A stretch of 64,000 nucleotides of DNA from Natrinema sp. CBA1119 (lineage in GTDB: Archaea; Halobacteriota; Halobacteria; Halobacteriales; Natrialbaceae): the NCBI RefSeq assembly GCF_002572525.1, contig NZ_PDBS01000002.1, positions 62,001 to 126,000 on the forward strand, written 5' to 3'. Shown here piece by piece: positions 1 through 64,000 of this stretch. The number at the start of each line of letters is the position of its first letter. The first letter of the stretch is position 1. The notes beneath the pieces are model-generated. The model searched no databases and had not been told where the DNA came from. It saw only the letters and a list, made by a program, of their open reading frames with translations. The translations under genes and the position numbers were made by a program.

Positions 1-457
1 AGAGAGAGGTACCGTCTATATTCTTGGAACTCCAATCTCCCGATGATCCTCTCTCTTGTTAGCCATTGATTCGGTTCCATTAGCGAACCTTACCCAGTGA
101 GCCACTTCTACCTGACGGATACGAACGATAGACTATAATGTTGGATGGCTTTTGTCCAGCACAAATCACAGCAGTCAGACTGATGTTACCTTCTTGAGGA
201 GAAAATGCCTGTAACTTTCGATAGAAACCCGGAAGAAGACTGCCTTCTATAATCACTGTCATTTGAAGATGCTTCTATCTCTTCACTAGGGACGTCTTCT
301 TCAGAATCACTTCCGCCTTCGGGATCTTGACAATAGATGCACATCCTTATGATTGGTCATACACTCTCACATGTATAGACCTACCGGGGATTGATTAATA
401 TTCTGCTATGAAATGGACAGATTCTACTATCACGTTCAAGTGAGGAACATGTTTGTA
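1..457. other. Left edge without a recognisable gene
   Basis: I see no convincing coding sequence here. Short open frames exist on both strands but none resembles a known protein or shows haloarchaeal codon bias. The stretch is AT-richer than the coding regions and ends at the first IS6-type relic. Confidence 0.5.
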
Positions 458-1193
458 GTAGTGTCTAAATTGTCAGAGCAAGTAATGCCAAAGTTGTCAC
501 AGTGTATCTGTCACTCGAAGAGTTCCTCAACGGGAGTTTAGACGCGATTTAGAAGATTTTTGGGGGAACGAACGGACGATGACGCCCATCAGGGTGTTCG
601 CCGTCTGTCTCCACGAAACTAGCTGTTCGCTTCGAGAGACATCAATAATCTTCGTTGAATTAGGCGTCGAACGCCCTCACGTGGTGGTCTATAATTGGAT
701 ACCTCGGCTAGCTGACAGCGGACGTGACCCGTCGACGGCAACGCCGTCGCGGGTCGCTGTTGACGAAACCGCTGTTAAGATAAACGGCGGGTGGTCTTGG
801 TTGTATGATGCAATAGACATCGAGTCAAAGTTAATTCTTGATGTCGCGTTGTTTGGTCAGTATGGCACTGATCTGGCAACTGCACTCCTCCAGAAACTCC
901 GCAAGAACCCCGATCTCTCGGAGACGGAATTTCACGTCTGTCAATTCGGCTATCGGACTGCCCTCTCACGAATAGGACTGAGCGGTCGAGTTAACTATAC
1001 TAACCGAAACACATCAGGGAGTGGTTTCACACTCAAAATGTGTATTGGCCGCTTCCATACCCTGTGGGTGGACAGCCGGGCGAGTGTCCGCGAGTAGCTT
1101 GAACAGTTCATGCATTACTACAACCATCAGAGACCATATTAGGATCTCGACGGAAACACATCAGCCGAGGTGGTTCAGAACTAGACAATGACC
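458..1193 (+). pseudogene. Decayed IS6-family transposase (relic 1)
   Basis: The frame from about 579 to 1097 encodes the core of an IS6-family DDE transposase: the helix-turn-helix segment, the VDETAVKI block with the first catalytic Asp, and the ALFG region. It aligns with the copy at 2132-4286. The start region carries stop codons, the segment holding the catalytic Glu is altered, and an in-frame stop at 1096-1098 is followed by recognisable C-terminal sequence (LEQFMHYYN) ending at an NTAG-type stop near 1185. The right end (AGAACTAGACAATG) matches the other IS6 copies, so the element was once complete. It is not functional. Confidence 0.8.
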
Positions 1194-1299
1194 GACAACA
1201 TATATCATGCAAACTGACGGAAGTCAATTATCTGTTCAGAACCGCGCTTAGTAAATCGAACTTTGTTTATAATGTCCTCCCCAAGATACACGCAACGGG

Positions 1300-2022
1300 A
1301 TGAACGATTCACGTATCCAATCGACCTCTACAGCTATCGGTCTCACCTATGGATCGTATATTATTGGAAATATAGTCCTTATCATTGCGGCACTTATCTT
1401 GGGGGCCATCGGTCTAAACCTCACGGCACAACCATCACTCCACGTATTACTCAGTACAGTTCTGCTCCAGGGAGTGACCTATGGTGGTATTGCGATCATC
1501 TATCTCAAAGTTCGTAATCTCGATTTCGAATTTGTTCCGTTCTCTATACCGAGTAAACGGGACCTTGTTATTACCGTTATTGGAACGGTAGTCATTCTCG
1601 GACTTCTTTTTGTAATGTCATCGGCTATTTCGTATCTTGGGCTAGAGTCAGCCCAAAATAAGGTCGTCGAGATCGGCCAGCAGAGTCCGGCGACTTTTCT
1701 TCTCCTCATCCTCCTCTCGTTTCTATTGGTTGGGCCTGGTGAAGAGTTGCTGTTTAGAGGGCTTGTCCAAGGTGTACTCCGAGAATCATTTACACCAGCC
1801 CGAGCGATCGTTCTCGCCAGTGCCTTGTTCGCCTCACTCCATCTTTTCTCCCTCACGGGAAATGGGAAGTTCGTGTATATTGGTATTACTTTTGTACTCG
1901 CCCTCGTACTTGGGGCAACGTATGAATATACGGAGAATATTATCGTACCATCACTTATTCATGGCACATACAATGCCATTCAGTTCGCCATTGCGTATTT
2001 AGCTACAACTGGAAATGTATGA
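1300..2022 (+). CDS. CPBP-family intramembrane metalloprotease
   Basis: A 240-residue multi-spanning membrane protein of the CPBP (CAAX protease and bacteriocin-processing, Abi) family. The diagnostic motifs are present: Glu148-Glu149 with Arg153 (EELLFRG), a histidine at 181 (ASLHL) in the following helix, and His221/Asn225 (HGTYNA) in the last membrane segment. Hydrophobic segments lie near residues 17-38, 47-68, 88-110, 130-146, 168-182 and 192-207. CPBP proteins cleave substrates inside the membrane or act in prenyl-protein processing and immunity; the substrate here cannot be inferred. A TATA-like TTTATAAT at 1265-1272 lies about 30 bases upstream, so the transcript is probably leaderless or nearly so. 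It sits alone between two IS6-type elements, which suggests transposon-mediated acquisition. Confidence 0.85.
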   Translation: MNDSRIQSTSTAIGLTYGSYIIGNIVLIIAALILGAIGLNLTAQPSLHVLLSTVLLQGVTYGGIAIIYLKVRNLDFEFVPFSIPSKRDLVITVIGTVVILGLLFVMSSAISYLGLESAQNKVVEIGQQSPATFLLLILLSFLLVGPGEELLFRGLVQGVLRESFTPARAIVLASALFASLHLFSLTGNGKFVYIGITFVLALVLGATYEYTENIIVPSLIHGTYNAIQFAIAYLATTGNV

Positions 2023-2640
2023 ATAATTATAAATATGGTTGATACCTGTAAGTGAAAATAACTATATCATTATCTGGCACCGTCTAGTTAGCGCGGTTTG
2101 AGAAGTGAGCAGGTCGTAGAGTTGGTTTGGAATGACACTCGCAGACCTGCTCAGCGAGAGCTATGCGGCGGATTTAGAAGAATCTTGGGAGAATGAGCGG
2201 ACGGCGACGCCCGTCAGGGCGTTCGCCGTCCGCCTCCATCAGACCGGTTGTTCTCTTCGGGAGACAACAATTCTCGCTGAATTAGGCATTGAACGCTCAC
2301 ATGGAGCGGTCTGGAATTGGGTACATCGGTTAGCTGACAGCGGTTGCGACCCGCCGACGGCGAAGCCGTCAAGGGTCGCGGTTGACGAGACCGCTGTCAA
2401 AATCAACGGCGAACGGTCTTGGTTATATGCTGCAATAGACATCGAAACAAAGTTGATTCTCGATGTCGCGCTGTTTGGTCGGCACGGCACTGATCCAGCG
2501 GCTGCGTTTCTGCATATCACCGAGAAACACGATCTCTCAGAGGCTGAGTTTCTCGTCGATCAGTTCGGCTACCGGACTGCCCTCTCCCGATTAGGACTGA
2601 GCAGTCAGATTGACTATACCGACCGAAACCTGATCGAAAA

Positions 2641-4112
2641 CTGTGCCGTTTCGAGTACTTAAATTCGATCTTAGCCCGTTAGATTGAGAGAGACGATGAC
2701 AGAAGCAGTTCATTCTCGGACACAGCGTTCTTCGCGTCAGACCCTATCCGAGGAGTACAGTCAGTCACCAACGACCGCGAGCGAATTTTACTCGCTGCTC
2801 GACGAAGTCGACAGCGAGTTCATCGCCGACCAATTCGAGATCGGCAGGTACACTGCCAAGCACGACTTTGAGAATCATCTCAAGATCGGTGTCTTCGAAG
2901 GGATTCACCCGTCTGATTCACTCGCTGAACTGGCCGAGAAGACGGCCACGCATAAGCAACTCGAAGAAATGGCTGCTTCGACGTTCTCCCGGCATACGAA
3001 CGACCGCGACTATCGCGCGGTCGTTCGTGTCCTCTTTGGGCTACTCCATTCACCGCAGCTGTATCACCAGCGTAATGTCCAGCGCAAGCGGTTGGAATGG
3101 CTCGATCGAGCAGTCGTCGCTATCGATGGAACAAATCTAGCTCTCACTAGATCAGTTACTATTCCGAGTAAGCTTGATAATAACGAGGTCATTGACGAGA
3201 TTAAACCAAGCAATTGGGGCCTCAAATTCAATCTCGCTGCACGTGTGGACGGACACGCCAAGAGGTTGCTTGGCGTGTCCGTCACAGCGGGTGAGACACG
3301 TGAACCAACCCAGTTCGATCATCTCCAAGACGACGTCGAGGTCTTCGCAGACCTCGACTCGCCAATTCACGTGTTCGATCGGGGCTATCTCGATTATAAC
3401 CGCTTCTGTGCGTTGAAAGAGCGGGAAAAGGACTTCGTGTGTTTGTTGCAATCAGATTCTCGGGTCGATATCCTGGATTCGCTCCAGGACATCGACATCA
3501 CTGACGAAGCAGGAACGCGCCACGTACGTGACGAGCTGATTGAACTCGCCGAGACCGGCGAAACGTTTCGACGGATCCTGTTTGAGGACGTGGACGGAGA
3601 GGAGATAGCGTATCTAACAACGCTATCTTCTGCAAATTACGATCCCATAGATGTGATGAATATCTACACGCTTCGGACATTGATCGAGATTCTGTTCCGG
3701 GAGTTGAAGCAGTATACGAACATCGAGAATTTCCATTCACAATCGGTGAACGGCGTGTTGTTCGAGTTGTTCTGTACATTGATTGGTTACATCCTGATCG
3801 AATGGTTCCGGCACTGCCACCCCCTTCGGGGTGGCGTGCCGGAAGCGATCCGTCTCATCCGTACACACTGGAATCAGTCGCTTCCCGTGTACGGGTGACT
3901 CACTCAAGACTCCATGAGAGCGCCGCCGCAGGAGCGGCGGCACTCTCCAGAGGGGGAGAGTCACGCATAATTGAAACTGAATCTAGAGAATTACGGCTGG
4001 TTGAGTACATCTGCAGCAGGTTCCTTCAGCATTGACCGCTTCGTGCTCTGATGAATCACAGCCTCTCGTGTCGTCGATAGCTCAGTAGTCTTATCAAGTC
4101 GAAACAGGACAG
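2641..4112 (+). mobile_element. ISH8-like IS4-family insertion sequence (copy 1)
   Basis: A 1,472-bp element with imperfect terminal inverted repeats (left CTGTGCCGTTTCGAGT, right complement CTGTCCTGTTTCGACT) and a target duplication of about 8 bp, ATCGAAAA. It encodes one transposase. Between the transposase stop and the right end is about 210 bases of non-coding sequence including a hairpin of the GCCGCCGCAGGAGCGGCGG type near 3922-3942. A second, diverged copy lies at 42241-43661. Confidence 0.85.
2696..3898 (+). CDS. ISH8-like IS4-family transposase (copy 1)
   Basis: A 400-residue DDE transposase that is probably intact. Visible IS4-type features are the AIDGTNL block (first Asp), HVFDRGYLDYNRF (second Asp, the DRGY box) and the YTLRTLIEILFRELKQY segment (catalytic Glu in the Y-x2-R-x3-E-x6-K-like signature). 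The ATG at 2696 was chosen over the TTG at 2684 because it is the first ATG inside the left end. The paralogue at 42292-43449 is similar along its full length, which supports the reading frame. Its ability to move cannot be judged from sequence alone. Confidence 0.88.
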   Translation: MTEAVHSRTQRSSRQTLSEEYSQSPTTASEFYSLLDEVDSEFIADQFEIGRYTAKHDFENHLKIGVFEGIHPSDSLAELAEKTATHKQLEEMAASTFSRHTNDRDYRAVVRVLFGLLHSPQLYHQRNVQRKRLEWLDRAVVAIDGTNLALTRSVTIPSKLDNNEVIDEIKPSNWGLKFNLAARVDGHAKRLLGVSVTAGETREPTQFDHLQDDVEVFADLDSPIHVFDRGYLDYNRFCALKEREKDFVCLLQSDSRVDILDSLQDIDITDEAGTRHVRDELIELAETGETFRRILFEDVDGEEIAYLTTLSSANYDPIDVMNIYTLRTLIEILFRELKQYTNIENFHSQSVNGVLFELFCTLIGYILIEWFRHCHPLRGGVPEAIRLIRTHWNQSLPVYG

Positions 4113-4385
4113 ATCGAAAAGTGGTTTCGTACCCTCAAAATGCGGATCGACCGCTTCCATAACTCGTGGGTTGGCAGTCGGGCGAGCGTCCGCGAGTGGC
4201 TTGAACAGTTTATGCACTACTACAACTGTCAGGGACCGCACCAAGCTCTCGATGGAAAGACGCCGGTCGAGGAGGTGCAGAACTAGACAATGTCCATTAT
4301 ATTATTTTACTATATATTTTGACTTACGGGTGATGACCAATCAAAATATTGGTTAGTTGTATCTTAATTAGTTCTCTTATATAAA

Positions 4386-4958
4386 TTATCTATTGAAATG
4401 ACTATACGATACAGAGTTCTGATTGGTTATTATCTGACTTTCCGGAACATCACCGTCCGGCGGCATACTTCCTTCGGCTGGACCTCCAGGTTCTCCAACG
4501 ACTATTCGACCAACCATACCCTGTGATTTGTGGGGGATGCAGAAGTAATCATACGTACCAGGTTCCTGAAAGGTATGTGTGTAGGTCGCCCCCTGCTTGG
4601 TTAGCGTTTTACTAGTGAATGCCTTGGCATCTTCAGGGAAACGCGTCTCTGAAACTAATTTATTCCCCCCCTTATATGCTGTCGCCGAGTGAGCTCCACT
4701 TTGAAGCTTGAAGGCGACAGTGTCTCCCGATCCCACGAATAAGCCAATGGGATCGAAGTAGTGGTTGTCACCTTCCGTAACCATTTGGACTGTATTTGAA
4801 GCTCTGTCAGACCCGCCAGAGTTACTGTTAGACTCTTGGATGTCCGTCGTAGAGCCAGTATCCCCATTCTTATTACTAGATCTACTGCATCCTGCAAGGA
4901 TAGTTACACCGCCAGTAGCGGCAGTGCCCACTATCTGAAGAAGGGATCGCCGTTCCAT
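4386..4958 (-). CDS. Halocyanin-like blue copper lipoprotein
   Basis: A 190-residue secreted electron carrier. Residues 1-24 form a Tat/lipoprotein-type signal ending in the lipobox LAGC (Cys24), followed by a Ser/Asn/Gly-rich linker. The cupredoxin domain (about 55-157) carries all four type-1 copper ligands: His90 (GAHSAT), Cys140, His143 and Met148 (YFCIPHKSQGM). Such proteins pass electrons between membrane complexes on the outer face of the membrane. The ATG at 4958 was chosen because it begins the signal sequence directly; an upstream in-frame extension to 5126 has no signal character. It has no operon partner. It differs from the four other cupredoxins in the window in lacking the Asn-Thr-Gly tail. 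Confidence 0.85.
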   Translation of the reverse strand: MERRSLLQIVGTAATGGVTILAGCSRSSNKNGDTGSTTDIQESNSNSGGSDRASNTVQMVTEGDNHYFDPIGLFVGSGDTVAFKLQSGAHSATAYKGGNKLVSETRFPEDAKAFTSKTLTKQGATYTHTFQEPGTYDYFCIPHKSQGMVGRIVVGEPGGPAEGSMPPDGDVPESQIITNQNSVSYSHFNR

Positions 4959-5275
4959 AGCCCATCTCCACGCTCTGATCACATAAAGAATAAACCCGAT
5001 TCCGGGGAAGGAGGAATTGTCGCTTTTTATAGAGTTATACCACTGCTGTCTATAGTATAATAGAATTGTACTCTGTGACATTCCTCGCCGTAGCCGAGAT
5101 CGGCCTACTGTGTATCTAATGGCCACACTGTTACCTAATCTCGGCCTCTCTCATGAACATCATCAACAGAGGGAACCCTAACTCCAGCCTCTGTCGGAGT
5201 TTCTGAAAACCGTGGCTTCTCTACAGCGTCATGGTCAGCAGCGGCGCTGCATTAATAACCAGTCTAGCTGTGTCA
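4959..5275. other. Intergenic stretch, no gene seen
   Basis: AT-rich sequence between the halocyanin-like gene and a decayed gene block. It should contain the promoter of the minus-strand halocyanin gene. No other feature could be supported. Confidence 0.4.
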
Positions 5276-5593
5276 GTTGTCCGTGAGCAGCTACAGGACG
5301 ACTCCGACCCTGATCCCGTCGCCGACCTTCGCGAGTAGTACGCTGCCGGCGAGATCGACCATGTAGAGTTCGAACGCCAGCTCGCGTTCTACATTGACGA
5401 CCACAACGAGCGAATCTAGACTATCGTCGAGGACATCAACGGCGTCAGGCCGGCGACAGGCAAGGCGATCACTCGCAAGTTCGATTCGCTTGATGAGCTG
5501 CGGGCGAGTGGTCGAGATCAGCTTGAGGGCGTGCATGGCGTTGGCGAACAGATGGCCGGTGCCATCCTCGAGCGGCGATCAGCTAGCGTTTGA
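5276..5593 (+). pseudogene. SHOCT plus helix-hairpin-helix protein relic
   Basis: Reading straight through, the frame gives a short-C-terminal-domain-like segment (ADLRE, stop, YAAGEIDHVEFERQL) and then a helix-hairpin-helix pair (INGVRPATGKAI and LEGVHGVGEQMAGAIL). Two in-frame TAG codons at 5336-5338 and 5417-5419 interrupt it and no start codon remains. HhH motifs bind DNA without sequence specificity. It is a dead copy of a small plasmid-type DNA-binding protein (family assignment from motifs only). The following relic starts right at its stop. Confidence 0.6.
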
Positions 5594-5964
5594 GTGAGGC
5601 CGTCGTCAGTGGCCAAGATTTGACGAGTACGGTCGTCAACGTGTTTGAGGAGCTGCAGACGGCCCTCGAATAGGTAGTTCTCATCACAGAACTCAAGGAA
5701 GTTTCCCGAAAGGAAGTGAGCATCGAAGAGTGTGTCAAAACCCTGTGAGAACCCTCACATTCGAGCATTGCACAGGTCAGGCTCATTGCGGACGACAGTG
5801 GCCAGACGCGCGTGACAATCGTGGAAGTCATCAGACGCGCCGTGATCGAAGAAGGCGAGCAAGTGCGCATTTACAAGGCTACTCAGAACTGGCATGAATG
5901 ACGTGTCTCACTGGCCGTGACCGGGTGGACGACGGTCCACTTCCCCGAGCGCGGCCGTTGGTAG
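5594..5964 (+). pseudogene. RPA-like OB-fold protein relic
   Basis: Translation through stops gives segments typical of archaeal single-stranded-DNA-binding OB folds: SIAQVRLIADDSGQTRVTI, EEGEQVRIY and, in a shifted frame, TGWTTVHFPERGRW before a stop at 5962-5964. At least two nonsense codons and one or more frameshifts separate them. I read it as a decayed replication-protein-A-like gene; the OB-fold call rests on the alternating hydrophobic pattern and is moderately secure. Confidence 0.5.
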
Positions 5965-6307
5965 GAATAGCCAGGGTGGAGCCCTTTTTTACTGGTGTGA
6001 ACGCAGTCACCGCCACCTCCTATCTCCTCCACGGTCCGGGCTGTTCACGACCGATGGCCGTTTCGCTGCCGGACTTTCGCCATAGCATAAGTTCGTGCTG
6101 CCGCTAACTCAACGGCCTGCAGTAACGATTCATCAGTCTATATCCTGCAGTTGCACCGAAAATTACTGACAGGAGTTCATATGGAAGGGCTAGTGCGTCC
6201 GGGACGTTCAGGGAGGAATGATAGTATATCACAACAATAAATTATAGACAGAACGGAGTCAAGTCGACTACGGAACACTTATTCGCCTCACGACACCTAT
6301 TTTTGAT
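5965..6307. other. Intergenic stretch, no gene seen
   Basis: There is no supportable reading frame. The last 60 bases are AT-rich (near 6220-6245 and 6296-6306) and probably hold the promoter of the gene that starts at 6308. Confidence 0.4.
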
Positions 6308-6841
6308 ATGGGAGTTCTCGAGCAAATGCTGGGCAAGACTGAACCCGGCGAACAGGGTATCAAAGAGCAATCGTACACGCTCCCGAAAGAGACACATGGC
6401 TTCGTCTATCCCGTCGCAGTCCGGCGCGACGAAGTCGAGACGTTCGCCGAACTTGTCGAGGCCGAAGCGGACGCATCGCCGCTTGCGGACACCAGCGACG
6501 ACCTCCAGTCGGTCTTCGATGGGATGGTCGGCGAGGGGGAGATTGACACCGAGGAGCTGGCCGAGCAACTATCCAGTCCCCGGCAGGCAGTCGAGCCCAT
6601 AATCGATACCTGGCAGGACGCAGTCGACCAAGACATCGGCGTCGTCTACGCCCGCGTGGGTGCCTACGAGAACCTGCTGGCGTTCGTCAAGTTCTGCAAG
6701 CAACGTGACGAAGATGTCGACGACCCGTTCAAACTTCCAGAGACCTTCTCGAAGGCGGCGGCGCTGCTCAAACGTCTCGAGGAGGGAACCGATACCCGGT
6801 ATCGCGCGCTGGTCCACACTGACCTCTTGCCTGATCAATAA
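6308..6841 (+). CDS. Unknown acidic protein of haloarchaeal plasmid type
   Basis: A 177-residue, strongly acidic soluble protein with no motif I recognise. The frame is uninterrupted, has high GC at third positions, and starts at an ATG only a few bases after a T-rich stretch, consistent with a leaderless message. It is predicted to be mostly helical (many Glu/Ala/Leu stretches) with no membrane segment or cysteine cluster. The next gene, an ArdC/ImmA-like peptidase, is decayed and overlaps its end; these genes may have formed one plasmid-maintenance operon (inference). It is the only open frame between 5.2 and 8.3 kb that looks intact. Confidence 0.6.
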   Translation: MGVLEQMLGKTEPGEQGIKEQSYTLPKETHGFVYPVAVRRDEVETFAELVEAEADASPLADTSDDLQSVFDGMVGEGEIDTEELAEQLSSPRQAVEPIIDTWQDAVDQDIGVVYARVGAYENLLAFVKFCKQRDEDVDDPFKLPETFSKAAALLKRLEEGTDTRYRALVHTDLLPDQ

Positions 6842-7371
6842 TGGGACCCCGCGAACAGCTTTCGCTACGAACTCGTAGGAGGCCTTGTCGGATTCAAGAC
6901 CGTACCTGTATTCGATATCCCAGAAACTGACGGTGAGCCGCTTCCACAACTCGACACGGAAGCGACCGGTGATGCCGGCGATCTCGTAGCCTAGCTGACT
7001 GGCGCCGCAGACGACCCCGGGGTGACGGTTCGCACCGTCCCCGAAGCAGAGTGATCACACGGCGACGCGAAAAGTATCTGTAAGCAATCAGCCTCATCGA
7101 CATCCAGCCCTCGTCGAGATTCGAGGACGAGTAAATGAAGCCGACTCTTGCGCGAACACTCATCCACGAGTACGCCCACGCCCTGCTCCACTTCGTCGAC
7201 GACACAGAGCGGTCAAAGCGTGAGGTGGAGGCAGAAGCCGTCGCGTACATCGTCGGCCAGCACTTCGGGCTTGCTACGAGCGGCTTGGCGTTCTACCTCG
7301 CGGCGTGGGAGTCAAACGATCCTGAGGCCGTTCACAATCGGCTCGACAGGATCAGTCACACGGCAGAATAG
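6838..7371 (+). pseudogene. ArdC/ImmA-like zinc peptidase relic
   Basis: The pieces are WDPANSFRYELVGGLVGFKT, then PVFDIPETDGEPLPQLDT, an in-frame TAG near 6993, TVRTVPEAE, a further stop and a frameshift, and finally an open segment 7135-7371 with the zinc-binding helix HEYAHALLHF and the third-ligand region EVEAEAVAYIVGQHFGL. This layout is that of the antirestriction ArdC C-terminal or ImmA/IrrE (DUF955) metallopeptidase family, which protects incoming plasmids or cleaves repressors. The catalytic segment is preserved but the gene as a whole is broken, so loss of function is likely. Confidence 0.7.
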
Positions 7372-7410
7372 ATCATAGACGTGCTCGAAGAAGAGTCAGG
7401 TTCGCGCATA

Positions 7411-7451
7411 TTAACTAACGGCCGGACCCAGGAGCGTCATTCGTTAGTTAA
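7411..7451. repeat. 41-bp palindromic element, copy A
   Basis: TTAACTAACG and its perfect complement CGTTAGTTAA bracket a 21-base spacer. Elements of nearly the same length and with related arms (TTAACCAAC/GTTGGTTAA) occur at 22772-22813 and 63650-63691. The arms are conserved and the spacers are not. Copies A and B are both followed by AAG, one base, then CTATC. Confidence 0.6.
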
Positions 7452-7508
7452 GTCTATCAGCGCCCGCCGAGGGGCGGAGGCGCATTTCGGTCTCCATCGA
7501 ATTATGAC

Positions 7509-8290
7509 TGACCGATATCTCACGGCGATTCTCGAGAAGGTACGACAGGTCGTGAGCACCACGACCAAGTCGCCCGGTTGCCGGACAAACAAGCCCACGA
7601 GTATCTTCGTATGCTGTCCTCCGGATACTCAAAGGAGAGACAGACGAACTACTTGCAGCTGCCTCACAAATCGACGGTGTGACCGTCGGATACGGTAGCG
7701 ACGAGGCGATGTTCGACAGTTGGAGCCGTGACGCCGAGTGGGGGGACACTGTCCCGCTGCAAGACGAGTGTACCCGCTTCCGGATCTTCTACCCCGACGA
7801 GTACGAGGTCGCCCCGCAGATCATCGTCGACGTGATGACAGCCCTCGATGCATGGCGTGTCTAGTCGGGCAACGCTGCCGTCTGCGGCTCCTACGATCAT
7901 CGTAACCGTCGCGAAGTCCACTACCTCTGGCCGGGGGGTCATTCTGTCGAGGACCTCCTGCTGGAACGGCTTCAGGATCGTGACAGCGTCGCACTCGATG
8001 GGGGACAGACGGGTGATGTCCGCGACCGCATGGTCGTCTCGGAGTACTCAACCCAGCGTGACGATCTCGAACCGCGAACGAAACGAGCCGTCACTGGGGA
8101 GATGTCGGTCTCCCTGCACGAGAAGGGCGGTCGATATGAGGTACAGTCGGAGTCTAGAGTAGCCACTGAAACGAATTACACACTGATCACAACGCCGTCG
8201 CGCGATCAGGTATATATTGACTTCAGTGACTACTATAGGAACCGACACGAAATCGACATGATCGATGAATTGTATAGCTGTCCGGACTGA
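7509..8290 (+). pseudogene. Decayed gene of unknown function
   Basis: Overlapping frames on the plus strand give coding-like segments in order: a start near 7504, a middle part (AASQIDGVTVGYGSDEAMF, about 7652-7860) that ends at a TAG at 7862-7864, and a final open segment 8030-8290 (VSEYSTQRDDLEPRTKR ... IDMIDELYSCPD). Each changes frame or meets a stop before the next, so one gene of about 250 codons appears to have decayed. No family was recognised. Confidence 0.4.
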
Positions 8291-9560
8291 CAACAGCGAA
8301 CGCCCGCCCTAAACAGTAGACGCCGAATCTAATTTGCGCCGTTGCTGGTAGGGTCGCTATGGTCGAGATTGATGAAGCAAAACAGGTCTGTCGCGCCGCC
8401 TCAACCGTCGTTTATCCGGCGCTCGACTTTGGCATCAAACCGTGTGGGAGCTACACAAGAGAGAGCTTCGAGAAGCTCCTCTCTTGTGTCGCCTTCGAAC
8501 AAGAGTTCGCCAATACAGCTGGAAAAACGTGCCAACTCAGCAACGGCGAGCCCGTCGACGTCACGTCGACGGCGCAATGGACTCGCAAAATCACTTCTCT
8601 ACCATCTCCGGAACTTGGAGGCGGACGCCATCGACGACCAGTTCGATGGCGTCCGCGCTGATTTCTTCGAGATTCTCAGGAAACAACGGCTATTGCCGGA
8701 CTGTGTCGATGTTGCGATAGACCTCCATCAATGGCGGTTTTACGGTGATGCAGACACTGACCACGTTCTGATCACCTATCCCGATCAGGGAACAACTCGA
8801 ACGTACTGTTTTGCGACAATCTGTATCGTTGTACCAGGAACGCGGTTTACACTTGATGTACTGGCATTGGAGGCGAACGGCTTTCGCGCCAAGCGCGAAG
8901 CCGTTCGCTTGCTGCTCGAAACGGCACGAAAGTACGTCTCGATCAGACACGTCTACCTCGATAGGGATTTCTATCAGGTTCACGTCGTTACGGAACTCGA
9001 ACAGCTTGACGTCGACTACATCGTCCGTGCACGCCCGAGTAAAGGAATGAAAGACCGTCTCAGCGCCGGCGCTGAGACGGTCGTCGATGAGTATCTCATG
9101 CAACGAAAGCGTAAACCAACTGCTTCAGTTCCAGTAACTGTGTTTGCCGTTCCACATCGATCAACCGAAGACGAGCACGTCTGGATCGTGACGAATCTTG
9201 AGCTCAAGACAGAGTCGGCGAGAGCGTACGCGGCGGCGTTCCGTCGCCGCGGGAATTGAAACCTCCTATCGGCAGATCGGTGATTTTCTCCCGAGAACGT
9301 CGTCGCCGACGTTCTCGGTGCGGTTGTTCTACTTCTGTTCGCGGTTGCGATGTACAATCTGTGGGTGCTCGTCTCAGCTGGTGCTGTACCAGAGAAACCG
9401 CCGATCTCGACGCGTCTCTTCCAAGAATTCGTCGTTGTGACTGACTACGGATAGCGGTTGATTGACCCGACCGAGCTTATCGGTCAGCACGCCATAACTG
9501 AGTGGAAACGCTCAGAAACGCCGCCAGCAGCGGCGTTTCTTCGCTCCTTCCATCTCTGTA
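8291..9560 (+). mobile_element. ISH3-family insertion sequence, degenerate
   Basis: Two frames together encode an ISH3-type transposase. The first (from 8359) holds the N-terminus (DEAKQVCRAA ... SYTRESFEKLL). After a frameshift near 8600 the second runs to 9259 and contains VDVAIDLHQWRFYGD (first Asp), HVYLDRDFYQ (second Asp) and the C-terminal RRRGN. A third shift then gives IETSYRQIGDFLPRT and SVRLFYF (catalytic Glu). The order and motifs match ISH3; the frameshifts make it non-functional. The element ends were not resolved, so the limits are approximate. Confidence 0.7.
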
Positions 9561-10019
9561 TCGCCTAGAGCATCGCAGTTTCACAATCTAAATTGCTTCA
9601 TCAACTACGACTTCGCTCGGCCGTCGCGTCGAATCGGTAACTACTGTAAATGACGGGATTCTCCTCTCGAAGAAAGATAGTAGGTGATGGTCAGTGACGC
9701 AGAGGATAATAGTGTGCTGGATACCTTATCTACCGACCGATTGACGGGGAATAGTAGCGATTTGGTCCAGAAATTAGACAAGTACTGGCTCTCAACGCCC
9801 GTGTTGATCTTACCGCCGTAGAATACAAACAGTCGATGAGAAGCGGTCAATAGAGACTCCTAACAATGGGCAAAAGTTCTACATTAGTTTACATGGCTGT
9901 AAGGATCGGGCTATGGGTTGTCAGGTTCTACTCGCTTCCGTCTGGGTTACAGACGGTCAGGACCAGTGGTTATAGCAGGGGAATTCGTAGATTTTTACTA
10001 CTGGAGCACGGCCAACCGG
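9561..10019. other. Intergenic stretch, no gene seen
   Basis: Between the ISH3 relic and the 3' end of the cupredoxin gene I find only short frames without coding character. Nothing further can be supported. Confidence 0.4.
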
Positions 10020-10541
10020 TTATTCACTGGTCCCGTTACCGCCAGTTTCGTTGCCACCGCTGCCGCCACCTTGGATTTGCAAGTCGCCCTCCATATTCGG
10101 ATGGGGCTCACAGCGGTATCTGGCCATCTCGCTACTGGCCGTAAAATCAAAAAACAGTCCGTCACCAGGGTCTGAGACCGGTTCGCCCGTCGTGAGGTCA
10201 TCGATGACTTCGTCGTTACTGTTCCGAATCTGCATATTGTGGGCTGCACCATCGCCTTCCGACCAGCCGATCGTATAATCCTCACCCTCCTGAAGGATAA
10301 GCGTCGGGTTCTGCTCGCCCTCGATTGAGGATGGGGCAAGGCCTTCCCAGTGACCCGTTTGACCGCTGAAATCAAGTTGTGTTCCAGGTTCAATTTCGTA
10401 ACCGTCGCTGCTACCACCGCCATTACCACCGCCATTACCGCCACCGTTACCACCACTGCAACCGGCGACAATCGCCGTCGATGTCGCAACACCAGCCAAC
10501 TTGAGCATCCTCCGTCGGGATAGCCGCTCGTTTCGTGTCAT
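10020..10541 (-). CDS. Cupredoxin-domain Tat lipoprotein
   Basis: A 173-residue secreted copper protein. Residues 1-28 form a twin-arginine signal (SRRRMLKLAG) with lipobox VAGC (Cys28), followed by an Asn/Gly linker. The cupredoxin domain spans about 46-157 with ligands His101 (AAHNM), Cys144, His147 and Met150 (CEPHPNM). The tail has two N-x-T sites (NET, NGT). It belongs to the same paralogous group as the proteins at 30115-30627 and 33839-34372 and the N-terminal domain of 36528-38675. Its role is presumably electron transfer at the outer membrane face; the partner is unknown. The ATG at 10541 directly precedes the Tat motif. It lies next to an IS1182 relic rather than in an operon. Confidence 0.85.
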   Translation of the reverse strand: MTRNERLSRRRMLKLAGVATSTAIVAGCSGGNGGGNGGGNGGGSSDGYEIEPGTQLDFSGQTGHWEGLAPSSIEGEQNPTLILQEGEDYTIGWSEGDGAAHNMQIRNSNDEVIDDLTTGEPVSDPGDGLFFDFTASSEMARYRCEPHPNMEGDLQIQGGGSGGNETGGNGTSE

Positions 10542-10652
10542 CAAGTCACTCTTGTGCTCGTTCTCAAATGGGGGTTTTGGTTCGAGTGTCGAAACGCAGT
10601 ATAAATTGGTATACATCCTTTTGGCTCTGTCAAATTCTGTTTCCCATATGAG

Positions 10653-12186
10653 CCTGTCCAAGAAACACTGACAGGGTAATTGGATTCTGCGAGTTCTGAG
10701 TTCACATGGCGTAGATTTTATCTAGCAGAAACTCCTGGATAGTGTGAGAATCCACCCGTGACGTCCAACATCATCCGATACGACCAAGATCAGCAACACC
10801 TCTTGCCGAAGAACGTCGCGGAGTGGGTTGAAGAAGATAGCCTCGAACGCTACGTTTCCGGCGTCATCAATTATCTCGACAACGAGGGCCGGCTCGACTC
10901 CTTCTATCCGGAAGATCGGGAGGACGGCTGTGGGCGACCGTCCTTTCATCCCGTGATGATGCTGAAGATCCACGTTTTTGGGTACTGTATCGGGATCCGC
11001 AGCTCCCGAAAATCGTCCGTCTCCTTGAACGTGACGTCGCTTTCCGTTACCTTGCCGCGAATCAACACCCTGACTTCCGTACAATCAGCCTCTTCCGCAA
11101 GAACCACCGCGAGGAGTTCGAGCACCTTTTCGTCGAAATCCTTCGTCTCTGTCGCTGGCATGGTCAAAATGGCCGAAGTCGCCCTGGATAGCCGTCGCGG
11201 CCAGGGCGACGCTGCCCTCGACCAAAACCGGACTCATGAGTAGATCACCGAGGAAATCCACGACATCCTTGAGGAGTCTGCTGAGGTCAACGAAGTCGAA
11301 GATGACGAATATGGTCCCGAACAGCGCGGGGACGAGCTCCCGGAGTTCCTCCGGGAGCGAGAGGCCGACTGAACCGATTGAGGGAAGCCAGGGACCGACT
11401 CAATGCGAAGGAACAGCAACTCAAGGAGGAGCAAGCCGAGAAAATCTGCCAAAGAAAACAGGAAAAGGAAGAAATGGGCCAGAAGAAGCGTGGCCGGAAG
11501 CCCACACCTCCGGAGGACACGAAGGCAAACACGACAGACCCAGCGAGTCAAATGCTCAAAACCAGAAACGGGAGGAAACAGGGGTATAACGGCCAAACAA
11601 TGGTAAACTGCGACACGCAGGTCACGTCGCTCAGGAGATCACTACTGACGCAAACGACGTACAGCAACTCAAGCCGATGCTGGAGAACTGGGAAGAAGTG
11701 AACGGCAAGCGCCCGGAGAAGGCGCTTGCCGACGCTGGGTATTGGAGCAAAGAGAATGCGCAGTTAGCAATGGAACTGTTTATCGCCACGACCAAAGACT
11801 GGAAGCGACGGAAAGAACTTCGGGAGGCAGATCCGCCACGAGGACGGATCCCCAAGTAGTACGGGCTGAAAGAACGCATGGAGCGGAAACTCCGGACGAA
11901 ACGAGGCAGAAGCATCTACCGCAAGCGTAGTCAAAGCGTAGAAGCAGTGTTCGATCAGCACGTTACCCGCGGCTGCGACCGATTCCTGTTACGCGGGGAG
12001 ACGGGGGCACAAGCGGAGTGGTCGTTGTTTTCGGCGACGCACAACCTGCTGAAACTGTGGCGGACACGATCGCCGGATAACTGGGCCAGATTCTCATTTT
12101 GTCGACACTAACGGCCGGTCTGGCGAATCGTGTAGCGGTGTCTTCGATCGATATCGGATGACTGGTAGTGCGAATTCTTAGACAGG
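10653..12186 (+). mobile_element. IS1182-family insertion sequence, degenerate
   Basis: The ends are inverted repeats CCTGTCCAAGAA (10653) and TTCTTAGACAGG (12186). The transposase starts at 10758 with VEEDSLERYVSGVINYLD and GRPSFHPVMMLKIHVFGYC, then continues across frames: LAANQHPDFRTISLFRK, RGRKPTPPEDTKANTTDP, LADAGYWSKENAQ and the C-terminal SATHNLLKLWR. Several frameshifts and at least two internal stops disrupt it. The last 120 bp are repeated at 15907-16026. Confidence 0.75.
12067..12186 (+). repeat. IS1182 right-end repeat, copy 1
   Basis: This is the 120-bp terminal segment of the IS1182 relic. It recurs in direct orientation at 15907-16026 with only a handful of mismatches. The two copies bracket the GC-rich gene block between them. 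Confidence 0.85.
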
Positions 12187-12339
12187 CACCTCAGGACGAC
12201 CGATTCTCAAGCGTCATCCAGAAATCAAACAGCGGTACTTCTGGGGAAGCGGTTTGTGGAAGGATGGGTACTACGCGGGACAACGGGTGCAGTTTCCGAA
12301 GATGTAGTTTGGCGGTACATTGAGGAGATGAAACAGTAG
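12187..12339 (+). pseudogene. IS200/IS605 TnpA C-terminal fragment
   Basis: LKRHPEIKQRYFWGSGLWKDGYYAG, a one-base frameshift, then TTGAVSEDVVWRYIEEMKQ and a stop at 12337-12339 reproduce the C-terminus of a Y1-type HUH transposase, TnpA. The catalytic HUH and tyrosine regions are absent. It abuts the end of the IS1182 relic, which probably truncated it. Confidence 0.65.
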
Positions 12340-12358
12340 GTGAGCGTACGCGATTCAC

Positions 12359-12380
12359 CCACGGGTCAGGTGACCCGTGG
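12359..12380. repeat. Right-end hairpin of an IS200/IS605 element
   Basis: CCACGGGTCA and its complement TGACCCGTGG are separated by GG, a perfect 10-bp stem just downstream of the TnpA fragment. Subterminal hairpins of this kind are the TnpA recognition structures of IS200/IS605 ends. Confidence 0.6.
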
Positions 12381-12449
12381 ACCTCTCGCTGTTCCCTTTA
12401 GAGACGGGCCTCGAGTCGGATCCCGGTCGGCGTTTCCATCTCTCCTCCT

Positions 12450-14243
12450 TTACGGTGCGCTGTCGATCGCGTACATCTGGAAGTCGTCGTTCGAGATGAC
12501 CTTGTTCGCGCCCGGCTCGGTTTCGAGTCCCTCAAGCGCCCTCCTATCATAATTGAGTTCCCGGTAGACGTCGAGCTCCCTCGACTTGTCCCAGTCGGTG
12601 ACGACGAAGTAGTACTCGTCGGTGGGGTAGGCCCCGCTGTAGTTCCCCTCCGAAAACACGGTGGCGTTGACGGAGCCGGTTGCGGCCGACGCACCACCGA
12701 CCGTGTCGCCGCCGCCTGCAACCCCGTTGATGCCCTGCTCGTATCGATAGGGATCGTACCCCATCCCCGCGTAGGGGACGTCATCAGCCCCGTGATTGAA
12801 GCCATCTTCGTAGCCGCTCATCATTTCGGGGGTCACGTGCTGGCCCGGGTTGTAGATCAGCGGCGACGTGAACACCGTCATGAGTCCGAGAACGAGACAC
12901 GCCCCAAGTACCAGCGCCGTGACCGCGTTCGCGCCCGGTCTCGTAATCACGCTCGAGAGGCCGCCGACGAGCCCTGCGAGGGCGATACCGGCTAGGATCG
13001 TCAGGAGAACGTAGATGAACCCCATCTGCCGGAACGCCATCGTCGGCGTCCCGAGGAAGTAGATGAGAAACATCGCGGAGAGCGGGAACAGCGCGAACGC
13101 GAAGTAGTTAACGAGGGACTTGGTCTCCCCGTCGAGGCTCGTCCGGCCGAGCCAGACGACCAGGATGAAACAGCCGACGATGAGGCCGATAATCGCCGCG
13201 TCGAGGAACATCTTCACGAACAACTCGGTGAGGCTGCCGCCGATCTCGGTCAGCGACGTCCCCCGTTGATCGACCTCGGTGCCGCCGCCGATATCTTGTG
13301 CGAGCAGACCGGTGACGAGGCCGCCGACGGCCTGCCTGAACCGCTCGTTGCCGAGCGCCCAGAGCCCGAAGAGGGCCCCGAGGGAGAGTGTGTGAACGTG
13401 GGTCGTCGGATGCTCGAGCATCGGGTGGTCGTCGTAGCGCCGGCGGGCGAGGTACTGGACGCCGCTGATCGCGCCGATGAGAACGACGACGTTGAACATC
13501 TGCTGGGGATGGACCAGCAAGAGCGCGAGGCCGGTGAGAAAGACGAGGACGCTGAACGGCGACACGCCGAGCGGGAGCCGCTCGAGCGTCGAGCGCCGGC
13601 GGAGATAGGCGACGATCGCGAAGAGCACGGGCGGAACGAGGAACAGCGCGTTCGAGTTGGTGTGGACGCCCATGTGCGTCGCGATGTTGTTGATCGGCAG
13701 CACCATCCAGGAGACGATCGCGGCGAGGCCGACCGCCAGCTCGTCGCCGGTCATATCGCGGACGACGAGCGGGACGAAGACGACGAAGGGGACGAAGAGG
13801 ATGACCATCCCGATCAGGAGTCCGCGTTCGATCGAGACACCGCCCGCGAAGTGCAGGACCGTCGCGATAGAGTGGAGTCCCGGATAGAAGAGTTCGTGCG
13901 GCGCAGTTCCGCCGGTAACGATGTCGCGCGTCCACCCGAGGTGCGTGAGTGCGTCGCCCATTCCGGCGAACCGATAGTTCCTGAGTATCGGGAGGCTCAC
14001 GATGGCCGTGACCGTCAGTCCCCCAAGACCGATTCCGAGTCCCTGTTGACGGCCGCGACAGGACAAGGTCGCTCCGACCGCGATCGCGAGCGCGAGTGCG
14101 AACCCGAACCAGGTGATCGTCGGCGCTCCTGCGTAGACCGACGGCTCGTAGGCGGTCGCGGGATTCGCCCTCGCCACGAGGATCCCCATCGCGACTGCGA
14201 GAAAGCCAATCGCGACCGTCACGTTGAGCGTTGATCGTCTCAT
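12450..14243 (-). CDS. Large multi-spanning membrane protein, possible surface-glycan role
   Basis: A 597-residue protein with at least ten hydrophobic segments over the first 430 residues and an exported-looking, Gly/Tyr-rich C-terminal region of about 170 residues (EMMSGYEDGFNHG to the end). The layout resembles uncharacterised haloarchaeal membrane proteins that accompany polysaccharide or S-layer glycan genes, possibly with a glycosyltransferase-type membrane fold; the family is not certain. ATG 14243 was preferred to GTG 14249 because GGTGAG lies about five bases upstream. It is GC-rich like the divergent neighbour at 14499, and both differ from the AT-richer surroundings. Confidence 0.7.
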   Translation of the reverse strand: MRRSTLNVTVAIGFLAVAMGILVARANPATAYEPSVYAGAPTITWFGFALALAIAVGATLSCRGRQQGLGIGLGGLTVTAIVSLPILRNYRFAGMGDALTHLGWTRDIVTGGTAPHELFYPGLHSIATVLHFAGGVSIERGLLIGMVILFVPFVVFVPLVVRDMTGDELAVGLAAIVSWMVLPINNIATHMGVHTNSNALFLVPPVLFAIVAYLRRRSTLERLPLGVSPFSVLVFLTGLALLLVHPQQMFNVVVLIGAISGVQYLARRRYDDHPMLEHPTTHVHTLSLGALFGLWALGNERFRQAVGGLVTGLLAQDIGGGTEVDQRGTSLTEIGGSLTELFVKMFLDAAIIGLIVGCFILVVWLGRTSLDGETKSLVNYFAFALFPLSAMFLIYFLGTPTMAFRQMGFIYVLLTILAGIALAGLVGGLSSVITRPGANAVTALVLGACLVLGLMTVFTSPLIYNPGQHVTPEMMSGYEDGFNHGADDVPYAGMGYDPYRYEQGINGVAGGGDTVGGASAATGSVNATVFSEGNYSGAYPTDEYYFVVTDWDKSRELDVYRELNYDRRALEGLETEPGANKVISNDDFQMYAIDSAP

Positions 14244-14498
14244 GTCCACTCACCGAGTTCGGCCGGACCAGTCTCGATACGCATGTGTTGGGCCAGTGGT
14301 CGGCACTGCCGGGGTTTGTTATAGGCTTCCTACCCTCGAAAACAGCCGTTGTGAGGCCCACGTCCGAAGTATGCTATCCCTATCGAATCCGAACGGTCAG
14401 CTACGGATTGATCTCTCGAGACGCGATCGATCAACGATTACGCCGGTTTTTGTAGGCGGTCGTGATCGGTCGAGACGACACCCGAACTCGCCCTCACT

Positions 14499-15539
14499 AT
14501 GTCATCCATCATCATCGACGAGATCTCGACTCACGAGGCGACCCTCGAGTGCTCGGTCCGGAGCTCGGCCGACCTCGAGCGGTTCTTCACCGACGAATCG
14601 TTTCGGACCAGCTACGACGTTCCGATCGGGGACGTTCCGGAGGGCGTGCTCGCGATCCCCGTCCTCGCGCAGGTCTGTCCGGTCGCGTGGGCCAACGGAG
14701 CCGACGTCTACGTCGACGAGGTCGACGCGACGTTCGCCCGCGCGCTCGAGGACGTGAAGGAATCGCTGTGTGACATGCACGACTTCCTCGAGGGCGGGAC
14801 GCTCTACGCCCGTCGAACGATCGAACCGGAACCGGACGCGACCGGCGAGAGCGGCCTGCTGTTCACCGGCGGCGTCGACTCGACGTGCTCGTACGTCCGT
14901 CACCGCGAGGAGTCGCCGACGCTGATCAGCGTTCGCGGCTGGACGATCACCCCGGACGCCGCCGACGACGGGAAGTGGGACGCCCTCCGCGAGCGCGTCC
15001 GGTGGGCCGGGACGCGGTGCCACCACGACGCCTACGAACTCACCCGGCAGGAATGCCTCGACGTCATCGCCGACTACGTCCGCGACGAGGATCCCGAACT
15101 GCAGCTTCAGACCTGTAACGACTGCATGGACGGTAACTGCGGTGAATGTGAGAAGTGTTATCGGACGGCGGTCAGCCTTCGCCTGTCCGGCCTCGAGCCG
15201 TCGAACCACAGCTATCTGTTCTCGGACGCGGACTACCGCGACCTCTGTCGCTCTCTCGAGCGCGGCGACTGGGTACTCGGACAGGACGAGCGCCACATGT
15301 GGGCCGACATCCGCGAGCGCGCGAGCGAGACCGAACTCGCGACGCCGGCCGAGCGAACCTTCTTCGAGTGGCTCGAAACCGCGGATCTGGCCGATCTGAT
15401 ATCGTCGTCTGGCTCGCCGCTGGTCCACCGTCTCCTCTGGGCCGGCGCGCGAAACGCGCCGAACAGCGTCTACAACACCGTGTACCCGGCCTGGACGACG
15501 GCGAAAGCGGGCCTTCGACTCGTCCGGTCCGGTCGATAG
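14499..15539 (+). CDS. PP-loop (QueC-like) ATPase with C-terminal zinc cluster, possibly internally deleted
   Basis: A 346-residue protein. The PP-loop motif is at about 126-131 (FTGGVDSTCS), the nucleotide-binding loop of ATP-pyrophosphatases. A cysteine cluster CNDCMDGNCGECEKC lies near 210-224 and resembles the zinc site of 7-cyano-7-deazaguanine synthases. Only about 35 residues separate the loop-adjacent strand from RWAGTRCHHDAYELTRQE, far fewer than expected for the fold, so I suspect an in-frame deletion of the central domain near 14995-15005 (inference). Related proteins in haloarchaeal polysaccharide loci are uncharacterised. The start at 14499 is the first ATG in frame. It is divergent from the membrane protein at 12450-14243. 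Confidence 0.65.
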   Translation: MSSIIIDEISTHEATLECSVRSSADLERFFTDESFRTSYDVPIGDVPEGVLAIPVLAQVCPVAWANGADVYVDEVDATFARALEDVKESLCDMHDFLEGGTLYARRTIEPEPDATGESGLLFTGGVDSTCSYVRHREESPTLISVRGWTITPDAADDGKWDALRERVRWAGTRCHHDAYELTRQECLDVIADYVRDEDPELQLQTCNDCMDGNCGECEKCYRTAVSLRLSGLEPSNHSYLFSDADYRDLCRSLERGDWVLGQDERHMWADIRERASETELATPAERTFFEWLETADLADLISSSGSPLVHRLLWAGARNAPNSVYNTVYPAWTTAKAGLRLVRSGR

Positions 15540-15613
15540 AGCGAGGCGCCCGGTCGGCGTCCCGCCCACCACGCTTTTCATCATCCTACGTGAACGAATG
15601 GCACAATAGTGAG

Positions 15614-16021
15614 ATGACCGTCAAAATCGGCGATCTAGCCTCGATCTTGCTCGAGTACGAGCCGGACCAGCTCGTCGGCGAGGGCTCCCAGGAGTACATC
15701 CATCCGGACAATCGGCAAACCGTCGCGGACCAGTTCCAGCAGATCAGTGCGACGGGGGAATTGTCCGCGTTGGTCCGATATCGTCACGCAACCCGAAGTT
15801 GCGAGTGGGTGTGGCTCGAGGGCCGCTTTACGAATCTACCCGACGACACGCTCGAGGGGTACGTCGTCAGCTCGCGGGATATCTCCCGACAGGTCGCTGC
15901 GGAACGCGATCGCCGGATAACTGAGCCCGATTCGCATTTTGTCGACACTGACGGCCGGTCTGGCGAATCGTGTAGCGGTGTCTTCGATCGATATCGGATG
16001 ACTGATAGTGCGAATTCTTAG
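15614..16021 (+). pseudogene. Truncated PAS-domain protein joined to IS tail
   Basis: Codons 1 to about 98 encode a PAS_3-type sensor fold: LLEYEPDQLVGEGSQEYIHP, the WVWLEGRFTNLP strand pair and the terminal VVSSRDISRQVAAERDR. At 15907 the frame runs into the 120-bp IS1182 tail and stops at 16019-16021. The intact protein would have continued into more PAS, histidine-kinase or HTH modules, as in haloarchaeal bat-like sensors. The truncation coincides exactly with the IS repeat. Confidence 0.7.
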
Positions 16022-16026
16022 ACAGG
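15907..16026 (+). repeat. IS1182 right-end repeat, copy 2 (solo)
   Basis: A 120-bp direct repeat of 12067-12186, including the terminal TTCTTAGACAGG, without the rest of an IS. It interrupts the PAS gene. Confidence 0.85.
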
Positions 16027-16103
16027 GTCATATATACCAGTATTAAAACGCAACCGCTTAAGACTGCGAACGAAACGATAGTGGTTATAGATTTAGTTAG
16101 TTA

Positions 16104-17909
16104 TCAGAGTTCGGGGACTACTTTGAGGGGACGCATCATGTCGTGATCTTCGTGCTCGATCATGTGACAATGCCACATATATTTTCCCGTTTGATCATTA
16201 AATAGTCCTTCGTACTCCCCAAAGTGTGCGATCACGTGAACAACCTCACCGGGATCAACAGTGACTACATCGTTCCAACCCAGCTCATAGGTCTGGGGAG
16301 ACTCGATCGTAGCCGGTTTAATGGTGTCCTTGTCCGGATCATAATCGTTGATCGACTCTCGTCCCAGCACCTGAAAGTGTACTAGATGGAGATGTATCGG
16401 ATGGGACATTGCAGTATTGTTAACGAGACTCCAGATCTCGGTGTCGCCGAGCGTGGGATCCTCAGTAACGGGATCGTCCAGTCTGTACCCTACTTTTTGG
16501 TCTCCTGTCCCGAGGAGGTATAGCATCCGTCCGTAATCGTCGGTTTGCGTAGAGAGCCAGAGCTGTCTGGTACGATCTACCGCATTGGCAGAAATCTTCG
16601 GGATCTCCGTCAGTTTGTCCGGCACCTGACTGGTGCCTTGTATGCTCCCCGCGTCATCCACGTCGATAAGCATAATTTCCGGAAGTGGCTTTGTCTCCTC
16701 GCTTCTCTCCAGCGTGCCACGGAACAGTGACGGCGCATTATTGTGAAGGAGCAGCGTCTGGCCAGCGTAGTCGGAAAAGTTAACAATGACGTCGGCACGT
16801 TGGCTCGGTCCCAACTCGAGACGGTCGGCAATCTCGACCGGTTCCGAGAGGAGGCCGCCATCGTTCCCAATCTGGACGAACGGCGGGCCGTCGTCACCAG
16901 TTTCGCCGGAAGTCTCATCGTACTCGAGCAGTTTGAGATTGTAATATCGACTGTTGGCACCGTTGAGGAGCCGAAACCGATACTTTCTGGGTTTGACGGG
17001 CAGCCGAGGCCACGCTTTCCCGTTGACGACAGACGTATCTCCGTAGAACTGCGGAACAATGCTCGTATCTGGCTGTGACTGCTCTCCACTTTTTTGCTCG
17101 TCCGAGATGGCCGTCGGATAGAACAATGACCCGTCCTCATTGAAGCTTCGATCCTGAAGCACGAGTGGGATCTCGTACTCACCATCGGGTAGGCCGAGAT
17201 CCTGCTCGTGTTTGTTCCGAAGTAGATAGAAGCCTGCGAGACCTGCATATACGTTTAACCGCGTGATGCCGAGCGAGTGGTCGTGGTACCACAGGGTCGT
17301 TGGGGGCTGGTCGTTCACGTAGTAGTAGTCCTTTTTCTCGAACTCAGGTCCCGTGTCTTGAAAATCACGGGTGAACCACGCTTGGGCGTGGCCATCGCTC
17401 TCGGCTTCGATGTTCCCTCCATGAAGGTGCGTCACGACTCGTACGCCTGTTGTATCGTACGGGACTAGATCGCTATGAACCGTCGTGTCCACGGGTAAGA
17501 GGTGGTCGTCCGGCAACCTGTTCTGCCACCGCACATAGATCGGTTCGCCTTGTTGGGCTTCGATGGTCGGACCAGGGTATTGACCATCGTACCCCCAGAC
17601 GGTCGTCGGCGGAAGATCGTTGTGGAGATTCTGTTCGACTTCGCTCATTTCGATCTCGTAATAGGGTTGCCCGTCCTTCATCCCAGTTGACTCTATGACG
17701 CCTGGGCGAGGCACATCGTCAACCCATTTTTCGAGGTCTGGCGACGAATGGTCCGTTATGGTCGCCGGCGCCGTTGTTTCCGTTCCGTTCTCAGTGGATC
17801 TATTATCTGTTGAACAGCCCGCAAAGGCCGAGATACTCGTAGCACCAGTTGTCAGGAGAAGCTTGCGGCGCGAGACATCTGTCTCGGACGGCTCAATACG
17901 CTCTTTCAT
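16104..17909 (-). CDS. Multicopper oxidase, Tat-exported lipoprotein (CotA/bilirubin-oxidase type)
   Basis: A 601-residue enzyme predicted to couple one-electron substrate oxidation to four-electron reduction of O2 outside the cell. The N-terminus has a Tat-like signal (SRRKLLLTTGA) and lipobox FAGC (Cys32). All four copper-binding segments are present: THLHGGN, TLWYHDHS, SHPIHLH and the C-terminal HCHMIEHEDHDM (His580-Cys581-His582, His586, Met591), which supply the trinuclear site and a Met-ligated type-1 site. It is of full length for a three-domain oxidase of the CotA class. Substrates may be phenolics, metal ions or bilirubin-like compounds; none can be chosen from sequence. No operon partner is visible, but it sits on the same replicon as five cupredoxin domains. 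Confidence 0.92.
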   Translation of the reverse strand: MKERIEPSETDVSRRKLLLTTGATSISAFAGCSTDNRSTENGTETTAPATITDHSSPDLEKWVDDVPRPGVIESTGMKDGQPYYEIEMSEVEQNLHNDLPPTTVWGYDGQYPGPTIEAQQGEPIYVRWQNRLPDDHLLPVDTTVHSDLVPYDTTGVRVVTHLHGGNIEAESDGHAQAWFTRDFQDTGPEFEKKDYYYVNDQPPTTLWYHDHSLGITRLNVYAGLAGFYLLRNKHEQDLGLPDGEYEIPLVLQDRSFNEDGSLFYPTAISDEQKSGEQSQPDTSIVPQFYGDTSVVNGKAWPRLPVKPRKYRFRLLNGANSRYYNLKLLEYDETSGETGDDGPPFVQIGNDGGLLSEPVEIADRLELGPSQRADVIVNFSDYAGQTLLLHNNAPSLFRGTLERSEETKPLPEIMLIDVDDAGSIQGTSQVPDKLTEIPKISANAVDRTRQLWLSTQTDDYGRMLYLLGTGDQKVGYRLDDPVTEDPTLGDTEIWSLVNNTAMSHPIHLHLVHFQVLGRESINDYDPDKDTIKPATIESPQTYELGWNDVVTVDPGEVVHVIAHFGEYEGLFNDQTGKYMWHCHMIEHEDHDMMRPLKVVPEL

Positions 17910-18233
17910 AGGCTATTTGAGTATATAAATTCCCGCTGAATAGCGGGTGAGGCTAGTTCCTATTAGGTGAGAAACGTGTGAATATGTTCGCCACCCATAT
18001 ATACGATCTTTCGAGCTTTCGTTGAGCAGTCGCTTTTCACCATTACAAGAACAGAGAGTCTGTCACTATCTCCGACTTTGTCATCGTGAGGTGGAAAGTA
18101 TTCGATATTGGTTGATGATCAAGCTGCAGTCCTGCCGACGAAAACGGCTACGTTTGGGTCTCACGAGATAGACTCAGGATGAACTGGCCGCACAAGACGC
18201 AAAAGTACAAGATAAATAAAGTAGGTTGTGAAT
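17910..18233. other. Intergenic stretch upstream of the multicopper oxidase
   Basis: No coding frame. The first 100 bases should contain the oxidase promoter; AT-rich runs occur at 17917-17932 and 17993-18004 but no clear TATA assignment could be made. Confidence 0.4.
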
Positions 18234-18522
18234 TCACAACGTCAAGTATAGCCCCTGAATCTGACGATTAAAGTATCTGGTCGAGATTGTAAGTGAGGTG
18301 AGTAAGCGCGAGTTCTCGAAATTGCTTCCACCAGTGCCGAAGTAGACAAACACACCACACTTCCGCTTGAGACGCGAATCTACTGTCTTGTTCTGGCTGC
18401 ACTGTCCATAGAGCGCCGTTTCGAGAACTTTGAGGATATCGCGCGACAGCCCGCCGAGCGAAATTGAATGTTTGCTCAACAAACCAGAGTAACTGCGATT
18501 TGTGGAGGCTCCATCCGGTCAC
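18234..18522 (-). pseudogene. Internally deleted transposase relic
   Basis: Two overlapping minus-strand frames carry an N-terminal transposase segment (LLWFVEQTFNFARRAVARY) joined to a C-terminal one (WWKQFRELALTHLTYNLDQ), with the catalytic core missing. The end motif is typical of IS5-related haloarchaeal transposases. The piece looks like a MITE-like deletion derivative. Family assignment is tentative. Confidence 0.5.
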
Positions 18523-18687
18523 ACTACTGGCTGAATTTGTACCTCTCCAAGCGTTTCAGCAGACCATCCCTTCCTATATGGTTGAGAATAGCAAGCCAAT
18601 ACTTCTAAAACCTGAGCTAAGATTGAGTATCATGACACTCTCTGACAGAACGCAATAGTTGACCGACTTCAGATGTAATCTTTGTCG

Positions 18688-21114
18688 TCACTCATCGTTA
18701 CCTCCGGAACGTCCTCCGTCGGTGTGGGAGCCGGTTGGTCCGTCGTCGCCCCGTGTTTCCGTCAGTTCGCCGTCGCTGTAAGTCCGCATCGCGATGAGCG
18801 TCAGGATCGATATCGCGGCCAACGCGATTACGACGAGTTCACCCAGCGTGTCGAAGCCACGGAAGTCGACGAGGGCCACGTTGACCACGTTGTATCCGCC
18901 AGCTTCTGGAACCGCCTTCTTGGTGAAGTAGCGGGCGATGGCCGTACTGCCGTCGGGGCGCGCGCTGGTCGTGACGATGACGGTGACGAACGCGGTCACG
19001 CCGACCACCAATGAAAGGACGGCATCGCGAACGCCCCGGACAAGCCCGATCGCGTATGACTTGGGGATCTCCTCGATCACAAGCAGGAAGATTACCAGCA
19101 CGAGCGTCTCGACGACCAGCTGGGTCAAGGCGAGATCGGGCGCGCTCGCGAGAATGTAGAAGATCGCGACCATGAACCCAAGAATTGAGAGCGTGAGCAC
19201 GCCCGCGATGTGGGTCTCTGAGCGGACAACGGCGACTCCGCCGAGTACCGCAACGAGCAATACGAGCGCGATCGGAACTGTGACGTCGAGCCCGAACTCG
19301 GTCGGCGCGACGGCATCCGCCGCGACGAAGCCGACGAGCGCGAGTGTACAGGTCGCTGTCAGCGTCCACGTTGCGTACGTTCGTAGGAGGCCGTTGTGGA
19401 CTGTCTCGGCGAACCACCGGCCTTCATCAGTGAGGCCGTCGACGACGACGTTGTACCACCAGTTGGCACGAACTGGCGGCGTCTGCTGCACGACCCCGCG
19501 AATGGCATCGTGAAGACGGCCGTAGAACGGAAACACGACGAGTCCACCGCCGATCGTGACCATGCTCATTCCCACCGCCGGCGAGTACGACGTCGGAATG
19601 CCGACGTACATCTCCTGAGGGTCGCTCGCCGTCGCCTCGAGGCCGGACTGGACGATGGTGTCGACAGCAAGCTGCGGATCAACGCTAACAACCACGGCGA
19701 GCAGCGCCAGCACGGCCGGTGGGACGAGCAGGGTGACGGGAGGGCTAGTGATGCGGCCGAGTCCGTCCGGCCGGTCACCGAAGAAAAGCGAGAGGAACCG
19801 AAGCGAGTACAGCACCGTGAAGATACTCGCAAAGATAGCAACGGCGGGATAGAGCCAGCCCAGCATCCCGACGTCGTGGCTCACCTCGACGGTGGCCTCG
19901 AAAAGCAGCTCCTTCGAGAAGAAGCCGTTGAACGGCGGGATGCCGGCCATGCTGAGCGCGGCGACCGTGGTGATCACCGCTGTGACCGGCAGATCACGTC
20001 CGAGACCGCCGAGCATGTCGATCTTACGAGTACCTGCCTCATGGGCGACGATACCGGCGACGAGGAATAGCGCGGCCTTGAACAGCGCGTGATTGAACAG
20101 GTGGAAGACGCCGGCCTCCGCGCCGTAGACGGAGGTGAAGCCGAAGGCAGCGACCATCAGGCCGAGGTGGCTCGCCGTCGAGTACGCGAGCAGTTCCTTG
20201 ATGTCCGTCGCCGCGACCGCTAGCACCGCACAGACGGTCATTGTCGTCAGTCCGAGCGTCGTGAACAAAAAGAACCACTCAGGACCGATGAGCATAGGGC
20301 GGACACGCCCGACGAAGTAGACGCCGACCTTAACCATTGTCGCGGAGTGGAGGAAGGCCGAGACCGGGGTCGGTGCTGCCATCGCATTGGGCAACCAGAA
20401 GTGCAGCGGCACCTGCGCGGACTTGGTCGCTGCGCCGATGGCGAGCAGTCCGAGCACCGGCAGGAACAGGCCCTGCTCGCGCAGGGCGGTCTGCATCGCC
20501 TCGGGGTTCTCGAGCATCGCGGCGAGATTGAACGCGGACTCGGGACCAAGGAGATCGGCTGCGACGACCGAGAGAAGGAGGAGGCCGACGAGCAGGAAGA
20601 GACCGCCACCGACAGTGATGAGCATGGCCATCCGGGCGGCGTACTGCGAAGAGTCGTCGGCAGTGTAGTAGCCGATCAGGACGAACGAACAGAGACTGGT
20701 GAGCTCCCAGAACAGGAAGATCGCGATCAGGTCGGTGGCCAACGCGACGCCGACGATTGAGCCCATGAAGGCGAGCAGTGCTGCGTAGTATCTGCTGAGT
20801 CCGGCTTGACCGTGCATATACGCGGGCGAGTAGGTAAAGACAAGCGCGCCGATACCGCACGCAAGCAAGGCAAATAAGAGCGCCCAGCCGTCAACGTGAA
20901 AGCGGAGTGCGATATCGAGCGAGGGAACCCACTCAAGTGCGACGGTCCCCTCCTGTCCATACTGGGTCGCGAGCAGACCGAACGAGGCGAGCGCGACGAA
21001 GGTTCCCGCGAACCCGGTTCCTTCGCCGAGGACGCGAAAGAACAACGGCGTAATGGCTGCGGCGGCGAACGGCAACGCGACTGCGGCGATGACTATCGCC
21101 AGGTCAGGAGACAT
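18688..21114 (-). CDS. mrpA: MrpA/MnhA-type Na+/H+ antiporter subunit, apparently orphan
   Basis: An 808-residue, highly hydrophobic protein. Residues about 60-500 form the proton-pumping module shared with NuoL: YYAALLAFMGS, FLFWELTSLCSFVLIGYY, KSAQVPLHFWLPNAMAAPTPVSAFLHSATMVKVG (with the conserved Lys and His) and HLFNHALFKAALFLVAG. Residues about 620-780 match the extra MrpA C-terminal MbhD/MbhE-like part (SAPDLALTQLVVETL). Mrp complexes need six or seven subunits (A-G), usually encoded in one operon. Here no mrpB-G genes adjoin: a transposase relic lies downstream and a decayed elp3 upstream. It may supplement a complex encoded elsewhere or be stranded. The ATG at 21114 gives the normal N-terminus. 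Confidence 0.88.
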   Translation of the reverse strand: MSPDLAIVIAAVALPFAAAAITPLFFRVLGEGTGFAGTFVALASFGLLATQYGQEGTVALEWVPSLDIALRFHVDGWALLFALLACGIGALVFTYSPAYMHGQAGLSRYYAALLAFMGSIVGVALATDLIAIFLFWELTSLCSFVLIGYYTADDSSQYAARMAMLITVGGGLFLLVGLLLLSVVAADLLGPESAFNLAAMLENPEAMQTALREQGLFLPVLGLLAIGAATKSAQVPLHFWLPNAMAAPTPVSAFLHSATMVKVGVYFVGRVRPMLIGPEWFFLFTTLGLTTMTVCAVLAVAATDIKELLAYSTASHLGLMVAAFGFTSVYGAEAGVFHLFNHALFKAALFLVAGIVAHEAGTRKIDMLGGLGRDLPVTAVITTVAALSMAGIPPFNGFFSKELLFEATVEVSHDVGMLGWLYPAVAIFASIFTVLYSLRFLSLFFGDRPDGLGRITSPPVTLLVPPAVLALLAVVVSVDPQLAVDTIVQSGLEATASDPQEMYVGIPTSYSPAVGMSMVTIGGGLVVFPFYGRLHDAIRGVVQQTPPVRANWWYNVVVDGLTDEGRWFAETVHNGLLRTYATWTLTATCTLALVGFVAADAVAPTEFGLDVTVPIALVLLVAVLGGVAVVRSETHIAGVLTLSILGFMVAIFYILASAPDLALTQLVVETLVLVIFLLVIEEIPKSYAIGLVRGVRDAVLSLVVGVTAFVTVIVTTSARPDGSTAIARYFTKKAVPEAGGYNVVNVALVDFRGFDTLGELVVIALAAISILTLIAMRTYSDGELTETRGDDGPTGSHTDGGRSGGNDE

Positions 21115-21287
21115 TCGGTACGCGGTGCATAGGGCGAGACTGCCCTTAAGCGACTACCTTTCAGAAAGGCCGATGTATCCAGAATCGATGACCCTGACGG
21201 GAGTCGCCCGCCGCCAGCGATTGCTCCGGCGGTGTCTTGATTCGAGAATCTAACACGCTTATTCGCAAACGGCGACGAATTACCACA

Positions 21288-22763
21288 GTCAGTACCGAGA
21301 CGCCCGAACCGACCGAAACTGAGGCGTTCGAGCGGGTCTACGAGACGCTTGTCGACCGAATCCTCGCCGGCGAGATCGAGCACAACGAGGTCGAGAAAGC
21401 CAAGCTCAAAGCTTGGTTGGGATACTCCACGTCCAAAGTGCCGAAGAAATCCGAGCTGCTGGACTACACGCCCGAAGAGCACCGCGAGACCCTCGGGACG
21501 GCGCTTTGACGCAAATCGGCTTGGACAGTCTCTGGCGTCTCGCCGGTCACGATCATGACCTCGCCAGAGCGGTGTCCTCATAGGAGTGTCTCTACTGTCC
21601 CTCGGTCCCGACTCCGAGTTCTCGTCGTCCCAGAGCTACACGGGCAAGGAGCCTGCCGCCCCTGGCAGCCAGAACGATTACAATCCGTACGAGCAGGTCA
21701 CGCTCCGGCTCGAGTAGCTGCGTCAGATCGGCCATCCCGTCGACAAGGTCATCCTGATGGGCGGGACGATATCGCCCACAACCATGACTACCAAGGGTAG
21801 TTTGTCAAGCATGCTCGAGGCGATGAATGATTTCGACATCGATAAGGAGCCCGAACCGGCCGAGGGTGTCAATTTCGCGCAGGACCCGAGGAGTACGAGT
21901 AGAAGTGTCTTGGGGACGTCATCTCAGAGAACGAGACCTCGGACGTCCACAACATCGGGACGACCTTCGAGACCAAACCCGACTGGTACGGCCCCAAGTA
22001 GCTCAACCGGATGCCTAAGGTCGGCGTCCAAACCGCCTACGAGCGTGTTAATCGGGAGGTACACCGCGCCCACGGCGTCCAGGAGTCGATTGACGCCAAC
22101 CAGCGACTGCGTGACTCGGCGTTCAAGGTCAGATTCCACATGATACCGGGTCAGCCCGGGTTAAGCAAAGAGATGTGTCTCGAGGACTTCCAGCGGCTCT
22201 TCGAGACCGAGCAGTGGAGGCCAGACTACCTGAATGTCAACCCGACTCCCGTGGTGCAGGAGACGTGACCTACGGCTGGTTGCATAGAGACAGTACGATC
22301 CCTGTCGAACTACAAGGTCACCGAGCTAATCGCCGAGATCAGGTCGACGATCCCCCGGTACACACGACTCCAGCGCGTCCAGCGAGACATCCCGGCGGAC
22401 CTCATCAACGCCGGCGTCGGAAGTCAAATTTCCACAAACTCGCCGATCAACGGTTGGATGAACACGGCTGGGCTGCAAGTATATCTGCTGTTGTGAGGCC
22501 GGAATAAACGATGAGGTGTCCGAGAACGTCGACCTCGACATACTGACCTACAAGACCTGAGGCGACACCGAACACTTCATCTTGTTCAAGGACTCCGAGA
22601 AGGACCTGCTCATCGGCTTCTGCCGATTCCGACTTCCGAACGGCCGGTTCAACTGGAACTCGAGGACACGGCGCTGGTCTGAGAACTTCACGTCTACGGC
22701 TCGGAAGTCGCCGTCGGCGGTAAAGGAGAGACCGACCAGCGCTGGAACTACGACTGCCGCCTG
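21288..22763 (+). pseudogene. elp3: Decayed Elp3 tRNA-modification enzyme gene
   Basis: Translation across frames recovers an archaeal Elp3, the radical-SAM/acetyltransferase that starts carboxymethyl-uridine formation at tRNA position 34. Segments in order: N-terminal EAFERVYETLVDRILAGEIE and KVPKKSELLDYTPEEHRETL (21307-21507), TIMTSPERCPH and in another frame CLYCP (the Fe-S cluster cysteines), DSEFSSSQSYTGKEPAA and LRQIGHPVDKVILMGG (one TAG between), MNDFDIDKEPEPAEGV, GVQTAYERVNREVHRAHGVQ, FKVRFHMIPGQPGLSKEMCL, IPRYTRLQRVQRDIPADLI, and the start of the GNAT domain (EHFILFKDSEKDLLIGFCR, ELHVYGSEV). There are at least six frameshifts and several stops, and the last part of the GNAT domain is missing. 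The start codon is lost. It is clearly not functional. Confidence 0.85.
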
Positions 22764-22771
22764 ATCAGTAA

Positions 22772-22813
22772 TTAACCAACACTATACCGGAGTCACTCCG
22801 AAACGTTGGTTAA
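22772..22813. repeat. 42-bp palindromic element, copy B
   Basis: TTAACCAAC and GTTGGTTAA bracket a 24-base spacer exactly where the truncated elp3 relic ends. See copies at 7411-7451 and 63650-63691. Confidence 0.6.
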
Positions 22814-22822
22814 GGCTATCCA

Positions 22823-23220
22823 CTATGGTGTTTGGAGGTCTCGAACTGGCTTTACCGCGAACGTGTCTGTCTCTGTAGCTGGAGCCTCACGTGGGCGCTC
22901 CGCCAGCGGGGATGCCGACCAAGTGAGCTGGGTGATGAGCTCGTCTCGAACGGTTCGTCGAGGGATGGTGGTCTCGTGCCAGCCCAACTGGTCGTCGAAG
23001 TGCCGCTTCTGAATCTGCTCGCCGATGTCGTCGACGGTGATATACTGCGTCCGCTTCGTTCCTCCTACCTGCTGTGAGACGAACACTGCACTACGGCCTC
23101 GTGCGTCAGCTCGACGAGAGCACACTCCACGAGTGTGACGATCGACTCGTGACTCCGGTCGTTCGGAACTGTAGGTTCAAGATCCGCCTACGAGGCTCCT
23201 CTAATAGTCCAACGTGGACA
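22823..23220 (-). other. Possible relic of a small protein gene
   Basis: A minus-strand frame (22823-23125) contains a coding-like stretch (FVSQQVGGTKRTQYITVDD, RHFDDQLGWHETTIPRRTV), and a second frame upstream (SIVTLVECALVELTHEAVVQ) may be its N-terminal part after a frameshift. I recognise no family. It may be the remnant of a winged-helix or plasmid protein; it could also be chance coding. Confidence 0.25.
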
Positions 23221-23251
23221 TCGGAACCACCATGTTCTACGGCATTCCGGA

Positions 23252-23998
23252 CTACACTTCGTCGGCTAAGTAGTTGAATGCGCGAAGTGTATTCTGCCCT
23301 TCCTCAGTCAGGCTTACGTACTTCTGCCGACCGACCTCTTTGATTTCCACGTACTCCCGCTCTTGTAGTGCGTTCAGAATATGCGAATCAAGCAACCGGT
23401 ATTTACCCTTGATGTTGTCGGACTCGTACGTCTGGATAAACGGTAGGTTCACGTCCTCACTGAATTCGATGATCTCTTTTTTCGAGGCACGCCCCTGTTC
23501 GTCGAGGTAGGCGAGAATTGCGATGTGCTCTGGCGCCGGCCCTTTGATGGGATACGCTGGCATTTCATCGATACCCGCCACGCCGTAACTAACCGGTTCT
23601 GCTGGCGGGTGCTCCGTCTCCGGACCGTACCGCTCCGCACGGACATAGTAGGGGGTCGCGCCGGTCGCCATGCAGGCAATCATACCTGCAATTGCGGTGA
23701 CCTTACTCCCTGTTGCGAGGTTTACGTACACTTCATCACCACGGTAGTCGGTGATGGTTTCGGCTATCCCACCGAGACTGGCATATAGATCAAAGATATC
23801 GCAAGTATGGTTCACGACCTCGGGTGCAGCCCCCTCAAGTTTCTGTCGAACCTCTTGGTGGTACGCTGGCTTAGTGTCCGCTGCCCCATCGTGATTGAGG
23901 AGAACCACGACATCCGCGTTGAGTTGGAGTGGCGGTTCCACAACCCGGTCTCGTTCGTATCCAAGCGGAATAATATGAACGCGATTTGGAACAATCAT
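23252..23998 (-). CDS. HFX_2341-type regulator: CARF-like domain plus winged helix
   Basis: A 248-residue predicted transcription regulator. Residues 1 to about 135 form a Rossmann-like domain with alternating hydrophobic strands (ADVVVLLNH, 28-36) and the loop YVNLATGSKVTAIAGM (91-106), the position and sequence style of the ligand loop in CARF and Csa3-type proteins (DUF6293-like; inference from pattern). Residues about 155-240 are a winged helix (APEHIAILAYL, KYRLLDSHILNALQEREYVE, RQKYVSLTEEGQNTL). A GGTGAG ribosome-binding site lies eight bases upstream of the ATG at 23998. It is transcribed divergently from the ubiquitin-like operon across a 124-bp gap that contains a perfect 9-bp palindrome, so it is the obvious candidate regulator of that operon. 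A CARF domain would make it responsive to a cyclic oligonucleotide, but this is not shown by the sequence. Confidence 0.8.
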   Translation of the reverse strand: MIVPNRVHIIPLGYERDRVVEPPLQLNADVVVLLNHDGAADTKPAYHQEVRQKLEGAAPEVVNHTCDIFDLYASLGGIAETITDYRGDEVYVNLATGSKVTAIAGMIACMATGATPYYVRAERYGPETEHPPAEPVSYGVAGIDEMPAYPIKGPAPEHIAILAYLDEQGRASKKEIIEFSEDVNLPFIQTYESDNIKGKYRLLDSHILNALQEREYVEIKEVGRQKYVSLTEEGQNTLRAFNYLADEV

Positions 23999-24018
23999 CA
24001 GTTTGCCTCACCGTATCT

Positions 24019-24042
24019 ATAGTTACGATAGCACGTAACTAT
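24019..24042. promoter_or_regulatory. Candidate operator palindrome in the divergent region
   Basis: ATAGTTACG and its perfect complement CGTAACTAT are separated by six bases. The site lies 21 bases upstream of the regulator's start codon and 81 bases upstream of the ubiquitin-like gene. Position and symmetry suit binding of the dimeric winged-helix regulator, which could repress itself and influence the operon. Binding is inferred. Confidence 0.5.
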
Positions 24043-24086
24043 TGTGACTAGCAGCAGAGTCACGAAAGTGCCGATTCTCTCTCGAT

Positions 24087-24096
24087 CATACTTAAC
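24087..24096 (+). promoter_or_regulatory. TATA-like element of the ubiquitin-like operon
   Basis: CATACTTAAC is centred about 31 bases before the ATG at 24123, which fits a haloarchaeal promoter with a very short or absent leader. There is no second candidate in the interval. Confidence 0.45.
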
Positions 24097-24122
24097 CCGA
24101 TGGCGTTCTCACGTCCACGTGC

Positions 24123-24383
24123 ATGCCCCCTGAACTGACGTTCACGGTCCAATCTCCGAAGGGAGACAGTGACGAATTCACCTTCGACCAGAACAAGAAG
24201 GTCGGCGCGGCGGCCAAAGAAGTGGCCGACGCGTTTGACTATCAGAACGCGAACAACCCGACGTTCTTCCGCACCGAGGACGGCGAGCGCGAAGAACTCC
24301 AGCGTAATCGAACACTCGTGAGCTACGACCTCGACAGCACGACCGTCATCCTCAGCGATAGTGGGAAAGGCGCGAATGAATGA
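24123..24383 (+). CDS. Ubiquitin-like protein (first gene of Ubl-E2-JAMM-E1 operon)
   Basis: An 86-residue protein with the beta-grasp pattern: strand LTFTVQSP (5-12), strand DEFTFDQ (17-23), a helix VGAAAKEVADAFDY (27-40), strand TFFRTEDGE (47-55), and ELQRNRTLVSYDLDSTTVILSD with the final strand near residue 79. The tail is SDSGKGANE, so the protein does not end in Gly-Gly; Gly81 or Gly83 could become the C-terminus after trimming of three to five residues, presumably by the JAMM protease two genes down. The stop overlaps the E2-like start (ATGA at 24380-24383), which implies translational coupling. It is unlike ThiS/MoaD/SAMP proteins, which end in a bare Gly-Gly. Ubiquitin-like assignment is by fold pattern plus operon context. 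Confidence 0.8.
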   Translation: MPPELTFTVQSPKGDSDEFTFDQNKKVGAAAKEVADAFDYQNANNPTFFRTEDGEREELQRNRTLVSYDLDSTTVILSDSGKGANE

Positions 24384-24856
24384 AACGTCGGGTTAGTGAA
24401 GCGCTCCTCCGCGACGAGACGACAACCATCCAAAATCGGGCGGAGCAGTTCGGCTGGACGGTCTCTCCAGAGTTCGATCAGCTGCTGCTCACGGTAGAGT
24501 TGACCGCCCGTGACGACGAACCGTACGTCATCGAATTCGAGTGCACTGACTATGACCAAGCTCCGCCGCGGATCGAGATGCTTGATCCTAGGACGCGTGA
24601 ACCCGGAACACCCCGAGCATTCTTCGATGACCGCGGAGGTAGCCATTCGCTCCTCTGGCAAAATGGGCCGGGAATCTGCCACGCATTCAACCGGAAGTTC
24701 TATCTCGAAATTGATCAGGTGCACAACGATTGGAACCCGCAAACAATCTCTCGGTGGAAGGACGAGGCGGGGTTCCACCGGACGATCAGTGGATTCCTTC
24801 TCCTCGTCGAGCGGCGACTCCATAACGACCACTACCAGGGGCGATTTTCAGAATGA
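24380..24856 (+). CDS. E2-like ubiquitin-conjugating protein (prokaryotic type)
   Basis: A 158-residue protein. Features that recall the E2/UBC fold are an N-terminal helix (1-22), strands LLLTVELTA (35-43) and YVIEFECTD (49-57), the APPRIEMLDP segment (61-70) in the place of the E2 xPPxVxFxxP strand, and GPGICHAFN (97-104) with Cys100, the probable thioester cysteine, followed by W118-N119-P120 and QTISRW as in E2 W-x-P-x-x-T/I. It ends with a helix and HYQGRFSE (151-158), a YxGR terminus seen in prokaryotic E2 families. It would accept the Ubl from the E1 and pass it to a target. It overlaps both neighbours by 4 bp (ATGA). The E2 identity rests on motifs and context, not on a database match. 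Confidence 0.75.
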   Translation: MKRRVSEALLRDETTTIQNRAEQFGWTVSPEFDQLLLTVELTARDDEPYVIEFECTDYDQAPPRIEMLDPRTREPGTPRAFFDDRGGSHSLLWQNGPGICHAFNRKFYLEIDQVHNDWNPQTISRWKDEAGFHRTISGFLLLVERRLHNDHYQGRFSE

Positions 24857-25455
24857 TCGAGTTCTTTGAACGACTTCGTCGACTCTTGGGCCGGGACCAA
24901 TCGCCTCCAACCGGCGGTGAATCGGACCAGCAAGCAGACCGCCAGATGTATCCGACCGTTCTCGTTCCGAAAAGAGTCTGCGAAGCAACATGCGACGGAC
25001 TACGGAGTCACTCACCCGCATATGAAGACCACGAGGGCGTCGTCTACTGGGCCGGGATGGAACTTGGCGAGCCCACTCCCGAGTGGTTGCTCGTAACGAG
25101 CTGTATCGTTCCTGAAGCTTCGACTAAACCAGGACATTTCGAAGTTTCTGGGCTCGCAAACATGCGAGTGACAGAGACCGTGCACGAGCACGATATTGGC
25201 GTTCTCGCGACCGTCCATAGTCATCCCGGGACTAGCACCATCCATTCCGGGACCGACGAGGACGAGGCCTTCTTCCCGTACAACGGTTCCTATTCCATCG
25301 TCGTCCCCGAGTACGCGGACGAGGGCATGCTACCGCTGGCGTCCTGTGGCATTTATCGCTACGAGATAGACCAATTCCGCCGTCTCAATACGTCCGAGAT
25401 TGACGAGGACTTTACTGTGCTCTCGGCACCCACCCACATTGATACACGTCCATGA
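24853..25455 (+). CDS. JAMM/MPN+ metalloprotease (deubiquitinase-like)
   Basis: A 200-residue protein with a complete JAMM zinc motif: Glu61 (EGVVYWAG) upstream, then H122-S-H124-P with S132-G-T-D135 (HSHPGTSTIHSGTD), exactly the HxHx7Sx2D spacing. Such enzymes cleave isopeptide or peptide bonds after a ubiquitin-like C-terminus. Here it may mature the Ubl tail and remove conjugates. The first 30 residues form a basic/aromatic helix (EFFERLRRLLGR) and a Ser/Gln linker, possibly a localisation or docking segment. It starts inside the E2 stop (ATGA, 24853) and its own stop overlaps the E1 start (25452). Confidence 0.88.
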   Translation: MIEFFERLRRLLGRDQSPPTGGESDQQADRQMYPTVLVPKRVCEATCDGLRSHSPAYEDHEGVVYWAGMELGEPTPEWLLVTSCIVPEASTKPGHFEVSGLANMRVTETVHEHDIGVLATVHSHPGTSTIHSGTDEDEAFFPYNGSYSIVVPEYADEGMLPLASCGIYRYEIDQFRRLNTSEIDEDFTVLSAPTHIDTRP

Positions 25456-26885
25456 CACCTAATATTTCATGCACTCGAGCGGAGTTTTATGCTCGCCGGG
25501 ATGACCGGACCGAGCAACTTGTCGATACCGCGGATTATCAGACAGCGCCCATACTGATCACTGTCGCCGACGATGTCGCAGCGACACTCGCCGGACAGGT
25601 AATGACGCTCACTGCCTGCAACATCACGAGCCGGTTCAACCGCAACATCGACGTTATTGTTTCCGATGTTGCCCTCGAGACGGCAGTACAGCACGCTGAC
25701 TATCCGACAACACTTGCAGCCAGGGCATGGGCCGAGATGGCTGCTGCAGATCCGTTCGGTACGGTTCGCGTTCGCGATGCACCGGCAGATGATGATGCGT
25801 ACGAGGCTGTGCTGGCAATCGGGAACGCTCCAACACCGACCGAGCCGACGATTCGGATCGCGGCGTGTGGCTGGAGCGCGCGTATCCAGCGGAACGCGGC
25901 TATCGAGGAATTCACCGACTCTTCGTCGAACCCGATCGGTCCGGCGGCTGCTGCGTGTTTCGGCGTGGGCGAGTTGTTTAAAGCGCTCATCGGGCGGCCG
26001 GCACACCAACAGCCGGATGCCTTCTCGTTCGATGCGTTCAGCCTGACACCGAACCCGGACGGGTCACTTCATACGGTGGAGCCCCGGCTTCCATCAGCCG
26101 TGGACCTCGGGATGGTCGAACTGGCGGGCGTGGGATCCATCGGGTCGGCCCTGCTCTATGTACTCGCCATGCTTCCTGTGCAGGCGGAGCTTGCGCTCAT
26201 CGATCACGACGTCGTCGAATTTGAGAACCTGAATCGGTCACCGATCTTTACTGCTGCAGACGCAGATGTAGGTGATCGGACGAAGGTTGCGGTTGGTGAA
26301 CAGTACCTCGCGGCGCACGATGGGATCTCGGTGCAAACCTTCCCAGAACGATATGGGGCAACACAAGCGCAGGACAGTCCCTATCCCGATATCGTCCTTC
26401 CGGAGGTCGACGATGACCGTGCTCGTGAGGACATCCAGTACAGTCGTCCACCGTTGATGATTGAAACGACGACGAATGGGACGGCAGTAAACGTCCGGCG
26501 GCAGATTCCGATCCAGGAAGCGTGCTTGCTGTGTCACTTCCCGCCGGATGAAACATCGTATTCGCCGGCCTGTGCAATGGCTGATGTGGACGCTCCGGGA
26601 GTTACTGATGAAGATGAGAATGGAGCCGATAGTGGGGATGCAGCGTTACCGTTTGTATCCTGTCTTGCGGGGGTTCTACTCGCGGGTGAACTTGTGAAAA
26701 CGCAGTACGATGACTATCCCTCTGTAGAGAGCTTTATAGAGGTGGAGATGTTCACGAACTTCGACGTACCGATGCCACGGTACGAGAAGGGACGCGAGGA
26801 CAATTGCCCTTTCTGTTCGTATCGCGATGACGGGCGGTACAGAGACCTCATCAAGGGGACACGGTTTTTCTCCTTGACTCAATAA
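25452..26885 (+). CDS. E1-like ubiquitin-activating enzyme (ThiF family)
   Basis: A 477-residue protein. The C-terminal half is a ThiF/E1 adenylation domain: glycine loop GVGSIG (226-231), the acidic motif LIDHDVVEFENLNRS (249-263) that binds ATP-Mg and the Ubl C-terminus, and KVAVGE (278-283). Cys pairs C358-x2-C361 and C452-x2-C455 probably hold a zinc ion; C374 (SPACAMA) is a candidate thioester cysteine. Residues 1-200 are an N-terminal domain with a Rossmann-like pattern but no glycine loop, as in two-part E1 enzymes of bacterial ubiquitin-like operons. It would adenylate the Ubl and load the E2. It is the last gene of the operon; no co-directional gene follows closely. Confidence 0.88.
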   Translation: MTPNISCTRAEFYARRDDRTEQLVDTADYQTAPILITVADDVAATLAGQVMTLTACNITSRFNRNIDVIVSDVALETAVQHADYPTTLAARAWAEMAAADPFGTVRVRDAPADDDAYEAVLAIGNAPTPTEPTIRIAACGWSARIQRNAAIEEFTDSSSNPIGPAAAACFGVGELFKALIGRPAHQQPDAFSFDAFSLTPNPDGSLHTVEPRLPSAVDLGMVELAGVGSIGSALLYVLAMLPVQAELALIDHDVVEFENLNRSPIFTAADADVGDRTKVAVGEQYLAAHDGISVQTFPERYGATQAQDSPYPDIVLPEVDDDRAREDIQYSRPPLMIETTTNGTAVNVRRQIPIQEACLLCHFPPDETSYSPACAMADVDAPGVTDEDENGADSGDAALPFVSCLAGVLLAGELVKTQYDDYPSVESFIEVEMFTNFDVPMPRYEKGREDNCPFCSYRDDGRYRDLIKGTRFFSLTQ

Positions 26886-27055
26886 CGGAGAACAGAATCT
26901 CGAAAAAGCAGTCGACGCAGATAGCCACATTCTTCTCGTAGCGGTCCTTCTCCGAGCGAATCCGGAACGAGTGATCGTTCGCTGTGTTGGCTGAGTCGTG
27001 GTAGAGAGATCTTAGCGGGTCTTCACCGTCGTTGACGGCTCCGGATTCGCTTCCG

Positions 27056-27409
27056 TCAGTGGTGGGTCAGCGGGATCGGGTCATTGTCGCTCGCTGTCGT
27101 AGCCGCCTTTTGTGTTGACGATTCAGGAGACTTGGTGGTCTGATTTGAACCGGCCGGCTGCGTCGATGTCGTGAAGTCGGGGGATGGACTTGGCGAAGAG
27201 GGTTCGGTAGTGGGCTGAGGACGCCGGGCAGACGGTGACGATACAGCTGCACATGCAACCATCACCGCGCCAACGGAGGCGATTACGACCCCGTACCAGA
27301 TACCAGGTGGAGAACGCAGGCCGTCCACAAACAGAAGGGCTGCCCTGCCACCAATCACGAACAAGCCACCAAGACAGCCAACCACCGTTATTTCCTCACA
27401 ATACGTCAA
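27056..27409 (-). CDS. Small membrane protein with disordered tail (uncertain)
   Basis: A possible 117-residue protein with two hydrophobic segments (VVGCLGGLFVIGGRAALLFV and WYGVVIASVGAVMVACAAV) and a Pro/Ser/Thr-rich C-terminus. The frame begins with a TTG, has no clear ribosome-binding site, and no family is recognisable. It is convergent with the E1-like gene. It may be a real small membrane protein or a chance frame. Confidence 0.4.
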   Translation of the reverse strand: MTYCEEITVVGCLGGLFVIGGRAALLFVDGLRSPPGIWYGVVIASVGAVMVACAAVSSPSARRPQPTTEPSSPSPSPDFTTSTQPAGSNQTTKSPESSTQKAATTASDNDPIPLTHH

Positions 27410-27842
27410 ATATGCCTAAATGATTGCTCCCGGCACTTTTCATCTCATATATCCAGACTGAGAAATTTAAGCTGAAATAGAGCTATTATGCATTTTACCG
27501 TTCGTTTAACATATTATATCCACCAAAACTGTACAAAACCCTGTCGAAAACTGCGAATTGCTTCCGGAACTGGCGGAAGGGCGGCCCTGAGAGTCCCACC
27601 GAATGCGGCTGTAAATACCTGTTCTGGATTCCAGTCGGTGGTGAGACCGTCTCCCACTACTCAATATCAGGGTCTCAACTGCCGAACATCGGTTTGTCCT
27701 ACTCATACCCGACGTTACTCTATCGAGTTCAATCGTCACTATCACCCTCTTGCTCACCGCCTCTGTCAAGCTACTGAGAACGCTGGATAGTCGCGCGTGA
27801 TTCGCTACTTGTGCCAGTGCGAAGCCGTCACCGGTACAGTAG
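27410..27842. other. Intergenic stretch, no gene seen
   Basis: A plus-strand frame of about 100 codons (27488-27790) exists but has neither a plausible composition nor a homologous look. I treat the stretch as non-coding. Confidence 0.35.
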
Positions 27843-28115
27843 CTACTCGATATACTGTGATTCCCACGCTCGTCGGTCCTTGATAGCTTCTTCGCCGTCT
27901 TCCGTGATTGTGTAATAGTTTGTTCGCCTATCGAGCTGCCCTTTTTCGACGAGGTCCTTGTTGACGACGGTATCGAGATTCGGATACAGCCGGCCGTGAT
28001 TGATCTCGTCACTGTAGTACTGCTCAATCTCTTCTTTCACGTCCTGACCAGACGGTTGGTTAGCACCAGCGATCACGTATAGCAGGTCTCGTTGGAACCC
28101 TGTGAGATCATCCAT
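27843..28115 (-). CDS. PadR-family transcriptional regulator (paralogue 1)
   Basis: A 90-residue winged-helix protein of the PadR family: GFQRDLLYVIAG (helix 1), SGQDVKEEIEQYY, INHGRLYPNLDTVVNKDLVEKG (the recognition helix and its typical G-R-L-Y-P motif) and DRRTNYYTITEDGEE (the wing). There is almost no C-terminal dimerisation helix, as usual for short haloarchaeal versions. The ATG at 28115 aligns with paralogues at 28665-28958 and 53035-53310. Upstream sequence shares a motif with the third paralogue (28142-28174), suggesting a common promoter or operator. The target genes are unknown. Confidence 0.88.
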   Translation of the reverse strand: MDDLTGFQRDLLYVIAGANQPSGQDVKEEIEQYYSDEINHGRLYPNLDTVVNKDLVEKGQLDRRTNYYTITEDGEEAIKDRRAWESQYIE

Positions 28116-28141
28116 GTTGTGGCAATTCAATCGTTCTAATG

Positions 28142-28174
28142 TTTGTTATCAGATCCGTACATGGCTGTATGTCA
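28142..28174 (-). promoter_or_regulatory. Shared upstream motif of PadR gene 1
   Basis: TTTGTTATCA followed by GTACATGGCTGTATGTC (plus-strand reading) lies 27 bases upstream of the start. The same arrangement (TTTGTTATCA, then GTACATGCCAGTGTATGAC) precedes the PadR gene at 53310. On the coding strand TGATAACAAA sits where a TATA box is expected, and the second part may be an operator. Confidence 0.4.
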
Positions 28175-28375
28175 ACGCTAGAGACTCTCTTTATAAGTTG
28201 GCCGGAGAGGCTCACAGAGTGTTCAGCCTGTATGTTTACCTATATGCTATGGAAATCGGTCTCTCATGCGGACTCCTAACTTCCGAATGTATCTCCAAGA
28301 ACTCATAGCATCTCCAACAGGGAATACAATTAAGCAGTATCGTATTGAGCATTATATATGCGGGTGAAGTGATAC

Positions 28376-28651
28376 ATGTATCTGGCCGATGACCCTCGTC
28401 CCCCGCTCCCCGAGTGGATCATTGAGGCGTACGCTGTCCTTTCTGCTGAGATATCGAACTCGAACACCGAAGACAGCAACCAGCAGGTCCCGTCAATCGA
28501 TCGAGATCGGGCGATCGATATCCTTTGCACAACTGACCAACTGACACTCGAGTCAGCGGATGCAGAGCATGCAATCACACGGCTCCTCGAGCGCGGGTAT
28601 TTTTACGAAGTCGGCGCTGAACTCCGCGTGACTCTCCCATCTGCGGAGTGA
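28376..28651 (+). CDS. Unknown small haloarchaeal protein
   Basis: A 91-residue acidic protein with a helical, winged-helix-like C-terminus (DRDRAIDILCTT, ESADAEHAITRLLERGYFYEV). It could be a small DNA-binding regulator (DEEDxx-AHxxITRLLERGYxxxV resembles a recognition helix plus wing), but no family is recognised. It lies between and convergent to a PadR gene. Confidence 0.55.
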   Translation: MYLADDPRPPLPEWIIEAYAVLSAEISNSNTEDSNQQVPSIDRDRAIDILCTTDQLTLESADAEHAITRLLERGYFYEVGAELRVTLPSAE

Positions 28652-28664
28652 AGATGTTGCTCCG

Positions 28665-28958
28665 TCACTTGGATTCGGAGAGGAAGCCGCTCATGTACTG
28701 GTCTTCCCACTTGCGACGGGCTTCGAGTTCACGGTGGCCGCGAGCCGTGATCGTATAGTAGTTCGTTCGGCGGTCGAGTTCACCCTTCTCAACGAGGCCT
28801 TTGTCGACGATCTCGTCGAGGTTCGGATAGAGCCGCCCGTGGTGTATCTCCTTCTCGTAGTACTCCTCGAGTTCGTCTTTAATCGCGAGACCATGTGGCT
28901 CGTCCTGATCGGCGATCGCGTACAACAGGTCACGCTGAAACGCAGTGAGATCGTACAT
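28665..28958 (-). CDS. PadR-family transcriptional regulator (paralogue 2)
   Basis: A 97-residue winged-helix protein, clearly paralogous to 27843-28115: FQRDLLYAIADQ, HHGRLYPNLDEIVDKGLVEKG and DRRTNYYTITARG. It is more diverged than paralogues 1 and 3 are from each other and carries a longer C-terminal helix (ELEARRKWEDQYMSGFL). The shared upstream motif is absent here, so regulation may differ. Confidence 0.88.
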   Translation of the reverse strand: MYDLTAFQRDLLYAIADQDEPHGLAIKDELEEYYEKEIHHGRLYPNLDEIVDKGLVEKGELDRRTNYYTITARGHRELEARRKWEDQYMSGFLSESK

Positions 28959-29102
28959 ATCCGAATGTGTGTATATTGGCTGCTGAAGGTTCTGGGATCA
29001 TCCTTCGGATCTGTTGCCCTTCTGTAGAACTGCAGAAGAGGACATAAACCGGGGAGAGACAGGGATCTACCACCGACGAGCGGCTACGCTACAGACGGTG
29101 AC

Positions 29103-29408
29103 TTAAGCCCCACCATTGTGGTGCTCAGAATCGAGCCGAGCATACGCGTCTGCAGTGGCGCGTAGTTCGGTGAGTGACCTGTTGAGCGTCAGTAGCTCGG
29201 GAAGTTGTTCGTCGATCTTTCTTAGCGTCTGTTCAGCCTTAAGGAGTGCCTCATGCAGATCGTCGACGGGAATCTGACCGCCATCCACGGCGCCACGTTC
29301 TGGGTGATACCTCTGATCACCGTACGCCGAGTCAGGAACCGGATCGTCGACACCGAGAGCTCGGTCGAACTCAGGGACGTCCTGAGGATCGGGCTCATCT
29401 GGCGTCAT
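29103..29408 (-). CDS. Unknown acidic protein, third gene of a small operon
   Basis: A 101-residue protein with a disordered acidic N-terminus (DEPDPQDVPEFDRAL) and a predicted coiled coil (LHEALLKAEQTLRKIDEQLPELLTLN). The family is not recognised, though such proteins recur on haloarchaeal plasmids. The start overlaps the stop of the preceding gene (ATGA at 29405-29408), so the two are translationally coupled. Confidence 0.6.
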   Translation of the reverse strand: MTPDEPDPQDVPEFDRALGVDDPVPDSAYGDQRYHPERGAVDGGQIPVDDLHEALLKAEQTLRKIDEQLPELLTLNRSLTELRATADAYARLDSEHHNGGA

Positions 29409-29596
29409 CGGTCGAGCACCTCGACGTCAGGATTCGCACCGGCTGGACCAGCGACTGCTTTCGCACGCTCGCGTTCGCGGCGCTCTCGCTGGGCCTGCCG
29501 TTCGAGGGCGTCTGCCCGACGACAGCGGTCGATTCTCTCATCGTCGACGTCATCGATCGTAAAACGCTTACCACGGTGGTCGATCTGTTCGATCAT
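29405..29596 (-). CDS. Unknown basic/charged small protein, second gene of a small operon
   Basis: 63 residues, starting MIEQIDHRGKRFTIDDVDDE and continuing into a long charged helix (ADALERQAQRERRERERAK). The frame is open further upstream to 29734, but the start at 29596 is chosen because it overlaps the stop of the upstream zinc-finger gene (TGATG) and begins with ordinary sequence. Function unknown. Confidence 0.55.
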   Translation of the reverse strand: MIEQIDHRGKRFTIDDVDDERIDRCRRADALERQAQRERRERERAKAVAGPAGANPDVEVLDR

Positions 29597-29751
29597 CAGG
29601 CTGAAGCCTCCTGAGCCGCGTCTCGAGCGTCCGCCTGCAGGTGGCCGTATTGGACTGCACAGCTGTCCGAGCAGAACCGGCCAGCGTATCCTGCCTGACC
29701 GCGAGTGAGTGCTGACCAGTTCGGCATTCGGCATGCGTTGCGGTTGGTCAT
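29596..29751 (-). CDS. 51-residue putative zinc-finger protein, first gene of a small operon
   Basis: MTNRNACRMPNWSALTRGQA ... FCSDSCAVQYGH: cysteines at 7, 27 and 31 with His37 could form a small treble-clef-like zinc site (FCSDSC knuckle). The ATG at 29751 is preceded by a still smaller frame (25 codons from the ATG near 29828) whose stop also overlaps it. The ATG/TGA coupling through the next two genes supports translation. Function unknown; probably DNA- or RNA-binding. Confidence 0.5.
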   Translation of the reverse strand: MTNRNACRMPNWSALTRGQAGYAGRFCSDSCAVQYGHLQADARDAAQEASA

Positions 29752-30114
29752 CTGGCGATACCTCGCTTCAGGAATTGAGTCGTCTCCGCGTCTGGCGACG
29801 CTGTTGCTACATCAGTTGTTCGCATGGATTGCTGCGGCGGACTTCAGTCGAGCCCCCGCACCCCTCTGGGGACGACAAACCATCTCGAGCGAACGACCAG
29901 TTCAACTCACAGTTCATCTGTAGATAGTCGCACGGTTTCTTTATTCAGAATAATTTCTGAAATCGAATCGGGGAGATTCAGTAACTATGCGTGCAAACTA
30001 AACGTCGATTTAAGACCGCTATCAGCTATTGTCTAGAGTTGGATCTCCGGTTAGGCTTGATCCCCATGCATTGACAGGTACTCTCCTATTTGTGTTGAGT
30101 CCCAAGCTAGCCTG

Positions 30115-30627
30115 ATGACACAAGATAAGCATGTATCCCGACGGCAGATGCTCACGCTGACAGGTGTCGCAACATCAACGGCGTTCATCGCCGGATGCGG
30201 TGGCGGCGGTAACGGTGGTAACGGCGGCGAGGCAATCGAGCCTGGCATGCAGATTGAGTTCAACGGGCAGACATCCGGCTGGGTCGGCATCGCGCCCGAC
30301 TCAATCGCAGACGAAGAAAACCCGACAATCACCCTCCAAGCGGGAGAAACCTACGAGATCGGCTGGACCGAAGGCGACGGTGCCAACCACAATATCGCGA
30401 TTTACGACGACAGCGACGAGGTCATTAATGACCTTGCGACCGAGGAGACCTCCGATCCCGGCGACGACCAGTGGTTGGAATTCGAGGCCAGCAGCGAGAT
30501 GGTCACGTACATCTGCGAGGTCCATCCGACTTCGATGGTCGGCGATATTCAGGTCGAAGGTGGCGGCGGTGGGAACCAGACCGAGAACCAAACTGGCGGG
30601 AATGAAACCGGAAACCAAACTGGGTAA
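30115..30627 (+). CDS. Cupredoxin-domain Tat lipoprotein with Asn-Gln-Thr tail
   Basis: A 170-residue secreted copper protein. Signal: SRRQMLTLTG with lipobox IAGC (Cys28). The cupredoxin domain (40-150) has ligands His92 (ANHNIAI), Cys134, His137 and Met141 (CEVHPTSM). The tail NQTENQTGGNETGNQTG contains four N-x-T sequons in 17 residues, so it may be heavily N-glycosylated outside the cell. It is nearest to the protein at 33839-34372, and their downstream sequences are also homologous in inverted orientation. Likely an electron carrier; partner unknown. The membrane protein at 31070-32473 converges on it. Confidence 0.88.
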   Translation: MTQDKHVSRRQMLTLTGVATSTAFIAGCGGGGNGGNGGEAIEPGMQIEFNGQTSGWVGIAPDSIADEENPTITLQAGETYEIGWTEGDGANHNIAIYDDSDEVINDLATEETSDPGDDQWLEFEASSEMVTYICEVHPTSMVGDIQVEGGGGGNQTENQTGGNETGNQTG

Positions 30628-30743
30628 CAACTCTATTCGGGAAGATTTTAGCAGTCGTCACTGGGCTGAATATTTTCACTCTAGGCAGCAAGGTCTCGGC
30701 TACTGAGTCGCCGTTGAGTACTACTCTTCTGAGCGGCCCTGAA

Positions 30744-30854
30744 TAGTAACAAGGCCGGGGTAGTGTGATGACACGAGACGATGGAGTATGATTTTCCACC
30801 GCACCCCGGCAGAGAACGCACATCTTCTCTTCAAATAGATCTAACACCTGCAAA
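30744..30854 (+). repeat. Structured 3' element after cupredoxin gene, copy 1
   Basis: A conserved block of about 110 bp. Its core 30754-30810 can fold with GCCGGGGT pairing to ACCCCGGC around an interior containing GATGACACGAGACGATGG. The inverted counterpart is at 33564-33674 and keeps the stem although the sequence has diverged. It could be a transcript end, a small RNA or the tip of an old mobile element. Confidence 0.5.
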
Positions 30855-31069
30855 GACAGGGCCTATTTCTACAATACAGCCTGAAATCTCTTCAGATGGA
30901 GAATATTCTGATGCAACTTAGAAAATAGCCACTCGTACTAAGCGGAATGTGTATTCCCTGTACTGACTGCACAGAGTGACAAACCCATCATGTTATGATA
31001 ATTTCAACAGAGCCAAAAATCCAATATCGTACTCGTATAGCAGCCACCCCGTTTACGATCGTGGGTTAG

Positions 31070-32473
31070 TCAGCTCGAGATGTATGGTGGGTTCATCGTT
31101 CCTTGTGAAACGAGATAGAGGCTCACCATCGTGAGAAAGACCATCAAAACGATGAGCGGATACTGGCTCCTGATTGCTTGGAGCTTCCCAGGAAATAGTT
31201 CAAAGGAGATGGTGTGGGCGATCCAAACTGCGAGGACGTGGCCGAGCAGGATGCCAGCGATCTCAACATAGTTGAACCAACCTGGCAAAGCGTACCGGGT
31301 TGGGTTCGGCGGTGGATCCAGCGGCATCGCCAAGGCGTCAAGCAACGATGGCCACAGCGAAATTCCGAATCCGACGTAGTGCGCAAGGTGGTAGCCGGCC
31401 GCGATGGCCAGCAATGGCGTTGCGAACCGCAGCCCAAGGTATCGACGGGAGAGATAGGTCTCGGCCCGCTGGCGAGTCCGGTCAATCGCGATCCAATATA
31501 CCTTCCAGAACAGGCCGAAGCCACCGACGAGAAGCGTCAAATAGACAAATAAGGGAGGTGCACCAAGTCCGACGAGGAATTCGATAGTCTGGACACCTAG
31601 TGGCGTGACAATGAATCCGCTGTAGGTTAGTTCCCAGACCAGCGCAAGTACAAATGCCACAAGCGAAGTGTCGGTGACGAGGTCAGCATCGCTCAGCCGT
31701 GATCCAGGGTACCGCAATTCGAACCCCTCATCAGTCAGTTGGATCGGCGCAACAGCCCCGTAGCACCGAAACCACATTGAGAGCGGATCACCACGTCGGA
31801 ACCACGTTTCCGGCGAAAACACGACCGCACCTGAGAGTGTAAATAGCGAGTAGAAGCCAAGTACAAGCAACAATATAGTCGGTGACGAAGTCAGGGGAGC
31901 GATGACCTCGAGACCAACAAACGTCAATAGTGCCACTACGGCGGGCCAGGAGGCGAACGAGGGAGGATAGGATTTATAGCTGTTTGGGAGTGCTCTGGCA
32001 ATCTGTTTCCAAGGGTTAAGTGCCGGCCATGGGTTTCCGATGGTATAGGCACCAATAGTTAACAGAGTACGCCCACCAACAAATGTCACTAAGACAGTCG
32101 CACTGACTAACCCAATGTTCGGCCCGGCAACACCGGCGACAAAAATTAGTACAAGGCCAAGGATACCGATCACTCCGAACAAAAGTGAGCCTGCAGTTAA
32201 TAGTCGATCCATAGACGTTCTAATTGCACGATCATGATATGTGTCAATCACCTCACGGTCAGTGACGAGCATGGTCAATAGTGCCGAGGCACCAACGGTA
32301 CCGCCGCCAGTCGCAAGGTATAACCATGTTGGGACGCTGACGTCAGCCTCACCCGCGGAGAGGCCTGAAGCAGTCATGCTCGCAGCGACGACACCGACAC
32401 CAGTTGCGAGAACTGCAAGTGTAAGCAATAAGGCAATACTAGTCCGGCGAGCAAGAGCCGAACGGTCACTCAT
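31070..32473 (-). CDS. Unknown multi-spanning membrane protein
   Basis: A 467-residue protein with about eleven to twelve hydrophobic segments from residue 12 to the C-terminus. Histidines within or near segments (GYHLAHYVGFG near 375; AVWIAHT near 425) could bind haem or copper, but no catalytic motif is certain. Its placement between two cupredoxin genes in a copper-redox neighbourhood suggests a role in electron transfer or copper handling (inference only). The start at 32473 gives a short positively charged N-terminus before the first membrane segment. Confidence 0.7.
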   Translation of the reverse strand: MSDRSALARRTSIALLLTLAVLATGVGVVAASMTASGLSAGEADVSVPTWLYLATGGGTVGASALLTMLVTDREVIDTYHDRAIRTSMDRLLTAGSLLFGVIGILGLVLIFVAGVAGPNIGLVSATVLVTFVGGRTLLTIGAYTIGNPWPALNPWKQIARALPNSYKSYPPSFASWPAVVALLTFVGLEVIAPLTSSPTILLLVLGFYSLFTLSGAVVFSPETWFRRGDPLSMWFRCYGAVAPIQLTDEGFELRYPGSRLSDADLVTDTSLVAFVLALVWELTYSGFIVTPLGVQTIEFLVGLGAPPLFVYLTLLVGGFGLFWKVYWIAIDRTRQRAETYLSRRYLGLRFATPLLAIAAGYHLAHYVGFGISLWPSLLDALAMPLDPPPNPTRYALPGWFNYVEIAGILLGHVLAVWIAHTISFELFPGKLQAIRSQYPLIVLMVFLTMVSLYLVSQGTMNPPYISS

Positions 32474-32683
32474 TGGTTAGTAGTTGATACTGGTGGTCCA
32501 TTTATGTGTCGCTTCTATGCAAATCTGGATATCTTATTTCACACGTATATTTTACAGATATGGCGGAATTATGACGGCTTATATTCACAACTACTGTTAT
32601 GGAGACCACGACTTAATTGGACTACGGTTGAAAAGGTAATATGACGATCGCATTGGCTCTATAACACTCTCCGTGATATCTCT

Positions 32684-32695
32684 ATCCAAGGGCCT
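32684..32695. repeat. 12-bp direct repeat, left copy
   Basis: ATCCAAGGGCCT immediately precedes the left inverted repeat of the IS-bounded unit. The identical 12-mer follows the right inverted repeat at 39209-39220. Confidence 0.85.
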
Positions 32696-33553
32696 CATTC
32701 GTCTTTAGCTAAGACTCATACCTCGGTTTGTAGCGGTAGCAAGCGTCTCTTGCAGGATCGGTCGTTGCTGATGAATCTTCTGTGCGTCTTCGATTAGCCG
32801 CTCCAACAGCGGCGGTGGCGAGTAGCCGAGATACTCACCGAGTTCGTGGAGGATGAGCTGGGCGTGCGACCGGAAGGTCGCCGCCCAACGCTCTGGCGGG
32901 AACACGATCTCATCGGCAGCCTGCTCGGTGACCAGATCCAACAACTCACGGCTCACCAACAGTGACAGCAACGCCGCATACAGCAAGATCTCCACGACAA
33001 CAGGGTTGTTCGTGTCGAACTCATCCAGTTCGTACTGCGTCTTCAGCTCACGGAACAACGTCTCTACCTCCCATCGACACCGATACAGCGTTGCTAGATC
33101 CTCCGGCAGGAACTCGTCTCTCGGCAGATTTGTAATATACAGATGGTAGTCGTCGGTGTCCTCGTCAAGACCGCGCTCGACGAGGTCGCGAAGGTACTCT
33201 GCGAGTGACGGCGTCAGCCGGTGGTAGAAACCACCGGGAGAGATCAGCTCGTCGGCTGTGGAGTTGTAGCTGCGTCTGAATCCAGCGAGTGTTCGGCTTC
33301 GCCGCAGGCGAGAGCCGAACACAAGCGCCCACACGAGGACTGGAATCTGAAGCTTGCCCTCTCGCTCGACCACGCCGAGTTCCTCGGCGTGCTCTTCGAG
33401 ATACTCAGAGGGAAACAGTGTAGTGAGCCGACGCATAATTCGAGATGAGGAGGCTTCGTTGTGCACACTCGTCGCCTCCTCATTCACTCTCGAAAAGTAG
33501 CCACGATAGGCGACTGCTGTCACGCGGTTTCTAGCTTAGCTAAAGACGGATGC
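32696..33553 (-). mobile_element. Defective IS4-type element
   Basis: An 858-bp element with 18-bp inverted repeats at both ends. The coding frame 32705-33523 (272 codons) keeps the N-terminal part (SSRIMRRLTTLFPSEYLEEH, GGFYHRLTPSLAEYLRDLVE) and the C-terminal part (DDYHLYITNLPRDEFLPEDL, YRCRWEVETLFRELKTQY with the catalytic Glu). The region that should hold the two catalytic Asp residues, about 150-180 codons, is missing between ERGLD and EDTDD. The frame is otherwise open, so the deletion is in frame and the product inactive. Confidence 0.8.
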
Positions 33554-33563
33554 AAACCGTGCT

Positions 33564-33674
33564 TTTGCAGGTGTCTGAACTATTAACGGTGAACATGTGG
33601 GTTCACTGCCGGGGTACGATGGAAAGTCAGTACCGCCATCGTCTCGTGTCATCATAACTTGCCCCGGCCCTGCT
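33564..33674 (-). repeat. Structured 3' element after cupredoxin gene, copy 2
   Basis: The minus-strand counterpart of 30744-30854. The stem GCCGGGG/CCCCGGC (33608-33668) and the interior GATGACACGAGACGATGG are conserved. On this strand ATGATGA and CTGA also occur, which recall C and D boxes, but the spacing is not that of a standard C/D sRNA. It begins ten bases from the IS end at 33553. Confidence 0.5.
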
Positions 33675-33838
33675 CACATGAAAGGTAGTCCAATATACCG
33701 GTCTTCAACAGCGACTTCGTAGCCGAGGCCCTGCCCCCGATATTAGGAGTTTGATCTTGGCAGCAAATGATTGTAACACGGATGAGTAGTCCGCACCTTC
33801 ACCACGGCACCTACCGAGAGCCGCCGGAAGTGTCGCTG

Positions 33839-34372
33839 TTAGCCGGACTGATTGCCGGTTTCGTTTCCGGTCGTGTTCCCGTCAGTGGTGTTGCCGCCAC
33901 CGCCGCCACCTTCGACCTGAATATCGCCGACCATCGTTGTCGGGTGGACCTGGCAGATGTACGTGGTCATTACGTCGCTGGCCTGGAACTCGAGCCACTG
34001 ATTTTCCGGTTCGGTGACGACCTCGGTCGTGAGATCATTGACAACCTCGTCGTTTTCGTTGCGGATTTCGATGTTGTGCCGGGCGCCGTCGCCCTGGGTC
34101 CAGCCGATCTCGTAGGTTTCTCCTGCTTGGAGGATGAGCGTCGGGTTCTCTTGGTCCGCGATCGAGTCAGGTGCGATACCGACCCAGCCAGACGTCTGCC
34201 CGTTGAACTCTATTTGCGTGCCCGGCTCGATTTCGATCCCACCGCCGTTGCCGCCGTTACCGTTGCCGTTACCACCGCCGCCACCACCGCAGCCGGCGAC
34301 GAACGCCGTTGATGTTGCGACACCTGTCAATTTGAGCATCCGCCGTCGAGATGTTTGCTTACCATCGGTCAT
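33839..34372 (-). CDS. Cupredoxin-domain Tat lipoprotein inside the composite unit
   Basis: A 177-residue secreted copper protein. Tat signal SRRRMLKLTG, lipobox VAGC (Cys28), Gly/Asn linker, and a cupredoxin domain with His99 (ARHNIEI), Cys140, His143 and Met147 (CQVHPTTM). The tail NTTDGNTTGNETGNQSG has four N-x-S/T sequons. The ATG at 34372 directly precedes the Tat motif; the 19-codon upstream extension is discarded. It is nearest to 30115-30627 and in opposite orientation, with homology continuing downstream, so the pair forms a diverged inverted duplication. Confidence 0.88.
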   Translation of the reverse strand: MTDGKQTSRRRMLKLTGVATSTAFVAGCGGGGGGNGNGNGGNGGGIEIEPGTQIEFNGQTSGWVGIAPDSIADQENPTLILQAGETYEIGWTQGDGARHNIEIRNENDEVVNDLTTEVVTEPENQWLEFQASDVMTTYICQVHPTTMVGDIQVEGGGGGGNTTDGNTTGNETGNQSG

Positions 34373-34646
34373 TGGGTTGATTTGGGGCTCAAGACGAATC
34401 ATCAGACACCCATCTAATGCAGGCCCCAACCCTAGTTAAATAATTTATTTATGAAATATGGAGTATGTTGCGAGATTTATGTTCTATTCGTATCTTCGCT
34501 GAGCGATACGTGCACCGCCTCCGCTGATCGTTCCGACAGAAATAGTCAGGAGAATCTCCTAAAAGAAAAGGAAATGATGTTTCATCGGAACGGCATTCTA
34601 ACCAGATTATTAAATTTTCGCTCTTGTGGCGTAGATTGTTGGTGAA

Positions 34647-35540
34647 TTAGAGTGCTGTTTCGAGGATGGTTTTCAGTGCTTCTTTTCCTGGTTTTCGGAA
34701 GACTTCGCGGCGGAGCTGGAACGCTCTGAGATACGGCGTGAGTCTGTCTTTGGAGACGCCTCGATGCGGCGAGAGCCACCGTCGCGTCAGCGACGCGTGG
34801 CTCTCGCACGTATTCACGTGTACGTCTCTATCAACGTACCCACCGTCGCCGTGGACGACGTATTCGCGGTCGAATGCGTCGTCCTCGTCGAGTGGTTCGT
34901 ACGCCCGAAAGCCGTCAGTATAGACGGTCAACAACTCCTGCTGGCGGTTAGCCAGGAGGAGTCGAGTCGTCGATTCATCGGCGGCTTTCGCTGGGATCAC
35001 GTGCCGTGCACCACTCCCGCGATCTGCGAGAATGAACACGGGAAGCTTGTCCTGTTCGTACTGATCCTCTTCCGCGCGTGGACAGGCCACGCGAGCGCGA
35101 CGGGCCGTCGCGCTCGCGGCCTTTGAGACCGGCTTTCACGTACAGTTCATCGATTTCGATCGGGCCTTCGAGCTGTGGCCGAGGCGCGTCCAGCGCTCGC
35201 AGGAAGCGCTGGACGCGCTGGACGCGCCGGTAGATCGTCTTGTAAGAAACGTCGATCTCTACGTCTAACTGTCTGAGACTGGTGTTGAACCGGATGTAAG
35301 TGTAGACGGCGAGAAACCATTTTCTGAGTGCAACCGCCGAGTGTTCGAAGAAGTACCGGTCTGATCATTGAACGTGCGGTCGCAATTCTTACAGAGATAC
35401 CGCTGAAACACTCGATAGCTGCCGTACCGAATCACCGATTCGGCACGGTAGCGTGGGCAATAGACGCCGTTACGCCAGCGAACCTGTGACAGCAGGTTCG
35501 CGGCTCGACGCTCCGAGACGAACGTCTTGATTGGGAACAT
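34647..35540 (-). pseudogene. IS1595-type transposase, frameshifted
   Basis: The N-terminal frame (35540 down to about 35270) holds the zinc-ribbon segment CPRYRAESVIRYGSYRVFQR YLCKNCDRTFNDQTGT; the second Cys of the first pair is replaced by Arg-Tyr context. After one or more frameshifts the C-terminal frame (35090-34647) has VFILADRGSGARHVIPAK, LLTVYTDGFRAYEPL and VHVNTCESHASLTRRWLSPH, the DDE core of this haloarchaeal group. Ends with related GATTGTTGG sequences lie near 34631 and 35612. Non-functional. Confidence 0.7.
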
Positions 35541-35706
35541 CGTTCGTCGGGTGACGCGGTCGCGTCACCCTTGCCCTCTGTGACTTCCAGCTACTGCTGA
35601 GAACTGACCAACAATCCTCTACCTAAGAGCGTAAATTTTAGAGTGTATCTTATTCTTGACACATGCCTGTTGAGCAGTTTTGTATATTGTAGCGAAAGAA
35701 CACGTA

Positions 35707-36138
35707 ATGACATCTCGGCTTCTTGTCCCGGTCAATCAGTCTGAGTAGACCGACGGTGCACATGAATTTGTGCTCTCGGAGTATCCAGATACACAGATCA
35801 CAGCGTTACACATGATCGGTTCCACTGATATCCAAGGGGTGTTGCCCTCGAATCGGTCAGTCCGAGTTGTATGCCAACTTTCAGGCAGGGCAAGAGGATG
35901 CTGCTGAACAGATCCTGGAGATCGCGGCGGAATAAGCTGACCAACACGGACAGATGATCGATACGAAACAAATGACAGAGCTGTTGGACATTCAATCGTT
36001 GAGTTTGTAGACAGCCATGACATTTATTAGATCATAACTGGAAGCCATGATCGAACCAGAGCGAGTCGTGTCCTACTGGAGAGCGTTGCTGAGAAGATCA
36101 CTCGCCGTTCACCGGTACCAGTGACGAGCGTTTTTTGA
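35707..36138 (+). pseudogene. Universal stress protein (UspA-type) relic
   Basis: The frame begins MTSRLLVPVNQSE with a stop where a USP gene continues, then TDGAHEFVLSEYPDTQITALHMI, a frameshift into SELYANFQAGQEDAAEQILEIAAE, and a last part ITGSHDRTRASRVLLESVAEKITRRSPVPVTSVF ending at 36136-36138. The last segment is the USP ATP-binding signature (G-S-H-x-R...). Three or more lesions make it dead. Confidence 0.8.
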
Positions 36139-36527
36139 GTACGAATAGTTCGGGACAAAAAGTCACGGGAGGAAATTTTTCTTCTAAAGAGACTAGATTC
36201 ACGCCCATCGTTCATTGCGACATCCGCTCGCTGTTTAAGCTGGCTTGATCGCTGCCCGGTCATGAGTCACCGGCAAGATCAGATTATTGCCCGCCCTGAG
36301 ATACGGTTCTAAAGATGTGGGGACGGGGTTGCCGACCTGTACATGAAAGACCATTTACCGAAAAACAACGTTAGTATGTGGTAAAAATGTATTAGGAATA
36401 TGGCATTCTGATAAGTCGATCTTGAGCAAGGAACAATCGAATCGGTTTATTGGTCGATATCGACACTATGCTATCCGGGTCACAGGGTACTCCGGACCGA
36501 CATCCGGTGCGGCGTACTGAGACTATC
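36139..36527. other. Intergenic stretch, no gene seen
   Basis: There is no coding frame. It should contain the promoter of the cupredoxin-dehydrogenase gene; AT-rich runs at 36378-36412 are candidates for core promoter elements. Confidence 0.4.
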
Positions 36528-38675
36528 ATGTCACGAAACGATGACAACTCGACGATTTCGAGGCGAAACGTTCTCCGGTCATCCGCAGCGCTCTCCGTCG
36601 CTGGGCTCGCGCTTCCAGGGGCTGCTCAGGGGCAAGCCCTCCCCAGCGAGATCAGGTTCGGCGGTCGGATAAGCGGTTGGGTCGGGATCGCGCCCGACGC
36701 GATCGCCGACGAACGAAATCCAACCCTCACCCTCGTTCAGGGCGAAGAGTATACGGTAACATGGGAGAACCTCGACGGCGCACCGCACAACTTCAACATC
36801 GAAACCGAAGGTGGTGAGCAACTGTTCGGCCCGACCGAGATCGTCTCGGAGGTGGGCCAGACGCAGACGTTCGAGTTCACGGCCGAGGAGGGAATGGCCG
36901 AGTACTACTGCGGCCCGCACCCGGTTTCGATGCGGGGCGACATCACGTTCGCCGATGAGGCGCCTGCCGACGGTGCAGCGGAACAACCCGGACAGTACAT
37001 CGGTGTAGGGCCGACCGTCGGCCTCGAGACGGTCGCCGAAGGCCCCCTGACAGCGCCGACGAGTCTGACGGTCCCCGACGACGACTCCGACCGACGGTTC
37101 ATCACCGATCAGACGGGACAGATCTACGTCCACGGCCCCGACGGTCTGCAGGAAGAGCCGTTCCTCGACATCTCGGACCGGCTCGTCGAGTTCATGGAGT
37201 TCGACGAGCGCGGATTGCTCGGACTCGCGTTCCATCCGAACTTCGCCGAGAACGGCCGCTTCTACATCCGGTACAGCGCGCCGTTACAGGACGACATGCC
37301 CGACGATTACGACCACACGTTCGTCCTCGCGGAGTACCGGACCGCGAGCGATGCCAACGAGACGGCCGATCCCGAGTCGGAGCGCCGGCTCCTCGAGTTC
37401 GCGCAACCGCAGTTCAACCACAACTCCGGGTCGCTCGCGTTCGGTCCCGACGACTACCTCTACGTCGGCACCGGCGACGGCGGCGCGGCCAACGACGTCG
37501 GCCTCGGTCACGTCTCCGACTGGTACGAGGACAACGAAGGCGGCAACGGCCAGGACACCGAGGAGAACCTCCTCGGAAGCATCCTGCGGATCGATGTCGA
37601 TGCACAGTCGGAGGACCAACCGTACGGCATCCCCGACGACAATCCGCTCGTCGACATGGAGGGCCACCTCGACGAACAATACGCCTGGGGCTTTCGCAAC
37701 GTCTGGGGAATGTCGTTCACCCCGGACGGCGAACTGCTCGCTGCGGACGTCGGCCAGAATCTGATCGAGAGCGTCAACCACGTCCGGTCCGGCGGTAACT
37801 ACAGCTGGAACGTCAAGGAGGGGACCTACTGCTTCAGCACGGAAACGCCGAGGACGCCGCCGGACGAATGCCCGGATACCACCCCCGACGACGTCCGGGG
37901 CGGCGAAGAACTGCTGGATCCGGTACTCGAGTATCCCCATCGACTCGGGATCATCCAGTCTCCGCCCGACGCTTCCGACGACGGTGGCAATATGACCGCC
38001 AATGCGACCGACGACGGCGGCAATACGACCGGGAACATGACCGATACCGGTGGTGTTCCCACCGGTAACGCGACCGAAAACGGCGACACCGCTGGCAAAA
38101 CGGCGGCAAGCGGAACGCGCCAAAACGGCGGTGTCGTCAGCGACCAGATCGGCGTCTCCATCACCGGTGGCTACCTCTACGAGGGCGGCGCGATCAGCGA
38201 ACTTGAGGGCGCGTACGTCTTCGGCGACTGGAGCCTCGACGGCGAGAACCCGGGCACCGTCTTCCTCTCCCGTCCGCCGGAGGGCTGGCAGGAAGCCGGC
38301 GGGGGGGACCTCGAGGATCTGTTCCTCGATCCGCCGACGGACGAAGGAGAAGGCGGTAACGAAACCGGAGGCAACGAGACCGAAGGAGACGGTGGCGCCG
38401 CGCAGGAACCCCAGACTGGCCTCTGGCCGATCCAACAGATCCAGCTCCGGGGCGAAGCCGCACAGGACGGGCGACCGAGCGGCTTCGTGTACGCCTTCGG
38501 CGAGGGTGCCGACGGCGAAATATACGTTCTCACGACGACCACCCGGACGGTCGAGGGAGACGGAGCGGTCCACCAACTCGTCCCTGCCGAGGGCGAGGAA
38601 GGCGGTGGCGCAGCCGGCGACACCGCTGGTGGCGGAAACGAAACGGAAACCGGTGGTAACGAGACGGACGGATAA
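36528..38675 (+). CDS. Cupredoxin fused to PQQ-type glucose/sorbosone dehydrogenase, exported
   Basis: A 715-residue exported protein. Residues 1-37 form a Tat signal (SRRNVLRSSAALSVAGLAL) without a lipobox. Residues 40-142 are a cupredoxin domain with His87 (APHNFNI), Cys128, His131 and Met135 (CGPHPVSM). Residues about 155-680 form a six-bladed propeller of the glucose/sorbosone (GDH-B type) dehydrogenase family: DERGLLGLAFHPNFAENGRF, NHNSGSLAFGPDDYLYVGTGDGG, ENLLGSILRID, WGFRNVWGMSFTPDGEL, DVGQNLIESVN and GGYLYEG. A Gly/Asn/Thr-rich insert at about 516-555 and a similar C-terminal tail carry many N-x-T sequons. The fusion would let the cofactor pass electrons straight to the copper domain. 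The ATG at 36528 begins the Tat signal. Confidence 0.9.
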   Translation: MSRNDDNSTISRRNVLRSSAALSVAGLALPGAAQGQALPSEIRFGGRISGWVGIAPDAIADERNPTLTLVQGEEYTVTWENLDGAPHNFNIETEGGEQLFGPTEIVSEVGQTQTFEFTAEEGMAEYYCGPHPVSMRGDITFADEAPADGAAEQPGQYIGVGPTVGLETVAEGPLTAPTSLTVPDDDSDRRFITDQTGQIYVHGPDGLQEEPFLDISDRLVEFMEFDERGLLGLAFHPNFAENGRFYIRYSAPLQDDMPDDYDHTFVLAEYRTASDANETADPESERRLLEFAQPQFNHNSGSLAFGPDDYLYVGTGDGGAANDVGLGHVSDWYEDNEGGNGQDTEENLLGSILRIDVDAQSEDQPYGIPDDNPLVDMEGHLDEQYAWGFRNVWGMSFTPDGELLAADVGQNLIESVNHVRSGGNYSWNVKEGTYCFSTETPRTPPDECPDTTPDDVRGGEELLDPVLEYPHRLGIIQSPPDASDDGGNMTANATDDGGNTTGNMTDTGGVPTGNATENGDTAGKTAASGTRQNGGVVSDQIGVSITGGYLYEGGAISELEGAYVFGDWSLDGENPGTVFLSRPPEGWQEAGGGDLEDLFLDPPTDEGEGGNETGGNETEGDGGAAQEPQTGLWPIQQIQLRGEAAQDGRPSGFVYAFGEGADGEIYVLTTTTRTVEGDGAVHQLVPAEGEEGGGAAGDTAGGGNETETGGNETDG

Positions 38676-38689
38676 CTCGACCTTTTTCC

Positions 38690-38932
38690 TTCTTGAGTCG
38701 GCGCGTCGGAACGCGACGGCCGCTGCTCGCAGGTCCGACGCGAAAAATTCCGCCGACGGTTCGCGGTTTGGATGTGCTGCTCCTGCAGCGAGCAGACGGC
38801 GATCGTGTTGCCTTCTTCGTCGACCTGATTACCGCCGTCGGTGATAGCGACGTACTGTTCCCCTCGTTCGGATCGCACCAGCTCACGGGCGCGCCGGATA
38901 GATCGTTCGTCAGTGAATGGTTCAACGTGCAT
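38690..38932 (-). CDS. Possible small gene convergent with the dehydrogenase (3' end unclear)
   Basis: From the ATG at 38932 the frame gives HVEPFTDERSIRRARELVRS and EQYVAITDGGNQVDEEGNTI, which has haloarchaeal coding character (acidic, no membrane part). After about 70 codons it becomes basic and reads on as antisense of the dehydrogenase to 38177, so the true end was probably lost by a frameshift. I mark only the convincing part. Confidence 0.35.
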
Positions 38933-39129
38933 GGAGTTTCTAAAATAACACATAATAACCATGATCACGAAAATACTGCTTCTTCCACTACGCCACTCAC
39001 CGTAGCGCTCTGATATAGGGCGATAAGCATTGCTATCGCCGGGGATCTTGCGGTATCCATTGAGTTAGTGCGTTTTAATCGCCGAGAAATACAGTGACAA
39101 AAGTCACACAGAATATTCCCCTTTGCGGT

Positions 39130-39208
39130 TGCCTCCTCACTCCTCTCGAAAAGTAGCCTCGATAAGCCGCCGCTGTCACGTGGTTCTTCTCTTAGTTAAA
39201 GACGGATG
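39130..39208 (-). repeat. Solo end of the IS4-type element
   Basis: Matches 33470-33553 (start region of the transposase plus right inverted repeat) with scattered differences, and ends CTTAGTTAAAGACGGATG at the 12-bp direct repeat. Confidence 0.8.
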
Positions 39209-39220
39209 ATCCAAGGGCCT
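39209..39220. repeat. 12-bp direct repeat, right copy
   Basis: ATCCAAGGGCCT, identical to 32684-32695. Confidence 0.85.
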
Positions 39221-39247
39221 TTACCCATAGCCCATGAATAGCCATTT

Positions 39248-39448
39248 ATGTCATTAAATTATCTTACTAACAAAGTTTCGATTAAATGGGTAGCTGTCGC
39301 CGCCATTTTGTTTGTGAGCTTGGTATACGCATTATCTACGGGGAACGTCCTGGCTTGGACATTTGGTGTTGTAGAGGTAGTGGTTATATCAGGACTCGTT
39401 GTATTAATATATAAACTTCAAGAGAACGGGAATAATAATCATGATTGA
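39248..39448 (+). CDS. Small two-span membrane protein
   Basis: A 66-residue protein: a short charged start, two hydrophobic segments (WVAVAAILFVSLVYALS, 14-30, and WTFGVVEVVVISGLVVLIY, 37-55) and a polar Asn-rich tail. No family is recognised. It lies just outside the composite unit; the insertion separated it from whatever lay upstream. The composition makes it plausible as a real gene. Confidence 0.5.
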   Translation: MSLNYLTNKVSIKWVAVAAILFVSLVYALSTGNVLAWTFGVVEVVVISGLVVLIYKLQENGNNNHD

Positions 39449-39505
39449 GAAAAAGGTAGGTTAGCCCCTGGCAGCGAGTGGATCAACATTCTCAGATGTG
39501 CTTGT

Positions 39506-40258
39506 TTATGCCGTGCGGTGTTCGATGGGCGACTGTAATTTATGGGCAACCTCCGGCGGTACAACAATTCGACGTGGGCCTTGGATGTATTGATTATCTG
39601 GCTGGGCGTAGCTGAGTTTCACTACTACGACGTCCCCAAACTGCCGGGTCGAAACAGCTTCAATTACTGCGAGGTCGATTGTCTGTTCCGGCTCATAGAG
39701 GTATATTATCTGTTCTCCATAATCAAGTGCACCGACGGATTGGAGGAACGAAGCGAGGACGAGCGCGACGAGCGCAAGCGGAAGCAACAGCGCAGCCAGC
39801 CCAGTAAAGGGACCAGCACCGACGGCCAGCAGCTCATTTTGTGAAACATATCGACCGATACCCATCAGCATACCGATGATCACCCCCATTACGACTGTGC
39901 CGACGGCAGCGTCCATTGCCCTGTCTAGACTCGTTTCTGACGGTACATTGATGGGGAGCTGGCGTGTGATCCGCTTGAGGTGTCGTTCGGTATCGCTCGA
40001 GGCAGCTAGTGCGAGAACAGTCGCGGCAAGCGCGATGATGAGGGCGATAACGACGGCTCGACCAAATCCGCCAGCGACCTCACCGGCCATCCTATACAGT
40101 CGCCAGCAGATGACGGTAACGATCGCGGCGAAGAAGGTACCAACACCGAACGCCCATAGGAGTCGAACGGTACGTGAGGTGCTGGCATCCCACCGCCACT
40201 GGATCGTCGTCTCATCTGCAGTTCCGTCCCTAGTAATGTTGACTTCGTCATCGGCCAT
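39506..40258 (-). CDS. Membrane protein with C-terminal PH-like domain (unknown)
   Basis: A 250-residue protein. Hydrophobic segments lie at about 35-58, 67-86, 119-135 and 152-180. The C-terminal 75 residues (GEQIIYLYEPEQTIDLAVIE, ARRIVVPPEV-like strands) have the alternating pattern of bacterial-PH-type domains that often follow membrane pairs. The ATG at 40258 (MADDEVNITRDG) was chosen over the upstream in-frame extension. Function unknown. Confidence 0.6.
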   Translation of the reverse strand: MADDEVNITRDGTADETTIQWRWDASTSRTVRLLWAFGVGTFFAAIVTVICWRLYRMAGEVAGGFGRAVVIALIIALAATVLALAASSDTERHLKRITRQLPINVPSETSLDRAMDAAVGTVVMGVIIGMLMGIGRYVSQNELLAVGAGPFTGLAALLLPLALVALVLASFLQSVGALDYGEQIIYLYEPEQTIDLAVIEAVSTRQFGDVVVVKLSYAQPDNQYIQGPRRIVVPPEVAHKLQSPIEHRTA

Positions 40259-40705
40259 AGTCAAATTCGAAATCTCTCGTGTAAAGACCGTTCGATGTCT
40301 CCCTGATTGGCCCTGTTGAATCACCGTGAGGCAGTGGATTTCACTGTTTGATGGCACTTTTTGAGTTAGCAGCTAGACCTTCCATCACAACACCGCTGGT
40401 TGAGTACTTGTTGATACTGCTACCCGCTCAGTGTGCTGTTCATCGTTGTGAGTAGTGTCCTGTTTGTCAGAAATTCTATCTATTCGTCAAATCAGCGCGT
40501 CGTCCGATTATCTTGTTAGCAGAACAATTTAAATCGGTCAGTAAGAAGATGATTTGTGCATAATTGTAGGAATCTACAAACAAGAAGACGGATTTAACTA
40601 TAGGTTCAATAAACATCAATTTGGGGCTCAGCTACCCGGAGTCGTCCTTCCAGGTAGCAGACTGCCTCAAATGGTCGCCTCACCCGAGAATTGTTCTGAA
40701 AGTTT
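40259..40705. other. Intergenic stretch, no gene seen
   Basis: An AT-rich gap between the membrane protein and dsbB, with no coding frame or repeat that I could support. Confidence 0.4.
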
Positions 40706-41149
40706 TCACGCGTTTGTCGTATCTGTACGTGCAGTCTCGCTCGCACCGAATACAGTAATCGTCACAAACAGAAAACCAAGCAGTGACAGATTCGGAATCG
40801 ATAGTCCAACGACCGGAGCCTGCCACTGCACTATTGCACAGGACCCACTGAACGAACACGAGTCGGTCGTTACCTGCAGAATAGAATGATACGCCGCAAT
40901 GCCACCCCCGAGAACTGACAGTGGGAGAACAGTCCGCCAGATGTCTGGCCTTCGTTCAAGCGTCGCAACGCCGAGCACAACCACCAGAGGATACATTAAG
41001 ATTCGCTGATACCAGCACAGCTCACAGGGGAGTAACTCGAGTTCAAGACTGAAATAGAGGCTTCCAGCAGTTGCAACAGTAGCGATGAGCGTTCCACTTG
41101 CAAGCCAGAGCTGTATATTGTCTACTCGGTCAGGGATTGGAGATTGCAT
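40706..41149 (-). CDS. dsbB: DsbB-family disulfide bond formation protein
   Basis: A 147-residue membrane protein with four hydrophobic segments. The first periplasmic-type Cys pair C42-E-L-C45 is in the DsbB signature (LPCELCWYQRILMYPL) and the second pair is C98 and C104 (SCSFSGSCAIVQW). It reoxidises its DsbA partner and hands electrons to quinone. The ATG at 41149 overlaps the 3' end of the dsbA-like gene by 20 bp, so the two are one transcription unit. It has normal length for the BdbC/DsbB family. Confidence 0.9.
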   Translation of the reverse strand: MQSPIPDRVDNIQLWLASGTLIATVATAGSLYFSLELELLPCELCWYQRILMYPLVVVLGVATLERRPDIWRTVLPLSVLGGGIAAYHSILQVTTDSCSFSGSCAIVQWQAPVVGLSIPNLSLLGFLFVTITVFGASETARTDTTNA

Positions 41150-42068
41150 TTTCAATAAGTTCTCGGACTGGATCTTGGCCCGGAGTAGCTATTTCTCCGT
41201 CGATGATGAGTGCTGGTGTTCCTCTAATACCTGCCTCCATAGCTGCGGATTCCGTTTCCCGGAGTGCACCCCTATATCGATTTTCTTGGACTGCTGTTTG
41301 CACAATACTTGAATCTGACATACCGGCTTCGCGGGCGAACTCTGTCAGTCGGTTTGCGGTTGCCCACTGCTGACTTTCTGGCGGTTGGTTTTCGAATACG
41401 TAATCGTGATAATCGAGGTACGATTCAGGCTCGTTGTTGTAGACTGCCAGTCCTGCGTGACCGGCATTCGGGGCATCTGCTCCTAAGAATGCTTGACCAT
41501 TGAAATACGAAAGATTGCGGTAGACAATTGCAAGATCGCTTGGTTCAACGTAGTCTCGAATCAGCTCCTTGAGCATGCCAGTGCTAAACTGCGCGCAGAA
41601 CGGGCATTTGTAACTGCCGTAGTAGGTGATAGTCGTCCCAGCATCCTCGGCCCCGATTGTCGCATACTTGTACTCGTCGACTGAATTCACCTTGTTGTCC
41701 ACTTCGCCGTTGGACTGGGAGTTTAGGTATGCGCTAGCACTAGCAATTCCACCTGCTATCGAAGTAGCACCCGCGAGGAGAAAATATCGTCGAGGGAGGC
41801 CTGCCACGGCAGCTCCAACACCCTGGCTGGAGAGCCGGTCCGAGAACGTTATTGAGTCGACAGCTGAGTCTGCCTGCTTGCGATCCACTCGCCGCAGGTC
41901 GTCAGGGTGGGCTGTGAGCCAGTGTTTGAACAGCACATGTTTAGAGACATCGTCGTTTAACTGTTCGTTACAATAATGACATGCGTGATGTTGATCCCAT
42001 GTGTGGTCTCGTACAGCACTGGCTGACGGAAATTGTTCCGCACAGAGGGGGCAGGTTTTTGATGGCAT
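41130..42068 (-). CDS. dsbA: DsbA-like thioredoxin-fold protein with N-terminal zinc fingers
   Basis: A 312-residue protein. Residues 6-27 (CPLCAEQFPSASAVRDHTWD QHH) and 30-53 (CHYCNEQLNDDVSKHVLFKHW..H) are two C2H2-type zinc-finger-like segments. A hydrophobic segment (YFLLAGATSIAGGIASASAY, 95-114) follows, then a DsbA-type thioredoxin domain with active site C155-P-F-C158 and a helical insert, ending GTPALIIDGEIATPG (the cis-Pro loop). The zinc fingers would lie inside the cell and the thioredoxin domain outside, as an anchored oxidase. The ATG at 42068 was chosen as the start of the finger domain. It is coupled to dsbB; likely targets include the Cys-containing exported copper proteins on this replicon (inference). 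Confidence 0.85.
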   Translation of the reverse strand: MPSKTCPLCAEQFPSASAVRDHTWDQHHACHYCNEQLNDDVSKHVLFKHWLTAHPDDLRRVDRKQADSAVDSITFSDRLSSQGVGAAVAGLPRRYFLLAGATSIAGGIASASAYLNSQSNGEVDNKVNSVDEYKYATIGAEDAGTTITYYGSYKCPFCAQFSTGMLKELIRDYVEPSDLAIVYRNLSYFNGQAFLGADAPNAGHAGLAVYNNEPESYLDYHDYVFENQPPESQQWATANRLTEFAREAGMSDSSIVQTAVQENRYRGALRETESAAMEAGIRGTPALIIDGEIATPGQDPVRELIENAISNP

Positions 42069-42144
42069 GAGATCTATATTAGCGATACTAGCTGATATCT
42101 CATCCAAATTTGTTTCGGTTTGAGTAACATCACTGAAGAATTCT

Positions 42145-42240
42145 CAAACCCAGCCACTCTCTAACGCTGGTTCGACTTCCTACTCACGAGTTATGGAAGT
42201 GGCCGACATGCATTTTGAGGGTGTAAAACCACTTTTCGAT
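42145..42240 (-). pseudogene. IS6-family transposase fragment, inverted
   Basis: The complement reads IEKWFYTLKMHVGHFHNS, stop, VGSRTSVREWL, the C-terminal part of the same IS6 transposase as 4121-4286. It starts exactly at the left end of the ISH8-like element copy 2 and fades near 42145. Confidence 0.75.
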
Positions 42241-43661
42241 CTGTCCTGTTTCGAGTATTTAAATCTGATGTGAGTTCGTTAGCCCTGAGCAATGGGTACA
42301 GAGATCGACAGCGTTTCTCCATCAACTGTTGGAGCCGAGTTTTACTCGCTGCTCGACGCAGTCGACAGCGAGTTCATTGCCGACGACTTCGAAATCGGAA
42401 CACACACTGCTAGACACGATTTTGACAACCACCTCAAAGTCGCCATTTTTGAGGGTGTTCACCCATCCGATTCACTTGCCGAACTCGCCGAGAAAACAGC
42501 TGTCTACGACGAATTGGCGTACATGGCTGGCTCGACATTTTCGAGGTTGACGAACGACCGCGACTATCGCGCGGTCGTTCGTCTGTTCCTAGAGTTGCTT
42601 CATTCACCACAGCTCTATCACCAACGCAGTGTTCAACGAAAACGACTTGACTGGCTTGATCGTGCCGTTGTAGCAACTGACGCAACTAATCTCCCCCTGA
42701 CTAGGTCAGTTGCAGTTCCAAGCGAACGCCATGACACCGACATTCTGCATGAGATTGATCCCGATGAGAAAGGGCTCCATCTCAATCTTTCCGCGCGTGT
42801 CGATGGCGACGCCAAGCACCCGCTTGGCGTCACCATCACGCCAGGCGTAATGCGTGAACCAACCCAGTTCGACCATCTCCAAAGCGATGTCGAGGTCTTT
42901 GCAGACCTCGACTCGCCAATCCACGTTTTCGACCGCGGCTACCTTGATTATGACCGGTTCTGTGAACTCAAAGAGTATGAAACGGACTTCATCTGTCTCC
43001 TCCAAGCAGACGCTCGTGTCGACGTCCTGGAACACATCCAGGACGTCGAGATTACCGACGAGCAGGGGACACGAGTTCTCCGTGATGAACTGATTGAGCT
43101 TGCCGAGACTGGCGAACAATTCCGCCGCGTCGTCTTCGAAGATATTGATGGCGAGGAACTCGCGTACCTGACGACGTTGTCGTCAGCGTACGCGCCTGTT
43201 GAAGTGATGAGCATCTACACGCTTCGCACAATGATCGAGATCCTCTTCCGAGAACTCAAGCAGTACACAAATATCGGGAACTTCCACTCTCGGTCATTGA
43301 ATGGCGTTCTCTTCGAGATTTTCTGTACATTGATCGGGTACGTGTTGATCGAATGGTTCCGGCAACGCCACCCACTGCGGGGTGGCGTGCCGGAAGCGAT
43401 CCGCACGATCCGGACACGGTGGAACACAACGTTGCGAACCTATGGCTAAATCCGTCTCACGATGACTGGAGCGCCGCCGCTATGAGCGGCGGCACTCCTC
43501 AGTCCATATGTTTTACGTCTACATCTAGTGGATAGTTCAAGTTGAACGCTCTCTCTCGGCTATTCCCTTGAGAATAGTGTACTATTCAAGCATAGGTGCA
43601 GTCTTCCGACGAATTCTGTTGGTCGGTTGCTCGGTGACTTTATCAACTCGAAACGGGACAG
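42241..43661 (+). mobile_element. ISH8-like IS4-family insertion sequence (copy 2)
   Basis: A 1,421-bp element with inverted repeats CTGTCCTGTTTCGAGT (left) and the complement of CTGTCCCGTTTCGAGT (right). Both flanks are the C-terminal portion of the IS6 transposase in opposite orientations, each starting ATCGAAAAGTGG away from the IS, so there is no ordinary target duplication. Confidence 0.85.
42292..43449 (+). CDS. ISH8-like IS4-family transposase (copy 2)
   Basis: A 385-residue DDE transposase, uninterrupted. It has ATDATNLPL (first Asp), HVFDRGYLDYDRF (second Asp) and YTLRTMIEILFRELKQY (Glu). It is collinear with 2696-3898 but lacks about 15 N-terminal residues and differs at many positions, so the two copies are related but not recent duplicates. 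The ATG at 42292 is the first in the element. Confidence 0.88.
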   Translation: MGTEIDSVSPSTVGAEFYSLLDAVDSEFIADDFEIGTHTARHDFDNHLKVAIFEGVHPSDSLAELAEKTAVYDELAYMAGSTFSRLTNDRDYRAVVRLFLELLHSPQLYHQRSVQRKRLDWLDRAVVATDATNLPLTRSVAVPSERHDTDILHEIDPDEKGLHLNLSARVDGDAKHPLGVTITPGVMREPTQFDHLQSDVEVFADLDSPIHVFDRGYLDYDRFCELKEYETDFICLLQADARVDVLEHIQDVEITDEQGTRVLRDELIELAETGEQFRRVVFEDIDGEELAYLTTLSSAYAPVEVMSIYTLRTMIEILFRELKQYTNIGNFHSRSLNGVLFEIFCTLIGYVLIEWFRQRHPLRGGVPEAIRTIRTRWNTTLRTYG

Positions 43662-43843
43662 ATCGAAAAGTGGTTTCACACCCTCAAAATGCGTATCGGC
43701 CGCTTCCATAATTCATGGGTGGGCAGTCGGGCGAGCGTCCGAGAGTGGCTTGAACAGTTTGTGCATTACTACAGTCACCAGAGACCGCATCAGGCTCTCG
43801 ATGGAAACGTACCAGTCGAGGAGGTGCAGAACTAGACAGTGCC
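43662..43843 (+). pseudogene. IS6-family transposase C-terminal fragment
   Basis: ATCGAAAAGTGG opens the fragment and translation gives EKWFHTLKMRIGRFHNSWVG to EVQN with the stop near 43832. It ends in the IS6 right inverted repeat (AACTAGACAGTGCC). The N-terminal half is not present in this window next to it. Confidence 0.8.
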
Positions 43844-44009
43844 CTTTAGTGGAATCCCGATAGCGGAAGGATATTCCTGTTAGGTGATGAGTACAGGCCC
43901 TTTTCTGACTCCACTTCTGGGGGCATTTCGGACGGTATGGATTAACTCAATTGTAAGTAAATGTCTTGGGTATCGGCGAGATAGCCTTTTAAGCTTTCAA
44001 TGAATATAG

Positions 44010-44468
44010 ATGACAATGGCTGCCGAAGACGAAAAGGGGAGAACGACGATAGAGATTCTGTTGATCGAACCTAATCCGGGAGATGAACGTCTTTTTGCGG
44101 AAACATTTGAAGATGCAGAAATTGCCAATATCGCGCACACTGTCTCTAACGGTGATGAAACGCTCAATTTCTTGCAGCAGCAAGATGGACATGCTAATAA
44201 CTCCTCTCCCGATCTTATCCTCCTTGAACCTCGCTTACCGGGAAAGAGTGGTTTAGAAGTATTATCTGAGCTAAATGATGATCCGGTATTATGCGAGATA
44301 CCCGTTGTGGTTCTCACTACTTCGGATTTCGGTGAAGATATCATCAAGGAAAACGATATTAATACTGACCATCATATTCGAAAACCCGATGAACCTGACG
44401 ACTTTGCTCGATTTATTCAGGATATCGAGAAATTTTGGCTCTCTATTAACAAGCAGGAAGCGACCTGA
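44010..44468 (+). CDS. Stand-alone receiver-domain protein lacking the phospho-acceptor Asp
   Basis: A 152-residue CheY-like receiver. The fold pattern is clear: EILLIEPNPGDERLF (15-29), SPDLILLEPRLPGKSGLEVL (66-85), IPVVVLTTS (97-105) and the conserved Lys125 (IRKPDEPD). The phospho-acceptor Asp expected in L-D-x-x-L-P is Glu73, and the acidic pocket Asp pair is Glu20-Pro21. It is therefore a pseudo-receiver, possibly locked in an active-like state. There is no output domain. It resembles the short receiver proteins common in haloarchaea that pair with separate kinases; no kinase is nearby. An ATG at 44016 is an alternative start. Confidence 0.85.
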   Translation: MTMAAEDEKGRTTIEILLIEPNPGDERLFAETFEDAEIANIAHTVSNGDETLNFLQQQDGHANNSSPDLILLEPRLPGKSGLEVLSELNDDPVLCEIPVVVLTTSDFGEDIIKENDINTDHHIRKPDEPDDFARFIQDIEKFWLSINKQEAT

Positions 44469-44554
44469 TCGTATTTATGTCTTAGCGGCAATCTCGGGAT
44501 CACTGAAACTATGTGACGTTGCGCGACTCGTCTCTGAGAAAGCAACAGAGGTAA

Positions 44555-45658
44555 CTAACCCATATTATCCAGCGCGTTTCGGCGATCCTCTATAGGTGCC
44601 TGATCGTACTTCATCGTTGTCTCTACTGATTTATGCCGCAGCTGTGACTTTGCTGCGGCCAAATCTTCCTCTCGAGCCATATATGTTCCAGTTGAGTGTC
44701 GAATAGCGTACCACGATAGGCTTCGATCAATCTCAGCGATCTCACAGAGACTGTCGATCAGGTAAGTGAGTGACGACGAACTGTATGGATTACTATGGCG
44801 AGTCAGCCAAAGTTGGTCCGTGTCGTTATACTTATCGTACATTTCGCGCTCTTCGAGCCACCGTGCCAGATATTCTGCTGTTTCGTGCCGGAGGATAACA
44901 GTCCAGTTATCCTCATTCTTTGATGATTCGTCTTCCGGAATCCGAAGTGCGGCGTTTTCCACGTCTACCCAGTAGGTTTTAGCTCGCCCAACTTCGATAG
45001 GTCGAAGTCCTGCGTCAAAAGACGTGTGGACAATACTGGAATATTTGAAACCGTTCGTACGGTCCCAATCGTCTTTCGATACTTCGTTCATCGGTTTACC
45101 GTATCGACGTGCAAGGAATCGTTTCCACTCGGACCGTTTTTCCGGTGAAAGTGCAGCGTAGGCGGGAACGGTTCCGAACTCGAGAACAGCTTCACGAAGG
45201 GCCTTTCGTTCATCCATTGTTACGTAGTCTTTCGGTTGAGTGGCACCTGATGGTGAACTGATAGAGATTTCAGACTCCCACTCATCTATGTCATTTCGGA
45301 ATCGGAAGTACGCCTTGAGGGTGAACTTTACATTATGTAGATGGGATCCTGAGTATTCATCATCAGAGAATACCTGTTCCTGTAGGTATTCGTCGGCGTC
45401 ATCATGCTCGAGATCGAGAGTGTAACCGCCTCGATGATCCCAAGCCCACCGATAGAACTTGTCGGTGATACTCGCGTAGTTTCGCGCGGTGTCATGAGCG
45501 TATCTCTCGAGCTTTTCGGGGTCTTTGCCCATGCGAGTGAGCCATTTAATGTATTTCTTCCGATGACCCTTGTAGGCAACTAATTGCCGTTCGTTGAGAT
45601 ATTTTCGCGAGGGACCGGGAATAAGAACGATACCTTCAACTTTCTCGGGCTCAGACAT
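44555..45658 (-). CDS. Tyrosine recombinase/integrase
   Basis: A 367-residue site-specific recombinase. The N-terminal SAM-like DNA-binding domain spans about 20-130 (YKGHRKKYIKWLTRMGK, NYASITDKFYRWAWD). The catalytic domain has Arg in DAGLRPIEV, Arg-His in WYAIRHSTGTYM (the HxxR His is replaced by Tyr), His in LRHKSVETTMKY and the nucleophile Tyr in MKYDQ. This pattern is common in haloarchaeal integrases. It may have served a local integrated element; the only tRNA-like genes nearby are at 48639 and 53899. No attachment site could be assigned to it. Confidence 0.85.
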   Translation of the reverse strand: MSEPEKVEGIVLIPGPSRKYLNERQLVAYKGHRKKYIKWLTRMGKDPEKLERYAHDTARNYASITDKFYRWAWDHRGGYTLDLEHDDADEYLQEQVFSDDEYSGSHLHNVKFTLKAYFRFRNDIDEWESEISISSPSGATQPKDYVTMDERKALREAVLEFGTVPAYAALSPEKRSEWKRFLARRYGKPMNEVSKDDWDRTNGFKYSSIVHTSFDAGLRPIEVGRAKTYWVDVENAALRIPEDESSKNEDNWTVILRHETAEYLARWLEEREMYDKYNDTDQLWLTRHSNPYSSSSLTYLIDSLCEIAEIDRSLSWYAIRHSTGTYMAREEDLAAAKSQLRHKSVETTMKYDQAPIEDRRNALDNMG

Positions 45659-45691
45659 AGGTACACACCCCGATGACGGCGATTCCGGCGT

Positions 45692-46381
45692 TTGTGGGTC
45701 AGTTCAATCGAACTGCGATGGTCTGAGTGGTCGTCATGGTTTCGTCGGTCGAAGCCGGTGAAATCGCAGGACGCGACGGGGTTCGAAACATATCAACTCG
45801 GTGGGGTGGCAGAGAGTGCCACCACGTCCGTTTGTATCCTATCGCAGATCCACGGCCTCGGGTTTCCGATACTGGCCGAACAGATCGAACCCTACCGGTC
45901 CTACAGTGTCACCGAGTTAGCCCTGTCGCTGCTGGCCTTTCAGTACCGCTTTGGGAACGGCACCATGCTCTCGAGTGGCGAAGTCGGCACCTTCGGCGTT
46001 CCGATCATGCCCGCCGATGTCGGCGCGAACTACGTCTGTTCGAACTGCAACGAAGCCGTGCGCGGTGTCTCTCGTCCCGGCGAGAGAATCTGTTGCGTCA
46101 TCCCCCCAGTATGCGACGTGCCCGCTGATCTCCAATCATCTAGGCGGGCGGTTTTCCAGACCATCAATCTACGAATAGCGACTACACGCGACCCCGGCAA
46201 CTGCCAGCGTGCTACTGACAGCGCTCGCCCGACGAAGATCGTACTGTCGCGTGTTCCCGTACGTGACACAGTCCGAATCCCCATGTCCCGCGAGTGGGCG
46301 TTTCCTCTCCCCCGTGCCGCTCGCGGTCTTTTCACGCTCACCTCGTTGCGAGTAACTGTGGGCCATGAAGTACTTATCTGA
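45692..46381 (+). other. Uncertain coding region with a Cys-rich segment
   Basis: A plus-strand frame contains ILSQIHGLGFPILAEQIEPY, LALSLLAFQYRFGNGTML and CSNCNEAVRGVSRPGERICC, which could be the remnant of a zinc-ribbon protein, but the start (ATG near 45692) and the C-terminal part look unnatural and competing frames are equally long. I cannot decide whether a gene is present. Nothing else is supportable between 45659 and 46657. Confidence 0.3.
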
Positions 46382-46657
46382 GGTCGTGATAGCCCCAACG
46401 GTCGCGTCCGAGGTATGCGCGACGTTCATCATCCCGCTCGACGTCAGTCGTTGTCAGACGCTTTCGCTGGGCGCTGTTTCCTCGTGGTATCTGAATGGAG
46501 CGGATGGGGGAGCCGCCCCAGACTCATGAGCAGGATGTCTTGTATGCTGTTCTGCGGGGACCATGTGAGAAGTTCACAAGTGCCGCTATGAATCCAGCGA
46601 CGACTCGCAGGTGGTGCGTATTCGAGACACCCCGCGTGCTGAATGAGAATTTGTCGG

Positions 46658-46885
46658 TTAGTCGTCGGTCTGAAACAGTCGGTCGTCGAACTCCCCGTTT
46701 GGTGGGTGGCGTGCTTGGACCGGCTGGTCGGCGTCGATCGACGCGTTGAACGAAACCAGACAGTAGGTGCATCGCAGCACCAACCAGCCCTTGCGGTCGA
46801 ACACGATTTCGATATCACCCGGATGGGCTTGGCACTCAGGGCAGTTGAGATTGACGTAGCGGCCGTCGGGAATCTGGCTACTCAT
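46658..46885 (-). CDS. Small zinc-ribbon protein
   Basis: 75 residues: MSSQIPDGRYVNLNCPECQA, then VLRCTYCLVSFNA. The two CxxC pairs (CPEC and CTYC) about 25 residues apart form a classic zinc ribbon. The ATG at 46885 lies just past a short frame ending YVACERPRMDTLEETDE that may be the relic of another zinc-ribbon gene. Function unknown; such ribbons often bind nucleic acid. Confidence 0.6.
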   Translation of the reverse strand: MSSQIPDGRYVNLNCPECQAHPGDIEIVFDRKGWLVLRCTYCLVSFNASIDADQPVQARHPPNGEFDDRLFQTDD

Positions 46886-46939
46886 CGGTCTCCTCGAGCG
46901 TGTCCATCCGCGGGCGCTCACAGGCGACGTAGGCAGTTC

Positions 46940-47179
46940 ATGTCGGGTAAGCTCGACTGCATGGCCCACTCCACAGACGGCGCACGACTCCGTCTTCTGA
47001 CGAGAATGCCAGCGTCGATAGAAACCGGTGAGAGTACACGCTACGATCTCTTGTATACTGACGAGGATGAGGGTGTGAAGGTTATTGCTGAGTGCGGCAC
47101 GGAGATCGGTGAGGCAATTGGTTTCTGGAAGATTGAGGAATTGACAAGAACAGAGGTAACCAGAATTTGTTCTGGATGA
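46940..47179 (+). CDS. Unknown small protein
   Basis: 79 residues: MSGKLDCMAHSTDGARLRLL, then DLLYTDEDEGVKVIAECGTE and an amphipathic end. No family is recognised. The frame runs upstream without a natural start, so 46940 is a guess; it may be a truncated gene. It is convergent with the winged-helix gene at 47204-47434. Confidence 0.4.
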   Translation: MSGKLDCMAHSTDGARLRLLTRMPASIETGESTRYDLLYTDEDEGVKVIAECGTEIGEAIGFWKIEELTRTEVTRICSG

Positions 47180-47203
47180 GAGAGTTTCAATGAATCAGGA
47201 TTC

Positions 47204-47434
47204 TCATTTAGAGATCATATAGAGTTGCTGGCGTGCATCTTGGAAAGATACTTGTTTCTCAATTAACTCTTCCTCTTCAAGCCGATTAAGTGCATATCGA
47301 ACGGTCCGTGCAACGAGTTTTGTCTTCTCAATGAGTTCCTTTTGGGTACATTTGCCCTCGTGTTCTAACGTCTTGTAGACAAGTTTCGAGCTTGGAGGTA
47401 GTTCTTCAAGCGACGCTTCTGTTGAAGAGTTCAT
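47204..47434 (-). CDS. Small winged-helix regulator (MarR/TrmB-like)
   Basis: A 76-residue wHTH: LPPSSKLVYKTLEHEGKCTQ, KELIEKTKLVARTVRYALNR (recognition helix) and LEEEELIEKQVSFQDARQQL (wing). This is the layout of minimal haloarchaeal MarR-like regulators. The ATG at 47434 precedes it directly; the upstream frame to 47500 is discarded. The target is unknown. Confidence 0.75.
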   Translation of the reverse strand: MNSSTEASLEELPPSSKLVYKTLEHEGKCTQKELIEKTKLVARTVRYALNRLEEEELIEKQVSFQDARQQLYMISK

Positions 47435-47579
47435 GTTATATGTTATCAGTCGTTCATGGCTTGTATAGATAGTTTCGGTTTGACGCTTCTCTTGCGCCAA
47501 TGGTGATGTTTATATGAGAATTATAGCGATCACCAGCGTTCCGGCATCTATTTATATCGTATCACGTCTGTGAACAGAT

Positions 47580-47765
47580 ATGGGTCTTACTATCAATGTG
47601 GAAGATGATGCAAATGTCGAACTTGATGATGTAGATATCAATATCTATGGAGATACAATAGAATTTTCTGTTGAAGGAGAGATCACAGATGTCCCTTCGG
47701 AACTACTGACTAAATTCATTGGAGAGAAGCTATCACCAGTGGAGATTACCTTCGAAAGAGATTAA
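47580..47765 (+). CDS. Unknown small acidic protein
   Basis: 61 residues, very acidic, beta-rich pattern (LTINVEDDANVELDDVDINI, YGDTIEFSVEGEITD). ATTTATATCG at 47551-47560 is placed as a TATA box for a leaderless message starting at the ATG. It is co-directional with the HalOD1 gene 50 bases downstream. Function unknown. Confidence 0.5.
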   Translation: MGLTINVEDDANVELDDVDINIYGDTIEFSVEGEITDVPSELLTKFIGEKLSPVEITFERD

Positions 47766-47814
47766 TAAATATAGCAACCATTATACACGCGGTACATGAC
47801 TTGCTTCTATAGCA

Positions 47815-48075
47815 ATGACTGAACACGATACAGGGCCTACGACTCCCTCTGCTCCAACTCCTGATAGTGTACAGGTGATTAAAACAATCGCAGATCATCT
47901 TGATCAGGATCCAACCGAGGTCGACTTCACATTTAGTGACTATCTTGATCCCGATGCGCTTGATTCACTTCTCGAGTCTTCTACTGAAGAGTTAGTTGTC
48001 GCATTTACGATTGAAGACCTGCTTGTTACCGTGGCAAACGATGGGACAATCGAGGTTAGAGATCATCAAAACTGA
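47815..48075 (+). CDS. HalOD1-domain protein
   Basis: An 86-residue protein matching the halobacterial output domain 1: VIKTIADHLDQDPTEVDFTF, DYLDPDALDSLLES and ELVVAFTIEDLLVTVANDGT. HalOD1 is found alone or attached to receiver domains and is thought to act as a signalling output; its molecular role is unknown. A related protein lies at 56273-56569. The N-terminus is Thr/Pro-rich and probably disordered. Confidence 0.75.
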   Translation: MTEHDTGPTTPSAPTPDSVQVIKTIADHLDQDPTEVDFTFSDYLDPDALDSLLESSTEELVVAFTIEDLLVTVANDGTIEVRDHQN

Positions 48076-48114
48076 TTATGGCTTATTCAGGAGTATTGAC
48101 AGTAATATCATCAG

Positions 48115-48531
48115 ATGAATATAGCCATTTGTATGACCGGTTCACTGGTGGCAGGTATCTGGGATGATCTCTTTGAACAAGTCGGAGACGATCTTCGAGT
48201 TGTAACACGGTACAAGCCGACAGAGTTTGACACGAAGATGCGGGACGATGTTCGTGCGAAGTATACTTGCGAAGAGGACCGGATTGTGGTGGATGATACA
48301 ATCGTTAAGCAGCTTGGACTCGATGATACCGAGGAGGCGTTCAAGACAGGTGATCTCCATGCACTTGTGCGAGTCTTCGATGATGCTTGGATTCTATCGT
48401 GGACGGATGATCTCCCCAAGAAATCAGGTCTCATGATCTCTATCCAGCGAGATGGGGCGACAGCATCAATGGATGATCTCGAATGGTGTATTCAGTACCT
48501 CGATACTGAGATCGCTCTGTTGGTAGACTGA
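48115..48531 (+). CDS. Unknown protein (DUF7522-like)
   Basis: A 138-residue acidic protein: VGDDLRVVTRYKPTEFDTKM, RDDVRAKYTCEEDRIVVDD, LHALVRVFDDAWILSWTDD. It resembles a widespread uncharacterised haloarchaeal family that I know as DUF7522 (identification from memory of the pattern). It lies 39 bases after the HalOD1 gene and may be co-transcribed with it. Confidence 0.6.
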   Translation: MNIAICMTGSLVAGIWDDLFEQVGDDLRVVTRYKPTEFDTKMRDDVRAKYTCEEDRIVVDDTIVKQLGLDDTEEAFKTGDLHALVRVFDDAWILSWTDDLPKKSGLMISIQRDGATASMDDLEWCIQYLDTEIALLVD

Positions 48532-48638
48532 CTACGTTTTGGAGAAATGGTATAGGCCGATATTTCTTGCTTTGCGTAGTGGTCGGTATACGATAAATAG
48601 GAAGAGCTATGGAACTTATTTCTCTTTGTCTGTGTGCT

Positions 48639-48747
48639 GGGCCTTTAGCTTAGTCTGGTGAGAGCCCTCGGCTCATAACACGATCTGGCACCGGGTGAGG
48701 ACGTGTGAGATACCGAGTGGTCACTGGTTCAAATCCGGTAAGGCCCA
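48639..48747 (+). tRNA. tRNA with CAU anticodon (Met or Ile2), with intron
   Basis: Acceptor stem GGGCCTT/AAGGCCC with discriminator A, D arm, anticodon stem CTCGG/CCGAG with loop CTCATAA, and T arm ACTGG-TTCAAAT-CCGGT. CAU is at 48674-48676. An intron (48678-48711, 34 nt) follows position 37; its ends pair as ACACG/CGTGT, fitting an archaeal bulge-helix-bulge site. Mature length is 75 nt. CAU serves elongator Met, initiator Met or, after agmatidine modification, Ile; the GGGCC start and lack of initiator pairs leave Met(e) or Ile2. Confidence 0.85.
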
Positions 48748-48788
48748 TAGACCGACAGTTCTTCGATAGAGTGGACAGTAGCCGAGCT

Positions 48789-49187
48789 TTATGAGTCCTC
48801 AATAGCGTCAGCAATACGCTTGAGAGCGCGGGTCTGATCACGCAGTTCATCGCGGAGTTGTCGAACCTCACTTACGAGTTCCTCATTGCTGGTTTCCTGA
48901 CCTCCAGCACCGCTAGGAGGGCCACCAGGACCGCCGCCCATCATCCCACCCATCATCTGCGCCATTGGATTCCCGCCGCCCATACCACCGCCACCCATTC
49001 CGGGGCCGCCACCCATACCACCGCCGAACGGACTTTCAGGGGGTTCACCTTCACCGTCACCCTCTTCGGCTCGCTTTTCACGGATTTCCTCCACTCGCTC
49101 ACGGAAAGATTGATCTTCAGATCCGTCTTGGTTCTCTGCGGTTTCTTGCGTCCGCTCGTTACTGTTACCGGTGTCTTCGTCAGCCAT
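48789..49187 (-). CDS. Gly/Met-rich protein with C-terminal coiled coil
   Basis: A 132-residue protein with three parts: a charged helix-forming N-terminus (residues 1-52), a Gly/Met/Pro repeat region (GGGMGGGPGMGGGGMGGGNP and more, 54-96) and a C-terminal coiled coil (SEVRQLRDELRDQTRALKRI, 104-123). The low-complexity centre suggests self-association or a metal-rich surface. I know of no function. It is transcribed towards the tRNA and has the strongest compositional bias in the window. Confidence 0.65.
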   Translation of the reverse strand: MADEDTGNSNERTQETAENQDGSEDQSFRERVEEIREKRAEEGDGEGEPPESPFGGGMGGGPGMGGGGMGGGNPMAQMMGGMMGGGPGGPPSGAGGQETSNEELVSEVRQLRDELRDQTRALKRIADAIEDS

Positions 49188-49727
49188 ACATCCGATTCTC
49201 TCCTTTCACCGTAAAAGACTGGCGACTGATAACGGTCCCCACTCTACTGATCATCTATAGTAATTTCCAGAAGTGTCTACTCACACCTATCATTCGATCC
49301 TCGAGAGACAACGAGACACGCCGATCTTCGGCGGGTACCACTACAAAGACTTCCGGATTCTACTATAGTAAGCCGGTTGATGACGGAAAAGCCGGTTACA
49401 AGCCGGCTCACAGGTACGTCAGTGGGGAGGAGTACCTGTTTACCCTGGTGGTTCGGCAGAGATGTCCACGGATGTCTCGAGCGGATTCCCAGGGCAATTT
49501 CCCCTTCGTTGCAAAACGTGATAAACCACCGACAATGAGGCATGTGTTTCCGTATCATACATCCCCCTCTGAATGCTCAACGGTCACCTGCAGCTGTATA
49601 TCGAGTGGATTTTTGTCTGATCCAGTCCCTCAATACGGCAGAGACAGTGCTTTAGGTTGGTTGCTTAGATCCTGTAGGTGAGTGACAACCCATCACTTAC
49701 CTGTTTGGCGTCCTGTTAAATAGATAG
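49188..49727. other. Intergenic stretch, no gene seen
   Basis: Short frames on both strands (for example 49277-49558 minus) have no coding character that I trust. A short tract of repeats of the type AGCCGGTT (49372-49407) occurs. No gene is called. Confidence 0.35.
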
Positions 49728-50141
49728 ATGCCATCACCAGATTTCCAGCATCCACAGTCGGCGATTCACTGCGATAAGTGCCGGTCTGCCGTCCAGTCTG
49801 GTAGTCAGCAGGCACTTTCCTTTCTACTGTTGGATCAGCTTACGATCCCTATTATCAGTTGCGACGACCACCTTAAGCGATTCACTTCGGTTTGTGGGTT
49901 AACCTCTGAAGATACTGCTGAGTTCCTTCATCATCGTCCAGCTGGCGGTATCTCTTGTCCTAGCTGCCGCCTTGCACCGTATAATTCCGCTCAGACAATG
50001 ATACCGGTTCAAGAGGGAGCAATTGTACCTATGGCATGTTCGAAGCATCAGTCAGAGATTGTTCAGCGGTTCCACACTGGTCTTCAAACACAGCAACAGA
50101 TAGACTCCAGTCTCAGTACTTACGCAAGTCCGTCACTATGA
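49728..50141 (+). CDS. Unknown zinc-binding protein
   Basis: 137 residues. Cys/His pairs suggest two zinc sites: IHCDKC (14-18) with SCDDH (44-48), and SCPSC (76-80) with CSKH (103-106). No family is recognised. This architecture of repeated half-knuckles is common in haloarchaeal plasmid proteins. The gene is monocistronic. Confidence 0.6.
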   Translation: MPSPDFQHPQSAIHCDKCRSAVQSGSQQALSFLLLDQLTIPIISCDDHLKRFTSVCGLTSEDTAEFLHHRPAGGISCPSCRLAPYNSAQTMIPVQEGAIVPMACSKHQSEIVQRFHTGLQTQQQIDSSLSTYASPSL

Positions 50142-50228
50142 GCTCCGTCGTGGCCATATAGGTTCAGAACGCCGGTTGAGAGCTCTACAGTAGCTACCTG
50201 CTTACAAATGGTATATCCGTGTTTTTGG

Positions 50229-50384
50229 TCACCGTCGTTGTGATTTTGCTCCACGGACCTCTGCTCCGTCCCGGAGTTTATCGGGGCACTGTGGACAGGC
50301 GCGCGGTTCATCAACATCATCGGGTGTGAATACACGGGCATATCGTTCAGTGACGTGCGTCCCACAATTCTGGCATTCAGGCAT
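50229..50384 (-). CDS. 51-residue zinc-ribbon protein (DUF7563-like)
   Basis: MPECQNCGTHVTERYARVFT, then VDEPRACPQCPDKLRDG: two CxxC pairs separated by about 20 residues, with a basic tail. It is too short to be picked up by usual ORF cut-offs. The same small family (which I know as DUF7563) is represented at 57497-57643. The ATG at 50384 is clear; function unknown, probably a nucleic-acid-binding or regulatory ribbon. Confidence 0.7.
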   Translation of the reverse strand: MPECQNCGTHVTERYARVFTPDDVDEPRACPQCPDKLRDGAEVRGAKSQRR

Positions 50385-50415
50385 CTTCTATCAACTCCCG
50401 ATTTGGTTGCATGAG

Positions 50416-50762
50416 TCATATATTGATCAATAAAGCTGCAAGCTGGTTGGCTACACGCTGTGTTTCCTGACGGAACTTGTCGGCCAAGTCGGCCTCGCCT
50501 TCGTTCTCTAACTGGTGGGGATGATGTTCAGAATCTCGAATGCTTTGTCGTAGAGGCAGCCGGCGCCCAGCCATGTCGGCTCTGACGGTGTACTCATCAA
50601 GTAGTAACCGTTACGAACGTCGTCCTGGAGCTTGTTCGACTCTTTTAGGATGTCGTCGACACGGTCCTTCTTCGTATCCTGCTCGTCTTCACCGAAGTCT
50701 TGGCTTGAAAGCTGTAGGTTTTACCCGAGCTGCTTGATGTTCTGGTTTGGATCGTCGGTCAT
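50416..50762 (-). pseudogene. Unknown gene with nonsense and frameshift
   Basis: Reading from the ATG at 50762, MTDDPNQNIKQLG is followed by a TAA stop, then NLQLSSQDFGEDEQDTKKDR and VDDILKESNKLQDDVRNGYY, and after a frameshift near the poly-C stretch at about 50516 LENEGEADLADKFRQETQRV ending at 50416-50418. The start overlaps the stop of the membrane-protein gene (ATGA), so the pair once formed an operon. The family is unknown, predicted helical. Confidence 0.55.
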
Positions 50763-51244
50763 GAGAATGGATTCGTCTTCTCGAGGAGACCGGTCATTGT
50801 CCCAGCAGTGGTCGTCATTTGGTTGCCGGTGCTTCCCGGTGCTGTGGTATTTTGAAATGGGTCCGCGGATCCGATCTGGTTCAGGTTATGGATGACCTCT
50901 GTTTCGTTGAACGTGACCTCTGCACCGGTGACAGCTACGTACCCGTTCATCACGCCGAACACTATCAGAATCCAGATCGCGGTCGCGATAAAGACCATCC
51001 AGTAGCAAAAGACCTCACCTTCGCGGCCGTCCCAGATATCGAGGAGGAAAGAAACGAGATAGAACTGGGACATGAAGTAGACGAACAACGGGATTACTCC
51101 CTCAATTAACGCGGTGAACACACGGGCGTGCAGTAGCATTTCGACCGCGTGCATCGCTAGTTCAGGGGCTTTGAGTGTTCCGTACTGCATGGCTTGATCA
51201 ATGATTGGGAGAACGCGGTTCCCCAGGAGATCTGGTCCCGCCAT
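50759..51244 (-). CDS. Membrane protein, possibly the 3' part of a frameshifted gene
   Basis: 161 residues with three hydrophobic segments (FTALIEGVIPLFVYFMSQFY, FYLVSFLL region, FCYWMVFIATAIWILIVFGV). Upstream, the frame 51157-51474 in another phase (MRHVVYGFLPERKNYESTSF and FRIVYSQNTQTILDLAW) runs into the same sequence, and its DLAW joins AGPDLLGN if one base is skipped. I therefore suspect a single membrane protein split by a frameshift near 51240. A type IV secretion or conjugation component is conceivable but unsupported. Confidence 0.5.
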   Translation of the reverse strand: MAGPDLLGNRVLPIIDQAMQYGTLKAPELAMHAVEMLLHARVFTALIEGVIPLFVYFMSQFYLVSFLLDIWDGREGEVFCYWMVFIATAIWILIVFGVMNGYVAVTGAEVTFNETEVIHNLNQIGSADPFQNTTAPGSTGNQMTTTAGTMTGLLEKTNPFS

Positions 51245-51474
51245 GCTAAGTCGAGGATAGTCTGTGTGTTTTGACTGTAGACGATTCTGAAGACTGTAGT
51301 CAGTATCGCGAAGGAGGTGAGCTTCTTGATATAGCGTTTAGCTGCCTTCCAGGATCTTCGTGATCCTGGCTTTGAGAAAGAAGTAGATTCGTAGTTTTTC
51401 CTTTCCGGAAGAAACCCATACACAACATGTCTCATTTTGCCTAAAAAAGAAGACGGCAGTATCCAAATAGGCAA
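51157..51474 (-). pseudogene. 5' part of the frameshifted membrane-protein gene
   Basis: The open frame from 51474 (or ATG 51438, MRHVVYGFLPE) encodes a basic helix (WKAAKRYIKKLTS) and a hydrophobic segment (FAILTTVFRIVYS). Its last 30 codons overlap the next frame and have no coding character, consistent with a frameshift rather than two real overlapping genes. Confidence 0.45.
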
Positions 51475-51559
51475 ACTCTCACACGATGGAGATGCAAGAC
51501 GGAGGCTCTTCGCTACTCGTATTCTAATATTTCCGTTATTGTCAGCTCAATGTACTCCT

Positions 51560-52255
51560 CTAAGGATATCTCCCGTTGGCGTACTGCTGTGCCCAATCAT
51601 GCATAATGAAAAAGTTACCAAGATCGTTCCCAGATCCGTCCATAAATATCGCTTGCATCAGCTCTGACCCATGTGGTGACCCTGAATTCACTAGTTCAGC
51701 ATATGAAACTGCGACAGTTTCTACTTCTTGCCTCATCTCCTGATCCGAATTTGCAGCAGTTACGTAATCTAACCAGACATAATCACTACCGCCATCAAGG
51801 AACTCAACTTGGAGTCCGTCTCCCCGTAACTGACCATCCAGATCATCAAGCGACGTTACATCACTAACTAAATCGGCAGAACTACTCTCACCTGTGTCTG
51901 TTCTCTCGCTACTATCAGTTGCTTCGGCTGAGTTAGTATCACCCCCAGTAGCTTCCGCTGCCTCTGGATCACCATCTACTTCTGCCTCTCCAGGCCCGGC
52001 ATTTTCCTCAGGGGCGTCAAATAGGAGCGGTAGAGAAACCATTAGAAGTGCTGAGAAAGCAAAGAAGGCGATAATAGTGTAGATAGAGGTGACATATAAC
52101 GTCCGTTTTAGACTGGAGGATTTTGCTTTTGATACCTCATATGAGTCATAATTTTCCCAGGCTTTTCTCCAGTGAGGAGTAGTTTTATAGTGAAGAGAGG
52201 GTGTTTCAATCAATATATCGCTCAATTTGCGAACTTTTGAATGGAGATTTTTCAC
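51560..52255 (-). CDS. Single-span membrane protein; upstream zinc ribbon cut off by an in-frame TAG
   Basis: 231 residues from a GTG at 52255: a basic N-terminal part, one membrane segment (TLYVTSIYTIIAFFAFSALL, about 52-74) and an external acidic, disordered linker followed by a globular part (DLDGQLRGDGLQVEFLDGGS, QEMRQEVETVAVSYAELVN). Immediately upstream in the same frame, ATG 52354 starts MGIKCDDCETEAK, a TAG (52313-52315) and then ECPICGRPFADQ, which together are a zinc ribbon. The original protein was therefore probably about 264 residues; the TAG either inactivates it or forces internal initiation. Such zinc-ribbon/TM proteins are frequent in haloarchaea and uncharacterised. Confidence 0.55.
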   Translation of the reverse strand: MKNLHSKVRKLSDILIETPSLHYKTTPHWRKAWENYDSYEVSKAKSSSLKRTLYVTSIYTIIAFFAFSALLMVSLPLLFDAPEENAGPGEAEVDGDPEAAEATGGDTNSAEATDSSERTDTGESSSADLVSDVTSLDDLDGQLRGDGLQVEFLDGGSDYVWLDYVTAANSDQEMRQEVETVAVSYAELVNSGSPHGSELMQAIFMDGSGNDLGNFFIMHDWAQQYANGRYP

Positions 52256-52498
52256 TAGACCAGAACGCTGATCCGCAAATGGCCGACCGCAAATCGGGCA
52301 TTCCCGTTCTGTCTATTTTGCTTCTGTCTCACAGTCATCACATTTGATCCCCATAGCGATTCCATACCACCACTGGTTAATAATATAACATTACTACAGC
52401 CGATTGGAAAATCAGTTTATAGGTAGTTTCGTTCTGCTCCTGGATTGGCCGTAAAGTGCCAGTAATGTTTATCCGGAAGGTATCCCTCGGACGAGGTA

Positions 52499-53031
52499 TG
52501 GACGATATCCAGGGCCAGATGATCCTGAACGTGGAAGACCTGGTTGGGGGGGCACAAAGCATTAGAGTGGGCAGTTGACGTATCCAGTGAATTGGTGGTT
52601 CTCGAGCTCGGTGATGGATCACTGCTGATCCCTGTCAACGATGTTGAGGGCAACAGGCCTGGAGTCTTCCAGACAAAAGGATTTGATGACTGGGACGATC
52701 TCACCGGCTCCATGATCACTAATCTAGCTCCAATGTCAGAGGAAGCGATGGAGTACCGGGACTGGGATCCGTCTGATTATCGACCGCCCGTCCTCACACT
52801 TGATACTGGAGGGCATCTGTACCTATAGTAGTCGTTGAAAGTCAGTGCACATCCCGTTCGCGAATTCGCGGCCAGCGAAGACTCGCTGGCCGCTTCACTG
52901 CGAGCGGTGAGTAAATCGTTTCAACGACTACTATAGTAGCTGATCCTGAAGGCAACCAGTTCGGTGTCTTGTTCCGGGTTCAGGACGACGAAACCTTTAT
53001 CGTCGACTTCGAGCCAGCAACAGGGGAGTAA
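52499..53031 (+). pseudogene. Unknown gene with homopolymer frameshift and MITE insertion
   Basis: It starts MDDIQGQMILNVEDLVGG (52499), shifts frame at a run of seven G (52547-52553), continues EWAVDVSSELVVLELGDGSL and MEYRDWDPSDYRPPVLTLDT, and is then interrupted at 52826 by a 108-bp MITE. Beyond it the frame resumes VADPEGNQFGVLFRVQDDET and ends at 53029-53031. Removing the MITE and one TA restores ...GGHLYL-VADPEGNQF. The C-terminal DPEGNQFGV motif recalls glyoxalase/VOC-fold proteins but the identification is weak. Confidence 0.65.
52826..52933. mobile_element. 108-bp MITE with TA target duplication
   Basis: Perfect 15-bp terminal inverted repeats TAGTAGTCGTTGAAA/TTTCAACGACTACTA, flanked by TA on both sides (52824-52825 and 52934-52935). 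The interior has further palindromes (GCGAATTCGC, GCCAGCGA...TCGCTGGC) and no coding capacity. TA duplication is typical of IS630/Tc1-mariner-type transposases; no such transposase is in the window. Confidence 0.85.
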
Positions 53032-53034
53032 TCC

Positions 53035-53310
53035 TTAGAAATCCACGTACTGTGATTCCCACTCTCGCCGCTCTTGCAGTTGTTCAAGACCAACATCCGT
53101 GATATCGTAGTAGTTGGTCCGGCGATCCAGTTGCCCTTTCTCCACTAACTCCTTGTTGACGATGGTGTCAAGATTCGGGTAGAGCCGGCCATGGTTGATT
53201 TCTGAACTATAGTACTGCTCTACTTCATCTTTCACATCTTGGCCTGATGGCTGTTCGTTGCCTGCGATCACGTACAGCAGGTCGCGTTGAAACCCTGTCA
53301 GATCGTCCAT
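53035..53310 (-). CDS. PadR-family transcriptional regulator (paralogue 3)
   Basis: A 91-residue winged helix, nearly identical in layout to 27843-28115: GFQRDLLYVIAGNEQPSGQD, INHGRLYPNLDTIVNKELVE, KGQLDRRTNYYDITDVG. Its 3' end is convergent with the interrupted gene (stops four bases apart). The upstream motif (53335-53368) is shared with paralogue 1. The retention of three PadR paralogues suggests separate targets. Confidence 0.88.
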   Translation of the reverse strand: MDDLTGFQRDLLYVIAGNEQPSGQDVKDEVEQYYSSEINHGRLYPNLDTIVNKELVEKGQLDRRTNYYDITDVGLEQLQERREWESQYVDF

Positions 53311-53334
53311 AATCCGTTCTCACTGGCTAGAGTA

Positions 53335-53368
53335 TTTGTTATCACCCTTGTACATGCCAGTGTATGAC
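53335..53368 (-). promoter_or_regulatory. Shared upstream motif of PadR gene 3
   Basis: TTTGTTATCA then GTACATGCCAGTGTATGAC (plus-strand reading), 25 bases upstream of the start codon. It corresponds to 28142-28174 at the PadR gene 1. Probably core promoter plus operator. Confidence 0.4.
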
Positions 53369-53497
53369 TTATAGATAGAACGTACTTCCCAAGGCTAATT
53401 ACTGGTGTTCTCCCAATTTTGGGATTGCAGACTTTCTTGCTATTTCACTGTTTTTTCGACAAGAAAGCTTATACTGAGCTGCTCGAGTTCCTGGTGT

Positions 53498-53827
53498 ATG
53501 TCCCATACCATTACGGAAAAGGATCAGACCGATGCTTCTGAGGATAGACAACTCCCAAATCTTGTAACGGTTGTTGGACGCGGTGTCCCCTCGAATTTTG
53601 AGATCTCGGTTTCTGGTGAGATCGAAATGGCTGCTGATAATCCTATTGCAGAAGCTATAGTTGTTTCTGGTGGGGTAGCAGAAGGCTTGATTGATGTCGG
53701 GGTCCAACGATTCCGGTTCTCCGGTGAGTGTGCAAATATCCGAGCCGTGGATTGGAATGGTGTTGAAGTCCCTGAGTCAGCGAGTACGCCGACCATTCAC
53801 GTCAATTACGGCGTCCCTGACCGGTAG
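53498..53827 (+). CDS. Unknown small beta-rich protein
   Basis: 109 residues: LPNLVTVVGRGVPSNFEISV, GEIEMAADNPIAEAIVVSGG, QRFRFSGECANIRAVDWNGV. Alternating hydrophobic residues suggest a beta-sandwich. The ATG at 53498 is preferred to the upstream in-frame ATG at 53405, whose extension is Cys/Phe-rich and unlikely. The family is not recognised. The gene precedes a tRNA-like gene and shares its orientation. Confidence 0.5.
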   Translation: MSHTITEKDQTDASEDRQLPNLVTVVGRGVPSNFEISVSGEIEMAADNPIAEAIVVSGGVAEGLIDVGVQRFRFSGECANIRAVDWNGVEVPESASTPTIHVNYGVPDR

Positions 53828-53898
53828 ATAGGTAGAGAGTCGGTCCTTGAATCGTCAATAGCAACAGCTATGGAATTCCTTCAACTTATCACCTGTAC

Positions 53899-54005
53899 AG
53901 GCCTTTAGCTTAGTCTGGTGAGAGCCCTCGGCTCATAACACATCCTGATAAAACTGAGGATGTGTAAGATACTGAGTGGTCCCGGTTTAAATCCGATAAG
54001 GCTCA
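53899..54005 (+). tRNA. Degenerate CAU tRNA-like gene with intron
   Basis: The first 43 bases after position 1 are identical to the tRNA at 48639-48747, including CAU (53934-53936). The intron (53938-53970, 33 nt) is different and forms a perfect ACACATCC/GGATGTGT hairpin. Defects: A-C at the first acceptor pair, a G-U in the acceptor, G-U in the anticodon stem, two mismatches in the T stem and TTTAAAT in place of TTCAAAT in the T loop. I expect it to be a pseudogene or poorly functional. Confidence 0.65.
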
Positions 54006-54129
54006 TCCACCACTCTTCTCTCTCATATTTCTCGCGACGGCTACCAGCAGCATCGCCTATTTTCTTCTTTCTGTCTCTTACCTACTGCACCCGGTTGTAT
54101 AAATCGATAATATTATAATAGGCCGAGTA

Positions 54130-54489
54130 ATGAGGGGGAATTGCATGATGGAGAATGTCACCCATGAAGATGAAGATAATCAACTTTCCAACGACGTTCT
54201 ATTTGATGTTCTATCGCATGAACGGCGGCGATTCGCCCTGTATTGTCTTAAGCGATACCAAACCCCGATTTCACTCGTCGATCTGGCGGACGAAGTAGCA
54301 CGGTTAGAGTATGATGCTGAAACACCCCTTCAGGTCTCAGGTGAAGACGTTAAGGAGATCTACTTGCACCTCTATCATTCGCATATCCCGAGGATGGAGG
54401 AAGCGAATCTCCTCAAATACTCCCAAGAAAATGACACGGTGTATCTCAAGAGTGATATCTCCGACCTAAAGCCGGGAAAATTCATATAG
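54130..54489 (+). CDS. DUF7344-like winged-helix protein
   Basis: 119 residues. SNDVLFDVLSHERRRFALYC and LKRYQTPISLVDLADEVARL are the diagnostic first helices of the haloarchaeal DUF7344 family, followed by EIYLHLYHSHIPRMEEANLL (recognition helix and wing). These proteins occur singly or fused in regulators; DNA binding is presumed. Starts at 54130, 54145 or 54148 are possible; the later Met residues are closer to family starts. It may be monocistronic. Confidence 0.75.
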   Translation: MRGNCMMENVTHEDEDNQLSNDVLFDVLSHERRRFALYCLKRYQTPISLVDLADEVARLEYDAETPLQVSGEDVKEIYLHLYHSHIPRMEEANLLKYSQENDTVYLKSDISDLKPGKFI

Positions 54490-54490
54490 A

Positions 54491-54792
54491 CTACTCATAG
54501 TGATCATGTCGTTCGACGACTTCGCCGAAGGCCACATTCGGGCTGACGTCTTGATCTCGATCGTCACTCTTTCATGGACTTCGGTATCAGGGACGATGAC
54601 AATGTATCCTCGTTCGACGCGGGCGATGCCGTCTCCCTGTTCACCGATATCTTCGATCTCAACTGTTTGCTGTTCACCTACTTCGACTGGCGGCCCAGGA
54701 TCAGTATGGTCCTGCTTCCGGGACTGCTCTTTATTCTCGGCCTGCTCTTCTGGCGGAGAAGTGTCGGACTGAATTAATGCCGCATGATACAT
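54491..54792 (-). pseudogene. TRAM-domain protein with a one-base frameshift
   Basis: Residues from about 34: PVEVGEQQTVEIEDIGEQGD, GIARVERGYIVIVPDTEVHE, RVTIEI, which is the TRAM RNA-binding fold; after one base shift the frame continues DVSPNVAFGEVVERHDHYE to a TAG at 54491-54493. The uncorrected frame instead ends at 54466. The N-terminal 30 residues are a polar linker. TRAM proteins are proposed RNA chaperones in archaea. The frameshift could be a sequencing error. Confidence 0.65.
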
Positions 54793-54971
54793 CTCGTTTG
54801 TTTGTATCGAGGCAGTGGAACTGGACTGTTCGACCAGCTACGAGTGTGAACCCGGGTACGAATCGGCCAAGATCACTATTGCCTAAGTGACGGGGGAGGA
54901 TGCCATCGATCTCTGGCTTTGCGTTCAGCTGTTCCAGTTGCTGTGTGTGGTCTGGTGACTTCCTCTCCACC

Positions 54972-55556
54972 CTACTCGCACACGGCTGACGCCGTTCGCT
55001 CCTTGAGGATGGGGCTTCCTGTTTCCACGACGCGCTTTGCAGGAACCGAACAGGTTCCCGTAGGGAGCGCAGTCTCCGCAGGCGTTGATTCGGGACAGCC
55101 CGTCCCTACTTGCTTCAGACCGCGTACCAAGATGTTGTAGGCCGCATTCCAGTCCCTGTCCGCCGTGAAGCCACAGGAGGGACAGGAGTGTTCGCGAACC
55201 CACAGCGGTTTGTCGGTCGAGACACCGCAGGCCGCACATTCTTTGGTCGTTCCGGCCGGATCGACGGCCACGAAGTGCGTGCCTTCGCGCTCGCACTTGC
55301 ACTCGAGCATCCGCAGGAACGTTCCCCACGCTGCTCCGGCACGGTTCCGGCTGTTCGACGGGAGTTCCATCAGACCCTTCGCGTCGAGGTCTTCGACGGC
55401 GACGAGATCGTACTCTCGAGCGTAGTAGTTCGAGAGTTTGTGCAAGAAGTCGCGGCGCTTTCGTTGTCCTCGATTCCGATGGGTGGGGAAACCATTGGTT
55501 CCTGACAGGGAGGAAGAAGTCTTGAAAGCATCGCCGATAACAGAGAAAGCCATCAC
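54972..55556 (-). pseudogene. TnpB (IS200/IS605) C-terminal fragment
   Basis: Residues from about 33 onward read RRDFLHKLSNYYAREYDLVA, VEDLDAKGLMELPSNSRNRA (RuvC-II region with the catalytic Glu), ECAACGVSTDKPLWVREHSCPSCGF split as two CxxC pairs of the zinc ribbon, and DRDWNAAYNIL (RuvC-III Asp). The N-terminal half, including the RuvC-I Asp, is absent, so it cannot act as an RNA-guided nuclease. The first 30 codons are unrelated sequence. Confidence 0.8.
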
Positions 55557-55659
55557 GCTACGGTTTTGATAGCCTTTCTAAGAAAGTAGCTTTCAGAACC
55601 ATCTTTCATAATTAGAGAGTGCTAGTTTGATACTGGTCCGCTAGAGATACCTTTACAAC

Positions 55660-56220
55660 ATGACTGAACCAGTAGAGACTATTGAAATTCAGAACGTTGT
55701 TGCATCGACGGGTATCGAGCAAGAGCTGAATCTTGAACAGTTAGGGCTTGATCTTGGGGAAGCTGACTATGACCCTGAGAATTTTCCTGGACTTGTATAC
55801 CGGACACAGGACCCGAAAGCTGCTGCCCTCATTTTTCGGTCGGGAAAGATTGTCTGTACAGGAGCAAACAGCGAAGAGACAGCACGCGGATCACTTAGCA
55901 TAGTCTTCGATGAATTACGTGATCTCGGAATTGATGTCGCTGAGTCACCACCAATCGAGGTGCAGAATATTGTTGCAAGCGTCGACTTCGGTCACCGTCT
56001 CAACCTGACTGCGATCGCCATCGGTCTTGGACTCGAGAATATTGAGTATGAACCGGAACAGTTCCCTGGACTGGTGTACCGTCTTGATGAGCCATCAGTC
56101 GTCGTGCTGCTCTTTGGAAGTGGGAAAGCCGTCGTCACTGGGGCTAAGACCACTGACGATGTGACCGAGGCAACTAAGGCTGTTGAGACAAGGCTCACGG
56201 ACTTAGGCCTATTTGAGTGA
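55660..56220 (+). CDS. tbp: TATA-box-binding protein (additional TBP)
   Basis: A 186-residue general transcription factor. Two direct repeats are visible: IEIQNVVASTGIEQELNLEQ through FPGLVYRTQDPKAAALIFRS GKIVCTGANS, and IEVQNIVASVDFGHRLNLTA through FPGLVYRLDEPSVVVLLFGS GKAVVTGAKT. The Phe residues that kink the TATA box are present (FPGLVYR and IFRSGK/LFGSGK pairs). Haloarchaea often have several TBPs, with extra ones on plasmids giving alternative promoter choice with particular TFBs. No TFB gene is nearby. It is flanked by a HalOD1 gene and a bat-type regulator. Confidence 0.93.
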   Translation: MTEPVETIEIQNVVASTGIEQELNLEQLGLDLGEADYDPENFPGLVYRTQDPKAAALIFRSGKIVCTGANSEETARGSLSIVFDELRDLGIDVAESPPIEVQNIVASVDFGHRLNLTAIAIGLGLENIEYEPEQFPGLVYRLDEPSVVVLLFGSGKAVVTGAKTTDDVTEATKAVETRLTDLGLFE

Positions 56221-56272
56221 TGTCAGCCGGAGACTGGGTTAGAAAACAGATTCTCCTTGTTTCACGACAGTA

Positions 56273-56569
56273 TCACTCTGTCCCATCAATCAATTCCGTG
56301 GTGATATTAGCATTGCTATCAACATGTACGTTGTATCCGCAATAGGTGAAAGAAATACTCCCTTCACGTTCGAGACTTGCCGAAGCCGTCGACTGAAAAA
56401 GTGAATTCAATGCATCAGGATCAATTACAGAATGCAGAGGTGGCGATAGTTGAGTGGGACTTGTTCCTTCGCGATTAGCAATTTCTTCAACGATTTTCGT
56501 ACCCAGATTCGGTGTAGACTGCTCTTGGTGATACGTCGCTTGAGGCATTAACAGGTGATATTTCGGCAT
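56273..56569 (-). CDS. HalOD1-domain protein (second copy)
   Basis: 98 residues: KIVEEIANREGTSPTQLSPP, LHSVIDPDALNSLFQS and SISFTYCGYNVHVDSNANIT, the halobacterial output domain 1. It is only distantly related to 47815-48075. The ATG at 56569 is chosen as the first with haloarchaeal composition; ATG 56545 is possible. Its end lies close to, and convergent with, the TBP gene. Confidence 0.65.
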   Translation of the reverse strand: MPKYHLLMPQATYHQEQSTPNLGTKIVEEIANREGTSPTQLSPPLHSVIDPDALNSLFQSTASASLEREGSISFTYCGYNVHVDSNANITTELIDGTE

Positions 56570-56645
56570 CGTCACTCTCAAATCTACCGCAGCATTATGC
56601 GGTCGATTAAATAGGGGTAAAAAGAGAAGAAGTTCTACCAACTAC

Positions 56646-57308
56646 TTACCATGAATTAAAGTGTTGCTTGAACATCTTTGCCTTAATTGTTCTCAGGTGC
56701 GAGGACAGGGTTGATGGTGTAATGCCAAGCTCCTCGGCAACCTCTTCAGCGTCGGCCCCCTCCGGGTCAAAATAACCCATCTCCGTTGCAGTTTGACCGA
56801 CTTCGTGCTGACGGTCAGTTAGTTGAATATGAACACCTGTTCCTGCAGTTTTACTCTGATCATCGTCACCGTATATTTTATTTATTTCACACTCCACATC
56901 TTCTTGTTCACAATACGTCTGAAAGTTCGCAAGTTGGCTCCTATCTGCCGCATGTAATCGAAGCCGCCATCCGCTATCAGCATTTACAACATCAAGAATA
57001 CGCAAACCACGTTCAGCCATTTCCGGCGTGATAACTTTCACCTCAGAACTAAGACGTACACGATAGATACGATGGTCATTGAATTTGGAGATAGATTCCC
57101 AATCAGTTACTGTAGAATCCGAGTCAAGCTCTGATTCAAATGTTTGATATGAGGGTGTCTTTACTGAGTAGAATAACACTGGCGAATCAGAGAATGTTGC
57201 TGGCTGAGATTCGATTTCGATATGGAGGTCTGGTACGGCATCAAGTGTCGAAGTTAATGTAAGGTCTGGATGTTTAACCGTAATTTCAGCGATATAACTT
57301 GCCACCAT
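56646..57308 (-). CDS. Bacterio-opsin-activator-type HTH regulator
   Basis: 220 residues. The C-terminal 60 residues (LTDRQHEVGQTATEMGYFDP, AEEVAEELGITPSTLSSHLR) are the HTH_10 domain typical of Bat and related haloarchaeal activators. The N-terminal 150 residues form a two-part sensor-like domain (VFSDSPVLFYSVKT, ISKFNDHRIYRVRLSSE) common to these proteins; no ligand is evident. The start ATG 57308 (MVASYIAEITV) aligns with the family beginning. It could act with the extra TBP next to it. Confidence 0.8.
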   Translation of the reverse strand: MVASYIAEITVKHPDLTLTSTLDAVPDLHIEIESQPATFSDSPVLFYSVKTPSYQTFESELDSDSTVTDWESISKFNDHRIYRVRLSSEVKVITPEMAERGLRILDVVNADSGWRLRLHAADRSQLANFQTYCEQEDVECEINKIYGDDDQSKTAGTGVHIQLTDRQHEVGQTATEMGYFDPEGADAEEVAEELGITPSTLSSHLRTIKAKMFKQHFNSW

Positions 57309-57496
57309 GCGTGTGACACGGCAACAAGGATCAGGAAAAGTATTTTGAAGTCGTATTGCTCTCGTATCTATCGGGAACAAAATACCGTGGAGGAAGATGA
57401 TAACTCATGAGTTGTATTTTGTCTAGTTTGACACGAATATAACTGTGGCAGTTAATCTCATCACGTTATACAAGGGCCGACGCGGAAGGATAACAT

Positions 57497-57643
57497 ATGC
57501 CTCATTGTAGTGACTGTGACGCGTTTATCACCCGGGACTTTATCCGAGTATTCGGTATTGATGGCGAGGTCCACGGCTGTCCGAACTGTATGACTTATCG
57601 AGAGCTACAGGTTGGAAGTGGTGTGTCGTCAGAGCAGACGTAA
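57497..57643 (+). CDS. 48-residue zinc-ribbon protein (DUF7563-like)
   Basis: MPHCSDCDAFITRDFIRVFG and HGCPNCMTYRELQ: two CxxC pairs separated by about 20 residues, similar to 50229-50384. ATG at 57497 and TAA at 57641-57643. Below normal ORF-size limits, but the family resemblance supports it. Confidence 0.65.
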   Translation: MPHCSDCDAFITRDFIRVFGIDGEVHGCPNCMTYRELQVGSGVSSEQT

Positions 57644-57737
57644 CCTTGTCTAATCACGAATCGATCACGCCATCTTATGCAAGTCGAAATAAGCAGCGTC
57701 GTACTGAACGAGGCCTCTCAGGGCTGTCGGATCCACG

Positions 57738-58046
57738 CTACATGTTCTTCTCTGGGTCGCGGCCAAGCACACTGGCCACAGATTTAACGCGATCCTCGGC
57801 GTGCTGATCACTTCCTTGGTCGTCAACTTCAACGGATGTGATAATTCGATCGGCCTCAACTGCATTGTGTGCCGCTTGGATTGCTTCGAATACCTCATCG
57901 ACGTCGTTGGCTTCGATGACCGTGTCTGTTGCGGTCATTTTGTATGAGATATCGAACTCGTCTAGTGCGTCGATAGCCTGTGCGATGTCTTCGGACAGAC
58001 TTCCGTCGTGGACTGGGATGACCTCGAATCTGGCGATGATAGTCAT
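57738..58046 (-). CDS. Thiamine-binding-type MTH1187 family protein
   Basis: 102 residues: MTIIARFEVIPVHDGSLSED, IAQAIDALDEFDISYKMTAT, TVIEANDVDEVFEAIQAAHN. This is the ferredoxin-like fold of the MTH1187/YkoF (UPF0045) group, whose members bind thiamine or related pyrimidines and form tetramers. The full length is present and the ATG at 58046 is preceded by a purine-rich stretch (GAGGTGAAA, complement of TTTCACCTC), a good ribosome-binding site. The metabolic role on this replicon is not known. Confidence 0.85.
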   Translation of the reverse strand: MTIIARFEVIPVHDGSLSEDIAQAIDALDEFDISYKMTATDTVIEANDVDEVFEAIQAAHNAVEADRIITSVEVDDQGSDQHAEDRVKSVASVLGRDPEKNM

Positions 58047-58296
58047 GAGTTTTCACCTCTAAATGTGCATGGTGGGGTCGACTACCCACGTAGCACGGTT
58101 GTAGTACGAGAACAGTGTCAATAGAGATTCGGAGCCATCAAAACTTCTGTCTGTATATTTGATTTAAGCCCTTTTAGAAACCTTGTTAAAAAACCGCATA
58201 GCTGTAGAGATACCCCGTCCACCGGCCGTGTTAGAGACATATTTTCCTATCTACCGTCCTCCCAGAACCTCTAAGCTCGAAAATTGAAGAGGATAG

Positions 58297-59008
58297 TCAG
58301 GAAATGGTCATTAGATCTAGCGGTTTGATGTATTTCAAGTACTCTATACGGGCTGCATCCCGGTCGACACGGGTGTAGAGATCCATCGTCTCTTGTTCAG
58401 CATCTCCACGAATATATTGCAGGAAGTGATTCTTCATACCCTGATTTCGCATCAGTGAGGTGAACACGGTTCGGAAGGTATGCGGTGTGAACCTCTTCTG
58501 GAACCGGGTTTCACCTTCCTCCATTACATCTGCTTTGACAGCTGCACGGCGGATGCTTCGCCGCATCCACTTCTTCCCCAGTTTGTTCCCATAGATCGAT
58601 GGGAAGAGATACTCACCGTCTCGAGAGGATACGAACTGGTAGCGTTCGATCGCTTGCTTGAGTTCCTCATCGATCGGTATTACGGTCTGTTTCCCGCCTT
58701 TCCGTACACGGAGCCGGATGAATCCGTCCTCTAAGAGCAAGTCATCGTACTTGATTGAGATGGCTTCATCGATTCGACACCCGGTTTTCGCCAGTATTGT
58801 TGAGACCAGTTTGTCCCGCGGATCATCGATAGCGTGAATGATCTTTTTCGCGTTCTCCCATGTCGCACAGTCCGCTGGTCTTTGATCTGTTTCGACAGCT
58901 CCTCCAGAAGCACACCGGCAGGGTTTCCGGTGATGTCGTATCTGGGTCGTTTCATCACCCAGGAGAAGAACGCACTGAGGGATTCCAGGTATCGGCGTTT
59001 TGGATCTT
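58297..59008 (-). pseudogene. Tyrosine integrase, 5'-truncated and frameshifted
   Basis: The C-terminal part (58297-58740) reads VRKGGKQTVIPIDEELKQAI, FTPHTFRTVFTSLMRNQGMK (HxxR motif as H-T-F-R) and MDLYTRVDRDAARIEYLKYI (nucleophile Tyr region). Upstream in another frame are AKTGCRIDEAISIKYDDLLL (first catalytic Arg) and RRYLESLSAFFSWVMKRPRY (core-binding domain). At least one frameshift near 58870 separates them, and at 59009 the sequence switches to an IS fragment, so the N-terminus is lost. Confidence 0.75.
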
Positions 59009-59273
59009 GTTTCCGCGTATAGACGGTCGTGAAATCCGGCAGCTGATCCACAGAAAGTCCGAGTTTCGCGGCGATTCCGGGCATCTCGTACAGAATGTCA
59101 AGCAACCGGCGGTAAGGCTGGTTCAGATACTCTCGGAGGCAGTGGATCGAGATAATCACCCAGTCAGCATAGCCGCCGTCACTCTTCTTGATCGCCGGCG
59201 CTGGCTTGCCGATGACAGCGTTTTGGGACAAATCGACACATCGGTCGGTGAAGCGGGCGAGTTGAGACGGCAT
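59009..59273 (-). pseudogene. IS5-related transposase N-terminal fragment
   Basis: MPSQLARFTDRCVDLSQNAV, YADWVIISIHCLREYLNQPY, LSVDQLPDFTTVYTRKQ: the N-terminal part of a haloarchaeal IS5-type transposase. It is fused in frame to the integrase fragment, marking a recombination junction near 59009. Confidence 0.65.
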
Positions 59274-59294
59274 ACTCGCCGCTTCCTCGCTCAA

Positions 59295-59703
59295 CTCTAC
59301 ATAATCCCGGTGGAGGCGTCTACTGAGCGGCGTCTAAACACGGCCTGACTTTGTTTTGAATATCCGACCTAGGTGGTCAGTAAACTGATTGCTTTGATCA
59401 GCATTTTTGCCCAGTCGTGATCCGTTTTTGGTGCGACTATCTGTTTCCCGTGAACGCTTTCGACGGCATTCGCAACTACACGCCAGATTTAGATATAGCA
59501 GAATAGGGTTTACTCTTGAATCGCGTTATTTGCTGACTTCCATCGGCATTCACACAGACTCCAGCGGTCAGTAAGAACCCAAAACCTATATCATAACTGG
59601 GAGAAACTAGCTACTGCCCGAAGATGCCGGACTTAGAATCGGAAACACACTCAGCGAGGCCTCTACGCAGCTTCCCAGCGCACCGAATACTGGAAACGGT
59701 GGG
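59295..59703. other. Intergenic stretch before the integrase
   Basis: There is no gene that I can support. A frame from about 59624 (MPDLESETHSARPL) ends 6 bases before 59720 and may be a short leader or the remnant of an upstream gene. Confidence 0.3.
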
Positions 59704-61011
59704 GTGTCCCCTGTGAGTGACGCGACGACGCCGGCGTCACACGCCGACTGGGAGGAGGTCGACGACGTCTCCTGGACGCTGCTTGACCGCGAGGAACTCG
59801 TCGACGCCTACTGGGCGGTCATCGCCCCCGCAATGGAAGCTGACGGGCTCGATCCCGACCAGGAGAAGCCGACGCACAGTTGGCTCCGCGACCACGACTT
59901 CCGCCCGCTCCTCTACGCGCTGCGGGAGTACCACGACACGACGTTCGGGGAGTTCTGGTCGACCGACCTCGGGCTCGAACCCGAAGCGACGGGCTACGAC
60001 TGGGCGACCGACCACGACCGAACCATCGAGGCGCTCGAATCGTTCCTTACCTCCCGTCGAGAGCGAAAGGGCCTCGCGGACTCGTCGATCGACACGCTCC
60101 GCTACCGATTGAACCGCTACGCCGCCGCCTACTGCGATGAGAACGACACGGACGACCTCGTGACAGCCGTCGCTCGCGATAGCGATGTTCCCGCTTATGA
60201 GACCGTTGATGCGTGCTGGGCAGCGTTCGACCGCCTGCACGAGGATCTCAATGGCGGGCAAACCAAACGCCGCATTCATCTTGCCGTTTCGAACTGGTAC
60301 GCCCATCTCGTCCGGCGCAAATGGGCCGCCGTCAACCCGGCTGACGGCCTCGAGGAAGAATTCGACTGGTCGAACGACACCGATGACGATGCCGATACGC
60401 CATGTCTCGCCACCGAGCACGTCAGTTCACTCTACCAGGCGGCTGACGGACCGGAAGACCGCCTCCTGGTCCTCGCACTGTGTGCGTGGGGCCTTCGTCC
60501 GAACGAGGTCGCCCGCCTCCACACGCGCCAGTTCGTCCTCGACGTTTCCACCGACGAAGTCCCGTATATTGCGTTCGAGGAGCGAAAGAACGGTCCCGGA
60601 CAGGTGTCGCTGCTCTACGGTCGGGATGTCCTCGAGGACCGACTCGCGACGTTCGCCGATCACGACGATTGGGACGGCTACCTGTTTCCGTCACCCCATG
60701 CCTCGGGCGATTCTATCTCACGATGGACGGTCTGGAATCGATTTACACAGCTCGCTGACCGGGCGGGCCTTCCCGACGAGATCGACGGAGTGACACCGGC
60801 GCCGAAGATGGGACGGCGGTACTGGTACGACGTGTACTCTGCGTCGCTCGACGTCGTCCTCGGCAGTCTCGATGAAATCGCTGCCGAACAGGGAAGCGCG
60901 AGCGCCGACATCGTCCTACAGAACTATCTCTCGGATACACGCGCCCGGACGCTCCGCCGGAAGTATATGCGCGACCAGCTGGCTGCTGCCTTCGAACCAA
61001 GCGAAGAGTGA
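59704..61011 (+). CDS. Tyrosine-recombinase-like integrase
   Basis: 435 residues, intact. Residues about 100-205 are the core-binding domain (TIEALESFLTSRRERKGLAD, LNRYAAAYCDENDTDDLV); 230-430 the catalytic domain with Arg in LCAWGLRPNEVARLH, Lys in ERKNGPGQVSL, GRRYWYDVYSASL in the HxxR position (Arg-Arg-x-Trp-Tyr) and IVLQNYLSDT with the likely nucleophile Tyr. The catalytic set is incomplete compared with XerD, as in several haloarchaeal integrases. The last 85 bp recur at 62348-62435, 1.3 kb downstream. Confidence 0.75.
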   Translation: MSPVSDATTPASHADWEEVDDVSWTLLDREELVDAYWAVIAPAMEADGLDPDQEKPTHSWLRDHDFRPLLYALREYHDTTFGEFWSTDLGLEPEATGYDWATDHDRTIEALESFLTSRRERKGLADSSIDTLRYRLNRYAAAYCDENDTDDLVTAVARDSDVPAYETVDACWAAFDRLHEDLNGGQTKRRIHLAVSNWYAHLVRRKWAAVNPADGLEEEFDWSNDTDDDADTPCLATEHVSSLYQAADGPEDRLLVLALCAWGLRPNEVARLHTRQFVLDVSTDEVPYIAFEERKNGPGQVSLLYGRDVLEDRLATFADHDDWDGYLFPSPHASGDSISRWTVWNRFTQLADRAGLPDEIDGVTPAPKMGRRYWYDVYSASLDVVLGSLDEIAAEQGSASADIVLQNYLSDTRARTLRRKYMRDQLAAAFEPSEE

Positions 61012-61078
61012 TACTTGGACACCTCCGACTTCGGTCACAACCCAAGTGTTATTACTCAGTACACGAATCATGTATTGT

Positions 61079-61663
61079 ATGTCGAAAGCGACGGGGGACC
61101 CCGAACGCGCCATTAATGGCCTAATGTCAGTGGCACAGCTACTTGAAGAGCCACGGCTCGCTCGCCTCTACACGTATATTCTCCGTGAAGGCGAAGTGAC
61201 GATTGATAAAATCGTCGCCGACATCGACACACCCCGCACGACCGCGTACGCGGATACGGGAACGCTCGTCGATCTCGGGGTACTCACGCGGGATGAAGCG
61301 CAGAAAACCCACACCTACACGGGCATCCCGATCACGCTCACTGCGAACCTCGATGGCGATACGTACACGATCACGCCCACGCTCGTCGAGGCAATCGGCC
61401 GGTCGCCCCAGGATCAGGATCTCGACCTGCTGATCGAGAAACATGGCATGGGCAAGCTCGCTGCAGCGCTCACGTACGCGATTCCGTATGTTGAGGGCGG
61501 CATGACCGAACGCCTCGCAGCACGCGAACTCAACCTTCAACCTGCGTTCGGGATTGCGGTACTCCAGGCACTCCGCGAGGTGATTCTCGATATGCGGGAG
61601 TGCGATCCATATTTCGACCAAATTCGGAATGCGCGTGACAAGCCGGTCGACGAGGAAGCGTAG
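61079..61663 (+). CDS. HTH regulator, probable antitoxin of the downstream PIN protein
   Basis: 194 residues from the ATG at 61079. VAQLLEEPRLARLYTYILRE, VDIDTPRTTAYADTGTLVDL (recognition helix) form an N-terminal winged helix; the rest (ITPTLVEAIGRSPQDQDLDL, MTERLAARELNLQPAFGIAV) is a helical domain seen in haloarchaeal proteins encoded next to PIN-like toxins (DUF7437 type as I know it). It stops 14 bases before the PIN gene, so they are one operon. An earlier ATG at 61070 is possible. A TATA-like stretch near 61048 supports a leaderless start. Confidence 0.75.
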   Translation: MSKATGDPERAINGLMSVAQLLEEPRLARLYTYILREGEVTIDKIVADIDTPRTTAYADTGTLVDLGVLTRDEAQKTHTYTGIPITLTANLDGDTYTITPTLVEAIGRSPQDQDLDLLIEKHGMGKLAAALTYAIPYVEGGMTERLAARELNLQPAFGIAVLQALREVILDMRECDPYFDQIRNARDKPVDEEA

Positions 61664-61677
61664 GAATTTTCTCATAC

Positions 61678-62208
61678 ATGAAAGAGACGACCGAGTCGAT
61701 ACCTGAGAACGCGGTATGGATTGCTGATTCAGGCGTTTTCATTGCCTGTGGCCGCCAACAGCGGAACAAGTATACAGCGCTGGAACGGTTCGCCCAGCGG
61801 AACGAGATTACGTTCGTGATTCCACAGCGGGTGTATGAGGAACTTGGCGGTGCGCCAGACCGCAGTACGCCCGGTCAGACACCGATTAACAGTGCGATTG
61901 ATACTGGATGGGTGACCGTCGCTGATGAATTAGATTACACGAATCCGACGGTATCTAGCGTTATGGACGGTGTGCGTGGCTTCATTGCACGTGAGTCGAA
62001 TCGCTCCGAGGACAACATCGAGAAAGCGGATACCGCACTTGGTGGCGTCGCAGCCCACCTCTTAGAGAGCGGGAAGGCCGCGTCTATCTGTGTTCTCACG
62101 ACGGATGACGATGCAGGGAACGGCGTCGTCACTGCAATCGAAGCTCATGGATTCGACGGGCAAATCACATTCAAAGATGGCTTTGAGCTGATTGCAGAGA
62201 TCACGTAA
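61678..62208 (+). CDS. PIN-like domain protein, probable toxin
   Basis: 176 residues. VWIADSGVFIACGRQ (first acidic residue, Asp17), VIPQRVYEELGG (Glu57-58), IEKADTALGGVAAHLLESG (third acidic) and CVLTTDDDAGNGVV (Asp cluster) follow the order of PIN nuclease active-site residues. PIN toxins cleave RNA and are held by their antitoxin. It is paired with the HTH gene upstream as a VapBC-like module (inference). Both sit between the two copies of the integrase 3' end. Confidence 0.75.
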   Translation: MKETTESIPENAVWIADSGVFIACGRQQRNKYTALERFAQRNEITFVIPQRVYEELGGAPDRSTPGQTPINSAIDTGWVTVADELDYTNPTVSSVMDGVRGFIARESNRSEDNIEKADTALGGVAAHLLESGKAASICVLTTDDDAGNGVVTAIEAHGFDGQITFKDGFELIAEIT

Positions 62209-62347
62209 TATCGAGTCTCTTGACCGTCAGTGACGCCGTCTATTGAGTGAGGATGTATACATAGCTGAAGCACTAGATTAACCGACAAAAGGCATCATAT
62301 AATCGGTTATGAGTTGGTCAAAATAAAGCCCATACTGCCTTAATCTA

Positions 62348-62435
62348 CGCCAATTCAGATACATGTGCCCGGAAGCTCCGCCGGGAGTATATGCACGAGC
62401 AACTGGCTGCCGCCTTCGAAACGAATGAGGGGTAA
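62348..62435 (+). repeat. Duplicated 3' end of the integrase gene
   Basis: Translation gives NSDTCARKLRREYMHEQLAA AFETNEG and a stop, against LSDTRARTLRRKYMRDQLAA AFEPSEE at 60926-61010. About 28 codons are repeated in the same orientation, with divergence. The copy has no start and is not a gene. Confidence 0.75.
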
Positions 62436-62474
62436 CACCAGGGCATCTACCCACCTCTAGCCCCTACGGTCCCC

Positions 62475-63002
62475 ATGGCCCGCGTGTACACGTTCGGACA
62501 CTCCTCGCGTTCGATCGAAGAGTTCGTCTCAGTGCTCCACAGCTACGACGTCACCATCGTAGTCGACGTCCGCCGGTTTCCCGGCTCGCGGCGGAACCCC
62601 CAGTTCGGTGCTGACGCGCTGGCCACGGCCCTCGACGAGCACGGGATCGGATACCGCCACTTCGAGGCGCTTGGGGGCCGGCGTTCGAGCCCCGAGGCGG
62701 ACTCACCGAACGACGAGTGGGACAACGACTCGTTCCAGGCGTACGCCGACTACGCGCTCACCGACGAATTTCAAACTGCGCTCGACGAGCTGGTCGCGCT
62801 CGCCGAGACCGACGTGCCGGCGATTGTCTGCGCCGAAGCCGTCTATTGGCGCTGTCATCGGCGGATCATCGCCGACTGGCTCCTCGCCCGCGGCTGCGAC
62901 ATCGTCAATATCTATGACGTCGACCACGCTGACGAGCACGAATTGACTCGATTCGCGGAGGTGGCAAACGGGCGGGTTACCTATCCTGCGGGTGGAAAGT
63001 AG
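62475..63002 (+). CDS. DUF488-family protein
   Basis: 175 residues. VYTFGHSSRSIEEFVSVLHS, VVDVRRFPGSRRNPQFGADA, LGGRRSSPEADSPNDEW and IVCAEAVYWRCHRRIIADWL are all signature segments of DUF488, with the C-A-E...C-H-R cysteines (Cys137, Cys146 approximately). The family is widespread and of unknown function, with proposals around nucleotide or stress metabolism. It starts 40 bases after the duplicated integrase end. Length is normal. Confidence 0.88.
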   Translation: MARVYTFGHSSRSIEEFVSVLHSYDVTIVVDVRRFPGSRRNPQFGADALATALDEHGIGYRHFEALGGRRSSPEADSPNDEWDNDSFQAYADYALTDEFQTALDELVALAETDVPAIVCAEAVYWRCHRRIIADWLLARGCDIVNIYDVDHADEHELTRFAEVANGRVTYPAGGK

Positions 63003-63086
63003 TGTCATCGAGCAATCCGACGCGCTGTCTCTCGCCAGTTCAGCGGAGTAATATTGATTATGTGAGGTAACCAGAGTTACCTTAGC

Positions 63087-63509
63087 ATGGCAGACGAACG
63101 CCGACACGACCGGGACGAGAACGAAACCGACGAGCGGACGGCGTCGTCCGCCGGCGAGGCCCGGCTTCGGGACGACTTCTTTACGGGCCCGCGCATCGCC
63201 ACGTTCGAGGATTACCTCGAACAGCTCGACGCGATCGCCAATTCGACCCGTTTCGTGATTTGCTACCTCCTCTACGAAGACGGCGACACGACGTACAAAG
63301 AGCTGAGCAACGCGACTGACAAGGCTGGCAACGCGCTCAATCACCACCTCGATACGCTCCAGTCCGCGGGGCTCATCACGCAGTCGAAGCAACGAGTCGA
63401 CGGGCAAGAGCGGTCAGTCTATACACTCTCGATCCTCGGCCAGAAACTCATCGACCCCATGATCGATTTAATCGCCGAGGAAGGCGACCTCGCTGAACAG
63501 TACACGTAA
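63087..63509 (+). CDS. ArsR-like winged-helix regulator
   Basis: 140 residues. A charged disordered N-terminus (1-33), then LEQLDAIANSTRFVICYLLY, KELSNATDKAGNALNHHLDT (recognition helix) and LQSAGLITQSKQRVDGQERS, VYTLSILGQKLIDPM (wing and dimer helix). This is a standard ArsR/HTH_20-type haloarchaeal repressor without metal-binding Cys. ATG 63087 follows an AT-rich segment and TTACC repeat; its target is unknown, possibly itself. Confidence 0.82.
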   Translation: MADERRHDRDENETDERTASSAGEARLRDDFFTGPRIATFEDYLEQLDAIANSTRFVICYLLYEDGDTTYKELSNATDKAGNALNHHLDTLQSAGLITQSKQRVDGQERSVYTLSILGQKLIDPMIDLIAEEGDLAEQYT

Positions 63510-63649
63510 CCGCTCGTCCGTTCTCCGACAGGGCTTCGAGTATCTCCCTCCTCCTGGTGGGCGTTTTCGATACACAAATAGCCACACCAAGCCTCTAATC
63601 CGCTCTTCGATGATGTTTCCGATGTAACATCGCAATCGAGTACGTCAGA

Positions 63650-63691
63650 TTAACCAACACATCCAGCACGATCGGCGTTGATGTTGGTTAA
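63650..63691. repeat. 42-bp palindromic element, copy C
   Basis: TTAACCAACA and TGTTGGTTAA around a 22-base spacer, 12 bases from the transposase stop at the right edge. See copies at 7411-7451 and 22772-22813. The right arm resembles the end of the IS1595-type element. Confidence 0.6.
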
Positions 63692-63703
63692 TATTGAACG
63701 CTC

Positions 63704-64000
63704 TTATGTAGAATTGCGGAAGGCCCCGATAACGAGACAATCAATGGTTGACTCGACGGATTCGACAGCCAGAGAGAGTGGCCGAACGATGCCGAAGGTG
63801 TGAGCGGCCTGTTCCAAGCCCTGCTTGGACAGGCCGCGAAACTTCCGCAGCCACGGCTGGACAAGCGAAAACAGGCACTCAGCCTGGTTAATGTGGACAC
63901 CGTCGGGCGAGACGTATCTTTCCTTGTGCACGACCGTTCGATGGTCACGCTCCATCTCTCGGTAGGCTTGGAGGCCGTCGGTCCAGACCTCTCCCAGCGA
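63704..64000 (-). CDS. IS1595-type transposase, cut by the window edge
   Basis: The visible C-terminal 99 codons include LEAYREMERDHRTVVHKERY-like sequence, DGVHINQAECLFSLVQPWLR and RKFRGLSKQGLEQAAHTFGI, characteristic of the DDE domain end of the IS1595 group (the H-x-N region). The rest lies beyond 64000. The frame is open as far as it can be seen, so the gene may be intact. Confidence 0.8.
   Translation of the reverse strand, partial: SLGEVWTDGLQAYREMERDHRTVVHKERYVSPDGVHINQAECLFSLVQPWLRKFRGLSKQGLEQAAHTFGIVRPLSLAVESVESTIDCLVIGAFRNST

What the first reader, a model, noticed from the sequence alone, without database searches (positions are those of the whole stretch)
23252..26885. Complete ubiquitin-like conjugation operon (Ubl, E2, JAMM, E1) with a divergent CARF-like regulator in an archaeon
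Four genes overlap by ATGA at every junction: a beta-grasp protein, an E2-like protein with Cys100 followed by W-N-P, a JAMM protease with perfect HxHx7Sx2D, and an E1 with GVGSIG and Cys pairs. Known archaeal SAMP systems have E1 and JAMM but no E2; the set with E2 recalls bacterial ubiquitin-like antiphage (Bil-type) operons. A divergent HFX_2341-type regulator with a CARF-like ligand loop and a palindromic site stands 124 bp away. A ligand-sensing regulator next to a Ubl conjugation system in a mobile region would be a defence or stress system I do not know to be described.
Basis: partly seen in the sequence, partly recalled or inferred. Interest (0 to 1): 0.92.

Follow-up and report, generated by a model that had tools for sequence, protein, structure and literature searches.

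The report
Archaeal plasmid ubiquitin-like conjugation operon
A salt-loving archaeon carries on a plasmid a complete four-gene kit for attaching a small ubiquitin-like protein to other proteins, closely akin to a bacterial anti-virus system called Bil but in a compact form; a ligand-sensing regulator of a common family sits beside it only in this genus.

Summary
The four-gene operon is real: Ubl (24123-24383), E2 (24380-24856), JAMM (24853-25455) and E1 (25452-26885), joined by three ATGA overlaps. The E2, JAMM and E1 match BilB, BilC and BilD (E 7.6e-7, 1.8e-10, 6.7e-30). The best PDB sequence match of the E1 is Bil E1 (8tyz) and of the JAMM is Bil DUB (8tyx). The same gene order occurs in seven more haloarchaeal loci and on Mesorhizobium and Mycolicibacterium plasmids. 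So the system is Bil-like, but a compact variant: one Ubl domain, an E2 motif C-x3-NR-x2-Y-x6-H instead of CEHH, and a short E1 loop with one invariant Cys374 instead of the long CYS insert. It is rare (5 of 391 haloarchaeal genomes). In three genomes it adjoins a pAgo-nuclease-HerA cassette, which favours defence. The host keeps a separate SAMP E1 and desampylase. The divergent DUF6293/CARF-like regulator is real but adjoins the operon only in this genus; of 29 close relatives 11 flank glyA, while three relatives stand beside pAgo operons. Most likely: Ubl-conjugation immunity, target unknown. E2 and Ubl folds could not be confirmed by structure prediction (low pLDDT).

The parts
23252..23998 (-). 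divergent regulator, DUF6293/HFX_2341 family: N-terminal CARF-like domain plus C-terminal winged helix (248 aa)
   Evidence: PF19810 1.3e-41, PF22665 1.4e-30; PADLOC CARF3 1.6e-92; neighbour of the operon only in the window and N. zhouii
24019..24042 (.). inverted repeat ATAGTTAC-N8-GTAACTAT, 21-44 bp upstream of the regulator start, likely its own operator
   Evidence: sequence; the 16 arm bases unchanged in N. zhouii while 21 of 124 intergenic bases differ; function inferred
24087..24096 (+). TATA-like element (cATACTTAAC) about 30 bp upstream of the Ubl ATG, consistent with a leaderless operon transcript
   Evidence: read from the sequence; inference, no transcript data
24123..24383 (+). 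ubiquitin-like protein (BilA-like, single domain, 86 aa), conserved Gly83 (24369-24371) followed by a three-residue tail ANE
   Evidence: orthologue at the same position in the other haloarchaeal loci and both bacterial operons; archaeal vs bacterial Ubl profiles 96.7%; profile vs ubiquitin 16.6% with unrelated-control profiles at or below 1%; weak hits to ISG15, and UBX and YukD for the bacterial orthologues
24380..24856 (+). E2-like conjugating enzyme (BilB-like, 158 aa); Cys100 at 24677-24679, His115 at 24722-24724
   Evidence: PADLOC BilB 7.6e-7; profile vs Bil-type E2s 77-80% with controls at or below 0.6%; C100, N104, R105, Y108, H115 and W118 invariant in 6 copies
24853..25455 (+). JAMM/JAB protease (BilC-like, 200 aa); E61, H122, H124, S132, D135
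   Evidence: Pfam Prok-JAB 6.9e-7; BilC 1.8e-10; PDB 8tyx DUB(BilC) 6.9e-10, the best match
25452..26885 (+). E1 (BilD-like, 477 aa): N-terminal half like an inactive adenylation domain, C-terminal ThiF-type active domain; GVGSIGS 26127-26147; invariant loop Cys374 at 26571-26573; Cys pairs C358/C361 and C452/C455
   Evidence: BilD 6.7e-30; ThiF 1.2e-18; PDB 8tyz E1(BilD) 1.1e-22, the best match; alignment and tree
23127..29987 (.). 6.9-kb block shared with the N. zhouii plasmid at 94.7% (regulator, operon, downstream PadR genes); flanks unrelated, so it probably moved as one unit

Best explanation
This is a haloarchaeal, plasmid-borne, compact form of a Bil-type ubiquitin-like conjugation system, most likely an anti-virus (or anti-mobile-element) system. 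Proposed cycle: the JAMM protease trims the one-to-three-residue tail after the conserved Gly83 of the Ubl; the E1 adenylates that glycine and passes it to its loop cysteine (Cys374); the Ubl is handed to Cys100 of the E2, with His115 assisting; the E2 attaches it to target proteins, perhaps structural proteins of an infecting virus as in bacterial Bil; the JAMM can also remove it. The divergent DUF6293 protein is most likely a local, genus-specific, ligand-responsive repressor or activator recruited to control the operon, occupying the place that CapH+CapP-like regulators occupy beside the bacterial siblings. Shown here: gene content and order, conservation of catalytic residues, homology of E1, JAMM and E2 to Bil proteins, sporadic distribution, and juxtaposition with pAgo cassettes. 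Inferred: the reaction order, the conjugation itself, the target, the antiviral role and the ligand.
For: Homology to Bil proteins by HMM and PDB sequence. E2 profile match to Bil-type E2s with clean controls. Same four-gene order in 8 haloarchaeal loci and in bacterial plasmid operons of M. huakuii and M. chubuense; the bacterial E2 finds the archaeal E2s by tblastn. E1 tree: archaeal copies plus these two bacterial ones versus canonical types, 97/99. Every Ubl has a Gly followed by a 1-3 residue tail, as a JAMM-processed precursor should. Rare and patchy (5/391; 2/125 in the family), several copies on plasmids. In 3 of the 5 positive genomes the operon lies next to pAgo + DUF2797 + HerA, with a PLD nuclease in one or more; P of at least 3 of 5 by chance 0.0005-0.002, before correcting for shared ancestry. 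Separate UbaA and desampylase in the genome. Bacterial Bil blocks phage by conjugating to the central tail fibre (PMC12948488), and BilC exposes the BilA glycine (PMC11354881).
Against: No conjugation or virus data. E2 and Ubl folds were not confirmed: the two AlphaFold jobs gave pLDDT 37 and 47. A PADLOC scan of 10 other window proteins found no defence gene except a DUF488 protein matching candidate-defence models. The pAgo neighbours belong to one sub-clade of three related operons, so they are not three independent events. Bub operons with the same chemistry have not been shown to protect against phage (PMC13373217), so a stress role is possible.
Confidence: 0.7

Rival explanations
1. The operon conjugates the Ubl to host proteins as a stress or DNA-damage response (Bub-like role), not as antiviral defence.
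For: Bub operons share the chemistry and the damage-responsive regulators but have no demonstrated antiphage activity (PMC13373217); the bacterial siblings carry ImmA/IrrE plus HTH regulators of the CapH+CapP kind; the window regulator is closer to glyA-linked chromosomal ones than to pAgo-linked ones.
Against: Patchy plasmid distribution and pAgo/HerA neighbours fit defence better; proteins closest to Bil, not Bub (BilD 1e-22 vs BubCD 1e-3).
Confidence: 0.2
2. The genes form a sulfur-transfer or cofactor pathway (ThiS/MoaD-like carrier plus E1 and JAMM), and the 158-aa protein is not a conjugating enzyme.
For: The E1 belongs to the ThiF superfamily; beta-grasp carriers serve sulfur transfer in haloarchaea.
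Against: No thiamine, molybdenum or tRNA-thiolation gene noted beside the operon in the loci read; no rhodanese domain match in the E1; Ubl tail after Gly; E2 and E1 match BilB and BilD; UbaA and desampylase present separately.
Confidence: 0.05
3. The regulator is a passenger of the common DUF6293 family (glyA-type) that happens to lie beside the operon and does not control it.
For: Family in 38/41 haloarchaea and close relatives in 197/381 genomes; 11 of 29 nearest relatives flank glyA; missing beside the operon in all other lineages.
Against: Divergent arrangement with a 124-bp promoter region; inverted repeat kept intact; regulator and operon share one 6.9-kb block with N. zhouii; relatives also stand divergently beside pAgo operons.
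Confidence: 0.3

Closest known systems
BilABCD (bacterial ISG15-like antiphage system)
   Same: Gene content and order Ubl-E2-JAMM-E1; homologous E1, E2 and JAMM; Ubl with a tail after Gly that needs trimming; plasmid-borne and patchy
   Different: Single Ubl domain instead of two; E2 keeps the catalytic Cys and a downstream His but not the Glu and first His of CEHH; E1 lacks the long CYS insertion and instead has Cys374 in a short loop; host is an archaeon; divergent DUF6293 regulator instead of CapH+CapP/CapW/CapK+CapS
Iyer 2006 operon types 6c and 6d (prokaryotic Ubl, JAB, E1 and E2)
   Same: 6c (pNGR234 type) carries a predicted metal-binding protein that shows the CEHH pattern of BilB; 6d has a small stand-alone Ubl with terminal Gly and an E2 with the histidine downstream of the cysteine
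   Different: No alpha-helical extra protein, no JAB-N domain found, no E1-fused E2; the 6c and 6d table rows read here list bacteria only (PMC1779556)
Haloarchaeal SAMP system (UbaA, desampylase)
   Same: E1 superfamily, JAMM protease, beta-grasp modifier
   Different: No E2; housekeeping genes present separately in this genome
Caldiarchaeum E1/E2/RING ubiquitin cascade
   Same: An archaeal cascade with an E2
   Different: Has a RING E3 and a eukaryote-like ubiquitin (PMC5654768, from the abstract); no sequence comparison made here
DUF6293/HFX_2341 and Csa3-type CARF-wHTH regulators
   Same: CARF-like N-domain plus C-terminal winged helix
   Different: Below the NCBIfam cut-offs for HFX_2341 and Csa3; genome has no Cas10 match, so a CRISPR cyclic oligoadenylate is an unlikely ligand

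Membership tests
Bil (BilABCD) | four adjacent genes Ubl, E2, JAMM, E1 | tested here: met
Bil (BilABCD) | E1 related to BilD | tested here: met
   PADLOC 6.7e-30; PDB 8tyz 1.1e-22
Bil (BilABCD) | JAMM related to BilC with intact metal site | tested here: met
Bil (BilABCD) | E2 of BilB type with CEHH motif | tested here: not met
   BilB HMM 7.6e-7 and profile 77-80%, but only Cys and the last His of the motif are kept (motif from PMC11354881)
Bil (BilABCD) | BilA with two Ubl domains | tested here: not met
   86-aa single domain; that bacterial Ubls of these operon families may have one to three domains I know only from memory (Gong 2025)
Bil (BilABCD) | about 80-residue CYS insertion with catalytic Cys in E1 | tested here: not met
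   loop of about 25 residues with Cys374
Bil (BilABCD) | Ubl conjugation and phage protection | not testable with these tools
   needs experiment
SAMP/UbaA | E1 over the NCBIfam UbaA cut-off | tested here: not met
   21.8 bits against 450
Bub | best E1 match to Bub proteins | tested here: not met
   BubCD 1e-3 vs BilD 1e-22
E2 (UBC) fold | E2 fold in three dimensions | tested here: inconclusive
   AlphaFold with two sequences, pLDDT 37
beta-grasp (ubiquitin) fold | beta-grasp fold in three dimensions | tested here: inconclusive
   pLDDT 47, strand-strand-helix-strand-strand order; ubiquitin profile match 16.6% vs controls at or below 1%
CARF regulators | CARF domain plus wHTH | tested here: met
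   Pfam and PADLOC by sequence; ligand binding not tested

The most novel reading that the evidence does not exclude
The DUF6293 protein senses a small molecule made during infection and switches on the adjacent Ubl-conjugation operon, so that archaea have a ligand-gated protein-conjugation immune system; the same regulator family also gates an Argonaute system.
Probability: 0.2. Interest if true: 0.85.

Novelty: new variant of a known kind. Interest (0 to 1): 0.62.

Why it matters
E1-E2-JAMM conjugation for defence is so far described in bacteria; a complete, E2-containing set in haloarchaea, outside the SAMP pathway and apparently shared with bacterial plasmids, would extend it to a second domain. 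Its compact E1 and altered E2 motif show which parts of the Bil machine can be dispensed with. Haloarchaeal genetics makes it testable.

Tried and rejected
Single-protein scan of genome contigs returned only N. zhouii. Viral-contig scans with the E2 and E1 profiles and a phage-record search with the E1 found nothing. A first window-versus-N. zhouii comparison mixed several records in one file and seemed to show a second operon copy; the repeat on single records removed it. Sulfur transfer and SAMP were rejected. A CRISPR type III ligand was made unlikely by the absence of a Cas10 match. No shared operator was found upstream of the regulator's relatives. No paper describing an archaeal Bil operon was found in the held library; the key Bil and Bub papers themselves are not held.
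Full report
Observation. Differences between the window and the 95% identical N. zhouii plasmid copy are mostly synonymous, third-position changes in all five genes, so these are genes under purifying selection.

What the proteins are. The E1 matches ThiF (1.2e-18) and, over residues 30-339, BilD (6.7e-30); among all PDB sequences its best match is Bil E1 8tyz at 1.1e-22, far ahead of ThiF, MoeB and eukaryotic E1s. The JAMM protein matches BilC (1.8e-10) and PDB Bil DUB 8tyx (6.9e-10), again the best. The 158-aa protein has no Pfam family above cut-off, but matches BilB at 7.6e-7 and, as a profile, Bil-type E2s at 77-80% probability where unrelated controls stay at or below 0.6%. The Ubl has no family hit above cut-off; its profile gives a weak ubiquitin match (16.6%, controls at or below 1%) and there are weak ISG15, UBX and YukD hits for it or its orthologues. 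Position and the conserved Gly plus short tail complete the case. Structure prediction failed to add proof (pLDDT 37 and 47).

Distribution. An E2 search found 5 of 391 haloarchaeal genomes and 2 of 125 in the family. Together with plasmid records there are eight haloarchaeal loci, every one with the same four genes in order. The host contig is 250 kb, plasmid-sized. The same order appears on plasmids of Mesorhizobium huakuii and Mycolicibacterium chubuense, and the Mesorhizobium E2 finds haloarchaeal E2s by tblastn. The E1 tree separates archaeal plus these two bacterial proteins from canonical Bil-like E1s (97/99), with long-branch caution for the two bacterial rows.

What differs from canonical Bil. 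Bil-type operons from rhizobial plasmids carry a 238-240 codon multi-ubiquitin protein, and BilB carries Cys, Glu, His, His (PMC11354881). The window type has one Ubl domain, an E2 motif C-x3-N-R-x2-Y-x6-H-x2-W that keeps the Cys and the last His (both catalytic according to that review) but not the two structural residues, and an E1 whose catalytic-cysteine insertion is reduced from about 80 residues to about 25, with Cys374 as the only invariant candidate besides the metal-site pairs and Cys169 in the N-terminal half. It is therefore filed as a compact variant related to Bil, not as canonical Bil.

Context. In three genomes (G279, G061, G083) the operon converges with a cassette of a long prokaryotic Argonaute, a DUF2797 protein and a HerA helicase, with a PLD-type nuclease read in G083. 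That pAgo class occurs in 15-25 of 381 genomes, giving 0.0005-0.002 for three of five by chance, an overstatement because the three are related. N. zhouii and the window share a 6.9-kb block, 23127-29987, with unrelated flanks.

The regulator. It is a CARF-like plus winged-helix protein. Its family is in 38 of 41 haloarchaea. Among 29 nearest relatives 11 flank glyA and 2 an EamA transporter (these two names are my reading of the sequences); three relatives stand divergently upstream of a DUF2797-pAgo operon. In the tree the window pair is sister to the glyA-rich clade and the pAgo-linked ones are separate (midpoint root). Elsewhere the divergent neighbour is different: an AAA-ATPase with winged helix in Halomarina, HTH plus ImmA/IrrE peptidase in Mesorhizobium and Sinorhizobium GR64, and ImmA/IrrE peptidases in Mycolicibacterium. 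CapH+CapP and CapW stand beside Bub operons and CapK+CapS beside some Bil operons (PMC13373217). I read the DUF6293 protein as a lineage-specific regulator recruited to that place. Its inverted repeat covers its own promoter region, which suggests autoregulation; control of the operon is an inference. No Cas10 match in the genome argues against a type III CRISPR ligand.

Novelty. Makarova and Koonin (2010) stated that no archaeal E2-like protein had been detected (PMC2948915); the Caldiarchaeum cascade has since been described (PMC5654768). Iyer et al. (2006) tabulated prokaryotic Ubl/E2/JAB/E1 operons in bacteria (PMC1779556). I found no paper on a haloarchaeal Bil-like operon in the held library, which lacks the main Bil papers, so priority is not established.

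Noticed in passing
L075 (G269), L076 (G179), L077 (G283): Relatives (about 47% identical) of the window's DUF6293 regulator stand divergently upstream of a DUF2797-pAgo operon in three genomes of different families.
   Followed up: partly
L008, L009, L010: A long-pAgo cassette with DUF2797, HerA and an unknown 456-aa protein (PLD nuclease read in L010) converges on the Bil-like operon; in L009 the pAgo frame is split in two pieces.
   Followed up: partly
L021-L049: Many close DUF6293 relatives flank glyA (serine hydroxymethyltransferase), suggesting a metabolic ligand for that clade.
   Followed up: partly
L013:9388-10602: A divergent AAA-ATPase with C-terminal winged helix lies 58 bp from the Halomarina Ubl gene and may be its regulator.
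   Followed up: partly
window 22011-22268: Fragment of a radical SAM protein resembling Elp3, apparently a pseudogene, upstream of the shared block.
   Followed up: no
window 27843-28130, 28665-28958, 53035-53310: Three similar small PadR-type regulators in one window.
   Followed up: no
window 10020-10661, 30115-30627, 33839-34429: Three similar secreted proteins with the same Gly-rich start (halocyanin-like by eye).
   Followed up: no
window 62475-63002: DUF488 protein with PADLOC candidate-defence matches (PDC-M45B 1e-25).
   Followed up: no
L009:94-6508: PD-(D/E)XK nuclease plus UvrD-type helicase pair (AddAB-like) upstream of the operon in G061.
   Followed up: no
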